A stretch of DNA of 64,000 nucleotides. Origin: Salinisphaera orenii subsp. orenii MK-B5. Its GTDB lineage: Bacteria; Pseudomonadota; Gammaproteobacteria; Nevskiales; Salinisphaeraceae. The stretch is taken from the NCBI RefSeq assembly GCF_003788635.1, contig NZ_AYKH01000012.1:186001-250000 (forward strand). The letters are read 5' to 3'. Position numbers and translations under genes: made by a program. Below are positions 1-64,000 of the stretch, in pieces; position 1 is the stretch's first letter, and each line of letters starts with the position of its first letter. Under the pieces are notes generated by a model, which saw nothing but the letters and a program-made list of their open reading frames with translations, made no database searches and was not told where the DNA came from.

Positions 1-50
1 TCGGGGCCGATACCGTCGCCCTTGATGACCGTAACCGGTGTAGTGCTCAT
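1..50 (-). CDS. Isocitrate/isopropylmalate dehydrogenase family protein, N-terminal fragment
   Basis: Only the first 16 complete codons lie inside the window; the gene runs off the left edge. They read MSTTPVTVIKGDGIGP, the nucleotide-binding N-terminus of the beta-decarboxylating dehydrogenases (isocitrate, isopropylmalate and tartrate dehydrogenases). From memory, the spacing and the VIKGDGIGP wording look most like the NAD-type isocitrate dehydrogenases of Xanthomonas and relatives, but so few residues cannot decide the substrate. It is divergent from the L,D-transpeptidase gene. Confidence 0.6.
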   Translation of the reverse strand, partial: MSTTPVTVIKGDGIGP

Positions 51-396
51 GTCGATTCCCGTTAACGAATGTTGGGGGCGCCGGGGGCGAAACGGGCCTT
101 GATGGTCGCGCCTCACCGGCTTGAATATGTGGCATGCTAGCACTGGCTGCGACAGCGGTTCGCGGCATCCGGCGCCCGCGCCGAGAACCCTGGCCGACGC
201 TCTGCGCATGCGAGCACGCACCGCGTGGCGCGAGGCTTTTGTGTCCGCCCGGTGCCCCGGGTACCGGGGCCGTCGTGCGGGTTGCGCCGGAAAAATTCGG
301 TTTTCGGTCCACTCGGCGGCGTCATCGCATGAATCTGCGCCGGCCGTACGCCGGGTCGGCCACGGCATTCCGCTACATCGACAGACGAATCACGCC
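51..396. other. Intergenic region between divergent genes
   Basis: This stretch separates the dehydrogenase start (minus) from the L,D-transpeptidase start (plus), so it should hold both promoters. I see no convincing -35/-10 pair or repeat. Frames read through it on both strands, but they are arginine/proline-rich and resemble no family. Confidence 0.5.
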
Positions 397-924
397 ATGC
401 ACTCGATCCCTTTCGCCTGCCGTATTTTCGTCATCGCGCTGCTGTCGTTGATGGCGGTCTGTAGCGCCAATGCCAGCGACGGGGTCGCCGACAGCGACAT
501 CGAACCGGAGGCCGCGGTGGATCTCGTCGTGGTGATGAAATCCGAACGCGTGCTCTATCTCTACGACGACGGCCTGATCGTCGGCCAGTATCCGATCGCA
601 CTCGGCAAGAACCCCGTCGGCACCAAGCGCGAACGCGGCGACAACCGCACCCCGGAGGGCGCCTACACGCTGGACTGGCGCAATCCGGACAGTATCTTCC
701 ACCGCTCGATCCACATCTCCTATCCCAAGCCCAGCGATGTCCGCGCCTCGAAGGCTCGAGGCCTGGACCCCGGCGACATGATCATGATCCACGGCCAGCC
801 GGACTACGACGACCGCGATCGCAAGGGCGACTGGACCAACGGCTGCATCGCGGTGTCCAACGCGGCCATCAACGATATCTGGACGCGCGTGCCCGACGGC
901 ACGCGCATCCACATCTATCCCTGA
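397..924 (+). CDS. L,D-transpeptidase (YkuD domain, YafK-like), exported
   Basis: The 175-residue product begins with a signal peptide (residues 1-26, Ser-Ala-Asn-Ala-Ser cleavage region). The remainder is a YkuD domain: VLYLYDDG near 52, a GxxxGTKRERGDNRTPEG segment near 70-88, His132 in IMIHG, and the catalytic cysteine Cys150 in DWTNGCIAVSN. The DWTxGCIAVSN form is typical of the YafK-type branch. Such enzymes make or cleave 3-3 or lipoprotein crosslinks on peptidoglycan in the periplasm. I chose this ATG because signal peptide and domain follow directly; the upstream in-frame extension is Arg/Pro-rich and implausible. Which crosslink it handles cannot be told from sequence. Confidence 0.88.
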   Translation: MHSIPFACRIFVIALLSLMAVCSANASDGVADSDIEPEAAVDLVVVMKSERVLYLYDDGLIVGQYPIALGKNPVGTKRERGDNRTPEGAYTLDWRNPDSIFHRSIHISYPKPSDVRASKARGLDPGDMIMIHGQPDYDDRDRKGDWTNGCIAVSNAAINDIWTRVPDGTRIHIYP

Positions 925-950
925 CCGCGACGCGCTGACGGGACGTCCGA

Positions 951-1946
951 ATGACCCATCAGGCACCGCGCCCGCCCGGCCGCCTGCCGCCCGACAAGCG
1001 CGAGCAACTGACCCGTGCGCGACGGCTCGAATGGCTCACCCTCGCGCTTCGGGTGACCGTGGTCCTGGCGCTCTACGTCGGGCTCGGGCGTACCCAGGCG
1101 CTCGACGCCATCTGGCTCAAGAGTCTGTGGTCGCTTCTACCCCCGGCGGCTTTTCTCGCGGCCTGCCGGATCGAGGCCCGGCAGCCGACACCGCGTTTTC
1201 CATACGGCTTCTACCGTGCCGGCAGCATTGCCTTTCTCACGGCCGCACTCGCGCTCGCGACCATGGGGCTGTACCTGTGCTGGACCGGCCTTCGCGGCCT
1301 GCTCCACAGTCGCCATCCGGGACTTGCGACCTTTGCGGAGACCGGCTGGCTGACCTGGCCCGGTTGGCCCGCGGTGGCCGCCCTGCTCTACAGCATCGCC
1401 GTCCCCCTGGTGGCCGGCCGCTCACGCCAGGCGCTGGCCATACGGCTGCACGACAAGGGCCTCTACGCCGACGCGGAGATGGGGCGCATGAGCTGGATGG
1501 CCGGCGGCGCGGCCGTCATCGGCGTGCTCTGCGTGGGGCTGGGCCTGGACCGCGTCGATTTCGTGGCCACCCTGCTCATCGGCGCCGATATCCTGCGCCA
1601 CGGCAGCCGGCTGCTGCAGACCGCGGTCTGCGACCTGATCGACGAAGTGCCGCGCCGGATCGGTTCCGCCCAGGTCGACCCGCTGGGCGGACGCGTACTC
1701 GCCTACCTGGAATCGCTGGACTGGATCGATACCGCGCGGGTGCGCCTGCGCGAGGAGGGCCGCCTGCTAACCGGCGTGGCCTTCGTCGCCCCCAACACCG
1801 AACACGACCTGGTGGACCGCCTGGAGCGGGCGCGCGGCGACATTCGTGCAATGGACTGGCGGCTGCTGGACATCGCACTGGTGCCGGTGGCCGACTCGCG
1901 CTGCCGTGCCCTGCCGGACAGTCCGGGCCGGCCGAGCTGGATCTGA
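951..1946 (+). CDS. Cation diffusion facilitator-like membrane protein with altered metal-site positions
   Basis: A 331-residue protein with about six hydrophobic segments and a soluble C-terminal domain, the layout of the CDF (FieF/CzcD) family. The family signature after TM2 is recognisable as FPYGFYRAGS (usual form FGHGKAES), and the TM5 region LYADAEMGRMSW matches the usual position of the HxxxD site. By hand alignment to FieF, the four transport-site ligands Asp45, Asp49, His153 and Asp157 correspond to Lys, Ser, Tyr and Glu here. It may therefore move a different substrate or none. It lies 26 bases after the transpeptidase gene. Family call fairly secure, function open. Confidence 0.72.
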   Translation: MTHQAPRPPGRLPPDKREQLTRARRLEWLTLALRVTVVLALYVGLGRTQALDAIWLKSLWSLLPPAAFLAACRIEARQPTPRFPYGFYRAGSIAFLTAALALATMGLYLCWTGLRGLLHSRHPGLATFAETGWLTWPGWPAVAALLYSIAVPLVAGRSRQALAIRLHDKGLYADAEMGRMSWMAGGAAVIGVLCVGLGLDRVDFVATLLIGADILRHGSRLLQTAVCDLIDEVPRRIGSAQVDPLGGRVLAYLESLDWIDTARVRLREEGRLLTGVAFVAPNTEHDLVDRLERARGDIRAMDWRLLDIALVPVADSRCRALPDSPGRPSWI

Positions 1947-2024
1947 GTCGCGCGTGCCGGCCGGCTGTCGCGAGGCCATGCCCGCGCGCTATCATGCGCG
2001 CCGGTTTCGCGGCGACAGTACATC

Positions 2025-2435
2025 TTGACAGCATTGAAGATCAGCCGGCCGCTGGCCACCCGACTCCTGTTCGAGGCGCAGAAGCAGCCCGATACCGAGG
2101 TCTGTGGCTTTCTCAGCGCCCTCGACGGCCACCCCCGGGAGATCTATCCGGTGGCCAACGTCGCCGACGATCCGGCGCGCCGTTTCGAGATGGACCCGGC
2201 CGACCAGATCCGCGCGATGAAGACCATGCGCGAGCGCGGCGAGACCATGCTGGCGATCTATCACTCGCACCCGAGCGCGCCGCCCGAGCCCTCCGTCCAC
2301 GACCTCGACGGCCTCGGCTATCCCGACGCGCTGTATCTGATTATCTCGTTGAACATCAAGGGCGTGCTCGAGATGCGTGCCTGGCAGCGCCAGGACGATC
2401 GGATGATCGAGCACACGCTCACCGTCATGGACTGA
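2025..2435 (+). CDS. JAMM/MPN+ metallopeptidase (Mov34/M67 family)
   Basis: A 136-residue stand-alone JAMM domain. The zinc site is complete: Glu25 in EVCGFL, then HSHP with His80 and His82, Ser90 and Asp93, giving the exact HxHx7SxxD spacing. Bacterial members cleave ubiquitin-like or sulfur-carrier-protein conjugates, or cysteine from ThiS-like proteins; no ThiS/MoaD-type partner is visible next door, so the substrate is unknown. The start is a TTG, because no ATG precedes the conserved N-terminal strand. It lies 75 bases before proS. Confidence 0.88.
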   Translation: MTALKISRPLATRLLFEAQKQPDTEVCGFLSALDGHPREIYPVANVADDPARRFEMDPADQIRAMKTMRERGETMLAIYHSHPSAPPEPSVHDLDGLGYPDALYLIISLNIKGVLEMRAWQRQDDRMIEHTLTVMD

Positions 2436-2510
2436 GTCCGGCGCCCCGGCCGCCGGTTTTTTGTAGAATCGCGGCTGACTCGTCCGTTCTCCCCGAAAAA
2501 GACACCGAAC

Positions 2511-4223
2511 ATGCGTCTATCCCGCTTCGCGCTCGCCACCACCAAGCAGACACCGGCCGACGCCGAGATCATCTCGCATCAGCTGATGCTGCGCGCCGGC
2601 ATGATCCGCCGGCTCGCCGCCGGCCTCTACACGTGGTCGCCCCTGGGCATGCGCGTACTGCGCAAGGTGGAGAACATCATCCGCGAGGAGATGGATGCGG
2701 CCGGCGCCCTGGAAGTGCTCATGCCGGCGGTCCAGCCCGCGGAGCTTTGGCGCGAAAGCGGCCGCTGGGAGGCCATGGGCGACCTGATGCTGAAGATGGA
2801 CGACCGGCTCGGCCGCGAGTACTGCTTCGGCCCGACCCATGAAGAAGTCATCACCGATTTCGCCAAGCGCGACATCGCCAGCTACAAGCAGCTGCCGGTG
2901 AACTTCTACCAGATCCAGACCAAGTTCCGCGACGAGATCCGGCCGCGCTTCGGGCTGATGCGCGCGCGCGAGTTCATCATGAAGGACGCCTACTCCTTTC
3001 ACATGGACCAGGCGGATCTGGACCGCGAATACCACGGCATGCGCGCCGCCTACACCCGCATCCTCGACCGCATGGGGCTGGACTACCGGATCGTCGCCGC
3101 CGACTCGGGCGCGATCGGCGGCGCCAAGTCCGAGGAGTTCCACGTCCTGGCCCACAGCGGCGAGGACGAACTGGCGGTGTCCGAATCCGGCGCCTATGCG
3201 GCCAACATCGAGGCCGCGGTGACCCGGGCGCCGGCCGGCGAGCGGCCGGCGCCCGGCGGCGAGCTGCGCAAGGTGGACACCCCGGGCGTGGCGACCATCG
3301 CCGATCTCTGCCGCGCGCTGGATCTGCCCGCCGAAGCCACGGCCAAGGCGATCGTCGTCGCCGGCGACGACGATCGGCCGGTACTGCTGGTCTTGCGCGG
3401 CGACCACTCGCTCAACGACATCAAGGCCGAGGGCATCGACGGCATCGCCAGCCCGCTGCGATTCGCCGAGGAGGCCGTGATCCGCGAGCACTTCGGCGCC
3501 GGGCCGGGCTCGCTCGGCCCCGTGCATCTGTCCCTGCGCGTGATCGCCGATCATGCCCTGGAGAAGACCGCCGACATGGCGGTCGGCGCGAACTATGACG
3601 GCGCCCACTTCGTGAACTTCAACTGGGGCCGTGACGCCCCGGAACCGGAGTTCGCCGACCTGCGCAACGCCGTCGCGGGCGATCCGGCCCCCGACGGCTC
3701 CCCGCTCGCGGTGCTGCGCGGCATCGAGGTCGGCCATGTGTTCCAGCTCGGCGACAAGTACAGCCGCGCGCTGGAACTGACCGTACTCGACGAGAACGGC
3801 GCGGCGGTGACGCCGCAGATGGGCTGCTACGGCTTCGGCGTCTCCCGGATCGTGGCCGCGGCCATCGAACAGTGCTTCGACGACGCCGGCATCTGCTGGC
3901 CGACGGCGATCGCACCGTTCGAGCTGGTGATCGTGCCGATCAAGGCCGACAAGTCCGAGCGCGTGCGCGACGCCTGTGACACGCTCTATGCCGAATGCCG
4001 GGCGGCCGGTATCGACGTCGCCCTCGACGATCGCGGGCTGCGCCCCGGGCCGATGTTCGCCGACGCCGAGCTGATCGGCATACCCCACCGCATCGTTGTC
4101 TCCGAGCGCGGCCTGGACGCAGGCACGCTCGAATACAAGGGCCGTCGTGATGCCGAGAGCCGGCAGATCGGGCACGGCCTGGATGCGATCCGGGAGGCGA
4201 TGGGCCGCACCGACGGCGCATGA
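2511..4223 (+). CDS. proS: Proline--tRNA ligase, bacterial type with editing domain
   Basis: The 570-residue length and layout match the bacterial-type class II prolyl-tRNA synthetase that charges tRNA-Pro in the cytoplasm. Motif 1 lies near 60-80, and motif 2 ([17 protein letters not shown]) at 139-155. A long INS editing insertion spans roughly 225-405, and an anticodon-binding domain forms the C-terminus. Motif 3 is the [18 protein letters not shown] region near 440-455. The INS domain hydrolyses mischarged Ala-tRNA-Pro. The stop overlaps the ATG of the next gene (ATGA), so the transglycosylase is probably translationally coupled. Confidence 0.97.
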
Positions 4224-4810
4224 GGCCCGCGGCGGCCGTCGCGGCGGGCCTGGTCGTCGCCGGTGCGCTGATGCCGATATCCCGGGCCTCAGCGGCGGCC
4301 GCCGCCCGGGAGTCGGTCGATCCGGCGCTGCGCGAGCAGCTGACGACCGCGGTCGACGACGCCACGAGCTTCGACAACCGCTTCGCAGCCGAAGTCTGGC
4401 TACTGGACATGGCGACCCGACTGGCCCCACAGATGCCGGACGCCGGTCGTCGGATGGCGCTGCTGAAGACGGTGCACGCCGAAGCCACGCGCGCCGGTCT
4501 GAGCCCGCAGCTGGTGCTGGCGCTGATTCAGGTGGAATCCGCTTTCAAACGCTTCGCCGTGTCCTCGGCCGGCGCCCGCGGCCTGATGCAGATCATGCCG
4601 TTCTGGATCGAGGAGATCGGCCGTCCGGACGACAATCTCTTCGACATGCGCACCAACCTGCGCTACGGCTGCACGATCCTCGCCTATTATCTCGACAAGG
4701 AGGACGGCAACGTCGTCCGCGCGCTGGCACGCTACAACGGCAGTCTCGGCGAGACCTGGTATCCCGCCCGCGTCGAGCGCGCGCTGCGCACGCGCTGGTA
4801 TGGCCGCTGA
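4220..4810 (+). CDS. Lytic transglycosylase, SLT domain
   Basis: A 196-residue exported protein: signal peptide over residues 1-26, a helical linker, then a soluble-lytic-transglycosylase fold. The catalytic glutamate is Glu106 in QVESAF, followed by the family motif [10 protein letters not shown] (residues 118-127) and the ALARYNGS helix near 172-179. Such enzymes cut the MurNAc-GlcNAc bond of peptidoglycan and leave a 1,6-anhydro end. The ATG overlaps the proS stop by four bases, and an arsC-like gene follows. This small single-domain form following proS is common in gammaproteobacteria. Confidence 0.9.
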
Positions 4811-4876
4811 ACGATGCAGCAATTGCGCCCGCGCCCGGCCCCGGTCAGGATGACGCGCCCGCCGGCCGGAGACCCC

Positions 4877-5840
<964 letters not shown>

Positions 5841-5841
<1 letters not shown>

Positions 5842-6203
5842 TGCGCCGCTCGCGCTACGCGCTGGGCCTGGCCATCGCCGGCGACATCGGGCTCATCGCC
5901 AGCCTCTTCGTCATCGCCGGCAGCGGCAGTCAGCGCCTGATACTCGCGGCAGTGTTCAGCATTCCCCTGCTGATCGCCCTGAACGGTCTCGCCCGCGGCC
6001 GCATCTACACGGCGGCCTGGGCCTCGATGGCATCGCTGTTCTACCTGGCCTACGCGATGGTCGAGTACATCGCCGGAGCCGGCTCGCTCGGCGTCGATCT
6101 GTGTCTGGCTGCCAGCATCGCACTGTTCACCGGCACCGTGGTGTTCGCGAAATGGGATGCGCGCGAGCGCGGTCTCACCGGAAAGAAACGCGGCAACGAC
6201 TGA
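5841..6203 (+). CDS. DUF2069 family small membrane protein
   Basis: A 120-residue protein with four predicted hydrophobic segments and a short basic C-terminus (GKKRGND). The pattern matches DUF2069, a family of unknown function repeatedly found after wrbA in gamma- and betaproteobacteria. The ATG overlaps the wrbA stop (TGATG), which fixes the start. Last gene of the proS-side run; the recognition rests partly on this context. Confidence 0.82.
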
Positions 6204-6243
6204 GCCGCGTCGACACACCGCACACGCAGGCGACCCGGCCGGC

Positions 6244-6264
6244 GCTGTCGGCCCGGCCGACAGC
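6244..6264. repeat. Inverted repeat after the DUF2069 gene
   Basis: GCTGTCGGCC and GGCCGACAGC flank a single C, forming a 10-bp self-complementary arm pair. No T-run follows on either strand, so it is not a standard intrinsic terminator. It could still slow polymerase or protect the 3' end of the preceding transcript. Confidence 0.5.
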
Positions 6265-6436
6265 CACGCCTGCGGCCCCGCCTTGCGCAAAACACCGATT
6301 CGGCCATCGGATTCAATCACTTGCCGCAACGCGCGCTGTAACCGCAGGGAAACCTCATGTCGTAATCGCTTACACAGCATGAGCGGATGAAGCGCCGTTC
6401 TTTCTCAAATCTATGGTTCATATCCGTTTTCCGCTC

Positions 6437-6452
6437 TGGCACGCGGCCTGCA
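6437..6452 (+). promoter_or_regulatory. Sigma-54-like (-24/-12) promoter
   Basis: TGGCAC, five bases, then CTGCA reproduces the RpoN consensus TGGCAC-N5-TTGCA with one mismatch. The invariant GG and GC are separated by exactly ten bases. It lies 78 bases before the ATG of a PEP-CTERM protein. In many exosortase-bearing bacteria, PEP-CTERM genes are known to be preceded by RpoN promoters driven by the PrsK/PrsR two-component system, which supports the call. Neither regulator is in this window. Confidence 0.6.
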
Positions 6453-6530
6453 TCGAAAAGCCCGGGCCCGGGGGCGGGCTCGTACCGAGGCGATCGCTTC
6501 GGGACAAACAACGGCACGAGGACCGCAGAG

Positions 6531-7235
6531 ATGAAACTCAGGACATTGAGAAACATGCTGGTCGGTACGACATTGCTCGCGGGCAGTGCGACGGCCAGCG
6601 CGATCCCGATCGAACTCGGGCTCGCCATCGACGGCTCGGGGAGTATCGGCTTCTCCACCTTCCAGGCCCAGCAGAACATCTACGCCGACGTGTTGAGCGA
6701 TCCGAACATCGTCCCGCAGGACGGCTCGGTCGCCATCGCGGCGCTGGTGTTTTCCAGCTCGTTCAATACCCTGTTCCCGGCGACCGTCATCGATCCGACG
6801 ACCATCGGCGGCGTGGCCGACGCCATCCGCAACGCGGCCTATCCGGGCGGCGGCACCAATATCGGTATCGGCATCGACGCGCTGACCAGCGAGATCTTCG
6901 GCAACGGCATCGACTCGGATCGCCAGGTCATCGACGTCTCGACCGACGGGGTGGGCTCGCTCGGCACCTCGGTGGCCGATTCGCTCGCGGCCGGCGTGGA
7001 TCAGATCAATTGTCTGGGCATCGGCGCGGGTGCCAACTGCAGCTTCATTCCGGACGACTCGTTCTCCGTGATCATAAGCTCCTTCGACGACCTCGAGAGC
7101 GCACTGCGGCAGAAGCTGCAGCGTGAAATCGGCGGCGGGCCGATCGGCGTGCCCGAGCCGAGCGCCCTCGCCGTGCTGGCCCTGGGTCTGGCCGGCATCG
7201 GTGCGGCCGGTCGGCGCCGGGCGCGTCGGGGCTGA
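6531..7235 (+). CDS. PEP-CTERM-sorted protein with vWFA/DUF1194-like domain
   Basis: The 234-residue product has a signal peptide (cleavage near residue 24, ATASA), then a von Willebrand A-like fold. The MIDAS start is DGSGS (Asp34, Ser36, Ser38), as in the DUF1194 family. The C-terminus carries the PEP-CTERM sorting tag: VPEPS at about 207-211, a hydrophobic helix, and a basic RRRARR end. Such proteins are exported, cut by an exosortase (EpsH/XrtA) and placed on the surface or in the exopolysaccharide matrix. I chose the ATG giving a normal signal peptide; the in-frame upstream extension is not plausible. Confidence 0.88.
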   Translation: MKLRTLRNMLVGTTLLAGSATASAIPIELGLAIDGSGSIGFSTFQAQQNIYADVLSDPNIVPQDGSVAIAALVFSSSFNTLFPATVIDPTTIGGVADAIRNAAYPGGGTNIGIGIDALTSEIFGNGIDSDRQVIDVSTDGVGSLGTSVADSLAAGVDQINCLGIGAGANCSFIPDDSFSVIISSFDDLESALRQKLQREIGGGPIGVPEPSALAVLALGLAGIGAAGRRRARRG

Positions 7236-7284
7236 ACATCGGTGGCTCATGCGGGCCGGCGGCACCCGCTGCCGGCCCTCTGGC

Positions 7285-7980
7285 CTAGATCTCCACCCGC
7301 AGGGCCTGCTTGACGAACGGGATGGTCAGGCGGCGCTGTTCCGCCAGCGACGCCTCGTCGAGCCGCTCGAGCGCGTCCATCAGCCAGGGTACGTCGCGCG
7401 TGCCGTGCCGCAGCAGCCAGCGCGCGGTCGCCTCGGGCAGATCCATGCCGCGCTGAGCGGCACGACGCACGAGCATCGCCTGCTTGTCGGCATCGTCCGG
7501 CGTCGTCATAGCGACCACCCCGCCCCAGCCGAGCCGGCTGGCCAGATCCGGCAGTGCGAGCCCGATATCGGCCGGCGGCCGCGCATCGGCCGCCAGCAAC
7601 CGCCCGCCCCGATGGCGCAGCCCCTCGGTCAGGCTCAGCAGCGCGATCTCGGCGTCGCGGTGGGCGGCGATCGCGGAGACATCGTCCACGCAGACGCAAT
7701 CCATATCGTCGAGGCCGGCGAGCAGCGACTCCGCATCGCGCCCGAGCTGGGCCAGGGGCACGTAGACGCTGCGCGCGCCGCCGTCACCGACCGCGCGACA
7801 CACCGCCTGCAGCAGATGCGTCTTGCCGGTGGCCTCCGGCCCGTGGATGAACAGACGCTCGCTGCGGCCCGCGGCCAGATCCGCGACCGCTGCCTTGGCC
7901 GCACTGTTGCGACCACCCACGAAGGCGTCGAGCGTGGCGCTCTGGGGCAGCTGCACGCCAAGCACGAGCTGAGTGGCCAT
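7285..7980 (-). CDS. hda: DnaA regulatory inactivator Hda
   Basis: A 231-residue AAA+ protein related to DnaA domain III, with no DNA-binding domain IV. The N-terminus VLGVQLPQSATLDAFV carries the clamp-binding QLP motif. A Walker-A-like loop GPEATGKT lies at 47-54, and VCVDDVSAI is the Walker B position. With the beta clamp, Hda stimulates DnaA-ATP hydrolysis to block re-initiation. Its ATG overlaps the stop of the perM-like gene by one base, and that pair, divergent from purM, is the usual gammaproteobacterial context. Confidence 0.93.
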   Translation of the reverse strand: MATQLVLGVQLPQSATLDAFVGGRNSAAKAAVADLAAGRSERLFIHGPEATGKTHLLQAVCRAVGDGGARSVYVPLAQLGRDAESLLAGLDDMDCVCVDDVSAIAAHRDAEIALLSLTEGLRHRGGRLLAADARPPADIGLALPDLASRLGWGGVVAMTTPDDADKQAMLVRRAAQRGMDLPEATARWLLRHGTRDVPWLMDALERLDEASLAEQRRLTIPFVKQALRVEI

Positions 7981-9029
7981 CAGTGATTCAGGTAGAGCCG
8001 GCTCGCACGCCACTGCCGGCCGCCGTAACGCACGAGCACCGCGATGGTGGCCGCCACCGGCAGGGCCACGAGCACACCCACGAATCCGAACAGCTGACCG
8101 CCGGCCAGGACCGCGAAGATCACCCACACCGGATGCAGGCCGATGGCGTCGCCGAGCAGCAGCGGCTGCAGCACGACCTGCTCCATCACCTGACCGATGC
8201 CGAACACCAGCGCCACCCAGAGCAGCGATACCGGATCGCCGGTCTGGACCAGCATGGCGATGCCGGCGACCAGCAGGCCGCTGATCACGCCGACATAGGG
8301 CACGAAGCTGACCATCCCCGCGCCCAGGCCGATCACCAGCGCGAGATCGAGTCCGGCCAGCCAGAGCCCGGCCACATAGATGCTGCCGAGTACCGTCATC
8401 ACCACGAGCTGGCCGCGGATGAACTGGCCGAGCACCTCGTCGGTCTCCGACGCCAGCGCCGAAATCGTGCCGACATAGCGCCGCGGCAGCTGGGCCCGTA
8501 TCCAGGCGACCATGTGGTCCCAGTCGCGAAGCAGGTAGAACAGGATCACCGGGATGAGCAGCAGGTTCATGACGATCGCCATGAGCGCCGTGCCCGAGGA
8601 GAACGCCCGCTGGAGGACCGTGGAGGCGAACCCGCCCGCCGTGCCCCAGTTCTCTGAAATCAGGCCCTTGATGGAATCCACATCGAACGGCTCGCCGCCG
8701 CGATCGACGCCGCCGAGCCAAGGCGCGATCGTGCGCTGGATCGAGTTCACATAGCGCGGCAGGTTCTGTATGAGTGTGTTTACCTGCTGCTGGAGCACCG
8801 GAAACAGCAGCAGCAGCAGCAGCACGAACACGAGCGTCACACCGGCGAAGACGACAATCACGCCGCTGGTGCGCGACAGCCCGACCCGCTCCAGGCGATC
8901 CACCATCGGATCGCATATGTAAGCCAGGCCGGCGCCGACGAGAAACGGCGTGAGGATCGAGCCGAGCATCCACAACGTCGCGATCACGAGGACCGGCAGC
9001 GCGATCGTGACCATGGTACGCGGGGTCAT
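7980..9029 (-). CDS. perM: AI-2E/PerM family permease
   Basis: A 349-residue membrane protein: two N-terminal helices, a central cytoplasmic or amphipathic region (about 90-150), and five or six further helices. The family regions [16 protein letters not shown] and [13 protein letters not shown] are present. The family includes TqsA (autoinducer-2 export) and Na+/H+ antiporters, and individual substrates cannot be assigned from sequence. I chose the ATG at [13 protein letters not shown]; in-frame upstream sequence overlaps purM and is a shadow. It is coupled to hda (TGATG) and divergent from purM. Confidence 0.88.
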
Positions 9030-9227
9030 CGGACGCCCCGGGCGAGACGGGCCGGGCAACGGCGATCGACGGGCGCGCTGCGCGATACGGCGGCATGCAG
9101 GAGACGCTGGGACAAGACTACCTCTGCGGGATTCACGAGCGCGGTCAACCGGGTCCGCAACGCGCGTTACAATAACATGGTGCCGGGCTGCCGCCCGCCC
9201 TCCATACGTGATCACCGACGAGGCCCC

Positions 9228-10268
9228 GTGAGCGAACGCACTCCCCTGACCTATGCCGATGCCGGCGTGGACATCGATGCCGGCAACCGATTGGTTGACG
9301 CCATCCGCGAACCGGTGGAAGCCACCCGGCGGCCCGAGGTCATCGGCGGCCTGGGCGGCTTCGGCGGCCTGTTCGAGCTGCCGGTCGAGCGCTACCGGCG
9401 TCCGGTGCTGGTCTCCGGCACCGACGGCGTGGGCACGAAACTGCGGCTGGCCATCGACCATCGGCGCTATGACGGCATCGGCATCGACCTGGTCGCGATG
9501 TGCGTGAACGACGTGCTCGTCACCGGCGCGGAGCCGCTGTTCTTTCTCGACTACTACGCCACCGCCCGTCTCGACGCCGCGGTCGCCGCCCCAGTCATCC
9601 GGAGCATCGCCGAGGGCTGCCGGCAGGCGGGCGCGGCGCTGATCGGCGGCGAGACCGCGGAGATGCCCGGCATGTACGGCGCCGGCGATTTCGATCTCGC
9701 CGGCTTCTGTGTCGGTGTGGTCGAGTACGAGGCCCGCATCGACGGCAGCGGCCTGACCGAGGGCGACACCGTCATCGGCCTGGCCTCCTCGGGGCCGCAT
9801 TCCAACGGCTATTCGCTGATCCGCCGGATACTGGAAACCCACGGCGCCGGGCTGGACACGCCCGTCGGCGACGCCACGCTCGCCGATGCGTTGCTGGCGC
9901 CGACCCGGATCTACGTCAACGCCATCCATGCCCTGCTCGAGCGCGTCGACGTCCGCGGCATGGCGCACATCACCGGCGGCGGGCTGGCGGAGAATCTGGC
10001 GCGGGTGATCCCGGAACATCTGGGCGCCACCCTCGAGCGCGACGCCTGGCCGCGTCCGCCCGTGTTCGACTGGCTGGCCGAGGCGGGCAACGTGAGCGAA
10101 GCGGAGATGCAGCGCACCTTCAATTGCGGGATCGGCTACTGCGTGATCGTGCCGTCCGACCAGGTCGCGGAGACGCTGGACGTGCTCGCGGCGGCCGGCG
10201 AGCAGGCCTGGCGTCTCGGCGAGATCCGGCGCCGGGACCCGCACACCGACGCCGTCCGACTGGTTTGA
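9228..10268 (+). CDS. purM: Phosphoribosylformylglycinamidine cyclo-ligase
   Basis: A 346-residue PurM (AIR synthetase), fifth step of purine synthesis: ATP-dependent closure of FGAM to AIR. Family segments in order are [14 protein letters not shown], the [12 protein letters not shown] loop, [33 protein letters not shown] and [11 protein letters not shown]. The start is a GTG placed eight bases after a CGAGG-type ribosome site, giving the standard [13 protein letters not shown]-terminus. Its stop overlaps the TTG start of purN by three bases. Confidence 0.96.
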
Positions 10269-10954
10269 CTCCGGCCGCCACCCGCGACGGGCCCGCGGCG
10301 CGGCTCGTCGTCGTCATCTCCGGCCGTGGCCGCAATCTCGAGGCGATCATGGACGCCATCGAGCGCGGCGCGCTGAACGCGCGCATCGTGCTCGTGGCCA
10401 GCAACCGGGCGAACGCGGCGGGGCTTCGGACCGCCCGCCTCACCGGGCTGCCGACGGTCGCGATCCAGCCGCACGCCTTCGCCTCGCGCGAGGATTTCGA
10501 TCGCGCCCTCGGCGCGCGCATCGACGCGGAGCAGCCGGACTGGGTCGCGCTCGCCGGTTACATGCGGTTGCTCAGTTCAGCCTTCGTACAGCGCTTTGCC
10601 GGCAGGCTCGTGAATATTCACCCCTCGCTGTTGCCGCACTACAAGGGGCTGCACACGCACGAACGCGTGCTGGCCGCGGGCGAACACCGCCACGGCGCCA
10701 GCGTACATTTCGTCACCGACGCACTGGATGCCGGCCCGGTGATTCGCCAGGGCAGCATCGCGGTGGCGGCGGACGACACGCCGACGCGCCTGGCCGATCG
10801 TCTGATGCAGCGCGTGGAGCAGCGCATCTACCCGGCCGCGCTGGCCGAGCTCGCCGCCGGCCGCGTGCGCTGGCACGACGGCCGGGTGTGGCGCGACGGC
10901 CGGCCGCAGGAGCAGTGCCCGCATGAGGACCACGACACCGACGAAACGCCCTGA
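10265..10954 (+). CDS. purN: Phosphoribosylglycinamide formyltransferase
   Basis: A 229-residue 10-formyl-THF-dependent GAR transformylase, third step of purine synthesis. The N-terminal strand [16 protein letters not shown] binds the phosphoribose (the usual SGNGSNLQA reads SGRGRNLEA here). The catalytic region has [20 protein letters not shown] and the Asp of [11 protein letters not shown]. The start is a TTG overlapping the purM stop, since no ATG lies before the first conserved strand. The C-terminus runs 32 bases into the next gene. Confidence 0.94.
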
Positions 10955-11672
10955 CCGCCGACGGAGCGCCGCGCTGGCGCTCGGTCTCGTCCTGCTGATC
11001 GCATCGCCCGCCCAGGCGGCGGTCACCGACGCCTTCACCGCCGATTTCGACGTCCACCGCGGCAGCATCGCTCTGGGCACGACCACATTCCGCCTCGAGG
11101 CCGGCGAGCGCGCCGGCTGCTATGTCTACAGCGGCCGCGCGGATCCCAACGCCCTCGTGCGCATGTTCATCGGCCGCGTCACCGACGAGAGTCGGTTCTG
11201 CATCGAGGACGGCGCCATCCGGCCGCAGCGTTTCCGTCATCACATCGACGGCGACGCCGAGGACAGCTACACGCTCGACTTCGACTGGTCGGCGCACGAG
11301 GTCACCTACGAGAACGAGGCCGGCCGCCGCAAGACGATGGCGCTCGGCGACCGTGCGCTCGACCCGCTGTCGATCCAGATCGCGGCCCGGCGCTGGCTGG
11401 CCGAGGCCGACGACCCCGCGGCCCTCGGCGAGGCGCGCTTCGAATTGATCGACGAGGATGAGCGCAAGACCTACACGCTGCGGGTCTCCGAGGGCGGCAC
11501 GATCGAGACCGAGGCCGGCATCTACGATACGCTGCGCGTCGAACGGGTCGACAGCAGTCGACATCTGCGCTTCTGGCTGGCGGAAAACGCCGACTGGATT
11601 CCCGTGCGCGTCGAGCACCAGAAAGGCGACGGCGGCGTTTTCCGCATGTCCATGACGCGTCTGCACCGCTGA
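10923..11672 (+). CDS. DUF3108 domain protein, exported
   Basis: A 249-residue protein with a twin-Arg-containing basic N-terminus and a signal peptide ending near AQAA (residues 32-34), followed by a beta-rich DUF3108 domain from about 38 to the end. The domain includes YVYSGRAD and the terminal HLRFWLAEN...PVRVEH block. Function unknown; members are periplasmic or envelope proteins often placed directly after purN, as here, with a 32-base overlap. That overlap suggests co-translation with purN. Confidence 0.85.
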   Translation: MRTTTPTKRPDRRRSAALALGLVLLIASPAQAAVTDAFTADFDVHRGSIALGTTTFRLEAGERAGCYVYSGRADPNALVRMFIGRVTDESRFCIEDGAIRPQRFRHHIDGDAEDSYTLDFDWSAHEVTYENEAGRRKTMALGDRALDPLSIQIAARRWLAEADDPAALGEARFELIDEDERKTYTLRVSEGGTIETEAGIYDTLRVERVDSSRHLRFWLAENADWIPVRVEHQKGDGGVFRMSMTRLHR

Positions 11673-11805
11673 TCCGAGCCGCCGTGGGCGTCGGCATCGG
11701 CCGTGTCGTCTCCGGGCGGACGCGCCCGCCGGCCCGGCTCCGCCCCGTCAGACCGAAACCCCGGATTGATCTGCCCCGGCCCCTAATTCCCGCGGACCCG
11801 CGTGC

Positions 11806-11822
11806 GTACGGTGAGACCGTAC
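11806..11822. repeat. Hairpin between DUF3108 gene and dcd
   Basis: GTACGGT-GAG-ACCGTAC is a perfect 7-bp stem with a 3-base loop between two converging genes. No U-tract follows on either strand, so a terminator role is only possible. Confidence 0.35.
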
Positions 11823-11865
11823 CGCGCGCCGAACCTCGCGATCTGCGCGGCGGGCAACGACGAGG

Positions 11866-12432
11866 TCAGGTGCGCGGCAGCGTCACCCCGCGCTGGCCCT
11901 GGTACTTCCCGCCGCGATCGGCGTACGAGGTTTCGCAAACCTCGTCGGATTCCAAAAACAGCATCTGCGCCACGCCTTCGTTGGCGTAGATCTTGGCGGG
12001 CAGCGGCGTCGTGTTGGAGAACTCGAGTGTCACGTGGCCCTCCCACTCCGGCTCCAGCGGGGTGACGTTCACGATGATGCCGCAACGCGCATAGGTGGAT
12101 TTGCCCAGACAGATCGTAAGCACACTGCGCGGAATGCGGAAATACTCCACGGTGGAGGCCAGCGCGAAGGAGTTGGGCGGAATGATGCAGACCTCGCCCT
12201 CGAAATCGACGAAGCTGGCCGAGTCGAACGCCTTCGGATCGACCATCGCGGTGTTGATGTTGGTGAATATCTTGAAATACGGCGAGCAGCGAACGTCGTA
12301 GCCGTAGCTGGACACGCCGTAGGACACGATCCGCTCGCCGTCGCGCGCCTTGACCTGGCTCGGCTCGAACGGTTCGATCATGCCGTGCTCGGCGGCCATC
12401 CGGCGGATCCACTTGTCGGACTTGATGCTCAT
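11866..12432 (-). CDS. dcd: dCTP deaminase
   Basis: A 188-residue trimeric deaminase that turns dCTP into dUTP, feeding dTMP synthesis. The family blocks are all present: MSIKSDKWI at the start, [12 protein letters not shown], the [24 protein letters not shown] active-site stretch with its catalytic Glu, and the C-terminal [14 protein letters not shown] lid that closes over the nucleotide. Length is normal for the Gram-negative monofunctional enzyme. Monocistronic and convergent with the DUF3108 gene. Confidence 0.96.
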
Positions 12433-12558
12433 TGCGAAGGGCTGCGGCGGCGAAACAACCCGCGCAGTCTAGCGACTGCGTCGCCCGCCGCCCAGCGCCG
12501 GCCTGTTCCGCGGCAGCGGATGTCGTATCGTGGGCGTGTCATTTCCACGAGTCGTGTC

Positions 12559-13566
12559 ATGCAGGTTCAACTCATTCGCGCCTTTGGCGCCCCGGATGTC
12601 TTCGAAGCCGCCGAGATCGACACGCCCCGGCCGGGCCCGGGCCAACTGCTGGTGCGCCAGATCGCGGCGAGCGTCAATCCGGTCGACACCAAGCTGCGCA
12701 CCGCCGGGCCGGCGATCGCGCCCGAACTGCCGGCGGTGCTCGGCTGCGACGTGGCCGGCGTGGTCGAAGCCGTCGGCGACGGCGTGCGATGCTTCGCACC
12801 CGGCGACGCCGTCTACGGCTGTGCCGCCGGCGTGCGCGGCCACGGCGGCGCCTACGGTGAATACGTCGCGGTCGATGCCGCCTTCATGGCCTTCAAGCCC
12901 GACGCCCTCGACTGGCGCGAGACCGCGGCGCTGCCGCTGGTGACCATCACCGCCTGGGAAGCGCTCGTCGATCGCACCCGCGTCGCGCCCGGCGATCACG
13001 TGCTCATCCACGGCGGCGCGGGCGGCGTCGGCCATATCGCCGTCCAGCTCGCCAGGGCCCAGGGCGCGCGGGTGGCGACCACGATTTCCTCGGCCGCCAA
13101 GGCCGATATCGCCCGCCGCATGGGCGCGGACGAGACCATCAACTACCGTGAAGAAAGCGTTGACGATTACGTGGAGCGCCTGACCGGCGGGCGCGGCTTC
13201 GACGTGGTCTTCGATGCCACCGGCGGCTCGGATATCGCGACCTCCTTCGCCGGCGCCCGAGTCAACGGCCAGGTCGCGACCATCGTGTCGCAGTACACGG
13301 CCGACCTCACACCCATGCACACCAAGAGTCTGACGCTGCACACCATCTTCATGCTCACCAGCATGCTCAACGGCGTGCATCCACAGCACCACGGCGAGAT
13401 CCTCGCCAAGGCCGCCGGACTCGCGGCCGCCGATCAGCTCCGGCCGATGCTCGACGAGCGGCGCTTCACTCTCGGCGACGTCGCCGCGGCGCACGCGCAT
13501 CTGGAAGCCGGCGCGGCCGTGGGCAAGATCGTCATCGATATCGGCGAGGAGGCAAAGACCCTCTGA
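12559..13566 (+). CDS. Zinc-independent MDR oxidoreductase (quinone oxidoreductase-like)
   Basis: A 335-residue medium-chain dehydrogenase/reductase. The GroES-like half has VNPVDTKLR, and the segment aligned with the catalytic-zinc GHE motif reads GCDVAGVV, so zinc ligands are missing. The Rossmann half has GGAGGVGHIAVQLA for NADP(H). These features place it with quinone/enone reductases (QOR, YhfP-like) rather than alcohol dehydrogenases. The ATG used gives a normal N-terminal strand. Monocistronic; the substrate is unknown. Confidence 0.85.
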   Translation: MQVQLIRAFGAPDVFEAAEIDTPRPGPGQLLVRQIAASVNPVDTKLRTAGPAIAPELPAVLGCDVAGVVEAVGDGVRCFAPGDAVYGCAAGVRGHGGAYGEYVAVDAAFMAFKPDALDWRETAALPLVTITAWEALVDRTRVAPGDHVLIHGGAGGVGHIAVQLARAQGARVATTISSAAKADIARRMGADETINYREESVDDYVERLTGGRGFDVVFDATGGSDIATSFAGARVNGQVATIVSQYTADLTPMHTKSLTLHTIFMLTSMLNGVHPQHHGEILAKAAGLAAADQLRPMLDERRFTLGDVAAAHAHLEAGAAVGKIVIDIGEEAKTL

Positions 13567-13684
13567 GCGAAGTGCCTGAGAATAGAGGACGGACATGCGC
13601 CGGCCTCGATTATCGAGCACGTTGAAAACAGTTGACGATTCAACTGTTCCGGTGGCGGATCCATAGCCGCGCGACCGGGATACT

Positions 13685-13716
13685 GAAAAACAGGGGCGGA
13701 GGCGGTCCGCCCCTGT
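13685..13716 (-). terminator. Intrinsic terminator of the second PEP-CTERM gene
   Basis: Read on the minus strand, a perfect 10-bp GC-rich stem (CAGGGGCGGA / TCCGCCCCTG, five-base loop) is followed directly by five T residues. It lies 30 bases past the stop of the PEP-CTERM gene. On the plus strand no T-run follows, so it does not serve the converging oxidoreductase gene as an intrinsic terminator. Confidence 0.8.
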
Positions 13717-13745
13717 ACGGCCACTGGTCGACTCCTCGTCCGGCG

Positions 13746-14432
13746 TCAGCCGATACGGCGTGTCTGCCACGCGCCGAGTCCGACCAGCATCAGGGCCAGC
13801 CAGGCAAGCGCGGTGCCCGCCGGCTCGGCCACATCGACCGGCGGCGGCTGCTGCCCGCCGTCGACGACGAAGCTGCTGTCGTCACCGTCGCCGATACCCT
13901 GGATATGCGCGGCGGAAATATAGCCCGCCGCGTTGGGGACGAACGGCGATGCGCCCAGCGCGTCGGCGAAAATCAGGTCGTAAACGGCCTGCTCGGCGCC
14001 ATCGAGGCGCCCACCGGGGCCCTGAACGGCCCAGCTGAAGGCCAGATTGTAGTCACCGGTGCCTGTCGGCCCCGCATTCAGGCCTGCCTGGTTGAATACC
14101 GCATCCGCACAGTTTCCGCTCGTACAGCTGAGCGACTGGACACTCGGAGAAAGTGAGAACGCCCAGCCCGGCTGGGCATTGGCGTTGCTTCCCCCCTGCA
14201 CGAAATCACCGCCATCGAGCAGCGACATCAGCGTCAACGTGCCGGTCGTGGCGCCGGTTTCGTAGGAGAACGCCGCGCTGAGCCATGGCGGCGCTCCCGT
14301 CGGGGTCGCTCCGGTATACACCGAACCGAGGTCGATGGTCTGGGTCATCGGTACGGCCAGCGCCGATCCGCCCCAAGCCGCCGCCAAGAATACACCGGCC
14401 CCGAGCAACCGCCTGATATACATCGCATGCAT
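13746..14432 (-). CDS. PEP-CTERM-like sorted exported protein
   Basis: The 228-residue product has a signal peptide (residues 1-26, GGSALA cleavage site) and a Gly/Ala/Ser/Thr-rich beta-type body with one close Cys pair (CTSGNC). The sorting tail reads EPAGTALAWLALMLVGLGAW then QTRRIG: an EP start, a hydrophobic helix and a basic end, as in PEP-CTERM proteins. I chose the ATG nine bases after a GAGG ribosome site. The body matches nothing I recognise. An exosortase should exist elsewhere in the genome. Confidence 0.75.
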   Translation of the reverse strand: MHAMYIRRLLGAGVFLAAAWGGSALAVPMTQTIDLGSVYTGATPTGAPPWLSAAFSYETGATTGTLTLMSLLDGGDFVQGGSNANAQPGWAFSLSPSVQSLSCTSGNCADAVFNQAGLNAGPTGTGDYNLAFSWAVQGPGGRLDGAEQAVYDLIFADALGASPFVPNAAGYISAAHIQGIGDGDDSSFVVDGGQQPPPVDVAEPAGTALAWLALMLVGLGAWQTRRIG

Positions 14433-14859
14433 GGTCTGCACCTCGCTCCATGATGAAACCTGCCCGCGGCAGGGAAAACGAGCACGGGACCAGACATCGC
14501 ATTTTTTTCGCGCCATTGTGTAGACCGTTGATCAGGCGACTATTTTCCCGAACATCTGCGCCAGCGGCTTCGACGTGTCAGAATCGCCGACGGTCGCAAC
14601 GCCCCAGCCGGGCGATCCACCTTTAGCCGAGCCCGATTGTTGTCGGTGGCGCCCCGTCGGCTCACGATCCGGCAAGACGTGTCGATTCGGGCAGTTGCCT
14701 GGTATCAACCGTCGACCTCAAGCCCGCCGGGCTGGATCAGGTATGCCGACCGGCTCCGGAGGCCGCGCCATCCAGCGCGACCGCAGAACGTGGCCGGGCA
14801 GCGACCGGGTGCAAGAATCTCCGACAACCATCAGCCAGCGGCCGCGGCACATCGAAGCT
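14433..14859. other. Intergenic region, no gene recognised
   Basis: This stretch must contain the promoter of the PEP-CTERM gene on the minus strand. A GC-rich palindrome (CCTGCC-CGC-GGCAGG) and a seven-T tract occur near that gene's start. No coding frame resembles a protein family, and the frames present overlap in several phases. Confidence 0.5.
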
Positions 14860-15153
14860 TCACGGGCCGGAACGGGCCACACGATCATCGAGTAGCACCC
14901 GTTGTTTTTCGCCGTCGTTCAGCCGTTGACGCAGCTGCGCGCGGCTATAACCGAGATCGCGAAGACTATGGTCGTCGCGTTTCAACAGTGCCTTCACGGC
15001 CCGGCGTTTGCGCCGGGCCTGCACCGCCCGCCCGATCAGCGTAAGCAGCCATAGGGGCGGCATCGCCGGCATATAGAGCCGGTCGAGCCGGGCGTGTTGC
15101 TGTTCGACCTGCTGCGCGGTCGGCGGGTTCGATCGACTGGAATATTCACGCAT
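14860..15153 (-). CDS. DUF1127 domain small protein
   Basis: A 97-residue basic protein with a hydrophobic stretch (MPPLWLLTLIGRAV) and a C-terminal DUF1127/YjiS-like motif around RRAVKALLKRDDHSLRDLGYSRAQL. Small DUF1127 proteins act in some alphaproteobacteria as RNA-associated regulators of phosphate or carbon metabolism, but this one is untested. It is divergent from a LysR regulator, an arrangement that recurs in proteobacteria and suggests control by that regulator. Confidence 0.8.
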   Translation of the reverse strand: MREYSSRSNPPTAQQVEQQHARLDRLYMPAMPPLWLLTLIGRAVQARRKRRAVKALLKRDDHSLRDLGYSRAQLRQRLNDGEKQRVLLDDRVARSGP

Positions 15154-15302
15154 GGCTCATCTCCATAGGGCGTGCCATCGCAGGCCCGCCGGGTGTATCA
15201 CGTGCCCGTTCGTCGAGGCACGAAGCCAGCCTGCGCCCGAGCCTGCGTTCATTCCAGCGAAAAGTTCTATACTCTGATTTCAATATTTCTTAACGCAAAG
15301 CC

Positions 15303-16205
15303 ATGACTCGATCTCCTGTGCCGAACGTCTCGAACGTTCAGCCGCTGCTGGATACGGATGTGCTGCGCAGCTTCGTTGCGATCGCCGAATACGGCAGCTT
15401 CACGCGCGCCGCCAAGGCCGTGTTTCGCACCCCGTCGGCGCTGAGCATGCAGATCAAGCGGCTGGAAACCACGCTCGACCAATCCCTGTTCGTACGTGAA
15501 GCGCGGCGCGTGCAGCTGACCGCGCACGGCGAGCTGCTGCTGCGCTATGCGCGCCGGCTGTTGCAGCTCAACGCCGAGGCCGTGGCCTGTTTCCTGACGC
15601 CCGCGCTGGAAGGCACGGTGCGGATCGGCACCCCGGACGATGTGGGGACGCGGGTATTGCCACAGGTACTCTCGGGCTTCGCTGCGTCGCACCCGGCGGT
15701 GCAGGTCGACGTGATGGCGGGTGTGAGCCGGGTCATGCTCGAACGACTGGATGCGGGCGAAATCGACCTGGCGCTGGTGACTGCGGGCAGCCGCGACGTC
15801 GATCCGGAACGCGGCGAGGTCGTGGCGACCGAGCCGCTGGTGTGGGTCGCCCGCGCCGACGGCACCGCCCGCCTGCGCGAGCCGCTACCGGTGGCGCTCG
15901 CCGAACACGGCTGCGCGTGGCGCGCGAGCGCGGTCGACGCGCTCGATCGCGCCGGCCGGCCGTACCGCGTGGCCTACAGCAGCGAACACAGCGCCGGTCA
16001 GCGCGCCGCCGTTCAGGCCGATCTGGCGGTAGCGCCGCTGCCGCGTTCGCTGGCGACCTCGCCGCTGCTGGAAATCGTGGACGATCCGAAGCTGCCGGCG
16101 CTCGCCGATACACACATCCTGCTCGTCACCGGCGCCCGGCGCTCCGAGGCGGCCCAGACGCTTACGCAGCACGTCGTCGACGCGTTTCGCGCCCTGCGCG
16201 GCTAG
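15303..16205 (+). CDS. LysR family transcriptional regulator
   Basis: A 300-residue LysR protein. The winged helix-turn-helix spans about 16-75 (LRSFVAIAEYGSFTRAAKAV, then SALSMQIKRLE), with the periplasmic-binding-like effector domain from about 95. The divergent small DUF1127 gene is its likely target, because LysR regulators usually act on the shared intergenic region; the 149-base gap here is AT-rich near this gene. A TATACT hexamer 30 bases before the ATG could be its -10 element. Effector unknown. Confidence 0.92.
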   Translation: MTRSPVPNVSNVQPLLDTDVLRSFVAIAEYGSFTRAAKAVFRTPSALSMQIKRLETTLDQSLFVREARRVQLTAHGELLLRYARRLLQLNAEAVACFLTPALEGTVRIGTPDDVGTRVLPQVLSGFAASHPAVQVDVMAGVSRVMLERLDAGEIDLALVTAGSRDVDPERGEVVATEPLVWVARADGTARLREPLPVALAEHGCAWRASAVDALDRAGRPYRVAYSSEHSAGQRAAVQADLAVAPLPRSLATSPLLEIVDDPKLPALADTHILLVTGARRSEAAQTLTQHVVDAFRALRG

Positions 16206-16211
16206 AAGCGG

Positions 16212-17303
16212 TCAGCTGTTCTCGACCTTGATGTTCGGGAACTTGCTGGCGTAGTCCTTCTTCTGACGGGCCAGCCGCGCGGCCGTCTTGCGGGACATGT
16301 CCAGATAGGCCGCGGCGATCGCGCCCTCCGGCTGCGCGACCACGCTCGGATGCCCCGAATCCGCGTTCTCGCGAATGGAGATGTCCAGGGGCAGCTGGCC
16401 GAGCAGGTCCACGTTGTATTCGTCGGCCAGGGTCTGCCCGCCACGTTCACCGAAGATATGCTCCTCGTGGCCGCACTTCGAGCAGATATGGGTACTCATG
16501 TTCTCGACGATGCCCAACACGGGCACGTTGACCTTGTTGAACATCTCCACGCCCTTGCGGGCGTCGATCAGGGCCAGATCCTGGGGCGTGGTCACCACCA
16601 CCGCGCCCGAGACCGGAATCTTCTGCGCCAGCGTGAGCTGGATATCGCCGGTGCCGGGCGGCAGGTCGATGATCAGATAGTCCAGATCGTCCCAGGCGGT
16701 TTGGAACAGCATCTGCTGCAGCGCCGAGGTGACCATGGGCCCGCGCAGGATCGCAGGAGAGTCCTTGTCGATGAGATAGCCGATGGACATCGTCTGCATG
16801 CCGTGGGCTTCCATCGGCAGCAGGGTGTTGCCGTCCTTGCCCTGGGCGCGCCCCTCGATCCCCATCAGCCGCGGCTGGCTGGGCCCGTAGATGTCGGCAT
16901 CGAGCAGACCGACCGAGGCGCCGTCGGCCTTGAGCGCGAGCGCCAGGTTGGCCGCGACCGTCGACTTGCCGACGCCGCCCTTGGCCGAGGCCACGGCGAT
17001 GATGTTTCGCACCGAATCCAGCCGCTTGAGCGACGACTGGACCGCGCGTGCGGCCACCGTGAAACCGACGGTGACATCGGCCCGCTCGATGCCCTCGACC
17101 GCCTCGAGCATGCCGCGAACCCGTTCGGCCAGTTCCTGGCCGTAGTCGCCGCAGGGAAAGCCGAGATCGAGCTCGAGCTTGACGTGCCCGCCGTCGACCT
17201 CGAGCGAACGCACGGCGCGCGCACTCATCAGGTCGGTACCGAGATAGGGTTCGTTGAAGCGCCCGAGGCGGGCCTCGACAGTCTGTTTCAGGGAATCGCT
17301 CAT
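16212..17303 (-). CDS. apbC: Iron-sulfur cluster carrier protein Mrp/ApbC
   Basis: A 363-residue P-loop protein: an N-terminal MIP18/DUF59-like domain (about 1-90), then the Mrp ATPase with the deviant Walker A SAKGGVGKST at 106-115, the LIIDLPPGTGD switch region, and the CxxC motif in ICSKCG that bridges the [4Fe-4S] cluster in the dimer. It delivers clusters to apo-proteins. I chose the ATG reading MSDSLKQTVE. Divergent from metG, as in E. coli and many gammaproteobacteria. Confidence 0.95.
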   Translation of the reverse strand: MSDSLKQTVEARLGRFNEPYLGTDLMSARAVRSLEVDGGHVKLELDLGFPCGDYGQELAERVRGMLEAVEGIERADVTVGFTVAARAVQSSLKRLDSVRNIIAVASAKGGVGKSTVAANLALALKADGASVGLLDADIYGPSQPRLMGIEGRAQGKDGNTLLPMEAHGMQTMSIGYLIDKDSPAILRGPMVTSALQQMLFQTAWDDLDYLIIDLPPGTGDIQLTLAQKIPVSGAVVVTTPQDLALIDARKGVEMFNKVNVPVLGIVENMSTHICSKCGHEEHIFGERGGQTLADEYNVDLLGQLPLDISIRENADSGHPSVVAQPEGAIAAAYLDMSRKTAARLARQKKDYASKFPNIKVENS

Positions 17304-17425
17304 GGCGTGTGTCCCGATTGATCGCATGAATTGAACTGCCCGCGATGATAGCAAGGACCGGCCGGCCACCGGGGGTGCCTGTGGCATACTGGCGGGCTAG
17401 AAAACGCTTCCAGAACAGCCCTGCC

Positions 17426-19498
17426 ATGGCGCGCGACATCCTCGTCACATCCGCTCTGCCCTACGCCAACGGGTCGATCCATCTCGGCCATCTGGTGGAA
17501 TACATCCAGACCGACGTCTGGGTGCGTTTCCAGAAGCTGCGCGGCAACCGCTGTATTTATGTCTGTGCGGACGACGCCCACGGCACGCCGATCATGCTGA
17601 AGGCGCGCGCCGAAGGCATCGAGCCGGAAGAGCTCATTCGGCGCGTCGGCGAGGAACACCAGCGCGACTTCGCCGATTTCGCGATCGGCTTCGACAACTA
17701 CCACTCGACGCACTCCGACGAGAACCGGGAGCTGGCCGAGACCATCTACAACGCGCTCGACGCGGCCGGCCATATCGCCAAGCGCACGATCTCCCAGGCC
17801 TTCGATCCGGAAAAACAGATGTTTCTGCCGGACCGCTTCATCCGCGGCGAATGCCCGAAATGCGGCACGCCCGAGCAGTACGGCGACGCCTGCGAGGCCT
17901 GCGGCGCGACCTACCAGCCGACCGAGCTCAAGAATGCCGTCTCGGTGCTGTCCGGAGCGACGCCGGTCGAGCGCGATTCCGAGCACTATTTCTTCCAGCT
18001 CGCCGACTTCGAGGACTTCCTGCATCGCTGGACCCGCAGCGAACATCTGCAGGAGGCCGTCACCCGCAAGCTCGACGAATGGTTCGAGGCCGGCCTCAAG
18101 GATTGGGACATCTCCCGCGATGCGCCCTATTTCGGCTTCAAGATCCCGGGCACCGACGACAAGTACTTCTACGTCTGGCTGGATGCGCCGATCGGCTACA
18201 TGGCCAGCTTCGCGAACCTGTGCGCCCGTCGCGACGACCTGGACTTCGACGCTTTCTGGAAAGCCGGCTCCGAAGCGGAGCTGTACCACTTCATCGGCAA
18301 GGACATCGTCTATTTCCATGCCCTGTTCTGGCCGGCCATGCTCGAAGGCGCGGGCTATCGCACGCCGACGGCCATCCACGCGCACGGCTTTCTCACCGTC
18401 AACGGCGAGAAGATGTCCAAGTCGCGCGGCACCTTCATCAAGGCGCGCACCTGGCTGGAACATCTGCCGGCGGAGTTCCTGCGCTACTACTTCGCGGCCA
18501 AGCTCTCAGGCAAAGTCGAGGATCTCGACCTGAACCTCGACGACTTCGTCGCCCGCATCAACTCGGACCTGGTCGGCAAGTACGTCAATATCGCCAGCCG
18601 CTGTGCGAACTTCATCAGCAAGCGCTTCGACGGCCGGCTGGCCGACACGCTCGACCGGCCGGCGCTGTTCGAACGCTTCGCCGGCGCCGCCGACGAGATC
18701 GGGCAGCACTACGAGCAGCGCCGCTTCGCCCAGGCGATACGCCAGATCATGGCACTGGCCGACGAGGCCAACGCCTACGTCGCCGAGCGCGCGCCCTGGC
18801 AGCTGGCCAAGGAAGACGGCCGCGAGGACGAGCTGCAGCAGATCTGCACGACCGCGCTCGCGCTGTTTGCCCAGCTCACGATCTATCTCAAGCCGGTGCT
18901 GCCCGACACCGCCGAACGCGCCGAGGCGTTTCTGAACGTCGAGCCGCTGAGCTGGGCGGATCTCGCTACGCCCGTCTCCGGCACGATCCGCAAGTTCAAG
19001 CCGCTGCTGCGGCGTGTCGAACAACCGGCCATCGACAAGATGCTGGCCGCGAGCCGGGAGGATCTGGCCGCCAAGCCGGCGCCGCAGAGCGAACCGGCCC
19101 AGGACTCGACCCCTGCCGACACTCAGGCCGCGAAGATGCCGGACAAGAACAAGCCGGACTCGCAAGTTTCGGATGCCGACACGATCGATATCGCCGACTT
19201 CGCCAAGGTGGACCTGCGGGTCGCGCGTATCGAAGCCGCCGATCACGTCGAGGGCGCGGACAAGCTGCTGCGGCTCACCCTCGACGTGGGTACGCTCGGC
19301 AAGAAGCAGGTCTTCGCCGGCATCAAGGCTGCCTACGACCCGGCACAGCTCGAAGGCCGGCTGACCGTCATGGTCGCCAACCTCGCCCCACGCAAAATGC
19401 GCTTCGGCGTATCCGAAGGCATGGTGCTGGCCGCCGGCGATTCGCCGCATATTCTGTCGCCGGACGCCGGTGCTGCCCCGGGCGACAAGATCAAGTAG
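17426..19498 (+). CDS. metG: Methionine--tRNA ligase
   Basis: A 690-residue dimeric-type methionyl-tRNA synthetase. Class I HIGH appears as HLGH at 19-22. A zinc finger with two CxxC pairs (CPKCG, CEACG) lies near 145-165, KMSKS sits in [12 protein letters not shown], and an anticodon-binding helical domain follows. A C-terminal EMAP/Trbp111-like tRNA-binding domain covers the last ~105 residues ([16 protein letters not shown] onward), joined by a Lys/Pro/Ala-rich linker. First gene of a compact operon with the RnfB-like, nth, FAH and gph genes. Confidence 0.97.
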
Positions 19499-19500
19499 CC

Positions 19501-20151
19501 ATGGACGAGGCCCGCGTCGATGCCATCGATGCCCTGCTGCCGCAGACCCAGTGCCGCCGCTGCGGCTATGACGGCTGCCGGCCCTATGCCGAGGCGATCG
19601 CCGCGGGCGAGACGGACATCAACCGCTGCCCGCCCGGCGGCGACGCCACGGTCGAACGCCTGGCCGCACTTACCGGCGAAACGGTCAAGCCGATCGATCC
19701 GGAATGCGGCGACGCCAGCATTCCCAAGGTGGCCTTCATCCGCGAGGCCGAGTGCATCGGCTGTACGCGCTGCATCCAGGTCTGCCCCACCGACGCCATC
19801 ATCGGCGCGGCCAAGCAGATGCATACGGTGATCGAGTTCGACTGCACCGGCTGCGAGCTGTGCGTGCCCGCCTGCCCGGTCGACTGTATCGACATGCCGG
19901 AATCGGGCGCTGAGAGCGGCCAGCCGCTCTGGCCGCCGCAACGCACGATCGACGCCGAACGCGCCGCCCGCGCCCGCGAGCTGTTCGAGGCGCGCCGCCG
20001 ACGCCTGAACCAGAAGACCACCCGCCGCCGACGCAGCAATCGTCACGATGCCACCGTCGATGCGCGCGAGGACGCGGCCGCCGGCTCCGCGGACAAGAAA
20101 GCCACGATCGCCGATGCCATCGCCCGTGCGAAGGCGCGCCGCACCCCGTAG
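19501..20151 (+). CDS. RnfB-like 3x[4Fe-4S] ferredoxin without membrane anchor
   Basis: A 216-residue protein. Residues 12-46 form the RnfB-specific cluster motif ([15 protein letters not shown], closing Cys in RCPPGG). Two classic ferredoxin motifs follow, [12 protein letters not shown] and [12 protein letters not shown]. True RnfB subunits carry an N-terminal transmembrane helix before this; here the protein starts directly at the cluster domain. The C-terminus is a ~60-residue Arg/Lys/Ala-rich tail. No other Rnf/Rsx subunit is in the window. It sits two bases after metG and 17 before nth, so a soluble electron carrier is likely. One idea is service to the [4Fe-4S] enzyme Nth. Confidence 0.88.
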
Positions 20152-20168
20152 CCGCGACTGATCGATTC

Positions 20169-20819
20169 ATGAACAAGGCCAAGCGAACCGAGATCTTCGA
20201 GCGTCTGCGCGATGCCAACCCCGAACCCAAGACCGAGCTGCAGTATGGCTCGCCGTTCGAGCTGCTGGTCGCGGTGATCCTGTCCGCCCAGGCGACCGAC
20301 GTCGGCGTCAACAAGGCCACGGCGAAGCTGTTTCCCGTCGCCAACACGCCGCAGGCGATCCTCGACCTGGGCGAGGACGGCCTCAAGGATTACGTGAAGA
20401 CCATCGGTCTATACAACAGCAAGGCCGCCAACATCATCAAGACCTGCCGGGCGCTGGTCGACGAACATGACGGCCGAGTACCGGACACGCGCGAGGCGCT
20501 GGTCGCACTGCCGGGCGTGGGCCGCAAGACCGCCAACGTCGTGCTCAATACCGCTTTCGGCCAGCCCGCGATGGCGGTCGACACGCATATCTATCGGGTG
20601 TCGAACCGTACCGGCATCGCGCCGGGCAAGACCGTGCGCGCGGTCGAGGACCGGCTCATGCGGTTGGTGCCGAAACCGTTCCTGCGGGACGCCCACCACT
20701 GGCTGATCCTGCACGGGCGCTATACCTGCCGCGCGCGCAAGCCGCTATGCGATGCGTGCGTGATCGTCGACCTGTGCGAATATCGCCACAAGAATCTTGC
20801 CGAGGACGTCGCTTCATGA
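20169..20819 (+). CDS. nth: Endonuclease III (DNA glycosylase/AP lyase)
   Basis: A 216-residue HhH-GPD glycosylase that removes oxidised pyrimidines and nicks the abasic site. The hairpin-helix-hairpin LPGVGRKTANV carries Lys120, and Asp138 lies in AVDTH, both at E. coli numbering. The [4Fe-4S] motif is exact: Cys-x6-Cys-x2-Cys-x5-Cys near the C-terminus. The TGA overlaps the next ATG. Its operon neighbour, the RnfB-like ferredoxin, recalls the rnf-nth linkage of other gammaproteobacteria. Confidence 0.97.
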   Translation: MNKAKRTEIFERLRDANPEPKTELQYGSPFELLVAVILSAQATDVGVNKATAKLFPVANTPQAILDLGEDGLKDYVKTIGLYNSKAANIIKTCRALVDEHDGRVPDTREALVALPGVGRKTANVVLNTAFGQPAMAVDTHIYRVSNRTGIAPGKTVRAVEDRLMRLVPKPFLRDAHHWLILHGRYTCRARKPLCDACVIVDLCEYRHKNLAEDVAS

Positions 20820-21475
20820 GCCGACCCCGCCCCGCCGACGCGTTTTCCGTTCGCAGCACGCCGCGCATCTTCTGCATCGGGCGCAACTACGCAAAGCACA
20901 TCGCCGAACTCGACAGCACGCTGCCGGGCCAGGAGTGCGTGATATTCATGAAACCGGCGAGCGCGCTGGTGGCGCCCGAGGAGGCGATCATCCTGCCGGC
21001 CGACGTCGGCGAGATCCACCACGAGGCGGAACTCGTGGTCGAGATCGGCCCGGGCGGTCGCGACATCGCCGCCGAAGCCGCACGCGGGCACATCGCCGCG
21101 GTCGGCCTGGGGCTCGATCTGACCCTGCGCGACGTACAGACCGGGCTCAAGAATACGGGCGAGCCCTGGGAGAAGGCCAAGGCCTTCGACCACAGTGCGC
21201 CACTGGGGCCGATGACCGCGCTCGACGACGACATCGACCTGGCCGATCTGCACTTCGAGCTCAGCGTGGACGGCGAGGTGCGCCAGCACGGCCATACCGC
21301 CCACATGCTCGTCGGGGTCGCCGAGTTGATCGCCGTGCTCAGCCGCCACTGGCACCTGCTGCCGGGCGATCTGGTATTCACCGGCACACCGGAGGGCGTC
21401 GGGCCGGTGCAGGCGGGCATGCAGCTCGCCCTGTCATCGCCCCGGCTCGCCGGCGCCGAATGGACCATCGCCTGA
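20816..21475 (+). CDS. Fumarylacetoacetate hydrolase family protein
   Basis: A 219-residue single-domain FAH-fold protein. The metal-binding acidic residues are visible in HHEAELVVEIG and later in LGLDLTLRDVQ, with FDHSAPLGP and the family end block LLPGDLVFTGTPEGVGP. Close relatives (YcgM-type) act as acylpyruvate hydrolases or oxaloacetate decarboxylases; the exact substrate cannot be read from the sequence. The ATG overlaps the nth stop (ATGA). Confidence 0.9.
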   Translation: MSRPRPADAFSVRSTPRIFCIGRNYAKHIAELDSTLPGQECVIFMKPASALVAPEEAIILPADVGEIHHEAELVVEIGPGGRDIAAEAARGHIAAVGLGLDLTLRDVQTGLKNTGEPWEKAKAFDHSAPLGPMTALDDDIDLADLHFELSVDGEVRQHGHTAHMLVGVAELIAVLSRHWHLLPGDLVFTGTPEGVGPVQAGMQLALSSPRLAGAEWTIA

Positions 21476-21522
21476 CGACCCGCAGACCCCTTCTCGCTTC
21501 GCTCCAGTCACAAGGACACGCC

Positions 21523-22230
21523 ATGCATCCGGCGCTCGATCACATCGCTCTCGTCGTCTTCGATCTGGACGGCACGCTCATCGACTCGGCGCCGGACCTG
21601 GCAACGGCCGTCGACGCCGTACTCGGCGAGCGCGGGCTGCCCCCAGCCGGCGTGGACAAGGTGCGCGACTGGGTCGGCAACGGCACGCACAAGCTGGTCG
21701 AACGCGCGCTCACCGACGCCACGCGTGCAAGCGGCGAGCCGGCCTCCGAAGCCGATGTGGACGCCGCCCATGCGCGCTTTCTGATCCACTACGGCGCTGC
21801 CCCCTGCGAACGCACGCTGCTCTACGAAGGCGCAGGCGAACTGCTCGAGACGCTGAGCGCGGCCGGGATCGCCTGCGCACTGGTGACCAACAAGCCCGCC
21901 GCGTTTCTGCCCCCGATTCTCGAACGCTTCGGTCTCGGCGACCGGTTCGCCGTGACCGTCGGCGGCGACACGCTCGCGCGCAAGAAACCTCACCCCGATC
22001 CCCTGCTGCACGCCGCCGAGCGGACCGGCATCAGCCCCGACCGCGCCCTCATGATCGGCGACTCGCGGCACGACGTCGCCGCCGGCAAGGCGGCCGGCTT
22101 CCGTACGCTGGCCGTGACCTACGGCTACAACCACGGCGAGCCCGTCCGGGACAGCGCTCCAGACCACGTGGTCGATACGCTGGCCGAGCTGCTGCCCCAG
22201 GGCGAGACTCTGTCGCCCCACGCAACCTGA
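21523..22230 (+). CDS. gph: Phosphoglycolate phosphatase
   Basis: A 235-residue HAD hydrolase of the Gph/PGP subgroup. Motif I DLDGT has the nucleophile Asp14 and acid Asp16, a helical cap (about 20-95) follows, motif II is VTNKP, and motif III/IV are Lys in RKKPHPDPLL and GDSRHD. It dephosphorylates 2-phosphoglycolate formed during repair of oxidised DNA ends, which fits the operon partner nth. The LDSAPDL-type segment (IDSAPDLATAVDAVL) is characteristic. Confidence 0.92.
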   Translation: MHPALDHIALVVFDLDGTLIDSAPDLATAVDAVLGERGLPPAGVDKVRDWVGNGTHKLVERALTDATRASGEPASEADVDAAHARFLIHYGAAPCERTLLYEGAGELLETLSAAGIACALVTNKPAAFLPPILERFGLGDRFAVTVGGDTLARKKPHPDPLLHAAERTGISPDRALMIGDSRHDVAAGKAAGFRTLAVTYGYNHGEPVRDSAPDHVVDTLAELLPQGETLSPHAT

Positions 22231-23358
22231 GTCCTTTCCGACAGAGGCGTGACGAGGCGATCCAGTAACGGCGCACGGGGGATCGCGCCCCCACCGGACG
22301 CCGAGCCGGCGCCTCATCGTCGCCACGAAACCGGCCCGGCACGAGGACACAGCGGGGGCGGCATCGACGGCCGCGAGAAGGCGCCGCCGACTGCATTCCG
22401 TGACCGTCACGTCGCCGCCGGGCGTGATTCGCAGCCCTTCGCCCCCGGCGCGCGAAGCGATACTACGCGGCTCGGGCCGCAAGCGGCCGGCCTGTGCGCG
22501 CGGCTATGCGTTCACGCTTCAGCGACAATACCGTCGCCGACGTTTGCCGATGGCGACGCCGATCACGCCAAACGGCATGGGCGACCGATCGCTCCGGGCG
22601 GAGCAGCGCCTCGCGCATTGGAACCGCAGCTCGGCGCGCGGCAGGGCGCGCCGGCTGTTCGGGCTGATCCCCGGTCGGCGGTCTGCCGAGCACGCTCTCC
22701 CCTGCGGTATCGACGGCCGGGGGCCAGCGCCTGTTCGTCACTGTCACGACGGGGCCGCGGTTCGCTCTGCCGGTCAGACCGGTGCCGTCCGTACTCGGGT
22801 TCGAGCGTTCGGGCCCGGCGATATCCGTTCGCGACGGCGTGAGACCCGACGACGATCGGCCGATCATTGGGCCGCGATCAGGTTTCCGTCTCAGCGAACT
22901 CGCGGCGGCGATGCTCGACGAGCCCGGCCCGGCGCCGAATCTCCCGGATACCGACTGAGCGGGCCCGCCGACGGGCTCCGACCGCGCTATCCGGCTGCAG
23001 GCCGGCGATGCCCGCATCCACGACACGCCGTCGATCAACACGACCCTGCCATCCCTGCCGACGGGTGCCGGGCTGCTCGATTTCACCTCCACCGCGCTCG
23101 CATCGGGATCGCCACCGGTATGATCAACTCACGTGACGACCGCGCCTCGATCACGCGTGCGTCCGGCGACTTCACGATCGCAGGCCCCGCTTGCCGCACC
23201 GGCACGCCGGGTCGCGCCGCGCAGCCGCTCCGGGCGCGACCCGGGCCCGCGCGACGTTCAGCGGCCCTTCGGTCGCGTATTGCCACGCTATGACCTAATC
23301 GGTAATCTCCGCGTTTTTGCCGCGCCCCGCGGGCCGGTCGAATTCAGGACGGGTGCAC
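22231..23358. other. Long stretch without a recognisable gene
   Basis: More than 1.1 kb between gph and pckA. Several long open frames exist on both strands, but they overlap each other and are dominated by Arg, Pro, Gly and Ala. One plus-strand frame (about 22668-22958) uses GC-rich third positions and ends at a stop after LPDTD, yet it has no start codon and no family likeness. The stretch could be decayed coding DNA or a long leader. A candidate pckA promoter lies at its right end. Confidence 0.5.
23280..23308 (+). promoter_or_regulatory. Candidate sigma-70 promoter for pckA
   Basis: TTGCCA (five of six matches to the -35 consensus), a 17-base spacer, then TAATCT as a weak -10. The predicted start is about 45 bases before the pckA ATG. 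Because the -10 is poor, this is only a candidate. Confidence 0.4.
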
Positions 23359-25014
23359 ATGAGTCTGAACGCCGCGTTGAAGGAAACGCTGGGCCTCGAC
23401 GGCCTGGAATATCGTCACGATCTCGGCAAGGATGCGCTCTTTCGTGAAGCACTCGCCAACGACCGCGGCCGCATCCGGGCCGACGGGCCGGACGACGAGC
23501 CCAAGGCCTACGAGACCGCGCTCGGCCTCGAGGGGCCGCTGGTCTATTATTCCGATCCCAGCTGCACCGGGCGCCCGGTCCAGGACACCTTTGCGGTCGC
23601 CTGGCCGGAGGTCGAGGACAAGCTGTGGTGGAAGTCGGATTTCCAGAAGTTCGACCCGGATCATTTCGGCCCGCTGCTCGAGCGCGTGGCCGCGCATCTG
23701 AACGAGCGCGGCCGTCATCTGTACGTCCAGGACGTTCACTGCGGCTGGGACCCGGCCTACGCCGTGCCCTATCGCTTCGTCGGCGAATATGCCACGCACG
23801 CCCTGTTCGCGACCAACATGTTCGCCTCGGGCGTCGACGTCGCGGACCCGGAATCCAAGCGCTGGACGCTGCTCGACGTACCCAGCTTCCACTGCGACCC
23901 CGAGCGCGACGGCACGCTGAGCGCGCGCGCCGTGATCATCGACATGCGCAACCGCGTCGGCCTGGTGCTCGGCCGCGCGGATTACTGCGGCGTGGTCAAG
24001 AAGACCATGTTCACGGTCATGAACTATCTGCTGCCCGAGATCGGCGAGATGCCGATGCACTGCTCGGCCAACGTCGGCCCGCGCGGCGACGGCGCCATCC
24101 TGTTCGGCCTGTCCGGCACCGGCAAGACGACGCTCTCGGCCGACCCTGAACGCGAGCTCATCGGCGACGACGAGCACGCGTGGACCGCTGACGGCGTGTC
24201 CAACTTCGAGGGGGGCTGCTACGCCAAGCTCATCGATCTCGACAAGGCCGCCGAGCCGGTGATCGCCGCGGCGCTGTCCATGCCCGGCAGCGTGATCGAG
24301 AACGTGCCGCCCCTGCCCGATCGGCCGCTGGCCGAAACCGATCCGCAGGATCTGGATCTGAGCGACAACGCCATCACCGAGAACACGCGGCTGTCGTATC
24401 CGCTGGCGGCGAATCCGAACGTCGCCGATGGCGCACGCGGGCCGCACCCCGAGACCATCGTGCTGCTCACCGCGGACGCCTTCGGCGTGCTGCCGCCGGT
24501 CTCGATCCTCGACACCCGCGACGTCATGTACCACTTCGTCTCCGGCTTCACCGCCAAGCTGGCCGGTACCGAGGTCGGCGTGAACGAACCCAAGGCCGCC
24601 TTCTCGGCCTGCTTCGGGGCGCCGTTCATGGCGCAGAAACCCTCGGTCTACGCCGAGATCCTGGCCGAGAAGATGAAGACGCACCGGGCCCGCTGCATTC
24701 TGCTCAACACCGGCTGGTCGGGTGGGCCGCACGGCGTCGGCAAGCGCATCTCCATTCAGCATACGCGGGCGCTGCTCAACGCCGCGCTGGCGGGCGAACT
24801 CGATGCCGACAAGGTCGGCTACGACAACCATCCGATCTTCAATCTCGCCATGCCCACCGCCTGCCCCGGCGTGCCCACCGAGATTCTCAATCCGCGCAAC
24901 ACCTGGGAAGACAAGCACGCCTACGACGTCCAGGCCGAGAAGCTACGCGACATGTTCCGCGAGAACTACCGCAGCAAGGGCTTCGACGCCCTCGGCATCG
25001 AAGCGGTGATGTAG
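23359..25014 (+). CDS. pckA: Phosphoenolpyruvate carboxykinase (ATP)
   Basis: A 551-residue ATP-dependent PEPCK, which decarboxylates and phosphorylates oxaloacetate to PEP, the first step of gluconeogenesis. The kinase-1a P-loop GLSGTGKT lies at 250-257, preceded by the PEPCK block PMHCSANVG. Kinase-2 and metal residues follow in GDDEHAW and FNFEGGCYAK-like NFEGGCYAKLI, and the adenine-binding region ENTRLSYP comes later. A perfect 14-bp hairpin follows the stop. The enzyme fits growth on fatty acids, as implied by the fad genes nearby. Confidence 0.96.
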   Translation: MSLNAALKETLGLDGLEYRHDLGKDALFREALANDRGRIRADGPDDEPKAYETALGLEGPLVYYSDPSCTGRPVQDTFAVAWPEVEDKLWWKSDFQKFDPDHFGPLLERVAAHLNERGRHLYVQDVHCGWDPAYAVPYRFVGEYATHALFATNMFASGVDVADPESKRWTLLDVPSFHCDPERDGTLSARAVIIDMRNRVGLVLGRADYCGVVKKTMFTVMNYLLPEIGEMPMHCSANVGPRGDGAILFGLSGTGKTTLSADPERELIGDDEHAWTADGVSNFEGGCYAKLIDLDKAAEPVIAAALSMPGSVIENVPPLPDRPLAETDPQDLDLSDNAITENTRLSYPLAANPNVADGARGPHPETIVLLTADAFGVLPPVSILDTRDVMYHFVSGFTAKLAGTEVGVNEPKAAFSACFGAPFMAQKPSVYAEILAEKMKTHRARCILLNTGWSGGPHGVGKRISIQHTRALLNAALAGELDADKVGYDNHPIFNLAMPTACPGVPTEILNPRNTWEDKHAYDVQAEKLRDMFRENYRSKGFDALGIEAVM

Positions 25015-25026
25015 CCACGGCCGACG

Positions 25027-25060
25027 ACGTCGATCGCCCGAGCCCGGGCGATCGACGTTT
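25027..25060 (+). terminator. Hairpin terminator after pckA
   Basis: ACGTCGATCGCCCG pairs perfectly with CGGGCGATCGACGT across a four-base AGCC loop, 12 bases after the pckA stop. The trailing T-run is short (TTT), so the release signal is weaker than the stem. Confidence 0.65.
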
Positions 25061-25452
25061 GACAGGTTTCTTGCATCATCTCGGCCGGGCCGCGTCGCGT
25101 GTCGTGTCGATAAGCACGGCACCGGATCACGCCAAAGCTCGGCTCGATGAACCTGCCCGTCGCCGCGACCGCAGGCCGGAGCCGCAGTTCCGCTGACCCG
25201 ACCCGGCGCGGCCGCCGCGTTTCGTGTCGTACGGCCGCCGCCGGTCATGCCGGGCAGGGCGTCCATCGCCGCGCCGTCGAAGCCCCCGCGTTCGCAGGCG
25301 AGCGCTGGCATCCCCTCGACCGAACCACACGACGGTCGCGAGCGGCCGATCCCACCCCCAATCGTCTACGTCGGCGACCACGGCATCAAGGCCGGGCGCG
25401 CCACGGCCTACACGCTGTGCGGGTGCCGGCCGGAGCGTGCCTCCCCGGACAC
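25061..25452. other. Intergenic region between pckA and the FKBP gene
   Basis: The space lies between two converging genes and is bounded by their two terminator hairpins. Open frames in it are low-complexity Arg/Pro-rich and overlap in several phases. No gene is recognised. Confidence 0.5.
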
Positions 25453-25484
25453 GAAAAAGCCGCTGACGCATCGCGTCAGCGGCT
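25453..25484 (-). terminator. Intrinsic terminator of the FKBP lipoprotein gene
   Basis: On the minus strand a perfect 12-bp stem (AGCCGCTGACGC / GCGTCAGCGGCT, three-base loop) is followed by an uninterrupted T5 tract, 60 bases past the FKBP stop. A textbook intrinsic terminator. Confidence 0.88.
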
Positions 25485-25545
25485 CGCTTTCATGCCGGCG
25501 ATGACGCGGCCCGCGTGGTGCGGGCTCGCTCGTCGTGGTCGGCGA

Positions 25546-26466
25546 TCAGCCCTCGTCGGCGTTCGAGTCCTCGCCCGCACTGTCGCCACCCGAGGCGTCG
25601 GCGGCGGACTCTTCGTCGCCCCCATCGCCGCCGGCGCCATCACTGCCCTCGCCGCTGCCGCCGTCGTCGACCTCGATCAGCTCGACGTCGAAGATCAGCG
25701 TCTCGTTCGGGCCGATCTGGGCCCCCGCGCCGCGCTCGCCGTAGGCGAGATCGGCGGGGATGTAGAGTTCGTACTTGGCGCCCTCCTTCATCAGCTGGAG
25801 CGCTTCGGTCCAGCCCGGGATGACCGCATCGACCGGAAAGGTCACCGGTTCGCCGCGCTCGCGCGAGCTGTCGAACACGGTGCCGTCGATGAGCTCGCCG
25901 GTGTAATGCACCGTGACGCTGTCGCTCTTCGAGGGCGTCGGGCCGTCGCCTTCCTCCAGAACCTTGTACTGCAGCCCGCTGTCGGTCGTCTCGACGCCTT
26001 CCTTGTCCTTGTTCTCGGCCAGGAACTGCTCGCCCTTGTCCTGGTTCGAGCGCGCCTGCTCCTGCGCCTGATCCTGCTGGGCGGCTTCCATGTCCTTGAC
26101 GAAGCCCTGCATCACGCTGTCGAGCTCTTCCTGCGACAGACGCGTGTCGTTGCCCTCGATGGTGTCGCGCACGCCCTGGGCCAGCATGTCCACGTTGAGC
26201 TCGACCGGCAGTTCCTGGAGCGAATTGCCGATATCCATGCCGAGCGCGTAGCTGCGCTTCTCGTCATCGTTGGCGAAGGCATCGCCCGACTGGGCTGCAT
26301 CGTCTTCGGCGCCACTGTCGCCGCCGTCGCCGTTCGTGCTGGTGTCGGTGCTCGCGCTGCTGTCGCCGCCACCGGCCTGTTCGCTGCCGGACTGGTCCGA
26401 ATCGGACTGATTGCCGCACGCCGTCAGCGCGAGGATGCACGCGAGCAACGCAATGAATCGTTTCAT
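25546..26466 (-). CDS. FKBP-type peptidyl-prolyl isomerase lipoprotein (Mip/FkpA-like)
   Basis: A 306-residue lipoprotein with lipobox LTAC and modified Cys17. Residues 18-65 are an acidic Ser/Asp/Gly linker, and the FKBP N-terminal dimerisation helix follows (KRSYALGMDIG onward, about 70-155). The FKBP isomerase domain covers about 160-265 (VTVHYTGELIDGTVFDSS, VIPGWTEALQLM, IPADLAYGERG). The last ~40 residues form an acidic Gly/Asp/Ser tail. It assists folding of envelope proteins, anchored to a membrane. The second acidic tail is unusual for Mip/FkpA and fits a halophile. Confidence 0.92.
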   Translation of the reverse strand: MKRFIALLACILALTACGNQSDSDQSGSEQAGGGDSSASTDTSTNGDGGDSGAEDDAAQSGDAFANDDEKRSYALGMDIGNSLQELPVELNVDMLAQGVRDTIEGNDTRLSQEELDSVMQGFVKDMEAAQQDQAQEQARSNQDKGEQFLAENKDKEGVETTDSGLQYKVLEEGDGPTPSKSDSVTVHYTGELIDGTVFDSSRERGEPVTFPVDAVIPGWTEALQLMKEGAKYELYIPADLAYGERGAGAQIGPNETLIFDVELIEVDDGGSGEGSDGAGGDGGDEESAADASGGDSAGEDSNADEG

Positions 26467-26563
26467 CGAGATCGTCCATGGACTGTAATGGGACCCGCAA
26501 GCCTACGCTAAAGGTCGGACAAGCAAAAGCAGGACAGGCGACGACGCCGAAGCCGGCCCGGGA

Positions 26564-27856
26564 CTAGCCGCCCCGCCCCGTGGCCGACTCGCCGGGCGGT
26601 GCGCCGGGCGGTGCGCCGGGCGTGTCGGGATGCGTGCGCGGATCGAGTTCCAGGATCACCGGACCGGTGTCGGCGGCGGCGATGTTGACATAAGGGCCCT
26701 GGGCGTCCACCGGCACGCTCGGCGTGGTGACGCCGCGCCAGATCACGAAACCGCCGTACACGGTCAGTACCGCGGCCAGGAATACGAACAGGCCGTCCGG
26801 ACCCAGCCCCTGCATGGCCAACGCGCCGGCGACCGGCCCGATGCAGGTGCCGATCCCGTAGACGAACAGCAGACCGGCGCTCGCAGCGACCGGATCGCCC
26901 TCGGCCATGCCGTCGTTGATCATCGACAGGCTCACCGGATAGAGACAGCCCGTCAGCCCGAACACCGCGACCGTGGCGGCGTACAGCACGACCGCCTGGC
27001 CGGCGCCGAACGCCGCGGCGGCCAGGGCGCCGATCAGCGCGAGGCCGGCGATCACGGCGCTGAGCCAGCGCCGATCGAACCGGTCCGAGACCCAGCCGAC
27101 CGGCCACTGCAGCACCATGGTCGCCACCACGGCAAAGGCCATGTAGCGCGAGACCCCCTCCAGCGACAGGCCGATGCTGCTGGCGTAGACCGGCGCCAGC
27201 GCCAGAAAGGCGGATATGACCACACCGCCGGCGAGTCCGCCCAGGGCGCCACTGGGCGACAGCCGATAGAGCGCGCCGAAGTGCAATCGGCCGATCGCCC
27301 CCATGACCGGCGCCTCGGAACGCGTCAGCGCCAGCGGCACGAGCGACAGCACGATCAGGATGGCGACGAGACTGTAGATCGGGTAGTCGTCGGTCGCACC
27401 CCAGGCGACCAGATACTGGCCGAGCGCGGCGGCGAAGAAATACACCACCTGATACACCCCGAGCAGCGCGCCGCGGGTCGCACGCGTCGACCGGCCCGAG
27501 ATCCAGCTCTCCAGCACCATGATCAATCCGGCGGCACAGAATCCGACCAGGCCGCGCAGCACCGCCCAGAGCCAGCCGTCGATGTACATCGGGTGAATGA
27601 GAGCAGCCACGCAGCCCACCGCCGCAAACGCCGAGAACGAGCGGATCTGGCCGACGCGCCGGATGAGCCCGGTGGCCAGGCGCGACCCGAGCACGAAGCC
27701 GATCGAATGACAGACCAGCACCAGCCCGACGGCGGTCGCCGAAAACCCCTCATCCGCGAGCTGCACGGCGAGGACGGTGCCGAGCAGCGCGGTACCGGCG
27801 ATGAACAGCGCGAGGCTCGCGAACATCGCCGCCAGCGATACGATCACCTGCCCCAT
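26564..27856 (-). CDS. Major facilitator superfamily transporter (YcaD-like)
   Basis: A 430-residue protein with twelve predicted membrane segments in two halves. Halves are joined near 195-215, and each shows the typical MFS loop 2-3 motif in degraded form (GSRLATGLIRRVGQIRS; GWVSDRFDRRW). The arrangement resembles the YcaD/YfkF group of putative efflux carriers. The last ~45 residues are a Pro/Gly-rich cytoplasmic tail (DTPGAPPGAPPGES) of unknown role. Substrate unknown. It has its own 148-base upstream gap from argG. Confidence 0.86.
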   Translation of the reverse strand: MGQVIVSLAAMFASLALFIAGTALLGTVLAVQLADEGFSATAVGLVLVCHSIGFVLGSRLATGLIRRVGQIRSFSAFAAVGCVAALIHPMYIDGWLWAVLRGLVGFCAAGLIMVLESWISGRSTRATRGALLGVYQVVYFFAAALGQYLVAWGATDDYPIYSLVAILIVLSLVPLALTRSEAPVMGAIGRLHFGALYRLSPSGALGGLAGGVVISAFLALAPVYASSIGLSLEGVSRYMAFAVVATMVLQWPVGWVSDRFDRRWLSAVIAGLALIGALAAAAFGAGQAVVLYAATVAVFGLTGCLYPVSLSMINDGMAEGDPVAASAGLLFVYGIGTCIGPVAGALAMQGLGPDGLFVFLAAVLTVYGGFVIWRGVTTPSVPVDAQGPYVNIAAADTGPVILELDPRTHPDTPGAPPGAPPGESATGRGG

Positions 27857-28004
27857 CGATGCACCACTTGCCCCGATACGAAGCGAGCGCGCCCGGCCAT
27901 CACTGCCGAACGCTCGTCAGCCCTCGTCAACGTCTTCCCGAAGACCATATGGCAGGTCGGTACCATCTCGCCCACGACAGATCTAACGTCGCCGGCGCCG
28001 CGGA

Positions 28005-29213
28005 CTAGCCCCGACCGTGCCCCAGCCGAAGCCGCAGCGCGTTCAAACGGATGAAACCAGCCGCGTCCTTCTGATCGTAGGCGCCACGATCGTCCTCGAA
28101 AGTGGCGATGGCCTCGTCGAACAGGCTGTCGGATTCCGACGCCCGGCCGACCACCGAGACACTGCCCTTGTAGAGCTTCACGCGGACCGTGCCGTTGACG
28201 TGGGTCTGCGACCTGTCGATCGCGGCCTGCAGCATCTCGCGCTCGGGCGAGAACCAGTAGCCGTTGTAGATCAGCTTGGCGTAGCGCGGCATGAGCTCGT
28301 CTTTCAGGTGCGCGGCTTCGCGATCCAGCGTGATCGACTCGATCGCGCGATGGGCGCGCAGCATGACCGTGCCGCCGGGGGTTTCGTAACAGCCGCGCGA
28401 CTTCATGCCGACATAGCGGTTCTCGACGATATCGATCCGGCCGATACCGTGGGCGCCGGCGAGCTCGTTGAGCCTGGCCAATACCTGATAGGGCGTGAGC
28501 CGTTCGCCGTCGATGGCCACGATATCGCCGCGCTCGAAGGTGAGGTCGATTTCCTGGGCCGCGTCCGGCGCGTCTTCCGGCGACACGCTCCATTCCCACA
28601 TCGAATCCTCGGCGGGCGTCCACGGGTCTTCCAGCACGCCGCCCTCGTAGGAGATATGCAGCGCGTTCGCATCGGTGGAATACGGCGAACCGCCGTCGGC
28701 CTTCTTGCGGATATCGATGCCGTTGTCCGCGGCATAGGCGAGCAGTTTCTCGCGCGAGTTCAGATTCCATTCGCGCCAGGGCGCGATCACCTTGATCCCG
28801 GGCATGAGCGCGTACGCCGACAGCTCGAAGCGCACCTGATCGTTGCCCTTGCCGGTGGCGCCGTGGGCGATGGCATCCGCGCCGGTCTCCTGCGCGATCT
28901 CGACCAGCCGCTTGGAGATCAGCGGGCGCGCGATCGAGGTGCCGAGCAGGTACTCGCCTTCATAGATGGCGTTGGCGCGAAACATGGGGTAGACGAAATC
29001 GCGCACGAACTCCTCGCGCAGGTCGTCGATGAAGACTTCCTTCACGCCCAGTTTCTCGGCCTTGGGGCGGACTTCGTCGAGCTCCTCGCCCTGGCCGATA
29101 TCGGCGGTAAAGGTCACGACCTCGCAGTCGTATTCGTCCTGCAGCCACTTCAGGATGACCGAGGTATCCAGGCCGCCCGAATAGGCCAGCACCACTTTCT
29201 TGACGTCGCTCAT
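28005..29213 (-). CDS. argG: Argininosuccinate synthase
   Basis: A 402-residue type I argininosuccinate synthetase, which joins citrulline and aspartate with ATP. The PP-loop AYSGGLDTS lies at 9-17. Family blocks include [13 protein letters not shown], the [21 protein letters not shown] segment near 180, and [18 protein letters not shown]. The ATG reading [14 protein letters not shown] starts at the usual family position; the in-frame upstream residues are leader. A TATAAT hexamer lies upstream. Divergent from rnt. Confidence 0.97.
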
Positions 29214-29259
29214 AGTCTTCGCCGGGCCTTGCGTTTCAATCGAAATCTCAGAACGCGGC

Positions 29260-29265
29260 ATTATA
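29260..29265 (-). promoter_or_regulatory. Consensus -10 hexamer of the argG promoter
   Basis: TATAAT on the minus strand, 46 bases before the argG ATG, in an otherwise GC-rich gap shared with rnt. The -35 region at 17 bases is GC-rich and does not match TTGACA, so an activator or a weak promoter is implied. No ArgR box could be recognised with confidence. Confidence 0.45.
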
Positions 29266-29322
29266 CGCAAGCCGTCGCCCCGCGCGGCCCACCCGGCATC
29301 GCCCAGCTGCTAGTATCGCGCC

Positions 29323-29979
29323 ATGACAGCATCCGACAACATCGAATCGGCGACGCCGCTGATGGCGAATCGCTTCCGCGGCTTCCTGCCCGTCGTCATC
29401 GACGTGGAGACCGGCGGCTTCAACAGCGCGACCGACGCACTGCTCGAGATCGCGGCGGTCACGGTGGATTTCGACGCCGATGCGCAGCTCGACATCCGCG
29501 AGTCTATGGCCTATCACGTGGCGCCCTTCGAAGGCGCCAACATCGAACCGGCCTCCCTGGAGGTCAACGGCATCGATCCGCATCACCCGCTGCGCCCCGC
29601 GCTGCCGGAGCACGAAGCGCTGGCGCGCATCTTCAAGGTGGTGCGCCAGACGATGAAGGAAGCCGGCTGCAAGCGCGCGGTCCTGGTCGGACACAACGCC
29701 CATTTCGATCTCGGCTTTCTCAACGCGGCGATCGCCCGCACGGGCATCAAGCGCAGCCCCTTTCATCCATTCTCCTGCTTCGACACCGCCACCCTGGCGG
29801 GCGTCGCCCTCGGCCAGACGGTGCTCAAGCGCGCCGCGACCGCTGCGGGAATGTCCTGGGACAGCGAGGCCGCCCATTCGGCCCGCTACGACACCGAGCA
29901 GACCGCCCGTCTGTTCTGCACCATCGTCAACCGTTTCCAGCCCATCTACGAGAACATCCCGCCCCTGCCACAGAACTGA
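29323..29979 (+). CDS. rnt: Ribonuclease T
   Basis: A 218-residue DEDDh exonuclease that trims the 3' ends of tRNA and other stable RNAs. Exo I is DVETGG (Asp27, Glu29), Exo II is [11 protein letters not shown], and Exo III is [11 protein letters not shown]. Basic patches and the [16 protein letters not shown] opening match RNase T. A GC-rich hairpin just past the stop (about 29988-30009) may end transcription but lacks a clean T-run. Confidence 0.95.
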
Positions 29980-30070
29980 CGCCGGTCACGCGCGTGCCAT
30001 GCGCGCGTCATCGTTTCTCAACTCGCGAACCCTAGCCTGCGCATGACGCCACCGTTACGGAGGACATGCC

Positions 30071-30859
30071 ATGGCCGTCGCCGCACGTTCGCTGGAGTTG
30101 CCCCGGTCCGCGCCGCGTCTCACCGTGCAGGTCGCGCGCGACGCCGCGGAGATCGAAACCAGTCTGGCACTGCGCCATCGCGTGTTCGTCGAGGAGATGG
30201 GCGCGCACATCCCGAACCAGGCGCCGGATATCGAAACCGACGCCTTCGATCGCCATTGTCGCCACCTGCTGGTACGGGACACCGCCACGGGCCGGCTGCT
30301 GGCCTCGACCCGACTGCTGGATGACGCCGGCGCCGTCGCGGCCGGCGGGTTCTACTCGCAGACCGAATTCGAACTCGAATCCGTTCTCGAGCTGCCCGGG
30401 CGCACGCTCGAGATCGGCCGCACCTGCGTCGCACCGGATGCACGCCACGGGACGGTGATGGCCGTTCTCTGGTCCGGCATCGCCCGCCTCGTGCGCGCCG
30501 AGGACCATGCGCATCTGATCGGCTGTGTCAGCCTCGATGCACGCGACGGCGGCGCGCGGGCGCGGGCGCTCTACGCGGCACTGGAATCACGGCATCGGTC
30601 GACGGGCACGGTCGTGCGCCCGCGACGACCACTGCCCGCGGCGGACGCCGACCCGGCCGGCACGCGCCGTCCGCCGCTACTGCGGACCTATCTGGGGCTG
30701 GGCGCCACGGTGGCCGGCGAACCCTGCTGGGACCCGGCATTTCGCGTGGCCGACTTGTTCACGCACCTGCAAGTCGCTAACTTGTGCCCGCGTTATGCAC
30801 GACACTTCCTCGAATCGCCAGGCCCGACCGCTGCTCGGGCGGGTCGGCCTGTATCTTAA
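30071..30859 (+). CDS. olsB: L-ornithine N-alpha-acyltransferase OlsB
   Basis: A 262-residue GNAT-like acyltransferase. Conserved OlsB blocks are visible in order: ALRHRVFVEEMGA near 33-45, HCRHLLVRD, GFYSQTEFEL, LEIGRTCVAPDARHG near 117-131, and LIGCVSLDARDGG. OlsB transfers a 3-hydroxyacyl chain from ACP to ornithine, the first step of ornithine-lipid synthesis at the inner membrane. The acyltransferase that follows overlaps by 65 bases and is the expected partner OlsA. In many bacteria this lipid replaces phospholipids under phosphate limitation; no Pho box could be identified. Confidence 0.88.
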   Translation: MAVAARSLELPRSAPRLTVQVARDAAEIETSLALRHRVFVEEMGAHIPNQAPDIETDAFDRHCRHLLVRDTATGRLLASTRLLDDAGAVAAGGFYSQTEFELESVLELPGRTLEIGRTCVAPDARHGTVMAVLWSGIARLVRAEDHAHLIGCVSLDARDGGARARALYAALESRHRSTGTVVRPRRPLPAADADPAGTRRPPLLRTYLGLGATVAGEPCWDPAFRVADLFTHLQVANLCPRYARHFLESPGPTAARAGRPVS

Positions 30860-31616
30860 GAGTCTGCGTCTGATCGGACTCCTGCTGCTGGGCATCGTGC
30901 TGCTGCCGATGGTGCCGCTGATCGGCAAGCGCAGCTGGCACCTCGTGCGCTGGTGGCACGGTCGCATGCTGCGGGTGCTCAACGTCCGCCTGGACATCGA
31001 CGGCGTGGTGCCCAGCCGACCGACGCTGATCGTGGCCAACCACTGTTCGTGGCTGGACATCGTCGTGCTCGGCCACGCCTTCAATGCCTCGTTCGTCTCC
31101 AAGGCCGAGATCAGCGGCTGGCCGCTGGTCGGCTCGTTCGCGCGCGCCGCCGGCACGCTGTTTCTCGCCCGCGGCGCCGGGCGCACGTCGGAGACCTCGG
31201 CACGCATCCGTTCGGTACTGGAATCCGGGCGTTCGGTGCTGTTCTTCCCGGAGGGCACGACCACCACCGATCCGCAGCCGCGCCGCTTCCACGCGCGGCT
31301 GTTCGCGGCCGCCATCGACGGCGGCTACCCGGTGACCCCGGTGGCACTGCGCTACTGCGACGAGACCACGCCCGCCGACATGCATCATGCGCTCGCGCCG
31401 TGGGTCAACGAGGCCGCACTCTGGCCGCATTTCCGCGACCTGTTCCGGCTGCGCGAGATACGGGCCGAGGTGCGGCTGTGCGCGCCGGTCGATCCGCGCG
31501 GCTACGATCGCCGCAGTCTGGCCGAAGCCTGCCAGCTGGCGGTCAGCCATCGCCAGGCGATGGCGGCCGCTCGCGCCCGTTCGGAACGGTCCGACCCGGT
31601 GCGGTCAGCGGCGTGA
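30795..31616 (+). CDS. olsA: Lyso-ornithine lipid O-acyltransferase OlsA (PlsC family)
   Basis: A 273-residue PlsC-type acyltransferase with one N-terminal membrane segment (about 22-43). The HX4D catalytic motif is NHCSWLD (His83, Asp88), and PEGTTT lies near 150. The placement overlapping olsB argues for acylation of lyso-ornithine lipid, although LPA acylation cannot be excluded because the families overlap. I chose the ATG at MHDTSSNRQ, inside the end of olsB. The 3' end overlaps the converging phaZ gene by 74 bases. Confidence 0.88.
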   Translation: MHDTSSNRQARPLLGRVGLYLKSLRLIGLLLLGIVLLPMVPLIGKRSWHLVRWWHGRMLRVLNVRLDIDGVVPSRPTLIVANHCSWLDIVVLGHAFNASFVSKAEISGWPLVGSFARAAGTLFLARGAGRTSETSARIRSVLESGRSVLFFPEGTTTTDPQPRRFHARLFAAAIDGGYPVTPVALRYCDETTPADMHHALAPWVNEAALWPHFRDLFRLREIRAEVRLCAPVDPRGYDRRSLAEACQLAVSHRQAMAAARARSERSDPVRSAA

Positions 31617-32553
31617 GCCGCCCGTCGGCCGGCGCTCCGCGCGCGGCGTAATAGTCCTGGCCGTCGGTGCCGTCATAACGACGCTCGTTGATGAAGCGCT
31701 TGATCACCGCCGCGCTCTCGTTCGCGCGCACCAGTGGAAAAAGATGGCCACCGCCGCGAACGATGTGCAGGTACGACTTGGGAATGAGCCAGTACAGCAG
31801 CCGGATGTTGACCAGCGGCATCACCGGATCGTCGTCGCCGCCCATGATCAGCGTCGGACAGCGCAGCCGGTACAGTCGGTGCACGCTCGTCCAGCCGAGA
31901 CCGGCCAGCATCTGGTTGAGGTAGCCGCGCGTCGACGGTCCGGCGGCGTGCGCGCCGCGCCGTTCGAGCAGCTCCGGCCGGCGCCGGACCAGCCCGCCGT
32001 ACAGCGTCGGCGCGAGTTCGGCCAGGGTCTGGTTCTTCTGATAGCGCCGGGCCGTGATCAGGCGCCGGAACACGTTCGCCCGCGCCGGCAGGCCGAGCAT
32101 GCCGGCCGAGGTCGCGGCCAGCACGAGCCGATTGGTGCGCCCCGGAAAATCCAGCGCGAACTGCTGGGCCAGCGCGCCACCCCAGGAGATGCCGGCGACG
32201 TTGATCGGCTCGTCGTAACCCAGCCGATCGAGCAGTGTCGCGGTGAGCCGGGCCAGCCAGCCGAAGCGATGCGGCAGCTTCAGCGCCGGCGAGGCACCGG
32301 CCCCCGGCATGTCGAAGACGATGAGCTCGACGTCGTCCAGGGCATTGATCAGCGGCAGGGTCAGGTCGAGGTTCGCGCCGATGCCGTTGAACAGCAGCAT
32401 GGGCCGGCCCTGGCCTCGCCGCACGCCGACCCGCAGGCGTATGCCGTCGACATCGACGAACTCGACGCGCATGCGCGTGCGCCGGCGCAGCACGCTCAGC
32501 GCGGGCGGCACGCGCCGCCGCCCGCTCGACTCGGGCGCCGTCTCGGCGCTCAA
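31543..32553 (-). CDS. phaZ: Poly(3-hydroxyalkanoate) depolymerase PhaZ
   Basis: A 336-residue alpha/beta hydrolase that closely matches the intracellular mcl-PHA depolymerase of Pseudomonas: LLFNGIGANL, VFDMPG, and the lipase box GISWGG with nucleophile Ser123. Asp in GGDDDP (near 240) and His270 in GGGHLF complete the triad. It releases 3-hydroxyacids from storage granules. It is the last gene of the phaC operon but has a 115-base gap before it that could hold its own promoter. The N-terminal ~28 residues are Arg-rich and may start further in. Confidence 0.9.
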   Translation of the reverse strand: MSAETAPESSGRRRVPPALSVLRRRTRMRVEFVDVDGIRLRVGVRRGQGRPMLLFNGIGANLDLTLPLINALDDVELIVFDMPGAGASPALKLPHRFGWLARLTATLLDRLGYDEPINVAGISWGGALAQQFALDFPGRTNRLVLAATSAGMLGLPARANVFRRLITARRYQKNQTLAELAPTLYGGLVRRRPELLERRGAHAAGPSTRGYLNQMLAGLGWTSVHRLYRLRCPTLIMGGDDDPVMPLVNIRLLYWLIPKSYLHIVRGGGHLFPLVRANESAAVIKRFINERRYDGTDGQDYYAARGAPADGRLTPLTAPGRTVPNGRERPPSPGDG

Positions 32554-32668
32554 GACACATCCCCTTCGACTGCCATATGCCGAGTATGACGGAAAACGTC
32601 ACCATCCGGCTCTAAGACTTTTGCCGCAGCGCAGCAACCGATCACGATCAGAAACTTGCCTTTCGCGC

Positions 32669-33529
32669 TTAAAGTGTATTGTCCTCGGCCGGCGGGCGCG
32701 GCGCGTGGCGGGCGTTCAGAAAGCCGTCGAGCTCGCGAACCACTTCGTCGGTGCGCTCGAGCACGAACCAATGGCCGCCGCCGCGGATCACCGTCAGCCG
32801 GGCCCGGGGCAGCAGCAGCGCCAGCACCCGGGCGTTGACCATGGGCACCACGGCGTCATCGTCGCCGGCCAGCACCAGGGTGGGCACGCCCAGCCGGTGC
32901 AGCCAGGGCAGACTGCTGTAGCCGGCCAGCGCGTAGAGCTGGGCGGCGTGGCCGCGCCGTGTCGGTGGCGTGGCCCGGCCCATGGCCCGGGCGATGGCCC
33001 GGCATTCATCGGTGCGCCGTCCGCCGAAGACCGACCGGGCCCGAGCGGCGTCCGGGGCGATGCGCGTCAGCCCCTTCGGATGCGCGAGCCGCCAGAGGCT
33101 GTTGAACCGGCCCGGGAACATCAGCTGGCCACTGGAGGTCGCCGCCAGCACGAGCCGACGCACGCGGTCCGGCGCCTGGCGCGCGATCTGCTGGGCGAGC
33201 AGCCCGCCCCAGCCGATGCCGAGCACGTCCACGGCCGTGTCGACGCCCACCCTGTCCAGCATCGCGACGACCAGGTGCGCGAGCGCGGCCATGCGGCGCA
33301 TGCGATGCACGTCCTCGGACGCGCCCACGCCCGGCGGATCGAAGGCGATGACGGGTTGCTCGAGATGCCGCGCGACGTCGCCGAGGATCTCGAGGTTGGC
33401 CGCGAAGTCGTTGCAGAACAGCAGCGGCGTGCCCCGCCCGTCGCGCTGCGCCACGTGCAGGCGTTCGCCGTCCACCGCCACCGTGGCGTGGGTGAACGGA
33501 TCGTGATCGCGGTCAGCGCTGGCGGACAT
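32669..33529 (-). CDS. PhaZ-like alpha/beta hydrolase lacking the nucleophile serine
   Basis: A 286-residue paralogue of the neighbouring PhaZ, sharing LLFCNDFAANLEIL, FDPPGVGASE, LAQQIARQAPDRV and the DDD (223-225) and GGGHWF (His253) positions. At the lipase box it reads GIGWGG: Gly106 replaces the catalytic Ser (GGC codon where a serine AGC would differ by one base). It therefore probably lacks depolymerase activity, unless another residue takes over. The start overlaps the phaC stop by 17 bases, so it is translated with the synthase. A granule-binding or regulatory role is possible. Confidence 0.85.
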   Translation of the reverse strand: MSASADRDHDPFTHATVAVDGERLHVAQRDGRGTPLLFCNDFAANLEILGDVARHLEQPVIAFDPPGVGASEDVHRMRRMAALAHLVVAMLDRVGVDTAVDVLGIGWGGLLAQQIARQAPDRVRRLVLAATSSGQLMFPGRFNSLWRLAHPKGLTRIAPDAARARSVFGGRRTDECRAIARAMGRATPPTRRGHAAQLYALAGYSSLPWLHRLGVPTLVLAGDDDAVVPMVNARVLALLLPRARLTVIRGGGHWFVLERTDEVVRELDGFLNARHAPRPPAEDNTL

Positions 33530-35222
33530 AGCGTCCGGGCGCGGGTTCGATGGGCTCGTAGCGCTCGTCGCCGTAGGCCGTCGGCGCCGGCCGCGGGCCG
33601 CCGCCGTGGGCCTCGCACCAGCGCACCCAGGCCGGCCACCAGGAGCCGGTCTGCTCGCGGGCGCCGCGGCGCCAGGCCGCGGGATCCAGACTGTAGTCGT
33701 CGTTGATGAAAAACCGCGCCCGCGCGTCGCCGGGCGGGCACAGCATCGACTGCACGTGGCCGGCGGCGCCGAGCACGAAGCGCACGTTCGAGCGCGAGAA
33801 CATCTGCATGGCGCGGTAACAGGTCTGCCACGGGGTGATGTGATCGCGGGCACCGGCAACCACGAAAACATCGCGGTCGATGGCACGCAGGTCGATGGGC
33901 GTGTCGGCGATCCGCAGCCCGCCCGGCTCGCGCAGGCGATTGTGGCGGTAGATGCCCAGCAGATCCGCGTGCAGGCGCGCCGGCAGGCGCGTGGTGTCGC
34001 TGTTCCAGTAGAGCACGTCGAAGGCGGGCGGGCGACGCCCGAGGACATAGTTGTTGACCACGAAATGCCAAACCAGCTCGTCCGGCCGCAGCCAGGCGAA
34101 GGTCCGCGCCATATCCGCCCCGTCGAGCACGCCGGCGTGCGCCGAACGCGCCAGCGCGGTGCCGATGGCGGCCTCGTCCGTGACCCGGGACAGCCGCCCG
34201 GCGCGCGGCGCGTCGAGCACCGTGACCATGAGCGTCAGACAGGCGACGCGGTCCTGGGCCCGAGCCGCGGCGAGCCGCGCCAGCGCGAGGGTGGCGGTGG
34301 TGCCGCCGGCACAGGCGCCGACGAGCTTCACCGGCGCGTCGCCGGCTATCGCGCGCACGATATCGATGGCGTCGGTGGCCGCCTCGACGTAGGTCTCCAG
34401 GCCCCAGTCGCGCTGGGCCGCGGTCGGGTTGCGCCACGACAGCGTGAACACCTGCTGGCCGGCCTCCAGCAGATATCGCACCAGGCTTTTCTCGGGGGCG
34501 AGATCGATCACGTAGTACTTGTTGATCTGCGGCGGCACGAACAGCACCGGCCGCGCGTCGACCTCGGTCGTGCGCGGGCTGTACTGGATCAGTTCGAAGA
34601 CATCGTTGCGAAAGATCACCGCCCCTTCGGTGGCCGCGATGTTGCGGCCGACACGGAAGGCGGTCTCGTCGACCTGGCGCGGCAGGCCGCGATGGTCGCG
34701 CAGGTCCTCGAGCACGTGGCGCAGCCCGGCCACGATCGAGCCGCCGCGGGTCGCCCGGGCGCGAGTGTAGAAGCCGGGATGGGTCACGAAGAGATTGCTC
34801 GGCGCGGCCGCCGCGACCAGATGCTCCGCGGCGAACAACAGCCGGCGTCGTCGTTCCGGCCGCAGACGCAGGGCCTGGATGATCTCGAACAGCGTCTGCG
34901 ACCAGGCCAGATAGCCCTGCAGCGTGCGCCGGAAGACGGGGTCGTCGGTCCACGCCGGATGCACGAAGCGCTCGTCCTCGGGCGCCGGCCGCAGCCGCGA
35001 GCGTCCGAGCGCGATCCGCGCCATCTCGCGCGCGAGCCGCGCCTCGGCGCGCGCCAGCACGAGCGGATGGGAGAGCAGCGTGGTCACCAGCTCGCGCGCC
35101 GAGCCCAGGGTATCGCGCCAGCGCCGGCCCGTGATCGCATAGGCGCCGGTCAGATCACGCAGCGCGCGCGGCGGCAGTTCGCCGCGGCGGGCGGTGCTCT
35201 GATCGGTGGCGATGGCGCTCAT
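33513..35222 (-). CDS. phaC: Poly(3-hydroxyalkanoate) synthase, class II-like
   Basis: A 569-residue synthase of the PhaC1/PhaC2 type. The N-terminal domain has PHA_synth features (SNLFVTHPGFYTRARATRGGS), and the catalytic domain has PPQINKYYVIDL. The lipase-like box GACAG carries nucleophile Cys304, with later Asp in AGARDHITPWQ and His in AGHVQSM. It polymerises (R)-3-hydroxyacyl-CoA, probably medium chain length, onto granules. Neither PhaE/PhaR nor phasins are visible. The ATG MSAIATDQST is 145 bases from the divergent yihY gene; in-frame sequence further upstream is antisense to yihY and is not real. Confidence 0.92.
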   Translation of the reverse strand: MSAIATDQSTARRGELPPRALRDLTGAYAITGRRWRDTLGSARELVTTLLSHPLVLARAEARLAREMARIALGRSRLRPAPEDERFVHPAWTDDPVFRRTLQGYLAWSQTLFEIIQALRLRPERRRRLLFAAEHLVAAAAPSNLFVTHPGFYTRARATRGGSIVAGLRHVLEDLRDHRGLPRQVDETAFRVGRNIAATEGAVIFRNDVFELIQYSPRTTEVDARPVLFVPPQINKYYVIDLAPEKSLVRYLLEAGQQVFTLSWRNPTAAQRDWGLETYVEAATDAIDIVRAIAGDAPVKLVGACAGGTTATLALARLAAARAQDRVACLTLMVTVLDAPRAGRLSRVTDEAAIGTALARSAHAGVLDGADMARTFAWLRPDELVWHFVVNNYVLGRRPPAFDVLYWNSDTTRLPARLHADLLGIYRHNRLREPGGLRIADTPIDLRAIDRDVFVVAGARDHITPWQTCYRAMQMFSRSNVRFVLGAAGHVQSMLCPPGDARARFFINDDYSLDPAAWRRGAREQTGSWWPAWVRWCEAHGGGPRPAPTAYGDERYEPIEPAPGRYVRQR

Positions 35223-35366
35223 GACGGGCTCGCTGCGGTACGGTCGTGACCGATGGGCTACAGGGTGCGCTACGCTTGGGGCGGGGACAACCGTTGCGCA
35301 CTGCCGCATGCGTCGAGACAGGGGGATTAGAATGCAGGATTCATCGACACCGGCGCAGATGCGATC

Positions 35367-36725
35367 ATGATCAGCGCGATAAGCCGGCGTTTCGACGCCG
35401 CGATCTGGGAGCCCGAACTGGAGCGCCAACGCGGCGCCCGGCGCTGGGGCATCACTGCGGCGCGGCTGGTGCAGGTGCTGATCCGCGACATCCAGCACGG
35501 CGAGATCACCATGCGCGCCATGGGGCTGGTCTACACCACCCTGCTGTCGCTGGTGCCGCTGCTCGCACTCGCGTTCTCGATGCTCAAGGCGTTCGGCGTG
35601 GACAGCGCGCTGCGCCCCACCCTGCAGCGGTTCATGGCGCCGCTCGGCGGGCAGGGCGATGTGATCGTCGACCAGATCGTCGACTTCGTCGAGAACGTCC
35701 AGGTCGGCGTGCTCGGCGCCCTGGGCGTCGTCTTTCTGATGTATTCGGTGATCTCGCTGATCCAGAAGGTGGAGGCCGGCTGCAACTACATCTGGCAGGT
35801 GCGACACGCGCGCTCGCTGGGGCGACGCTTCACCGAGTATCTCAGCGTGCTGATCGTGGGCCCGATCGTGATTCTCGCCGGCAGCAGCATGACCGCCTCG
35901 CTGACCAGCAACACGGTGGTCGACTATCTCGCCGACATCGAGCCGTTCGGCACCTCGCTGTACGTGGCCGGCCGGCTGGTCCCGTACCTGCTCTACAGCG
36001 CGGCGTTCACCTTTCTCTACGCCTTCATGCCCAACACCCGGGTGCGGCTGCTGCCTGCGCTGGGCGGCGGCGTGTTCGCCGGGGTGCTCTGGCAGACCGC
36101 CAGTCTGGGCTTTGCCGTGTTCGCCAAGAACGCCGGCAACGTCAACGCGATCTATTCCAGTTTCGCCATCGTCATCCTGCTGCTGATCTGGATCTACGTC
36201 TCCTGGCTGATCCTGCTCATGGGCTGCCGGGTGGCCTTTCTTCTGCAGCACACCGAGCAGCTCAGCCGACGCCCCTACCCGCCGCGCCTGGGCGCGGAGC
36301 GTCGCGAGCAGCTCGCCCTGCTGATGATGGGCCTGATCGGCCGCAGCTTCCTGCACGGCGACACGCCCTGGCAGGTCGAACGGATCGCCCACGAACTGCG
36401 GGCGGCGCCGGATCACGTCTACGATGTCGTCGACCAGCTCGTCGACGCCGGCATCCTGCTCGAGACCGGCGAGGACAGCGTGACCCTGCTGCCGCGACAG
36501 GACATCGAATGCGTGACCCTCAACGGGATCCTCGACGCGGTCCGCGCCGGCGATGCGGCCGCGGCACTGCGCCCGCGCGATGCCGTCGCCCATCGGGACG
36601 TCACGGCCTGGATCGAGCGCAAGGAAAAGGCGCGGCGCCGGGTCTTCGACGGTCTGACGCTGCGCGCGCTGGTCGCCGACGAGGACGCCGCCATCGCCCC
36701 GACCGGCGTCGGGGCCGGTCACTGA
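35367..36725 (+). CDS. YihY/BrkB family inner membrane protein
   Basis: A 452-residue protein with six predicted membrane segments in the first ~300 residues. Family blocks are GEITMRAMGLVYTTLLSLVP, LGALGVVFLMYSVISLIQKVE near the N-terminal third, and AFMPNTRVRLLPALGGG. A ~150-residue cytoplasmic C-terminal region follows with a winged-helix-like part (PWQVERIAHELRAAPDHVYDVVDQLV). Formerly called ribonuclease BN or virulence factor BrkB; the function is unknown. Divergent from phaC and 31 bases before fadD. Confidence 0.88.
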   Translation: MISAISRRFDAAIWEPELERQRGARRWGITAARLVQVLIRDIQHGEITMRAMGLVYTTLLSLVPLLALAFSMLKAFGVDSALRPTLQRFMAPLGGQGDVIVDQIVDFVENVQVGVLGALGVVFLMYSVISLIQKVEAGCNYIWQVRHARSLGRRFTEYLSVLIVGPIVILAGSSMTASLTSNTVVDYLADIEPFGTSLYVAGRLVPYLLYSAAFTFLYAFMPNTRVRLLPALGGGVFAGVLWQTASLGFAVFAKNAGNVNAIYSSFAIVILLLIWIYVSWLILLMGCRVAFLLQHTEQLSRRPYPPRLGAERREQLALLMMGLIGRSFLHGDTPWQVERIAHELRAAPDHVYDVVDQLVDAGILLETGEDSVTLLPRQDIECVTLNGILDAVRAGDAAAALRPRDAVAHRDVTAWIERKEKARRRVFDGLTLRALVADEDAAIAPTGVGAGH

Positions 36726-36756
36726 CGCCGCCGCGCCACATCGAAGGGAGAGCGCC

Positions 36757-38412
36757 ATGAACAAGAACTGGCTCGAGCACTATCCGCCCGGGATCGGGCA
36801 CACCATCGACACCGACGACGACGCCACCCTCGTCGGCATCATCGACGCCGCCTGCCGCGACTATGCCGACCGCGACGCCTACAGCAGCATGGGCAACACC
36901 ATCCGGTTCGCGGACGTCGACCGGCTGTCGGCAGCGTTCGCGGGCTATCTCCAGCAGGTTCGGGGCCTGCAGCCCGGCGAGCGCTTCGCGATCATGATGC
37001 CCAACTGCCTGCAGTACGTCGTCGCGCTGTTCGGCGCGCTGCGGGCCGGGCTGACCGTGGTCAACGTGAACCCCCTCTACACCGCGCGCGAGCTCGAGCA
37101 TCAGCTGACCGACGCCGACGTCCGCACCCTGCTGGTGATGGAGAATTTCGCCGCGACGCTGGAAAAGATCTACGACAGCGTGCCGGTCGAGACCGTGATC
37201 ACCACCCAGCTCGGCGACATGCTGGGGCCGGTGCGCCGCGTGGTGACGAATTTCGTGGTCAAGAAGATCAAGAAGATGGTCCCGGCGTGGAATCTGCCGG
37301 GCGCGGTCGCCTTTCCCGATGCCCTGGCCGAAGGCCGCGGCCAGACGTTCCGGCCCGTGGCCGTGCGCGGCGAAGACCTGGCCTTTCTGCAGTACACCGG
37401 CGGCACCACCGGCCCGGCCAAGGGCGCGATGCTCACGCACGCCAACGTGGCCGCGAACGTACGCCAGTGCCAGGCGTGGTTCGCCCCGCAGATGAGCGAG
37501 ACCGGCGAGACCATCATCACGGCGCTGCCGATGTATCACATCTTCGCGTTGACCGTGAACACGCTGGTCTATTTCTCGATCGGCGGGCACGGCGTGCTCA
37601 TCACCAACCCGCGCGACATGCCCGGGTTCGTGAAGACGCTCGCACGGCATCCGTTCTCCGCGATCACGGGTGTGAACACGCTCTACAACGGTCTGCTCAA
37701 CACCGAAGGGTTCGACAAGCTCGACTTCTCCCACCTGAAGTTCTCGATGGCCGGCGGCATGGCCACCCAGCAGGCGGTGGCCGAGCGCTGGTACCGGGTC
37801 ACCGGCCGGCCGATCATCGAGGGCTACGGCCTGTCCGAGACCGCGCCCGTGGTCACCTGCAACCCGCTCGATGTGGAGCGCTTCAATCATTCCATCGGCA
37901 TGCCGCTGCCCTCGACGGACGTCGACATCCGCGACGACGACGGCCACAGCCGTCCGCCCGGCGAGGCCGGCGAGCTGTGCGTGCGCGGCCCCCAGGTGAT
38001 GCGCGGCTACTGGCGCCGGGAAGACGCCGACACGGAGGCCTTCACCACTGACGGCTTCTTCCGCACCGGCGACATCGCACGCCAGGACGAGGCCGGCCTG
38101 TTCTACATCGTCGATCGCAAGAAGGACATGATCCTGGTGTCCGGCTTCAACGTGTATCCCAACGAGATCGAGGACGTGATCGTGGCGCACGAGGGCGTGC
38201 TCGAGGCCGCCGCGGTCGGCGTGCCCGACGAGAAATCCGGCGAGGCGGTCAAGCTGTTCGTGGTGCGGCGGCGCCCGGATCTTAGCCTGGAGGAGGTCCG
38301 ACGCCACTGCCGCGAACACCTGACCGGCTACAAGGTGCCCAAGCACTACGAATTCATCGACGAGGTGCCGAAATCCAACGTGGGCAAGATTCTCCGCAAG
38401 GAATTGCGATAA
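36757..38412 (+). CDS. fadD: Long-chain fatty acid--CoA ligase (first of two)
   Basis: A 551-residue acyl-CoA synthetase. The P-loop is YTGGTTGPAKGAM, the A5 region YGLSETAP, and the fatty-acid-ligase signature [20 protein letters not shown] near 455-475. The A10 lysine is in [12 protein letters not shown] at the end. It activates exogenous and storage-derived fatty acids for beta-oxidation at the inner membrane. A GAAGGGAG ribosome site lies before the ATG. About 60 percent identical by eye to the following gene; the two arose by duplication, as with fadD1/fadD2 of Pseudomonas. Confidence 0.93.
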   Translation: MNKNWLEHYPPGIGHTIDTDDDATLVGIIDAACRDYADRDAYSSMGNTIRFADVDRLSAAFAGYLQQVRGLQPGERFAIMMPNCLQYVVALFGALRAGLTVVNVNPLYTARELEHQLTDADVRTLLVMENFAATLEKIYDSVPVETVITTQLGDMLGPVRRVVTNFVVKKIKKMVPAWNLPGAVAFPDALAEGRGQTFRPVAVRGEDLAFLQYTGGTTGPAKGAMLTHANVAANVRQCQAWFAPQMSETGETIITALPMYHIFALTVNTLVYFSIGGHGVLITNPRDMPGFVKTLARHPFSAITGVNTLYNGLLNTEGFDKLDFSHLKFSMAGGMATQQAVAERWYRVTGRPIIEGYGLSETAPVVTCNPLDVERFNHSIGMPLPSTDVDIRDDDGHSRPPGEAGELCVRGPQVMRGYWRREDADTEAFTTDGFFRTGDIARQDEAGLFYIVDRKKDMILVSGFNVYPNEIEDVIVAHEGVLEAAAVGVPDEKSGEAVKLFVVRRRPDLSLEEVRRHCREHLTGYKVPKHYEFIDEVPKSNVGKILRKELR

Positions 38413-38523
38413 CGCACGCAAACCCGCAGCCAACGTGCAGGCTTTGGCCGCCAGCCTGCTGATATACTCGAAAAACCGGCGCCGCGCCGCGTCGCCCGAA
38501 ACCGCAGCGCAAGAGGAGATGCC

Positions 38524-40182
38524 GTGGACAAGATCTGGCTAGACCGCTATCCGAAGGGTGTCGTCGCCGACATCGAGACCGACAGCGCCCGCACGCTCGT
38601 GGAGGTCATCGAGGACAGCTTTCGCGAGTTCGGCGACAGTCCGGCGTTCAGCAACATGGACTGCGAGATGTCCTATGCGGAACTCGATGCCCACAGCCGT
38701 GACTTCGCGGCCTATCTCCAGAACGAACTGGGCTTCGCCAAGGGTGATCGCGTCGCGATCATGATGCCCAACCTCCTCCAGTACCCGATCGCGCTGTTCG
38801 GGATCCTGCGGGCCGGCATGGTCGCGGTGAACGTCAACCCGCTCTACACCGCGCGCGAGCTCGAGCATCAGCTCACCGATGCCGGCGTGCGCGGCATCGT
38901 CATCGTGGAGAACTTCGCGGCGACGCTGGAACAGGTGGTCGACAAGGTGGCGCTCGAGGCCATCATCACCACCCGCATCGGCGATCGTCTGCCCGGGCTC
39001 AAGCGCCATCTCGTCAACTTCGTGGTCAAGCGCGTCAAGCGCATGGTGCCCCGCTTCAACCTACCGGGCGCGGTCTCGCTCAACACCGCACTCAAGAAGG
39101 GCGGGCAGCAGCAGTTCAAGCCGGCCGGCGTGGGGCCGGACGACATCGCCTTCCTGCAGTACACCGGCGGCACCACCGGCCTGGCCAAGGGCGCGATCAT
39201 CCTGCATCGCAACATGGTCGCCAACATCGCCCAGGCCCAGGCCTGGCTCGACCCGTGGACCGAAAAGGGGCGCGAACGCATCATCACGCCGCTGCCGCTC
39301 TACCACGTGTTCGCCCTGATGGCGAACTGTCTGGTCTTTCTCCAGCAGGGCGGCAAGAACGTGCTGATCACCAATCCGCGCGACATCCCCGCGCTGGTCA
39401 AGGAGTTCGACAAGCACAAGCCGACCGCCTTCACCGGCGTGAACACGCTGTTCAACGCGCTGGTCAACGACGACGGCTTCGCCAAACTCGACTTCTCGGA
39501 TCTCAAGATCACCCTCGGCGGCGGCGCGGCGGTGCAGCGCGCAGTCGCCGAGAAATGGAAACGGATTACCGGCGTGCCGCTGATCGAGGCCTACGGGCTG
39601 ACCGAGGCGTCGCCGGGCGTGTGCATCAATCCGCTGGACATGACCGACTACAACGGCTCGATCGGCCTGCCGCTGCCGGGCACCGACGTCTCCATCCGCG
39701 ACGACGAGGGCCACGAGCTGCCGGCCGGCGAGCCGGGCGAGCTGTGCGTGCGCGGCCCCCAGGTCATGCCGGGTTACTGGGACAAGCCCGAGGAGAACGA
39801 AGAGACCTTCTTCGGCGACTTCCTGCGGACCGGCGACGTCGCCAACTACGACGAACAGGGCTTTTTCTACATCGTCGATCGCAAGAAGGACATGATCCTG
39901 GTCTCCGGCTTCAACGTGTATCCCAACGAGATCGAGGACGTGGTCGCCCAGCACCCGAAGGTTCTGGAGGCGGCCTGTGTCGGCATCCCCGACGACCGTT
40001 CCGGCGAAGTCGTGAAGGTCTTCGTGGTCAAGAAGGACGACAGCCTCACGGAGAACGAGCTCATCGATTTCTGCCGCAAGGAGCTCACCGGCTACAAGGT
40101 GCCCAAGCAGGTGGCGTTCATCGACGAACTGCCCAAGAGCAACGTCGGCAAGATCCTGCGCAAGGAACTTCGGGGCACCTAG
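38524..40182 (+). CDS. fadD: Long-chain fatty acid--CoA ligase (second of two)
   Basis: A 552-residue paralogue of the preceding ligase with the same start pattern ([13 protein letters not shown]) and motifs: [23 protein letters not shown], and the ligase signature ending [14 protein letters not shown]. The main differences lie in the central lid region, which may give other chain-length preference. The 111-base gap between the two carries an inverted repeat (GCAGGCT / AGCCTGC) followed by TATACT, so the second gene may have its own promoter. Its product feeds FadE-type beta-oxidation. Confidence 0.93.
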
Positions 40183-40262
40183 CGCCGAACGCTCGAATCC
40201 CGGCCCGGGCGGCGATGATCGCTCGGGCCGGCCGCCGCGAGAGCATCCGCCGAAGGCCCGGG

Positions 40263-41498
40263 CTAATACCCCAGACCGAAGGCGGCGTAGCCGACCGCCA
40301 GCGCCGGCAGCGCCGAATAGGCCGTGGCCAGAACGGCCGCTTTCGGGGCCAGCGCGATGGCCGGGAAAAGCGCGTCGCCGTCGTTGCTGATCGCATTGGC
40401 CAGCAGCGCCGACATCGGCATCGCGCCGCTGAGATACAGCGTGGTCAACAGGATCTGCGGGCCGCAGCCGGGGATGAAGCCCACCAGCACGCCGACCAGC
40501 GGCGCCAGAGGCCCGACCACGGCAAACCAGGCTTCGGGATCGACACCGCTGAAGACCACGCCGAACTCGAACAGCAGAAAGGCAGCGATCACCCACACGG
40601 TGACGAAGTTGGTATCGGTGCGCGCGCAGCGCACCCATGCCATGGGCCCGACGTTCGACGCCGCGCCCCGGCCGTTACCGTGGCCGGCATTCGACAGGGG
40701 TGAGAATTCGCCGTATGTCCCGCTCGTCCCGGCTTCGCGCTCGCCGAGACCGCCGGCCCATAGGGTCACGGCCAGCATCGCCCCGGCAAAGCCGAGCCAG
40801 GTGGCGGGCTGATACGCGGCCCAGGGCCCGAACCAGGCGTTCGGATCCTGCTGGAAGGCGATGAGCAGCGCGAACGGCACGCCAATCGCCCAGAGCGCGG
40901 CCCAGAGGCCGTCGATCACCGGCGGGACCGGCCGCCCCGCACCCGCTACAGCGGTCGTCGGCGCATCGTCCTCGGCCCGTCGATGGCGCAGAAAGTCACG
41001 GCCGTGGATCGCCTCGACGGCCCAGCCGCAGAGCACGGCACTCGCGCCGCTCACCGCGAACACGACCACCGCAGTCTCGGGTGCGGCGGCGATCAACAGG
41101 AAGGCGGCATCGCCCATGGTCGCGATCAACACCGCCACGAGGGCGCCGAAGCCGATGCGACCGTTCACGAACTGGGTGACGACCACGATCGCACCGCCGC
41201 AGCCGGGCAGCATGCCGAGCGCGGTGGCGATCGGCACCTGCCCGACGCGCGCTTGGGCGATGCGCTCGCGCAGGTCGACGGCAAACCAGCGTTCGACCGC
41301 GAACAACAGCATCAGCGTGCCGGCGACGAACACGCTGACCTGGAGATAGGCCTCGGCCAGCGTATCGCGCACGAGCGCGCCGCTGTCGCCGCCGCCAAGC
41401 ACGGCGGCCAGCAGCAGTATCGGCACCGACCAGCGCCAGGCGCGGCCACCGAACGCCTCCGGCAGGCGCTGCCAGACCCCGTATATTGGCGCGAACAT
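40263..41498 (-). CDS. Putative metal (manganese/arsenic-type) efflux permease
   Basis: A 411-residue protein with about ten membrane segments in two related halves. Each half has a GCG motif: LGMLPGCGGAIVVVTQFV near 90-105, and GFIPGCGPQILLTTLYLSG near 335-355 with SNDGDALFPAIALAPKAA after it. I recall these blocks from a family labelled putative manganese transporter / arsenic efflux protein. I chose the ATG with AAGGA four bases upstream; another ATG twelve bases earlier lacks a ribosome site. A promoter and a TTAGCC-type palindrome precede it. The substrate is not proven by sequence. Confidence 0.75.
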   Translation of the reverse strand: MFAPIYGVWQRLPEAFGGRAWRWSVPILLLAAVLGGGDSGALVRDTLAEAYLQVSVFVAGTLMLLFAVERWFAVDLRERIAQARVGQVPIATALGMLPGCGGAIVVVTQFVNGRIGFGALVAVLIATMGDAAFLLIAAAPETAVVVFAVSGASAVLCGWAVEAIHGRDFLRHRRAEDDAPTTAVAGAGRPVPPVIDGLWAALWAIGVPFALLIAFQQDPNAWFGPWAAYQPATWLGFAGAMLAVTLWAGGLGEREAGTSGTYGEFSPLSNAGHGNGRGAASNVGPMAWVRCARTDTNFVTVWVIAAFLLFEFGVVFSGVDPEAWFAVVGPLAPLVGVLVGFIPGCGPQILLTTLYLSGAMPMSALLANAISNDGDALFPAIALAPKAAVLATAYSALPALAVGYAAFGLGY

Positions 41499-41523
41499 CG
41501 TTTCCTTCATGAGCGTCTTAATT

Positions 41524-41537
41524 TTAGCCTTGGCTAA
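41524..41537 (-). promoter_or_regulatory. Palindromic operator of MntR/DtxR type
   Basis: TTAGCC-AA-GGCTAA is a 6+2+6 perfect inverted repeat just downstream of the predicted -10 and 14 bases before the first ATG. The half-sites resemble the TAGC...GCTA core of MntR boxes, matching the proposed manganese-exporter target. No regulator gene is nearby to confirm it. Confidence 0.5.
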
Positions 41538-41549
41538 CTCTTGACGCCC

Positions 41550-41578
41550 AATCTATCCGACCCCGTGCGCTGCGGCAA
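41550..41578 (-). promoter_or_regulatory. Candidate sigma-70 promoter of the metal permease
   Basis: On the minus strand TTGCCG (-35), a 17-base spacer, then TAGATT (-10). Each hexamer matches the consensus at four of six positions. The palindromic operator starts 12 bases past the -10, where a bound repressor would block transcription start. Confidence 0.45.
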
Positions 41579-41628
41579 GACTCGCGATTAATCGTTGGAT
41601 GTTCTAACCCGGGGCCTGTCGATAGGTC

Positions 41629-43257
41629 CTAGCCTTCGGCGTCCTCGCGGATCATGTCGGCGGCCTTTTCCGCGATGGCGGTCGTCGGCGCATTGGTGTT
41701 GCCGCCGACGAGTGTCGGCATGATGGAGGCATCGACCACGCGCAGGCCCTGAATGCCGTGCACGCGCAGGCGGTCGTCGACCACCGCCGCCGCGTCCGAT
41801 CCCATCCGGCAGGTACCCACCGGATGGTAGATGGTCTCGGCCTTGTCCCGGACGAAGGCCTCGATGGCGGCATCGTCGGTCACGGTCTCGCCCGGCTCCA
41901 GTTCGCGCTCGCGGTGGGCGGCCAGCGGCGGCGCCCGCATGATGGCGCGCCCGGCTTTCACCGCGCGGACCATCTGCGCGAGGTCGTCGGGATGATCCAG
42001 ATAGTTGGGATCGATCAGCGGGTCGGCCGCCGGATCCGCGCTCGCCAGCCCGATGCGTCCGCGCGATTTCGGCCGCAGGTCGCAGACCCGCAGCGTGTAG
42101 CCGTGATGCTTGATCGTGTTCCAGAGATTATGGCCGTGATCCTGCTCGACGGTGGCGATGAAGTGCAGTTGCAGATCGGCCTGCGCGCGATCGTCACCGC
42201 TGCGCGCGAAGCCGCCCGCCTCCGCGACGTTGCTGGTGAGCTGGCCGCGATGATGGACGAAGTACTGATAGACGGCCCGCGGCAGGTCGACGAACAGGAA
42301 TCGCGGTCCGAGCCGCAGGCTGAGCCGGGTCCGTTCGAGGTCGATGATGCTGACATCCAGATGATCCTGGAGATTGCGCCCGACGCCACGCAGCTCGTGA
42401 ACCAGCGGAATGCCGTGCGGTTCGATCTCCTCGCGCGGACCGATGCCCGACAGCAGCAGAAGCTGCGGCGAGTTGATCGCTCCGCCGCAGAGCAGCACCT
42501 CGCGCCGGGCCTCGACCGTGCGGTCTCCGCCCCAGCGGCCGCGGCGATAGGTCACACCGACCGCCCGGCGCCCTTCCAGACGAATTCTCCGGACCCGCGC
42601 ACGGGTGATGACGGTGAGGTTCTCGCGATGGGCCACCGGATGCAGGAAGGCATCGGCGTTGGAGCAACGCCGGCCGTTGTCCTGGGCCACGCTGTAGAGA
42701 CCGACGCCCTCTTCGGTGGCACCGCCGAAATCGTCGTTGCGCGGATAGCCGCAGGCCACGCCCGCTTCGATGAAGGCACGGCTGAGCGGATTGACGTGCC
42801 GCGGCGCACTCACGCAGTAGGCGCCGTCGACCCCGTGGTATTCACTCTCGCCCGCCTCGCAGCGCTCGGACTTGCGAAAATAGGCCAGCATCTCGGCGAA
42901 GCCCCAGCCGCGGTTGCCGAGTTCGGCCCAGTGGTCGTAGTCGGCGGCGTTGCCGCGGGTGTAGCACTGGGCGTTGATCGCGCTCGATCCACCGAGCGTC
43001 TTGCCGCGCGGCCAGAACATCCGGCGGCCGCCGAGATGCTTCTGCGGCACGGTGTAGTAGGCCCAGTTGAACATCCGCGACCACATCAGGCCGATGATGC
43101 CGATGGGCATGCGGATCAGCGGATTCCAGTCCGAGGGGCCGGCCTCCAGCAGGCAGACGCTGACGTCCGGATCCGCCGAGAGCCGATTGGCCAGGACACA
43201 ACCGGCGGAGCCGCCGCCCACGATCACGTAATCGAACGTCTGCTGCTGCGCGGCCAC
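41629..43257 (-). CDS. AlkJ-like GMC flavin-dependent alcohol dehydrogenase
   Basis: A 542-residue glucose-methanol-choline oxidoreductase. The N-terminal FAD fingerprint VIVGGGSAGCVLANRLS is followed by FWPRGKTLGGSSAINAQ. Further blocks are GGAINSPQLLLLSGIG (GMC signature 2), TLRVCDLRPKSRGRIGL, and the C-terminal catalytic His in YHPVGTCRMG with VGGNTNAPTTAIAEKAA. Side-by-side recall places it nearest to AlkJ of the Pseudomonas alkane operon, which oxidises aliphatic alcohols at the inner membrane, rather than to BetA choline dehydrogenase. The start is a GTG with GAAGGAG upstream. It follows minE by 46 bases, though no link to division is implied. Confidence 0.86.
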   Translation of the reverse strand: MAAQQQTFDYVIVGGGSAGCVLANRLSADPDVSVCLLEAGPSDWNPLIRMPIGIIGLMWSRMFNWAYYTVPQKHLGGRRMFWPRGKTLGGSSAINAQCYTRGNAADYDHWAELGNRGWGFAEMLAYFRKSERCEAGESEYHGVDGAYCVSAPRHVNPLSRAFIEAGVACGYPRNDDFGGATEEGVGLYSVAQDNGRRCSNADAFLHPVAHRENLTVITRARVRRIRLEGRRAVGVTYRRGRWGGDRTVEARREVLLCGGAINSPQLLLLSGIGPREEIEPHGIPLVHELRGVGRNLQDHLDVSIIDLERTRLSLRLGPRFLFVDLPRAVYQYFVHHRGQLTSNVAEAGGFARSGDDRAQADLQLHFIATVEQDHGHNLWNTIKHHGYTLRVCDLRPKSRGRIGLASADPAADPLIDPNYLDHPDDLAQMVRAVKAGRAIMRAPPLAAHRERELEPGETVTDDAAIEAFVRDKAETIYHPVGTCRMGSDAAAVVDDRLRVHGIQGLRVVDASIMPTLVGGNTNAPTTAIAEKAADMIREDAEG

Positions 43258-43303
43258 GGCGGCTCCTTCGGCTGAAAATCCGCATTTTTACATACGCGTC
43301 AGC

Positions 43304-43564
43304 TCAGTGTTTGGAGTCGGGCAGCGTGATGTTGAGCTCGAGCACCTCGAGATCGCCCTCGCGCTCGATCTCCATCTGTACGGCGTCGTCGCCGACCTGA
43401 ACGTACTTGCGCAGCACGGCCAGCAGATCCTGCTGCAGCTGCGGAAAGTAGGCCGGCTGATCGTCATGCCCGCTCCGGCGATGGGCGACCACGAGCTGGA
43501 GCCGCTCCTTCGCGTGCTGTGCCGACCCTTTCTTCTCGGACCGGAATACATCGAGCCAACCCAT
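43304..43564 (-). CDS. minE: Cell division topological specificity factor MinE
   Basis: An 86-residue MinE. The N-terminal amphipathic membrane-targeting helix MGWLDVFRSEK and the MinD-activating stretch (AKERLQLVVAHRR, about 18-31) precede a C-terminal dimerisation domain. It stimulates MinD ATPase and drives the pole-to-pole oscillation. Last of the minCDE operon, three bases after minD. Confidence 0.95.
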   Translation of the reverse strand: MGWLDVFRSEKKGSAQHAKERLQLVVAHRRSGHDDQPAYFPQLQQDLLAVLRKYVQVGDDAVQMEIEREGDLEVLELNITLPDSKH

Positions 43565-43567
43565 GGT

Positions 43568-44374
43568 CTACCTCCCCATCAGACGATCGAGAAAACCCTT
43601 CTTGGCCTCGGTGAAACGCATCGGACGGTTCTCGCCGAGGAAACGCGCCACCATGTCGAGGTAGGCGTGCCCGGCATCGGCGTTGTTCTCTAGGGCGACC
43701 GGCATGCCGGAGTTGGAGGCGTTGAGCACGGTCTCGGACTCGGGGATGACGCCCAGCAGCGGGATGCCGAGAATATCGTTGATGTCCGACAGCGACAGCA
43801 TCTCGCCCTTGCCGACGCGGTTGGCCGCGTAGCGGGTGACCACCAGATGCTCCTTGACCGGATCGGCACCTTCCTTGGCGCGCTTAGTCTTGGAGGAGAG
43901 CATACCCAGCACGCGATCCGAGTCGCGCACCGAGGAGACCTCGGGGTTGGTCACCACCAGCGCCTCGTCGGCGAAATACATCGCCATGATCGCGCCGGTC
44001 TCGATGCCGGCCGGCGAATCGCAGACGATGTAGTCGAAGTCCTCGGCGAGCTTGTTGAGCGTGCGCTCCACGCCCTCCAGCGCCAGCGCGTCCTTGTCGC
44101 GCGTCTGGGAGGCGGCGAGGATGTAGAGATTCTCGACCCGCTTGTCGCGGATCATGGCCTGCTTGAGATTGGCCTCGCCCTGGATCACGTTGATGAAGTC
44201 GAACACGACCCGGCGCTCACAGCCCATGATCAGGTCGAGGTTGCGCAGACCCACGTCGAAGTCGATGACGATGGTCTTGTTCCCACGCATGGCCAGGCCG
44301 GTCGCAAAGGACGCCGCGGTCGTCGTCTTGCCGACCCCGCCCTTGCCGGACGTGACTACGATGATTTTTGCCAC
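43568..44374 (-). CDS. minD: Septum site-determining ATPase MinD
   Basis: A 268-residue deviant Walker ATPase. GKGGVGKTT lies near 10-18, followed by switch regions VIDFDVGLRNLDLIMG and VCDSPAGIE. The C-terminal amphipathic membrane-targeting helix is KKGFLDRLMG. It binds membrane as ATP dimer, recruits MinC and is released by MinE. Three-base gaps on both sides fix the operon minC-minD-minE. Confidence 0.97.
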   Translation of the reverse strand: MAKIIVVTSGKGGVGKTTTAASFATGLAMRGNKTIVIDFDVGLRNLDLIMGCERRVVFDFINVIQGEANLKQAMIRDKRVENLYILAASQTRDKDALALEGVERTLNKLAEDFDYIVCDSPAGIETGAIMAMYFADEALVVTNPEVSSVRDSDRVLGMLSSKTKRAKEGADPVKEHLVVTRYAANRVGKGEMLSLSDINDILGIPLLGVIPESETVLNASNSGMPVALENNADAGHAYLDMVARFLGENRPMRFTEAKKGFLDRLMGR

Positions 44375-44377
44375 TCG

Positions 44378-45133
44378 TTACTCCTGCAATTCGATCGTCA
44401 AGTTGTCGTCGTCCAGACTGACCTGCACGGCCCTGGAACGCACCCCCTCGTCTATGGCGTCGGCCACTTTGTAGCAGCCGGCGATGGCCACCAGGTCCGG
44501 TTCGAACCGGCGGCAGAAGATGCGGGCGTCGGTGTCGCCGGTGGCTCCGGCCAGCGCGCGGCCGCGCAGCGCCCCGTAGATGTGGATATGGCCGTCGGCG
44601 AGCACCTCCGCGCCCTCGCTGACCGAGGTCGCGACCACCAGATCGCCGCCGCGGGCGTAGATCTGCTGGCCGGAGCGCACCGGCCGCGTGACCAGGCGCG
44701 TCGGCGTGCGCGAGCCGGCCTCGCGCTCGCTCGACGGGGCCGGCGCGGCCTCGGGTTCGCCGGTGCGCGCCGGCTCGGGCGCGTCCGTGGCCGTGGTGTC
44801 GCGCTCGGCGGCCGCGCGCGCGGGCGAATTCAGTACCCCGAGACCCGCGCGCGTCGCGGCCTTCGCGGCAGCGTCACTGGGATCGAGCACGCCCACGACG
44901 AGCAAACCGGCATCGCGGGCGGCATCGCGCACCCGCGCGAGCTCGGGCAGTTCGCCGGGCAGCGACAGCAGCACGGGCATGCGTGCGAAGAAATCGGGCG
45001 TGCGCTCGAGTTGCCGGGCGATCTGCTCGGCGATGCGCTCGATGTCCGTGTCACGGATCTCGAGCACCGTGAGGGTCATCATCCGGCCCTTGAATACAAC
45101 ACCGGCGCCCGCTGCGGTGGAGGTGTCCGCCAT
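44378..45133 (-). CDS. minC: Septum site-determining protein MinC
   Basis: A 251-residue MinC. The N-terminal domain (about 12-105) inhibits FtsZ. A linker of ~45 residues rich in Pro, Ala and Glu (about 105-150) is longer than usual. The C-terminal beta-helix has PVRSGQQIYARGGDLVV, HIHIYGALRGRALAG, DARIFCRRFEPDLVAIAG and binds MinD. First gene of the min operon. Confidence 0.94.
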   Translation of the reverse strand: MADTSTAAGAGVVFKGRMMTLTVLEIRDTDIERIAEQIARQLERTPDFFARMPVLLSLPGELPELARVRDAARDAGLLVVGVLDPSDAAAKAATRAGLGVLNSPARAAAERDTTATDAPEPARTGEPEAAPAPSSEREAGSRTPTRLVTRPVRSGQQIYARGGDLVVATSVSEGAEVLADGHIHIYGALRGRALAGATGDTDARIFCRRFEPDLVAIAGCYKVADAIDEGVRSRAVQVSLDDDNLTIELQE

Positions 45134-45302
45134 GCTCGGATCGTATTGGAAACAATCCGCGAGTCTACCACGCCGAAAGCCGCTGTCAGGCGATTTTCAG
45201 CGCGTCGGACGACTACCGATGCCGCGTTCGGGCCGCGCTTTCGGCCCGCGAATTGCATCACCGCGGTGTACAGTAGCCACACCCACTCGAGCGCTATCGA
45301 TC

Positions 45303-46760
45303 ATGACCGACTTCTGGGCGGGCTATCGCAGTCCGGGTTTCTTCGACGAGCTGTTCGACGCGCACGGCGCGCCGCGCGATGGCGCGCGCGAGCTGACCGG
45401 ACAACTCGAGGCCTTCGGCCCCGAGGAGCTCGCCAATCGCCGGGCCGCTGCCGATCTGGCGATCAAGTCCACCGGCATCACCTTCACGGTCTATTCCGAT
45501 GCGGGCATGATCGATCGAGCCTGGCCGTTCGACGTGCTCCCCCGCACCATCGCGGAGCACGAGTGGCGCCGGGTCAGCGACGGCCTGCGCCAGCGGGTGA
45601 GCGCGCTCAACCGGTTCATCGCCGATCTCTACGGCGACCAGCGGATCATCGCCGACGGCGTGCTGCCGCGGGCGGTCCTGGATCAATCCGTGAACTTCCG
45701 CCCCGAATGCGTGGGCATGCGTCCGCCGGGCGACATCTGGGCGCATATCTGCGGCTCCGACCTGGTTCGCGACGGCAACGGCGAGTTCCACGTACTCGAA
45801 GACAATCTCCGCGTGCCTTCGGGCGTGTCCTATATGGTCGAGAACCGCCTGGTCTCGAAGCGCGTGTTCCCGGAACTGTTCGAACGCCATCGCATCCTGC
45901 CGGTCGACGACTATCCCAGCGAGCTGCTGGATGCGCTCAACGCGCTCTCGCCCCGGACCGGCATCACCCCGAACGTCGCCCTGCTGAGCCCCGGCGTCTA
46001 CAATTCGGCGTTCTTCGAGCACGTCTGGCTGGCGGGCCAGATGGGCGCGGAACTGGTGCAGGGCACCGATCTGTACGTCGATCGCGACGACTGTGTCTAC
46101 GCCCGCACCATCTATGGCCCGCAGCGGGTCGACGTGATCTACCGCCGGGTCGACGACCTCTTTCTCGACCCGGACGTGTTCCGATCGGACTCGATGCTCG
46201 GCACGCCGGGCCTGATGCGGGCCTAGCGCGCGGGCAAGGTGGCCCTGGCCAACGCCCCCGGCGCCGGCGTGGCCGACGACAAGGTCGTCTACGCCTTCGT
46301 GCCCGAGATCATCCGCTACTATCTGGGCGAGGAGCCGAAGCTGCCGAACGTGCCCTCCTGGCTGTGCATGGACCCGGAACAGCGCGAGTACGTACTCGCG
46401 AATCTGGACACACTGGTGGTCAAACCGGCGAACGAATCGGGCGGCTACGGCATGCTCATCGGCCCGCGCGCCACGCCCGCCGAGCGCGAGCGCTTCGCCG
46501 ACTTGATTCGCGCCAATCCGCGCAATTACATGGCCCAGCCGACGCTCGCCCTGTCCACCGCGCCGACGCTGGTGGACGGCCGGGCGGCGCCGCGGCATGT
46601 CGACCTGCGGCCGTTCATCGTCTCGCGCCCGGACGAGGACGCGTTCGTGACCATGGGCGGGCTGACCCGGGTGGCGCTGCGCGAAGGCTCGCTGGTGGTC
46701 AACAGCTCCCAGGGCGGCGGCAGCAAGGACACCTGGATCGTGCAGGACGGGGACGCCTGA
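45303..46760 (+). pseudogene. Circularly permuted ATP-grasp type 2 protein, interrupted by one in-frame TAG
   Basis: The reading frame encodes a complete CP_ATPgrasp (DUF404/DUF407-type) protein of 485 codons, but codon 308 (positions 46224-46226) is TAG. The family reads a tyrosine there, between PGLM.A and RAG..ALANAP; a Tyr codon differs by one base. The frame continues unbroken for another 177 codons with the conserved parts intact: [53 protein letters not shown]. These enzymes are predicted peptide or amide ligases. A GTG shortly after the stop could restart a C-terminal half. A recent mutation, sequencing error or read-through are all possible. The alpha-E gene follows after one base. 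Confidence 0.88.
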
Positions 46761-46761
46761 G

Positions 46762-47688
46762 ATGCTCTCGAGACTGGCACAGAACCTGTTCTGGGCGGGC
46801 CGCTATCTCGAGCGGGCCGAATCCGGCGCGCGCCTGATCAACGCGACCACCCTCCTGCTGCTGGACCTGCCGCGCCAGACCGAGTTCGACTGGCGGGCAC
46901 TGGTCGAGATCGTCGGCGCGGAGGCCCTGTTCGCCCGCCACTATCCCGATGCGACCGAGGAAAGCGTGATGCGCTTTCTGTCCAGCGACCGCGACCACCC
47001 GGGCTCGATCGCCAGCTCGCTGGCCCACGCCCGGGAGAACCTGCGCCACACGCGCGACCGGATACCGCGCGAGGTCTGGGAGGAGGTCAACGGCCTGCAT
47101 CTGTACATGGCCGACGAGGGCCAGCACATCGAACGTCGGCTGGCACGCAGCCGGGTGATGGAGCGGGTGGTGCGGAGCGGCCGGATGGTGGCCGGGCTGC
47201 TGGAGTCGGGCATGAGCCGCGACGCCGCCTACGACATGCTCCAGCTGGGCATGGCGATCGAACGCGCCGACATGACCACCCGCATCCTCGACGTGCGCGC
47301 CTCCGACCTGCTCGCCGACGATGTCGCCGACCTGCCGCCCTACCAGACGGTGCAGTGGATCAGCGTACTCAAGTCGCTGAGCGCCTTTCAGATGTACCGC
47401 CGCCACGTGCGCACGCGGGTCACCGGCGCGGGCGTCGTGCGCTTTCTGCTCACCGACACCGCCTTTCCCCGCTCGCTGCGCTACTGCCTGGCGCATGCCG
47501 GCCAGCGGCTCGCGCGCCTGCCCGAACCCGAACCCTGCACGCGCCAGCTCGACAGCGCCCTGGCGGTGCTCGAACAGGCCGAGATCAGCGCCCTCACCGG
47601 CCATCGCCTGAGCGAATTCCTCGACCGGATGCAGATCGAGCTCAATCGCCTGAACGATGCGATCGGCGCCCGTTACTTCAGACCCTGA
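46762..47688 (+). CDS. Alpha-E domain protein (DUF403)
   Basis: A 308-residue all-helical protein. The family opening MLSRLAQNLFWAGRYLERAE and the MAIERADMTTRILDVRASDLL segment near 175-195 match the alpha-E (DUF403) family, which consistently sits beside circularly permuted ATP-grasp ligases. The function is unknown; it has been proposed by comparative genomics to work with the ligase in a peptide-modification system. It begins one base after the ATP-grasp stop, so it should be co-translated. Confidence 0.92.
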   Translation: MLSRLAQNLFWAGRYLERAESGARLINATTLLLLDLPRQTEFDWRALVEIVGAEALFARHYPDATEESVMRFLSSDRDHPGSIASSLAHARENLRHTRDRIPREVWEEVNGLHLYMADEGQHIERRLARSRVMERVVRSGRMVAGLLESGMSRDAAYDMLQLGMAIERADMTTRILDVRASDLLADDVADLPPYQTVQWISVLKSLSAFQMYRRHVRTRVTGAGVVRFLLTDTAFPRSLRYCLAHAGQRLARLPEPEPCTRQLDSALAVLEQAEISALTGHRLSEFLDRMQIELNRLNDAIGARYFRP

Positions 47689-47728
47689 GCCCGCCCCGCT
47701 CGAGAGCCACACGGCCGAACCTTCACCG

Positions 47729-48796
47729 ATGCGCGACTTCTACTGCCAGTGCGGCAACACCCTGTTCTTCCGCAATACCCGCTGCCTGCAGTGCGATCGC
47801 CGGGTCGGCTTCGCCCCGGGCGCCGGCCGCATGACGGCACTGGAACCGCTGGGCGGAGGCCTCTGGCAGGTCCCCGGCGCCGGCCGCATTCAGGGCGCGG
47901 TCTATCGCCTGTGCGACAACGCGACGCGCCACGCCATCTGCAACTGGCTGATCCCCGAAGCCACGCCCCACGCACAGTGCCAGTCCTGCCGGCTGACCCG
48001 GACGCTGCCGGATCTGGACCAGCCACGTCACGCCGAACTCTGGGGCAAACTCGAGAGCGCCAAGCGCCATCTGCTGTTCAATCTCATGCAACTCGGCCTG
48101 CCGATCGTGGATCGGCGACAGGATCCGGAGGCGGGTCTGGCCTTCGATTTTCTCGCCGACCGCGACTCGACCACCGAGTTCACCCGCCCGATCGCAGGCC
48201 AGGCGCCGGTCAACACCGGCCATGCCAACGGTGTGATCACCATCAACATCGCCGAGGCCGACGACGTGGCCCGGGCCCGCATGCGCGAGCAGATGGGCGA
48301 GCACTACCGAACCCTGCTGGGCCATTTCCGGCACGAGATCGGCCACTACTATTGGAGCCGACTGGTCGCCGATGGCGGCCCGCTGGCGGCATGCCGTACA
48401 CTCTTCGGCGACGACCGCGCCGACTACGCCGCGGCGCTGAAGCGCTATTACCGCGACGGCGCACCGGGCGACTGGCAGGCGCGCTTCATCACGCCGTACG
48501 CGTCGGCCCATCCCTGGGAGGACTGGGCCGAAACCTGGGCCCATTATCTGCACATGCGCGACACGCTCGAGACCGCCGTCGAATTCAGCCTGGTTACGCC
48601 ACCGCCCTGGCGGCATGCCGCCGATGACTTCGACGCGCTCATGCACGGCTGGACCCAGCTCGCCATCGGCATGAACGCGGTCAATCGCAGCATGGGACTG
48701 CCGGACGCCTACCCGTTCGTCATCAGCGGGCCCACGCACGAGAAACTCGCCTTCATCCACTGCCTGGTCGCCGACCACGAAAGCGCGGCGGCATGA
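47729..48796 (+). CDS. Putative zinc-binding metallopeptidase (Peptidase_Mx-like)
   Basis: A 355-residue protein. It opens with two zinc ribbons: Cys6, Cys8, Cys19 and Cys22, then Cys62, Cys71, Cys84 and Cys87. A helical region follows, then the zincin motif HEIGH (His202, Glu203, His206) in GHFRHEIGHYYWSR. The WEDWAETWAHYLHMRDTLE block near 265-285 supplies the third ligand region. This is the family I know as putative zinc-binding metallo-peptidase. I chose the ATG that begins MRDFYCQCGN, as the family does. In other genomes such genes sit near ATP-grasp/alpha-E sets; a transglutaminase-like gene normal to those sets is missing here. Confidence 0.85.
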   Translation: MRDFYCQCGNTLFFRNTRCLQCDRRVGFAPGAGRMTALEPLGGGLWQVPGAGRIQGAVYRLCDNATRHAICNWLIPEATPHAQCQSCRLTRTLPDLDQPRHAELWGKLESAKRHLLFNLMQLGLPIVDRRQDPEAGLAFDFLADRDSTTEFTRPIAGQAPVNTGHANGVITINIAEADDVARARMREQMGEHYRTLLGHFRHEIGHYYWSRLVADGGPLAACRTLFGDDRADYAAALKRYYRDGAPGDWQARFITPYASAHPWEDWAETWAHYLHMRDTLETAVEFSLVTPPPWRHAADDFDALMHGWTQLAIGMNAVNRSMGLPDAYPFVISGPTHEKLAFIHCLVADHESAAA

Positions 48797-49662
48797 CGCC
48801 GCGTGTCTACGGCATGCTGCTGACCGGCGCCGGCGTGCTCGCGCTCAGCCCCGACTCGGTGCTCATTCGTCTGCTCGACGCGGACGTGCCCACCACGCTG
48901 TTCTGGCGCGGCCTGGCCATGGCCGGCGGACTGTTCGCCTTCCTGCTGTGGCGCGACCGGCGCCGGCCCGCGGCGCTCGCATCGGCGCTGATGCACCGGA
49001 ACGGCTGGGGTCTGGGGCTACTGTTCGCGCTGAGCAACATACTGTTCGTCAGTGCGATCAAGTTCGCCTCCGTGTCGGACACCCTCGGCGCCCTGGCCAC
49101 GGCGTCGATATTCGCCGCGGTCTTCAGCGTGCTGTTTTTGGGCGAGCGCGCGCCGCCGCGCACCTGGATCGCGGCCGGTGTGATCGCCCTCGGCCTGATG
49201 ATGATCGCCTTCGGCGGCGCCGGCAGCCTGTTCGGGCGTGCGCTCGGCATCGCCACCGCCGCGGTGTTCGGCGCCACGTTCGTGTTCATGCGGGCCATCG
49301 GCGAGGGCGACACGCTGCCGGGACTGGCGCTCGGCGGGCTGTTCATCGTGCTCGCCACAGCGCTGCCCGCCCAGCTGACCGACCTGTCCACCCAGAGCTA
49401 CGCCGCGACCGCCGGCCTGGCCGTGATACTACCCGTGGCGTTCGGCCTCATCGGGCGCGGACCGCGCTATCTGCCGGCGCCCGAAGTCAGCCTGCTGATG
49501 CTGCTGGAAACCGTGTTCGGCACGCTCTGGGCCTGGCTGGTCCTGGCCGAGGCGCCGACCGGCACGACACTCGCGGCGATCGCGGTGATCCTCGCCACGC
49601 TCGCGGTCTTCTACTGGCGCGAGGGGCGGGTGAACCGCCAGGCCGCGGCCGAACTCCCGTGA
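48793..49662 (+). CDS. EamA/DMT family transporter
   Basis: A 289-residue protein with ten predicted membrane helices in two EamA repeats. The first repeat includes VPTTLFWRGLAMAGG and the second the region from LFGRALGIATAAV; the C-terminus LLMLLETVFGTLWAWLVLAEAPT has the EamA repeat ending. Metabolite exporters of this superfamily cannot be assigned a substrate by sequence. The ATG overlaps the metallopeptidase stop (ATGA), and the next gene overlaps likewise. Confidence 0.88.
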   Translation: MTPRVYGMLLTGAGVLALSPDSVLIRLLDADVPTTLFWRGLAMAGGLFAFLLWRDRRRPAALASALMHRNGWGLGLLFALSNILFVSAIKFASVSDTLGALATASIFAAVFSVLFLGERAPPRTWIAAGVIALGLMMIAFGGAGSLFGRALGIATAAVFGATFVFMRAIGEGDTLPGLALGGLFIVLATALPAQLTDLSTQSYAATAGLAVILPVAFGLIGRGPRYLPAPEVSLLMLLETVFGTLWAWLVLAEAPTGTTLAAIAVILATLAVFYWREGRVNRQAAAELP

Positions 49663-50546
49663 GCCTGCTCGACCCGCCCAATCACTTCACCCTCGACGGC
49701 CTGGCGCACGCCGTGCGCGAGTCGGGCCCCCGGGCGGGCGAGCCGATGGTGCTGCTGCACGGATTCGCCGATACCGGCGCCAGCTTTGCCTCGCTGACCG
49801 CGGCCATCGATGCCGAGGCACCGGGGCGTTACCGGTTCATCGCGCCGGACTGGCGCGGCCACGGCGACACCGGCCACGCCGGACGCTGCTACTGGTTTCC
49901 CGAATACCTGGCCGACCTCGAGGCGCTGCTCGATGCCCTGCCCGGGCTGGCCGCGCCGATCACGCTGGTCGGTCACAGCATGGGCGGCCAGGTGGCCAGC
50001 TTCTACGCCGGGCTGCGGCCGGAGCGTGTGGCGCATCTCGTCACCCTCGACAGCCTCAACGTGCCCGACGCCGACAGCAGCCGGGCGCCCCGGCGCTACC
50101 GGCGCTGGCTCGACGCCCACCGCGCGCCGCCGAGCCACGCAGTGCACCCCGATCTGGCGACGGTATCCGAGCGCATCGGGCGCCGCTATCCCGAGCTCGA
50201 CGGCGATACGCGGCACATGCTCGCCGCGCAGTGGACCCGCCCCGTCGACGGCGGACGGCAGTGGCGTTTCGACCCATGGCATCGGGCGCCCTTTCCGCAA
50301 CCGTTCCGCATCGACGACGCCATGGCGATCTGGCGCGAGGTCCGCGCAGCCGTGCTCTGTATAGATGCCGAGGACTCACCGGCGAGAGCACTCGTGGCCG
50401 AGGCGGACATGGCCCGTCGGCGCGCCTGTTTCACCGACCTGACCCATCGCGTGATGCCGGGCTGCGGACACATGCTGCACCTGGAAGCACCCGAGCGCGT
50501 CGCGGCCCTCATCCGGGACTTTTTCGGCGAGACGCGCCGGGCCTGA
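49659..50546 (+). CDS. Alpha/beta hydrolase
   Basis: A 295-residue alpha/beta hydrolase. The oxyanion region is VLLHGFADTG, the nucleophile elbow VGHSMGG with Ser107, and the His lies in PGCGHMLHLEAPERV near 270. The cap region has an aromatic/Arg-rich set of residues of unknown use. The start is a GTG overlapping the transporter stop by four bases (GTGA). Reaction unknown; esterase or lactonase activity is typical. Confidence 0.88.
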   Translation: MSLLDPPNHFTLDGLAHAVRESGPRAGEPMVLLHGFADTGASFASLTAAIDAEAPGRYRFIAPDWRGHGDTGHAGRCYWFPEYLADLEALLDALPGLAAPITLVGHSMGGQVASFYAGLRPERVAHLVTLDSLNVPDADSSRAPRRYRRWLDAHRAPPSHAVHPDLATVSERIGRRYPELDGDTRHMLAAQWTRPVDGGRQWRFDPWHRAPFPQPFRIDDAMAIWREVRAAVLCIDAEDSPARALVAEADMARRRACFTDLTHRVMPGCGHMLHLEAPERVAALIRDFFGETRRA

Positions 50547-50638
50547 CCGGACGACCACCGCGATTGCGGGGCAAAAGCCGCTTGCCTATGGTGGCGGTAT
50601 CACCCTCACCCGGCCGTGCTTGCGGCCGCGGAGCCGCC

Positions 50639-53110
50639 ATGGCCGCGCTGTTCTGGTTCGTCGTCTTCCTCGCCGCCTTCCTCGCGCTGGCCTGGCATCG
50701 CGTGCGTCTGGGCACGGCCACCGGTGTGATCGCCGCCCTGCTGCTGGTGTGCACGCTGACCAGCACCGGCCTGGGTCCGGGCCTGTTCCTGTGGCTGCTG
50801 TTCGCCGCGATCGCTGTGCCCCTGAATGTGGCCGCGATCCGCCGGCGCTGGATCACGCGGCCGGCGCTCGATCTGTTCGCCCGCGTGCTGCCGACGCTGT
50901 CGGCCACCGAACGCACCGCGCTCGAGGCCGGTACCGTCTGGTGGGAGGGCGAGATGTTCTCCGGCGCGCCGGATTGGCGACGGCTCGAGCGCCTGCCGGA
51001 GGCCGAGCTGTCCGCGAAAGAGCAAGCGTTTCTCGACGGCCCGGTCCAGCAGCTGCTCGATCTGTGCGACGAGTGGCGCATCACCCACGAGGACGCCGAT
51101 CTATCGCCCGAAGCCTGGCGGTTCATCAAGGCCGAGCGTTTCTGGGCCATGATCATCCCCGAGCGCTACGGCGGGCTCGGCTTTTCCGCCTACGCCCACT
51201 CCTGCGTGCTGGCCAAGCTCGGCAGCGGCCCCGCCGGCGGCACCGTGGGCCCGATCGTGGCGGTGCCCAATTCGCTCGGCCCGGCCGAACTGCTCATGCA
51301 CTACGGCACCGAGGCGCAGAAGGATCACTACCTGCCGCGGCTGGCCTCCGGCGACGAGATTCCCTGCTTCGGCCTGACCAGCCCGCACGCCGGCTCGGAC
51401 GCAGGCGCCATCCCGGACCGCGGCGTCGTCTGCCACGGCGAGTGGAACGGCGAGCCCGTGCTCGGCATGCGCCTGACCTGGGACAAGCGCTACATCACCC
51501 TGGCGCCCGTGGCCACGGTGCTCGGCCTCGCCATCAGGATGTACGATCCGGACGGCCTGCTCGGCGACGACGTCGATCTCGGCGTGACCTGCGCGCTGGT
51601 GCCCACCGACACCGCCGGCGTACACACCGGGCGCCGGCATTTTCCCGCCAGCGCACCGTTCCAGAACGGCCCCACCTGGGGCACGGATGTGTTCGTCCCG
51701 CTGGACTGCATCATCGGCGGCCGGGCGATGATCGGTCAGGGCTGGCGCATGCTGATGGAGTGCCTCTCGGTGGGCCGCTCGATCTCCCTGCCCTCGGGCT
51801 CGACCGGCGACGCGATCGCCAGCGCGCGGCTCACCGGCGCCTACGCCGTGGTCCGGCGCCAGTTCAACATCTCCATCGGCCGGTTCGAGGGCGTACAGGA
51901 GGCGCTGGCCCGCATCGCCGGCCGAACCTACGCCTGCGAATCGGTGCGCCGCTTCACCGCCAACGCGGTCGACCTGGGCGAGAAGCCGTCGGTCGCCTCC
52001 GGCATCGCGAAGTACCACGTCACCACCATGGCGCAGCAGGTCGCCAAGGACGCCATGGACGTACACGCGGGCAAGGCGGTCATGCTCGGGCCGTCGAATC
52101 CGGTCGCGCGCCGCTTCCAGGCCGCACCGGTCAACATCACAGTGGAAGGCGCCAACATCCTCACCCGCAGCATGATGATCTTCGGCCAGGGGGCCATCCG
52201 CTGCCATCCCTACGTGCTCGACGAGATCGAGGCGGCGAACGATCCGGATCGCGAAGCCGCGCTCGACGCTTTCGACGCGCTGCTCTACGCCCACATCGGT
52301 CACGATCTCTCGGCGGCCGCCCGCTCGCTGGTCATGGGCGTGACCGGCGGCCGGACGAGTGGGGCCGGTCGGGTTCGCGAACTGGCGCCCCACTACCGGG
52401 CCCTGAACCGCTACTCGGCCAATCTGGCGCTGGTGGCCGACCTCGCCATGGCCACCCTCGGCGGTTCGCTCAAGTTCCGCGAATCGCTGTCGGCCCGGCT
52501 CGGCGACGTGCTGTCATATCTGTACATCGCCAGCGCCACGCTCAAGCGTTTCGTCGAGGACGGCGCCCACGCCGAGGACCTGCCGCTGGTCCGCTGGGTC
52601 TGCGAGGACGCCTTCGCCGCGATCGAGGCGGCTCTGGCCGGGGTGATCCGGCATCTGCCGAACCGGCCCGCCGCCTGGCTGGCGCGAGCGCTGATCTTTC
52701 CGATCGGCCGCCGCGCGCAGGGTCCGTCCGACGCCCTCGGACGGCAGCTCGCCGACATGCTGCAGACGCCCGGCCCCCAGCGCGAGCGCCTGACGCCGCG
52801 CTGCTACGCCGACCAGACGCACAGGCGCGGGCTGTCGCTGTTCGAGGCGGCGATGCAGGCCACGCTCGACGCCGCCGACCTTCAGGCGCGCCTCGACCGG
52901 GCCGCCAAGAACGGCGAGATCCGCGCGGATCATCCCGCCGAGCGCATCGAGGCGGCCGCGGGTCGCGGCCTGTTCGACGCCGACGAGGCCCGGCGCATGC
53001 GCGATCTGTACGCGCTGCAGATGGCCGTGATCCACGTCGATGACTTCGATCCCGCCGAGATGCAGTCGGTCGCCGCCCGGGAGCGAGCCGAGGCGTTCGG
53101 CACGGGCTGA
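50639..53110 (+). CDS. fadE: Acyl-CoA dehydrogenase FadE, long YafH type
   Basis: An 823-residue membrane-associated acyl-CoA dehydrogenase, close to the 814 residues of E. coli FadE. Two or three hydrophobic helices (residues 3-70) precede the dehydrogenase core with GPIVAVPNSLGPAELL, the FAD/substrate loop CFGLTSPHAGSDAGA and GRSISLPSGSTG. A large C-terminal domain (about 500-823) is specific to this subgroup. It performs the first oxidation step of fatty-acid beta-oxidation. FadD lies about 10 kb upstream in the same window. Confidence 0.94.
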   Translation: MAALFWFVVFLAAFLALAWHRVRLGTATGVIAALLLVCTLTSTGLGPGLFLWLLFAAIAVPLNVAAIRRRWITRPALDLFARVLPTLSATERTALEAGTVWWEGEMFSGAPDWRRLERLPEAELSAKEQAFLDGPVQQLLDLCDEWRITHEDADLSPEAWRFIKAERFWAMIIPERYGGLGFSAYAHSCVLAKLGSGPAGGTVGPIVAVPNSLGPAELLMHYGTEAQKDHYLPRLASGDEIPCFGLTSPHAGSDAGAIPDRGVVCHGEWNGEPVLGMRLTWDKRYITLAPVATVLGLAIRMYDPDGLLGDDVDLGVTCALVPTDTAGVHTGRRHFPASAPFQNGPTWGTDVFVPLDCIIGGRAMIGQGWRMLMECLSVGRSISLPSGSTGDAIASARLTGAYAVVRRQFNISIGRFEGVQEALARIAGRTYACESVRRFTANAVDLGEKPSVASGIAKYHVTTMAQQVAKDAMDVHAGKAVMLGPSNPVARRFQAAPVNITVEGANILTRSMMIFGQGAIRCHPYVLDEIEAANDPDREAALDAFDALLYAHIGHDLSAAARSLVMGVTGGRTSGAGRVRELAPHYRALNRYSANLALVADLAMATLGGSLKFRESLSARLGDVLSYLYIASATLKRFVEDGAHAEDLPLVRWVCEDAFAAIEAALAGVIRHLPNRPAAWLARALIFPIGRRAQGPSDALGRQLADMLQTPGPQRERLTPRCYADQTHRRGLSLFEAAMQATLDAADLQARLDRAAKNGEIRADHPAERIEAAAGRGLFDADEARRMRDLYALQMAVIHVDDFDPAEMQSVAARERAEAFGTG

Positions 53111-53127
53111 CCCGCACTGCCCGCGGT

Positions 53128-53148
53128 CGCCCGTCGGCGCTTTTTTTT
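53128..53148 (+). terminator. Weak terminator after fadE
   Basis: CGCC-CGTC-GGCG is only a 4-bp stem, but it is followed almost directly by eight T residues, 18 bases after the fadE stop. The stem is short, so the call is uncertain. Confidence 0.45.
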
Positions 53149-53386
53149 GCAATGCAGCGCGCAATCGGCGGGCCTCGCCGCCGGCGCGCGGCCGCCGTCG
53201 ACCACGGGCACGGCAGCCGCGCCGCCGCGCCCGAAGACCGTCGAGACAAGCGTTTCGAGGCTCCACGGACCCCTGCGAAGCTTGACCACGACTCGATAAA
53301 ACACAATCAATTCATGCTTTTCGGCTGGATGACTGGCACTTCGGCGCAGGGTCGTTTATCTTCGGCTCGGGGATTCTAAAAAGACT

Positions 53387-53407
53387 GCGTGTCGACTTCG
53401 GACACGC
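53387..53407 (+). repeat. Inverted repeat in the leader of the lipoprotein gene
   Basis: GCGTGTC-GACTTCG-GACACGC is a perfect 7-bp stem with a 7-base loop, ending just before the AGGGAGA ribosome site of the next gene. It could be a regulatory leader hairpin. Confidence 0.45.
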
Positions 53408-53430
53408 GCTGCACCAAGGGAGACAGAGCC

Positions 53431-56400
53431 GTGATATCGACGTATTCCTGTGCCTCGCGCGCCGGCGCGCAGGCCACGAGCGAATTGAACCCGGACGCCG
53501 CGCAGCCGCGCCGTCGGGCGCACTCGTCCTGGCCCACGCGTGTCGGTGCGATCGTCCTCATGTCCGCCGCGGGCCTCGTGCTGCCGGCCTGTTCGAGCGG
53601 CAGCGGCGGCGACAACGGTGATCCGAACCCGCGTGAGGACGTCACCCCGACCGGGCTCGCCTTCAGCTACCCGTTCGACGGCCAGCAGGATGTGCTGCTC
53701 GATACGCAGATGGTGGTCAAGTTCGCCGGCGACGTGGGCGATGTGCCCGCGGACGCGCTCGTGCTGCGGTACGAGGACGACGACGGCGACACCGTCACAC
53801 AGCCGCTCACGGTGCGCGCCGACGACGATGACGAGGCCGACCAGGCCGGCATTCTCTGCCTGGCGCTGGGCTCGGACGTCGAACTCGAGGACGGCCGTGA
53901 CGACTTCTGTCTCCAGGGCGGGCCCGATCTGCGACCGGACACCGACTACGCGGTGGTGGCCAGCAGCACCATCGCCGACAGCGGCACCTCGTTCGAGGAC
54001 GGCCAGACCCTGTTCCGGTTCACCACCCGTCCGGCCGAGGGACGGCCGGCACCCGGCGATTTCCGGGTCACGAGCGTCACCCCCGGCGACACGAACCCCG
54101 AAACGGGCGATCAGTCGCTTTTCACCGAATTCAACGCGATCCGCGTGATCTTCAACGAGCCGCTGGATCCGGCGACCGTCGATGGTGACAGCTTCACCGT
54201 AACCGGCCCCGACGACGAGGACATCGACGATGCCCGCGTGACCGCCCTGGGCCGCTATATCGTCTTCGATCCGAGCGAGGATCTGGAGCCCGGCGACTAC
54301 ACGATCGCCTGGAGCTCGGACATCACCTCCCGCTTCGGCAAGTCGCTAGAGGCCGACAGCGTCGAGCGCACCGTGCTGAGCGTCGGCGACTCGCTCGACC
54401 AGACGCTCACGATCGAGCGCGACACCACCGGTACCGACATCGACGAGCTGCCGGACAACAACCTCAACGGCCTCGCGACCAACAACGTCGAGATCGGCTC
54501 CCAGCTGATCGGCTCCAACGACCAGCCGGTGCTCTCGCCGGACGATGTCGACAGCCGTGCCGGCCTGATCCGCACCGGCATCGAGACCACCCTGGCCGAA
54601 CCCGGCCTGTCCGGCTTCGGCGACGTGTTCCCGGCGGTCATCCGCGCGGGGCAGCGCTTCCAGCTCAAGGGCCTGACCCTCGAACTCGGCGGCGAGATCG
54701 CCACGCCGATCGACCCCAGCGGCCCCATCGACGTCAACTTCATCAACGATGTCAGCGTCTATCTCAGCGGCAACGACTACCGCAACATCGAAACCCCGAC
54801 GGCCGTGCGGCTGCGCTTCGACCTCGGCATCGGCACGCTGATCACGGCGATGGACCAGGAGAATCTCGTGGTCCAGCAACTCGCCAACGGCGTGTTCAAC
54901 CAGTCCGTGCTCAACATCCAGGCCGCCGGCCTGGCGATTCCGCGCGATAACGGCGATCTCGAGATCAGCACTCTCGGCAGCTTCCCGATCAACGTCAATC
55001 GCTCCGACAACGCGACCGTCGACTTCGAGCTGACGCTGCTGTTGCCGGCCGACGACGACGATCAGATCGACGTGCCGGCCGACGAGGTCCCGCCGACGGT
55101 GACCGCGGTGTCCCCCAGCGCCTGTCTGTACACGTTCGGTTCCCCGCTTTACGACGCCGTCTACGCCGATCGGGGGGCACCGCCCACCGCGCTGCCCGAA
55201 CCCGCCTGCCGCGAACTGCTCGGGGCCGAGGCCCAGCAGGGTGGCCGCAGCGACGCTCTCGCCAACACCTTCCAGGTCGAGTCGAGCCCGGCGGTGACCT
55301 TCAGCTCGCCGATCGATCCCGCCAGCGTCAGCCCCTCGAGTATCGTGCTCACCGGCCCCTCCGGCGACGTCGACGCGACCTACCGCGTGGAAGGCTTCAG
55401 CGTGGTCGTCGATCCCGAAGCGCTCCTGTCGGCGGACACCGAGTACCGGATCATGCTCAACAACGGTGACCAGCTCACCGACCTGGCGGGCAACCCGGTC
55501 AGCTTCCAGAACCCGGCCGGTCCGAGCCAGAGCATCGACTTCCGCACCGAGCCGCTGATCGAGACCGAGCCCACGGCGCCGCTTCTGGGCACCCTCACGC
55601 CGGGCATCCCCTGCGCGCTCGAGGGCGGGGACTTCATGTCCGGCGGCGACAGCGCCGGCCACTGTGTCGGCGACAACCCGGGCAACGACGAAGATGGCGG
55701 CGATGCCGCTTCCGAGGATTTCCCGGTCTTCGACAACCCGGCTAACGTGGCGATCGAGGGCTTCTTCTCGAAGCTGGTCGAGAGCGATTCCATCGTCCTC
55801 GCCGACGGCTGCCTCGTGAACGGTTCCGGCAACACCGACGCCGATGCGACCGTGGCCGTGCAGCGCATGGACGACAGCGGCCAGTGCGTGGCTGCGGTCG
55901 AGGGCGAGATCGCACTCGCCAATCGCGGCGACGACCTCACACGCGGCTTCACCTTCCGCCCGACCCGCGACTTCGAGCCGGGCGCCCGCTACTGGGTGGT
56001 GGTCTGCGGCGGCGACGGCGCTTCCGCCTGCAGCAACCGGATCGTCGATGCGGACGGCCGGGCGCTGAATACCGACCCGCTCAACGGCACCGGTTCGACA
56101 CCCGCCGCGGCCGACGCCGAGGGGGGACCGGACATCGTCATGCCGTTCACCGCGACGGCGGCGACCGAGGACTACTTCGCCACCCAGGCGACCTTCCCCT
56201 ACGCCGACACCAACGGCAACGGCCGCTTCGACGACGGCGAGAACGCCCAGCCGGGCAATCGCACGCGCGTCGAGCTGACCACCGAGCTGCTTGGTACCGA
56301 GATCCAGATCCCCGGCGAGCAGGACGACGGCAGCTTCGCCTCCTACCTGTCCCTGACCCGGCCGATCGCGATCCGCGAGAGCACCGGCGACTGCGAGGAT

Positions 56401-57318
56401 GTCGACACGGACGCCGTCGGCGGCACGCCGGGTAGCTGCATTCCGGTCTCGCTGCAGCCGGGCGGCATCAACGCGCTGACGAGCATCAACATCAGCGCCG
56501 ACGCCCTCGGCGGCATCCTTACCCAGGTCCTGCGTGTGGACGAGCTCACCGCAGCGCTGGGTGATCTGCTCGGCAACATGCCCGAGGGCACCACCGTGGG
56601 CGACATCAACGACATGGACGATGCCGGCGGGCCGCTCGATCAGCTGACCGGCGGTCTCAACCAGCTCGTCGGCGGTGTCACGGATGTGCTGATTCCGGTG
56701 ATCGGCGACGGTCAGGGCGGCAGTGCCGACGACATGGCCGTGATCGAGCTCATCGGCGCCCTGCAGCGTAATGAGGTGACCGCACCGCTGGGCAACACGC
56801 TCGCCGGACTGATCAACTCGGAGACGCCGGTCGGCGCGCTGCCGGGGCTGGTGGACGGCCTCGTCGACGATCTGCTCGGCACCCTGCTCGGCGGACTCGC
56901 CGGACAGGACGAGCCGCTCCAGACCGGCCGGGTGCTGCTGCGTTTCCCGAACGATGCCGACGCCGACGGCGAGGTGCCCCAGACCGGCTACATCGTCGAG
57001 GAGTGTGAAGGTTCGATCGACGGCCAGCCCTACCACTACGAGCCGTGCTTCACCGCCTCGCTGACCCTGACGGCCAACGCGCCCGACGGACAGGGCGTGA
57101 GCCTGCCGCAGCAGCAGATCCGGACGCGCCTGGTGGGCCCGGTCACGTTCGAACAGAACGGTCGCCTCGCGATCGCCCTGCGCAACGTGAACCGCTTCAG
57201 CCTGTCGGCCACGGCGCTCGACCTGCTACCGGCGAACGCCACGGTCGACCCGGGTGATCTGAACTTCCAGCTCACCGGGGCTCCGGTCCACGGCGGGCGC
57301 GAGTTCCCCAACCGCTAA
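53431..57318 (+). CDS. Large lipoprotein with SbsA/Big_5-type Ig-like domains
   Basis: A 1295-residue acidic lipoprotein. The start is a GTG seven bases after AGGGAGA. A long basic N-region leads to a hydrophobic stretch and the lipobox VLPAC with Cys54. At least three Ig-like repeats follow: near 70-200 (LAFSYPFDGQQDVLLDTQ), 215-320 (FNAIRVIFNEPLDPATVDG), and 560-700 (VTFSSPIDPASVSPSS and DLAGNP). The large acidic body has many Asp-Asp-Asp runs and an EF-hand-like DTNGNGRFDDGE near 930. OmpW-type porin follows. A surface or outer-membrane calcium-binding role is plausible; the function is unknown. Confidence 0.82.
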   Translation: MISTYSCASRAGAQATSELNPDAAQPRRRAHSSWPTRVGAIVLMSAAGLVLPACSSGSGGDNGDPNPREDVTPTGLAFSYPFDGQQDVLLDTQMVVKFAGDVGDVPADALVLRYEDDDGDTVTQPLTVRADDDDEADQAGILCLALGSDVELEDGRDDFCLQGGPDLRPDTDYAVVASSTIADSGTSFEDGQTLFRFTTRPAEGRPAPGDFRVTSVTPGDTNPETGDQSLFTEFNAIRVIFNEPLDPATVDGDSFTVTGPDDEDIDDARVTALGRYIVFDPSEDLEPGDYTIAWSSDITSRFGKSLEADSVERTVLSVGDSLDQTLTIERDTTGTDIDELPDNNLNGLATNNVEIGSQLIGSNDQPVLSPDDVDSRAGLIRTGIETTLAEPGLSGFGDVFPAVIRAGQRFQLKGLTLELGGEIATPIDPSGPIDVNFINDVSVYLSGNDYRNIETPTAVRLRFDLGIGTLITAMDQENLVVQQLANGVFNQSVLNIQAAGLAIPRDNGDLEISTLGSFPINVNRSDNATVDFELTLLLPADDDDQIDVPADEVPPTVTAVSPSACLYTFGSPLYDAVYADRGAPPTALPEPACRELLGAEAQQGGRSDALANTFQVESSPAVTFSSPIDPASVSPSSIVLTGPSGDVDATYRVEGFSVVVDPEALLSADTEYRIMLNNGDQLTDLAGNPVSFQNPAGPSQSIDFRTEPLIETEPTAPLLGTLTPGIPCALEGGDFMSGGDSAGHCVGDNPGNDEDGGDAASEDFPVFDNPANVAIEGFFSKLVESDSIVLADGCLVNGSGNTDADATVAVQRMDDSGQCVAAVEGEIALANRGDDLTRGFTFRPTRDFEPGARYWVVVCGGDGASACSNRIVDADGRALNTDPLNGTGSTPAAADAEGGPDIVMPFTATAATEDYFATQATFPYADTNGNGRFDDGENAQPGNRTRVELTTELLGTEIQIPGEQDDGSFASYLSLTRPIAIRESTGDCEDVDTDAVGGTPGSCIPVSLQPGGINALTSINISADALGGILTQVLRVDELTAALGDLLGNMPEGTTVGDINDMDDAGGPLDQLTGGLNQLVGGVTDVLIPVIGDGQGGSADDMAVIELIGALQRNEVTAPLGNTLAGLINSETPVGALPGLVDGLVDDLLGTLLGGLAGQDEPLQTGRVLLRFPNDADADGEVPQTGYIVEECEGSIDGQPYHYEPCFTASLTLTANAPDGQGVSLPQQQIRTRLVGPVTFEQNGRLAIALRNVNRFSLSATALDLLPANATVDPGDLNFQLTGAPVHGGREFPNR

Positions 57319-57391
57319 GCCACGGTCGATGCGCCCCGGCCACCGCCGGGGCGCGATCATCGCAACAACAGAACCAGCAAGGAGAAGGGAG

Positions 57392-58342
57392 ATGAATCAG
57401 GACACCACGTCCGAACGCCGCTGGCCGGGGGCAAAGACGGCCATGGCGCTCATCGGCGGCGCGAGCCTGCTGTTCGCCGGCATCGCGGGTGCACAGGGGC
57501 AGATGCGGGACGACGGCTACAGCGGCTCCGGCATGGACCGGCTCGAGGCCGAGCCCGAACAGGGGCTGATCGGCGGGGCCATCGACTACGTGAAGCACAA
57601 CGCCTACTTTCGCGTCGGCGTGCTGCACTTCCAGTACTACGGCGACAGTTCCCGGCTGAAGGTCGAGAACGCTCAGGGCCTGGCGGCCCAGGCCTTCGGC
57701 GAGGGCTCGAGCCGTCTCGATCACACCGGCTCGAGTGCCGGCGACAACACCACGCTGGGCGGCACGATCGGCCTGTTCGTGCCCAAGACCGGCAAGCACC
57801 TGGCCATGGAGGTCACGCTGGCGCCCCCGCTCAAGCTCGATTTCGAAGTGTCCAAGAACGCGGTCGACGAATCGCTGGCACCGACGACCCAGAGCGGCAT
57901 CCCCACCGGCGTGCCGCCACTCGGCCGCAAGATCGGCAGCTTCAAGGCACTGCCGCCGAACCTGACCCTCGTCTATCGCCCCTGGGTCGACACGCTGATC
58001 CAGCCCTACATCGGCGCCGGCGCGATGTATCTCTACACCTACGACACCGATGTGAACAACTCGGTACTCAACGCCTACGGCAACGAGCCCACGCTCAACC
58101 TGAGCAAGCCCGTGGCCTGCGTGGGGCAGCTGGGCGTGGACTTCAGCCTGCCCAAGAACATGTTCCTGACCGCGGACGTGAAGTACGTCGGCTGCGCCGA
58201 AGTCGAGGCCAAGCTCAACGACGTCGTGATCAACTCGCCCACGCTCAGCGACACGGTCGGCCCGATCGACGTCGGGACGGTGAGCTCGACCAACGAGTTC
58301 AAGGCCGTGCTCTACCAGCTGTCCTTCGGGATGCGGTTCTAA
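57392..58342 (+). CDS. OmpW family outer membrane protein
   Basis: A 316-residue exported beta-barrel. The signal peptide ends near residue 35 (GIAGAQ). OmpW features: AYFRVGVLHFQYYGDSS, KHLAMEVTLAPPLK, LPPNLTLVYRP, QPYIGAGAMYLY, and the C-terminal YQLSFGMRF ending with Phe as outer-membrane beta-barrels do. OmpW/AlkL-type barrels pass small hydrophobic molecules, which would suit alkane or fatty-acid use. An insertion near 80-110 is longer than in E. coli. An excellent GGAGAAGGGAG ribosome site precedes it, and an intrinsic terminator follows. Confidence 0.9.
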   Translation: MNQDTTSERRWPGAKTAMALIGGASLLFAGIAGAQGQMRDDGYSGSGMDRLEAEPEQGLIGGAIDYVKHNAYFRVGVLHFQYYGDSSRLKVENAQGLAAQAFGEGSSRLDHTGSSAGDNTTLGGTIGLFVPKTGKHLAMEVTLAPPLKLDFEVSKNAVDESLAPTTQSGIPTGVPPLGRKIGSFKALPPNLTLVYRPWVDTLIQPYIGAGAMYLYTYDTDVNNSVLNAYGNEPTLNLSKPVACVGQLGVDFSLPKNMFLTADVKYVGCAEVEAKLNDVVINSPTLSDTVGPIDVGTVSSTNEFKAVLYQLSFGMRF

Positions 58343-58376
58343 TACCGGTCCCCGGAGGCGCTCGCAGACGACAAGG

Positions 58377-58399
58377 GGCCGCCCGCGGGCGGCCTTTTT
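58377..58399 (+). terminator. Intrinsic terminator of the OmpW gene
   Basis: GGCCGCCC-GC-GGGCGGCC followed by TTTTT, 34 bases after the ompW-like stop. A strong, complete terminator that also separates the plus-strand lipoprotein/OmpW unit from the converging MCE operon. Confidence 0.9.
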
Positions 58400-58450
58400 C
58401 ATGGAGCGTGCGCCAAAGGAGCGCGTCGCGCGGGTCCGCGCTCGCCGTTC

Positions 58451-59002
58451 TCAGCCGGCTTGAGCCACGATCCGGAAGGCGAGCTCGCGCACCGCCTCGG
58501 ACATGGCGCGGCCGATCACCGCCGGCTTGCGTTCGGAGCCGCCGATCGGCTGTGTGAGCCGCGTGTTGTCGCGCGCCACCACCGTCCCGCTGTCGGTATC
58601 GGTGACCTCCCAGCGCGCCGAAAGCACGACCTCCTCGCCGGCGGCCTGCGGCTCGAACATGTCCACGTCGACATCCACCTGGTAGGGCTGATCCCGCTTG
58701 TTCACGAGCTTCTCGTCGATGGTCTGCTGCAGCAGACGCGTCATCGCCACCGGCAGGCGCTCGGCCCACTTGGCATCCGGCAGGCGCGTGAGCACATAGG
58801 CGTCGCTGCGCACCTGGATGTCGTAGTTGTCCAAATACTCCGGCACGCGCACGCGGCGCACGTCCCAGTCGCTGGCCCGGGTGGCCGCACGCTCGTCCCG
58901 GGGCGGCGACAGCAGCACGTGCTGGACGGGCGGCACGCTGGCGCAGGCGCCCAGGGCCATGAGACAGACTGCGGTCACGCCGTGGCGGACGAAAGATTTC
59001 AC
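58451..59002 (-). CDS. PqiC-like ABC-transport auxiliary lipoprotein
   Basis: A 183-residue lipoprotein: lipobox LGAC with Cys20, then a DUF330/PqiC-type fold (RRVRVPEYLDNYDIQVRS, LVNKRDQPYQVDVDVDMFEP). PqiC proteins sit on the inner face of the outer membrane and link to MCE proteins. The start is a GTG that overlaps the stop of the MCE gene by one base (TAGTG), so translation is coupled. Confidence 0.88.
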   Translation of the reverse strand: MKSFVRHGVTAVCLMALGACASVPPVQHVLLSPPRDERAATRASDWDVRRVRVPEYLDNYDIQVRSDAYVLTRLPDAKWAERLPVAMTRLLQQTIDEKLVNKRDQPYQVDVDVDMFEPQAAGEEVVLSARWEVTDTDSGTVVARDNTRLTQPIGGSERKPAVIGRAMSEAVRELAFRIVAQAG

Positions 59003-59982
59003 TAGCGATCTCCTCCAAAGAGCAAGGCGTTCGGATCGCGCTCCAGGGTTTCGGCGAAACGCCGCAGCGAAGACGCGCCGGCCGACAGGTCGCGAAGCGT
59101 GCTCTGCAGATCCATCCGGGTATCCGAGCGCGGGTCCGTCAGGCCTTCCAGATTGCGCGACAGCTGGTTCAGGTTACGACTGGTCTGCTCGGCGTTTTCC
59201 AGCAGCCGATCGAACTGCGCGTCGCGCGAATCGATCTGTTGGTTCAGATTCTCGGACAATTCGCGCACGCTGGCCAGCGTCTGCTCGATCTGGCTGTTGC
59301 TGTTCTCCATGACGCGGCGCGCGCTCTCCATGGTTTCACGCGCGGTCGCGGTCGTGCGTTCAAGATTCGGCCCCAGCGTGGTGATGAGCGCGTCCATATC
59401 GTCGGCCAGGCGGATGGTCGCCTCCATCGTCTGGTTGACCGTTTCCAGCGTATCCTTCCAGGGCAGGCCACTGACCGTATCCTTGAGCTGCTCGATCTCG
59501 GAGGGTACGGCGGGGATCTCGGGCAGGTCCAGCGCGTCGTTCGACGCCACCCGCTTGGCCTCGGTGCCGGGCTGAAAATCCAGATTGACCGCCAGCTGCG
59601 ACGTCACATAGCTCCACACCACCAGCTGGGCGCGCAGGCCGCGTTCGACGAGCTCCTCGGTGGTCACGTCGTCGCCGCTCGGCGCGCCGTCCATCATCAC
59701 CGTATTGTTGCCGTTGATCTCGACGGTGACACCGATCCGGGCCCGGCCGGCCTCGGAGTCCAGCCGCAGCTGCACGTTCTTGACCGTGCCCACCTGAACG
59801 CCGCGGAACAGCACCTTCGAGCCCTGGCTCAGGCCGAGCACGGACTGATCGAAGAAGATGATCGCCTGGCGGTTGTTCGACAGGATGCGGGTACCGCCGA
59901 AGACCAGAACGGCCACCACGGCGAGCACGACCGCCCCCAGCAGGAACAGGCCGATGATGGTGTAGCTGCGGTTAGTTGCCAT
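59002..59982 (-). CDS. MCE-domain substrate-binding protein (MlaD-like)
   Basis: A 326-residue protein: a transmembrane segment at about 8-30, a single MCE domain at about 38-120 (FDQSVLGLSQGSKVLFRGVQVGTV), and a long helical region (150-320) with repeated Asn/Gln/Leu-rich coiled-coil stretches ending in FGGDR. Single-MCE proteins of this kind carry phospholipid across the periplasm with MlaE/MlaF permease parts. It overlaps the ATPase gene by 11 bases and the PqiC-like gene by one. Confidence 0.93.
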   Translation of the reverse strand: MATNRSYTIIGLFLLGAVVLAVVAVLVFGGTRILSNNRQAIIFFDQSVLGLSQGSKVLFRGVQVGTVKNVQLRLDSEAGRARIGVTVEINGNNTVMMDGAPSGDDVTTEELVERGLRAQLVVWSYVTSQLAVNLDFQPGTEAKRVASNDALDLPEIPAVPSEIEQLKDTVSGLPWKDTLETVNQTMEATIRLADDMDALITTLGPNLERTTATARETMESARRVMENSNSQIEQTLASVRELSENLNQQIDSRDAQFDRLLENAEQTSRNLNQLSRNLEGLTDPRSDTRMDLQSTLRDLSAGASSLRRFAETLERDPNALLFGGDR

Positions 59983-60781
59983 GAATCGGCTCCTCGTCGT
60001 CGCGCTCGGCGAGCGGCTCGCGGTTGAGAAACGCGCGCACGCGCGCATGCTCGGCCCGTTCGGCGAGCTCACGCGGGTCGCCGTGGGCGATGGCGGTGCG
60101 CTGCTCGTCGTCCAGGTAGATGCTGTCGTCGGCGATGGTGAAGATACTCGGCAGCTCGTGGGTCACGGCCACCACGGACAGCGACAGCGCGTCGCGCAGC
60201 CGCATGATCAGCGTATCGAGTCGCTGCGAGGTCATCGGGTCCAGCCCTGCGCTCGGCTCGTCCAGGAACAGATAATCCGGGTCGAGCGCGATCGCACGGG
60301 CGATGCCCGCCCGCTTCTTCATGCCGCCGGACAACTCGCTCGGCATGCGCGACTCCTGGCCGGCGAGACCCACGAGCGCCAGCTTGAAGGCCACCTGATC
60401 GCGGATCTCCGCCGCCCCGAGGCGCGTATGCAGCTGCATCGGCAGGGCCACGTTGTCGCCCACGGTCATCGAACTCCAGAGCGCGGTGCTCTGAAACAGC
60501 ACGCCGATCCGGCGCTGCAGTGCGGCGCGTTCAGCAGCATCGCGCGTCCACAGACGCTGGCCGTCGAAGCTGATGTCGCCCTGTGCCGACTGCTGCAGAT
60601 CGATCATGTGCCGCAGCAGCGTGCTCTTGCCGCAGCCGGACACGCCCATGATGACGAAGATGCTGGCCCGTGCGACGTGAAACGACAGGTCCCGCTGCAC
60701 CAGGGTCTCGCCGAAGTGCATGCGCAGATCGCGCACGACGATGCCACGATCGGGGGCGTTGGTATCGCTCAGGCGGGCCAT
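59972..60781 (-). CDS. ABC transporter ATPase (MlaF-like)
   Basis: A 269-residue ATP-binding subunit. Walker A is GVSGCGKST at 46-54, the signature LSGGMKKRAGIARAI, and Walker B DYLFLDEPSAG, with switch His in THELPS. The MKKR after the signature is typical of the MlaF subfamily of lipid ABC transporters. The start ATG is two bases after the permease stop. Confidence 0.94.
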   Translation of the reverse strand: MARLSDTNAPDRGIVVRDLRMHFGETLVQRDLSFHVARASIFVIMGVSGCGKSTLLRHMIDLQQSAQGDISFDGQRLWTRDAAERAALQRRIGVLFQSTALWSSMTVGDNVALPMQLHTRLGAAEIRDQVAFKLALVGLAGQESRMPSELSGGMKKRAGIARAIALDPDYLFLDEPSAGLDPMTSQRLDTLIMRLRDALSLSVVAVTHELPSIFTIADDSIYLDDEQRTAIAHGDPRELAERAEHARVRAFLNREPLAERDDEEPIHGN

Positions 60782-60783
60782 GC

Positions 60784-61917
60784 TCAGACGCCCAGCGCAT
60801 TCGTGCACAACGCGAAGATCGCGTCGATCACGATGATGCCGATGATCGACACCACCACCGTACGGGTCGCCGCGCGCCCGACCTCGGCCGCGTTGCGGCC
60901 CGCGCGCATGCCCATGTGGCAGCTGGCCAGCGCGATGAGCACGCCGAAACAAACCGCCTTGACGAAGCCGATCACGAAATGGCGCGCGGCGACCGCGTCC
61001 TCCAGACGCCCCAGAAAACTCATCGGCGAGGTGTTGAGCACGAGATCGCCGACGATCATACCGCCGACGATGCCCAGCGTCGCCGCATATAGAAACAGCA
61101 GCGGCATCATCAGCGTGAGCGCGGCCAGCCGCGGCAGCACCAGATACTCGAACGGGGCGACGCCGATCATGCGCAGGGCATCGATCTCCTCGTTGGCCTC
61201 CATCGTCGCCAGATGCGCGGCGAAGGTCGCCCCGACCCGCCCGGCCATGATGAAGGCCGTCATGATCGCGGCCATCTCGCGCGCGACCGCGATGCCCACG
61301 AGATCGGCGAGGTACAGCCCGGCGCCGAAGGCGTTGAGCTGCACGGCGCCGACGAAGCCCAGCACCGCGCCGATGAGCAGATTGACGACCGTGACCACGG
61401 GCAGCGATGCCGCCCCGGTCTCGCGCACGAGCGCGACGAAATCCGGCCAGCGCGCCTGGGCCCGACCGAGCGCGAGTCGCGGGGTTGCGGCCGCGGCGTT
61501 GCCCACCAGCCGGGCGACCAGCAGCACGGCGTCGAACTGGCCGCGCCCGCGCGCGCCCAGACGCGTGATCCAGCGTGGCCCACGCCCCACCGAAGCCGTC
61601 TGCGGTGCCGGGCGTGCGAGCGTCATCAGGGAGCGGATGCTCTCGGGCAACGCCCGGGTCCGGCTGTCGACGTCGCGCCGGTCCAGGCGCTGCTGGAGCG
61701 CATGGACCACCGCCGCGACCCGCGGATGGGCGCGGGTCAGCTCGCCGCCGTCGATGACCACGCGCACGGCGCCGTCCCGAGTCAGCGCCGCCGCCAGCGC
61801 CTCGGATGTCGGCAGCCGATGCGCCCGGCCCCAGTCGCCGGACAGGCGGAGCACCGACGTATCGGATTCGCGCTCGATACGATAGAGCGCGCTGTCGTCA
61901 GCAGCGGCTAGCGGCAC
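60784..61917 (-). CDS. MlaE-family permease with N-terminal STAS-like domain
   Basis: A 377-residue protein. Residues 8-90 form a STAS-like domain (VLRLSGDWGRAHR, VRVVIDGGELT). The membrane part (about 150-375) has the YrbE/MlaE blocks GREMAAIMTAFIMAGRVGATFAAHL-type (here AVAREMAAIMTAFI) and EEIDALRMIGVAPFEYLVLPRL. It is the inner-membrane channel of an MCE lipid transporter. The fused STAS domain replaces the separate MlaB subunit. It starts 30 bases after the outer-membrane efflux gene. Confidence 0.93.
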   Translation of the reverse strand: MPLAAADDSALYRIERESDTSVLRLSGDWGRAHRLPTSEALAAALTRDGAVRVVIDGGELTRAHPRVAAVVHALQQRLDRRDVDSRTRALPESIRSLMTLARPAPQTASVGRGPRWITRLGARGRGQFDAVLLVARLVGNAAAATPRLALGRAQARWPDFVALVRETGAASLPVVTVVNLLIGAVLGFVGAVQLNAFGAGLYLADLVGIAVAREMAAIMTAFIMAGRVGATFAAHLATMEANEEIDALRMIGVAPFEYLVLPRLAALTLMMPLLFLYAATLGIVGGMIVGDLVLNTSPMSFLGRLEDAVAARHFVIGFVKAVCFGVLIALASCHMGMRAGRNAAEVGRAATRTVVVSIIGIIVIDAIFALCTNALGV

Positions 61918-61947
61918 GCGTTCCCACGAAGTCTCGAGAGGTCGCCG

Positions 61948-63516
61948 TTATTCTGACACGGCTTCGGACGTCGTCTGATCCCCGTACTCCGATTCGGGGT
62001 CCGGTGCGTAGACATCCCGCGTCGCTTCCATGCCGGCAGTCAGCGAGTCGCTGTTCTCGGTCCAGCCGCCGCCGAGCGCCTTGAAAAGATTGGCGGTGGC
62101 GGTGAAGCGATCGCGGATCGCCTCGGCCAGGTCGAGCTGGCTGGAGAACAGCTGACGCTGGGCGTCGAGCACGTCGAAATAGGCCGTGCGCCCGACGTCA
62201 TAGCGGATCTGGGCCAGCTCCAGCGTCTCGCGATAGGCCGCGACCTGACGCTGAACCGCCTCGAGCCTCTCGTTGGTCAGATTGATCGCGACCAGGGCAT
62301 CGCGGGTCTCGGCGAATGCCTGGCGCAGCGTCTGGCGGTACTGGATCTCGGCCTGTTGGCGCTGGGCCAGCGCAGTATCGTAGTTGGCCTGGCGCCGGCC
62401 GAAGTCGAGGATCGGCGCGGTGATGGCGCCGGACACACTCTGGGTCTCGGCGATCGGCTCGAAGAGATTGTCGATATCCAGCGCTTCGGTACCGATCATT
62501 GCCGACAGGTTGAAGGTCGGGAAGAAGCGGGCCTTGGCCACGCCCACGTTGGCGTTGGCCGCGATCAGCGAGGCTTCGGCCGCGCGCACGTCCGGCCGGC
62601 GCTCGACCAGCAGCGACGGCATGACCACCGGCAGCTCGTCCGGCAGGTGAACATCCTCGAAGCTGCCCGGTTCGATATCGGCATCCTGCATGATCTCGCG
62701 TGGCGACTGGCCGGTGAGGATGGCCAGCGACGAACGCAGTTCGCTGGCCTGTCGCTGCAGCGGCGCCAGCTGAGCGCGCGCGCTTTCCAGAAGCGAGCGT
62801 GTCTGCAGCAGGGTCAGCTTGTCGATGGCGCCCAGATCGTAGCGCTGCTGATCGAGCTCCAGACCGCGCTCACGCGTCTGGATGGTCTCGCGGGTCACGC
62901 GGATCTGGCGCTCCAGCGCGCGCAGCGACATATAGTTCGTCGCAACGTCGCTGACCACGCCGAGACGGATCGAGTCCTTGGTGTAGGCCGAAGACAGCAG
63001 CTGTGCGCGGGCCGATTCGCTGGCACGGCGCAGCCCGCCGAAGACGTCGAGCTCGTAGCTGAGCGTGGCGGCCACTGAGTAGTAGTCGTAGCGCCGGCCG
63101 CCGGCCGAGGCGGATCCTGAACCGCCACTCGACCCGCTCGCCGACGAGCCACCCCCACCCGACGTGGCCAGACTGGCCTTTTCGCGGGCGGCCTGGGCCT
63201 GGCCCTCGATAGTCGGGAACAGGTCGGCCTCGGCCAGCCCGAGCTGGGCCCGCGCCTCACGCAGCCGCGACGCCTGCAGTGCGATGTCGAGATTGTCGTC
63301 CAGCGCCTTGTCGATGAGCTCGTTGAGCACCGGGTCGCGGTAGCGCGTCCACCAGTACGCCATCGCGTCCTCCTGGGCGTCGCCGAGCAGGGTGGCGTCG
63401 AGCGCCGACTCCGGCAGTTCGAGATCCGGACGCTCATAGTCCGGTCCGACGGTGCAGGCCGACAGGCCCGCCACCGCGATCAACAGCGCGAACTTACGCA
63501 TCGTTTTGGTGCTCAT
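61948..63516 (-). CDS. Outer membrane efflux lipoprotein (NodT/OprM type)
   Basis: A 522-residue TolC-like lipoprotein. Lipobox LSAC holds Cys21 (Cys16 if translation starts at the second Met). The family opening [10 protein letters not shown] follows. Two OEP repeats are visible, each with coiled-coil stretches ([43 protein letters not shown]). The Gly/Ser-rich insert near 130-150 ([14 protein letters not shown]) is unusual. It is the outer-membrane duct for the RND pump whose gene overlaps its start by 23 bases. Confidence 0.93.
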
Positions 63517-64000
63517 GGCTTTTCTTGCCGCCCAGCAAGCGACTGACTTTACTGGAACCGCGCTCGACGAGATCGTAGAACAACGGCACGAAGAGGATGG
63601 CGAAGAACGTCGCCGCCAGCATACCGCCGATCACCGCGGTGCCGATGGCGACGCGGCTGTTGGCCGACGCACCCGAAGCCAGCGCCAGCGGCACACAGCC
63701 CAGAGTGAACGCCAGCGACGTCATCACGATCGGCCGGAAACGCAGCTTCGCCGCCTCATACGCCGCGGCCGCGGGGGTCTTGCCCTGTTCGCGGCCGATG
63801 ACCGCAAACTCCACGATCAGAATCGCATTCTTCGCCGACAGGCCAATCAGCACGAGCAGACCCACCGAGAAATAGAGGTTGTTCTCGACGCCGCGCAGCC
63901 AAACGGCCACGAACGCGCCGAGCGCGGCGAACGGCACCGCCGTGATGACCGCGAGCGGCAGCGTCCATTTCTCATACTGCGCCGCCAGAATCAGGAAGAC
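63494..64000 (-). CDS. RND efflux pump inner-membrane subunit, C-terminal fragment
   Basis: The 168 residues inside the window are the C-terminal end of a hydrophobe/amphiphile RND transporter (AcrB/MexB class): [14 protein letters not shown], the [21 protein letters not shown] helix, [26 protein letters not shown]-type block and [20 protein letters not shown]. The 5' part, and presumably the membrane-fusion subunit, lie beyond the right edge. Its 3' end overlaps the outer-membrane factor gene. Confidence 0.93.

Follow-up and report, generated by a model that had tools for sequence, protein, structure and literature searches.

We identified a compound regulatory region at positions 6358-6452 of the window (the whole 64,000-nucleotide stretch of DNA analysed here, positions 186001-250000 of contig C12 in a genome of 3.67 Mb), which very probably switches a gene for a secreted surface protein on and off, as part of a control system already known for slime-associated proteins. 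The best explanation overall, to which we assign a probability of roughly 0.9, is that the region holds a promoter of the known PrsK/PrsR-RpoN kind serving a vWFA PEP-CTERM gene. Its core is a predicted sigma-54 -24/-12 promoter, TGGCACGCGGCCTGCA at 6437-6452 (+ strand), proposed from the geometry of the site and its repetition across the regulon. The GG at 6438-6439 and the GC at 6450-6451 have ten bases between them (GG-N10-GC), and in 12-position scoring against TGGCACGNNNNTTGCW, which we take to be the sigma-54 -24/-12 consensus, the site reaches 11/12, the sole mismatch being a C at the first T of TTGC. The sequence-only reading of this DNA had described a near-consensus RpoN site with GG and GC ten apart, 78 bases before an ATG; both descriptions hold at the same coordinates, the ATG at 6531 starting 78 nt 3' of TGGCACGCGGCCTGCA. 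Taking C6451 as the -12 position and applying sigma-54 promoter geometry, transcription is predicted to start at 6463 +/-2 nt (+ strand).

The region also contains an element that the earlier reading lacked and that was added by this analysis: a putative enhancer box, TGTCGTAATCGCTTACA at 6358-6374 (+ strand), which corresponds to motif 1 of Haft 2006 and is probably a PrsR binding site. It agrees with the form TGTCG-N7-TTACA at 10/10 positions and lies 62 nt 5' of the -24 box; its 3' end reads CTTACA where motif 1 of Haft 2006 has TTTACA, and the TGTCG-N7-TTACA form is a consensus derived from 30 Salinisphaera sites, not from the Haft 2006 logo. These 30 are what remains of 37 genus sites without the sibling genome G012, with the starts of one orthologous pair set by hand. 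Their 140-nt upstream stretches contain TGTCG in 23/30 cases (4.1 expected from shuffles), TTACA in 14/30 (3.4 expected) and CTTACA in 9/30 (0.7 expected). The 17-nt box is present with at least 8/10 matches at 22/30 sites, compared with 1/30 in reversed and 1/30 in reverse-complemented sequence, a count that is partly circular because the form itself came from these 30 sites, whereas a scan of 369 genomes is not.

That scan searched for the exact pattern TGTCG-N7-TTACA-N(31-90)-TGGC-N8-TGC in 369 genomes of the class Gammaproteobacteria. The composite pattern occurs in 83 of them, the reversed pattern gives 2 matches in all, and PrsR is above cut-off in 106 genomes. The pattern was found in 69 of the 106 genomes with PrsR vs 14 of the 263 without it (69 with both, 37 with PrsR only, 14 with the pattern only, 249 with neither), an association with a Fisher p of about 2e-33 that is uncorrected for kinship. 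Some of the 14 genomes that have the pattern and lack PrsR above cut-off carry it in helical phase. Downstream of 41 of 90 fetched loci a PEP-CTERM-like protein was detected by a crude pattern that gives some false positives and some misses, and more such proteins are visible by eye beyond the 41. Because of this putative enhancer at 6358-6374, the promoter is assigned to PrsR and not to one of the genome's other sigma-54 activators.

The distance between the two elements is quantised. The scan returned 193 composite matches, of which 150 were listed and used; setting aside 2 from the genome of the window leaves 148 sites in 60 genomes. Among the matches listed, the spacers cluster at about 52, 63, 74 and 85 nt, with 13 at 51-53, 68 at 60-65, 33 at 71-77 and 17 at 83-87, and spacers between these groups are rare (2 at 54-59, 4 at 66-70 and 8 at 78-82). 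The best period for the 148 listed sites is 11.1 (R = 0.61), while the maximum in 2000 jittered sets is 0.34. When each genome contributes one place, R has a mean of 0.58 and a minimum of 0.46 (largest null 0.43 in 2000), and with the main group removed R is 0.48 vs a largest null of 0.37. Peaks fixed beforehand (at 50.5, 61.5 and so on) were about 1.5 nt off, with 87/148 sites within 2 nt, and their period was correct. The spacer in the window, 62 nt, is the commonest arrangement.

A third candidate element was found in the spacer, at 6406-6418 (- strand), where the + strand reads CAAATCTATGGTT, matches YAANNNNTTGATW at 7/9 positions and stands 18 nt before TGG. We take WATCAANNNNTTR to be the IHF consensus and YAANNNNTTGATW to be its reverse complement. 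The wider sample comprised 90 loci (30, one each from the first genomes on the composite list, plus 60 chosen, + strand, from genomes with PrsR). In their spacers, YAANNNNTTGATW is matched at 8/9 or better in 28/90 (shuffles: mean 8.0, largest 15/90) and at 9/9 in 8/90 (0.4 in shuffles), and the forward-strand IHF form at 8/9 or better in 19/90 (shuffles: mean 8.0, largest 15). At 46 of the 90 sites an element matching at least 7/9 lies 17-21 nt before the TGG of the -24 box, compared with between 1 and 11 sites in each of six further five-offset windows; these loci cannot count as an independent test, since the IHF-like block was first noticed in composite-pattern sequences. The 30 Salinisphaera sites were collected before the idea arose, and there the element occurs at 17-21 nt in 11/30 and in other windows in 0 to 4.

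Moreover, at 11.0 bp the phasing is sharper for the gap between enhancer and element (R 0.84) than for the spacer as a whole (R 0.68). This comparison covered 46 class sites and 9 sites from Salinisphaera, including that of the window, with the element sought at 15-23 nt only; the best period for the gap is near 10.5-10.8. Salinisphaera and the class share the same gap phase (8.88 and 8.91, respectively) but differ in the phase of the whole spacer (6.47 and 7.86, respectively). In the window the element has an offset of 18 and a gap of 31, the commonest gap, with a weak match of 7/9; the corresponding element of Salinisphaera halophila YIM 95161, CAAATCTATGATT, matches at 8/9 by eye. This phasing points to an enhancer positioned relative to the bend in B-DNA turns; more generally, the comparison of sites suggests that whole helical turns separate enhancer, IHF-like site and promoter. 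A serious alternative, though one we hold to be the less probable, is that the element 17-21 nt before the -24 box marks a contact other than IHF, e.g. with the RNA polymerase alpha subunit or a further regulator. The shortness and A+T-richness of the consensus leave room for such a contact, as does the forward-strand form, itself somewhat over-represented, but IHF is favoured by the consensus match, by the fixed offset, by the sharper phasing of the gap than of the whole spacer, and by the commonness of IHF help at sigma-54 promoters (PMC7057263, in excerpt).

We hypothesize that these elements act in sequence. Judging from the protein families, PrsK would phosphorylate PrsR, and PrsR would bind TGTCG-N7-TTACA at 6358-6374, as co-occurrence and conserved architecture suggest. 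The DNA between enhancer and promoter would then be folded, in most class members probably by IHF at the element with its fixed offset of 17-21 nt from the -24 box, and the fold would let the PrsR ring meet the RpoN polymerase waiting at 6437-6452. Under the general sigma-54 mechanism, ATP hydrolysis by PrsR would open the promoter, and transcription would begin near 6463. Activation would require the enhancer to face the correct side of the helix; its one-turn steps relative to the IHF-like element are a statistical pattern. By family assignment, XrtA would process the secreted vWFA protein at its PEP-CTERM signal, and the processed protein would join an exopolysaccharide-associated surface layer. 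For the PEP-CTERM regulon of Gammaproteobacteria as a whole, we modestly favour a rigid switch of PrsR box, IHF bend at a fixed 17-21 nt, and promoter, with the box about 2-5 whole turns upstream on the same face, so that members of the regulon, and perhaps their strength, might be read from phase. Such a rule of phase and IHF position is sharper and testable, and would let members be predicted from sequence, even where the gene has no PEP-CTERM signal. In addition, well over a hundred natural spacing variants are at hand for studying the short-range reach of an enhancer-binding protein to a sigma-54 promoter.

The promoter itself is of a known kind. Haft 2006 (PMC1569441, in excerpt) described a motif 1 of 17 nt ending in TTTACA and a motif 2 of the -24/-12 type, with a spacer of mean 62.8 nt (SD 10.6, range 32-92) and a mean of 71 nt to the start codon. 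As in those regions, the window has a 17-nt motif 1 ending in -TTACA, a 62-nt spacer, motif 2 and 78 nt to the start, with its PEP-CTERM gene in a large intergenic setting and with PrsR, PrsK, PrsT and an exosortase encoded in the genome. The excerpted text gives the spacer as a mean and SD, whereas helical quantisation comes from the present analysis. The text of Haft 2006 (PMC1569441) contains neither IHF nor helical phasing, its one use of "helical" being in a reference title, and that of Xia 2023 (PMC9850573) contains neither IHF nor "helical". In the literature searched, PEP-CTERM and IHF are not mentioned together (Gao 2018, the main experimental PrsR paper, lies outside that search), matches for PEP-CTERM with "integration host factor" concern other matters, judged by title, and Salinisphaera and PEP-CTERM are not named jointly. 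As far as these searches reach, the phasing and the IHF-like element have not been described for the PrsR promoter class.

Experimental counterparts exist in other bacteria. In Aquincola tertiaricarbonis RN12, the excerpted text of Xia 2023 (PMC9850573) places TGGCAC/CTGCTT at the mapped start of pepA, which needs rpoN1. The window shares with pepA the TGGCAC and CTGC boxes, the C for the first T of TTGC and a PEP-CTERM gene; the Aquincola start was mapped and its RpoN dependence shown, whereas the promoter in the window is predicted from sequence, and the Aquincola protein is PepA whereas ours is a vWFA/DUF1194 protein. A PEP-CTERM gene of Zoogloea is reported to be dependent on both RpoN and PrsK-PrsR (PMC9012009, in excerpt). 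More generally, a review of sigma-54 promoters puts the enhancer some 100-150 bp upstream, often with help from IHF (PMC7057263, in excerpt). The proposed arrangement resembles such IHF-bent promoters in its enhancer-binding activator, DNA looping and putative IHF assistance, but differs in that the enhancer is close, 62 nt from the -24 box, and in the class-wide quantisation by helical turns.

The regulatory genes that this explanation calls for are encoded in the genome. The earlier reading had linked the gene to PrsK/PrsR-RpoN control and had named the lack of an rpoN/prsR pair as grounds against that link; we found one RpoN (456 bits vs a cut-off of 277), on a different contig from the window, and a single PrsR that scores above threshold (677 bits vs 502.6), with PrsK adjoining it (652 bits, cut-off 300). 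PrsT (473 bits, cut-off 312) and XrtA (291 bits, cut-off 208) are also present, and prsR, prsK, prsT and the exosortase gene, all above NCBIfam cut-offs, lie at C12:133-151 kb, outside the window. They belong to an XrtA/PEP-CTERM exopolysaccharide cluster 35-52 kb before the window on the same contig, which also has chain-length, export, deacetylase, FemAB, glycosyltransferase and amidotransferase genes. Together with the regulon sites, these genes support the link and would place the vWFA gene in the PrsK/PrsR-RpoN regulon, known from other bacteria to govern the formation of flocs. The promoter might instead depend on RpoN and be driven by another sigma-54 activator, NtrC-like or other, a reading we consider improbable: TIGR02915, the PrsR model, has 11 strong matches in the genome (E < 1e-60, PrsR included), of which one is above cut-off, but the TGTCG-N7-TTACA box found here at 62 nt tracks PrsR over the 369 genomes and tracks PEP-CTERM genes.

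As a bare string, the promoter motif is at chance level, its placement is beyond chance, and context is decisive. The window holds 9 copies with at most two mismatches where 13.6 are expected, and the whole genome holds 20 exact copies of TGGCACN5YTGCW vs 26 of the reversed pattern, so that the case is built on placement. Directly before PEP-CTERM genes stand 3 of the 20 exact sites. Of the 9 PEP-CTERM genes examined in this genome (from 13 TIGR02595 matches with E <=10, the four weakest, with E >=1.45, being left out), 7 carry a GG-N10-GC site scoring at least 10/12, 59-98 nt before the probable start; a search for the motif before other such genes was a check that the earlier reading had proposed. 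The remaining two have no good promoter site, and 2 of the 7 with a site have a poor motif 1 (6/10). Across the genus, a site of at least 10/12 occurs within 250 nt upstream of 35/67 PEP-CTERM genes, compared with 1/67 in reversed and 1/67 in reverse-complemented sequence, the 67 being 69 matches minus 2 without a usable start and including near-duplicate pairs from two sibling genomes. PrsR and PEP-CTERM proteins are above cut-off in the same 7/14 genus genomes, 6 of which have an exosortase. That TGGCAC-N5-CTGCA is a meaningless coincidence and another promoter drives the gene is very improbable, for although such strings occur at chance frequency in window and genome, the enhancer box, the spacing, the start offset and the recurrence before 7/9 PEP-CTERM genes speak against it, as does the lack of any sigma-70-like site on the + strand over 6150-7300.

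The gene under the predicted PrsR-RpoN promoter (6531-7235, + strand) encodes a vWFA/DUF1194 protein of 234 aa with a signal peptide and a PEP-CTERM sorting signal. Pfam scores are 53.2 bits for DUF1194 and 37.3 for VWA, and the sorting signal is recognised by PF07589 (24.1 bits vs a cut-off of 20.7) and by the NCBIfam model TIGR02595 (19.7 bits, cut-off 16). A longer frame from the ATG at 6387 was rejected, the ribosome-binding site GAGGA at 6518-6522 (+ strand), seen in the sequence, and the signal peptide, judged by eye, both favouring ATG 6531; with this start, the promoter motif is taken as non-coding. Because the + strand frame before the vWFA gene stops at 6203, leaving 327 nt up to ATG 6531, and the likely next gene downstream lies on the opposite strand, the vWFA gene is probably transcribed alone, as a single-gene transcript. 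RNA folding of 6463-6540 gave -31.4 kcal/mol (z -2.57), with two strong stem-loops predicted at 6463-6502 (+ strand), at the 5' end of the transcript.

The vWFA protein has a patchy distribution, being present in 2 of 61 genomes searched, namely its own and that of one congener, so that footprinting at the level of this gene is not possible. A contig scan for relatives of the protein returned S. halophila only, and the closest named relative carrying the gene is S. halophila YIM 95161, at 99% identity, so that the DNA probably comes from a Salinisphaera. Upstream, the two copies differ at 7/210 positions; motif 1 and motif 2 are free of changes, and one of the seven falls within the IHF-like element. 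The stem-loops at 6463-6502 are almost identical.

A second PEP-CTERM-like protein is encoded in the window at 13746-14516 (- strand). It ends in VAEPAGTALAWLALMLVGLGAWQTRRIG, was caught by no Pfam or NCBIfam model, and resembles the PEP-CTERM proteins of two loci (L089 and L090) that both have the switch. A motif-1-like box matching 8/10 lies at 14592-14576, followed 60 nt on by TGGCGCGAAAAAAATGC, which was rejected as a valid promoter, its GG and GC being 12 apart and not 10. This region is perhaps a decayed promoter; in the sibling genome, neither the box nor the TGGCGCGAAAAAAATGC string is present at the position where a counterpart was expected.

Several further observations concern the genus and the composite sites. 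The congener G002 has PrsR and 13 PEP-CTERM matches (its loci include L044, L050, L056 and L062) with no exosortase match despite 99% completeness, so that either the gene falls into an assembly gap (the genome is in 170 contigs) or the sorting enzyme was lost while its substrates were kept. At L128, L129 and L154, in three genomes, one of which (G264) is without PrsR over the cut-off, in-phase composite sites precede a family of small hydrophobic proteins with WPG near the C-terminus and no PEP-CTERM signal, a possible non-PEP-CTERM member of the regulon. Composite sites also stand before proteins that by eye resemble GGDEF diguanylate cyclases (L137 and L163) and an XrtA-associated ATPase (L203), and may connect the regulon with cyclic-di-GMP and with its own export cluster.
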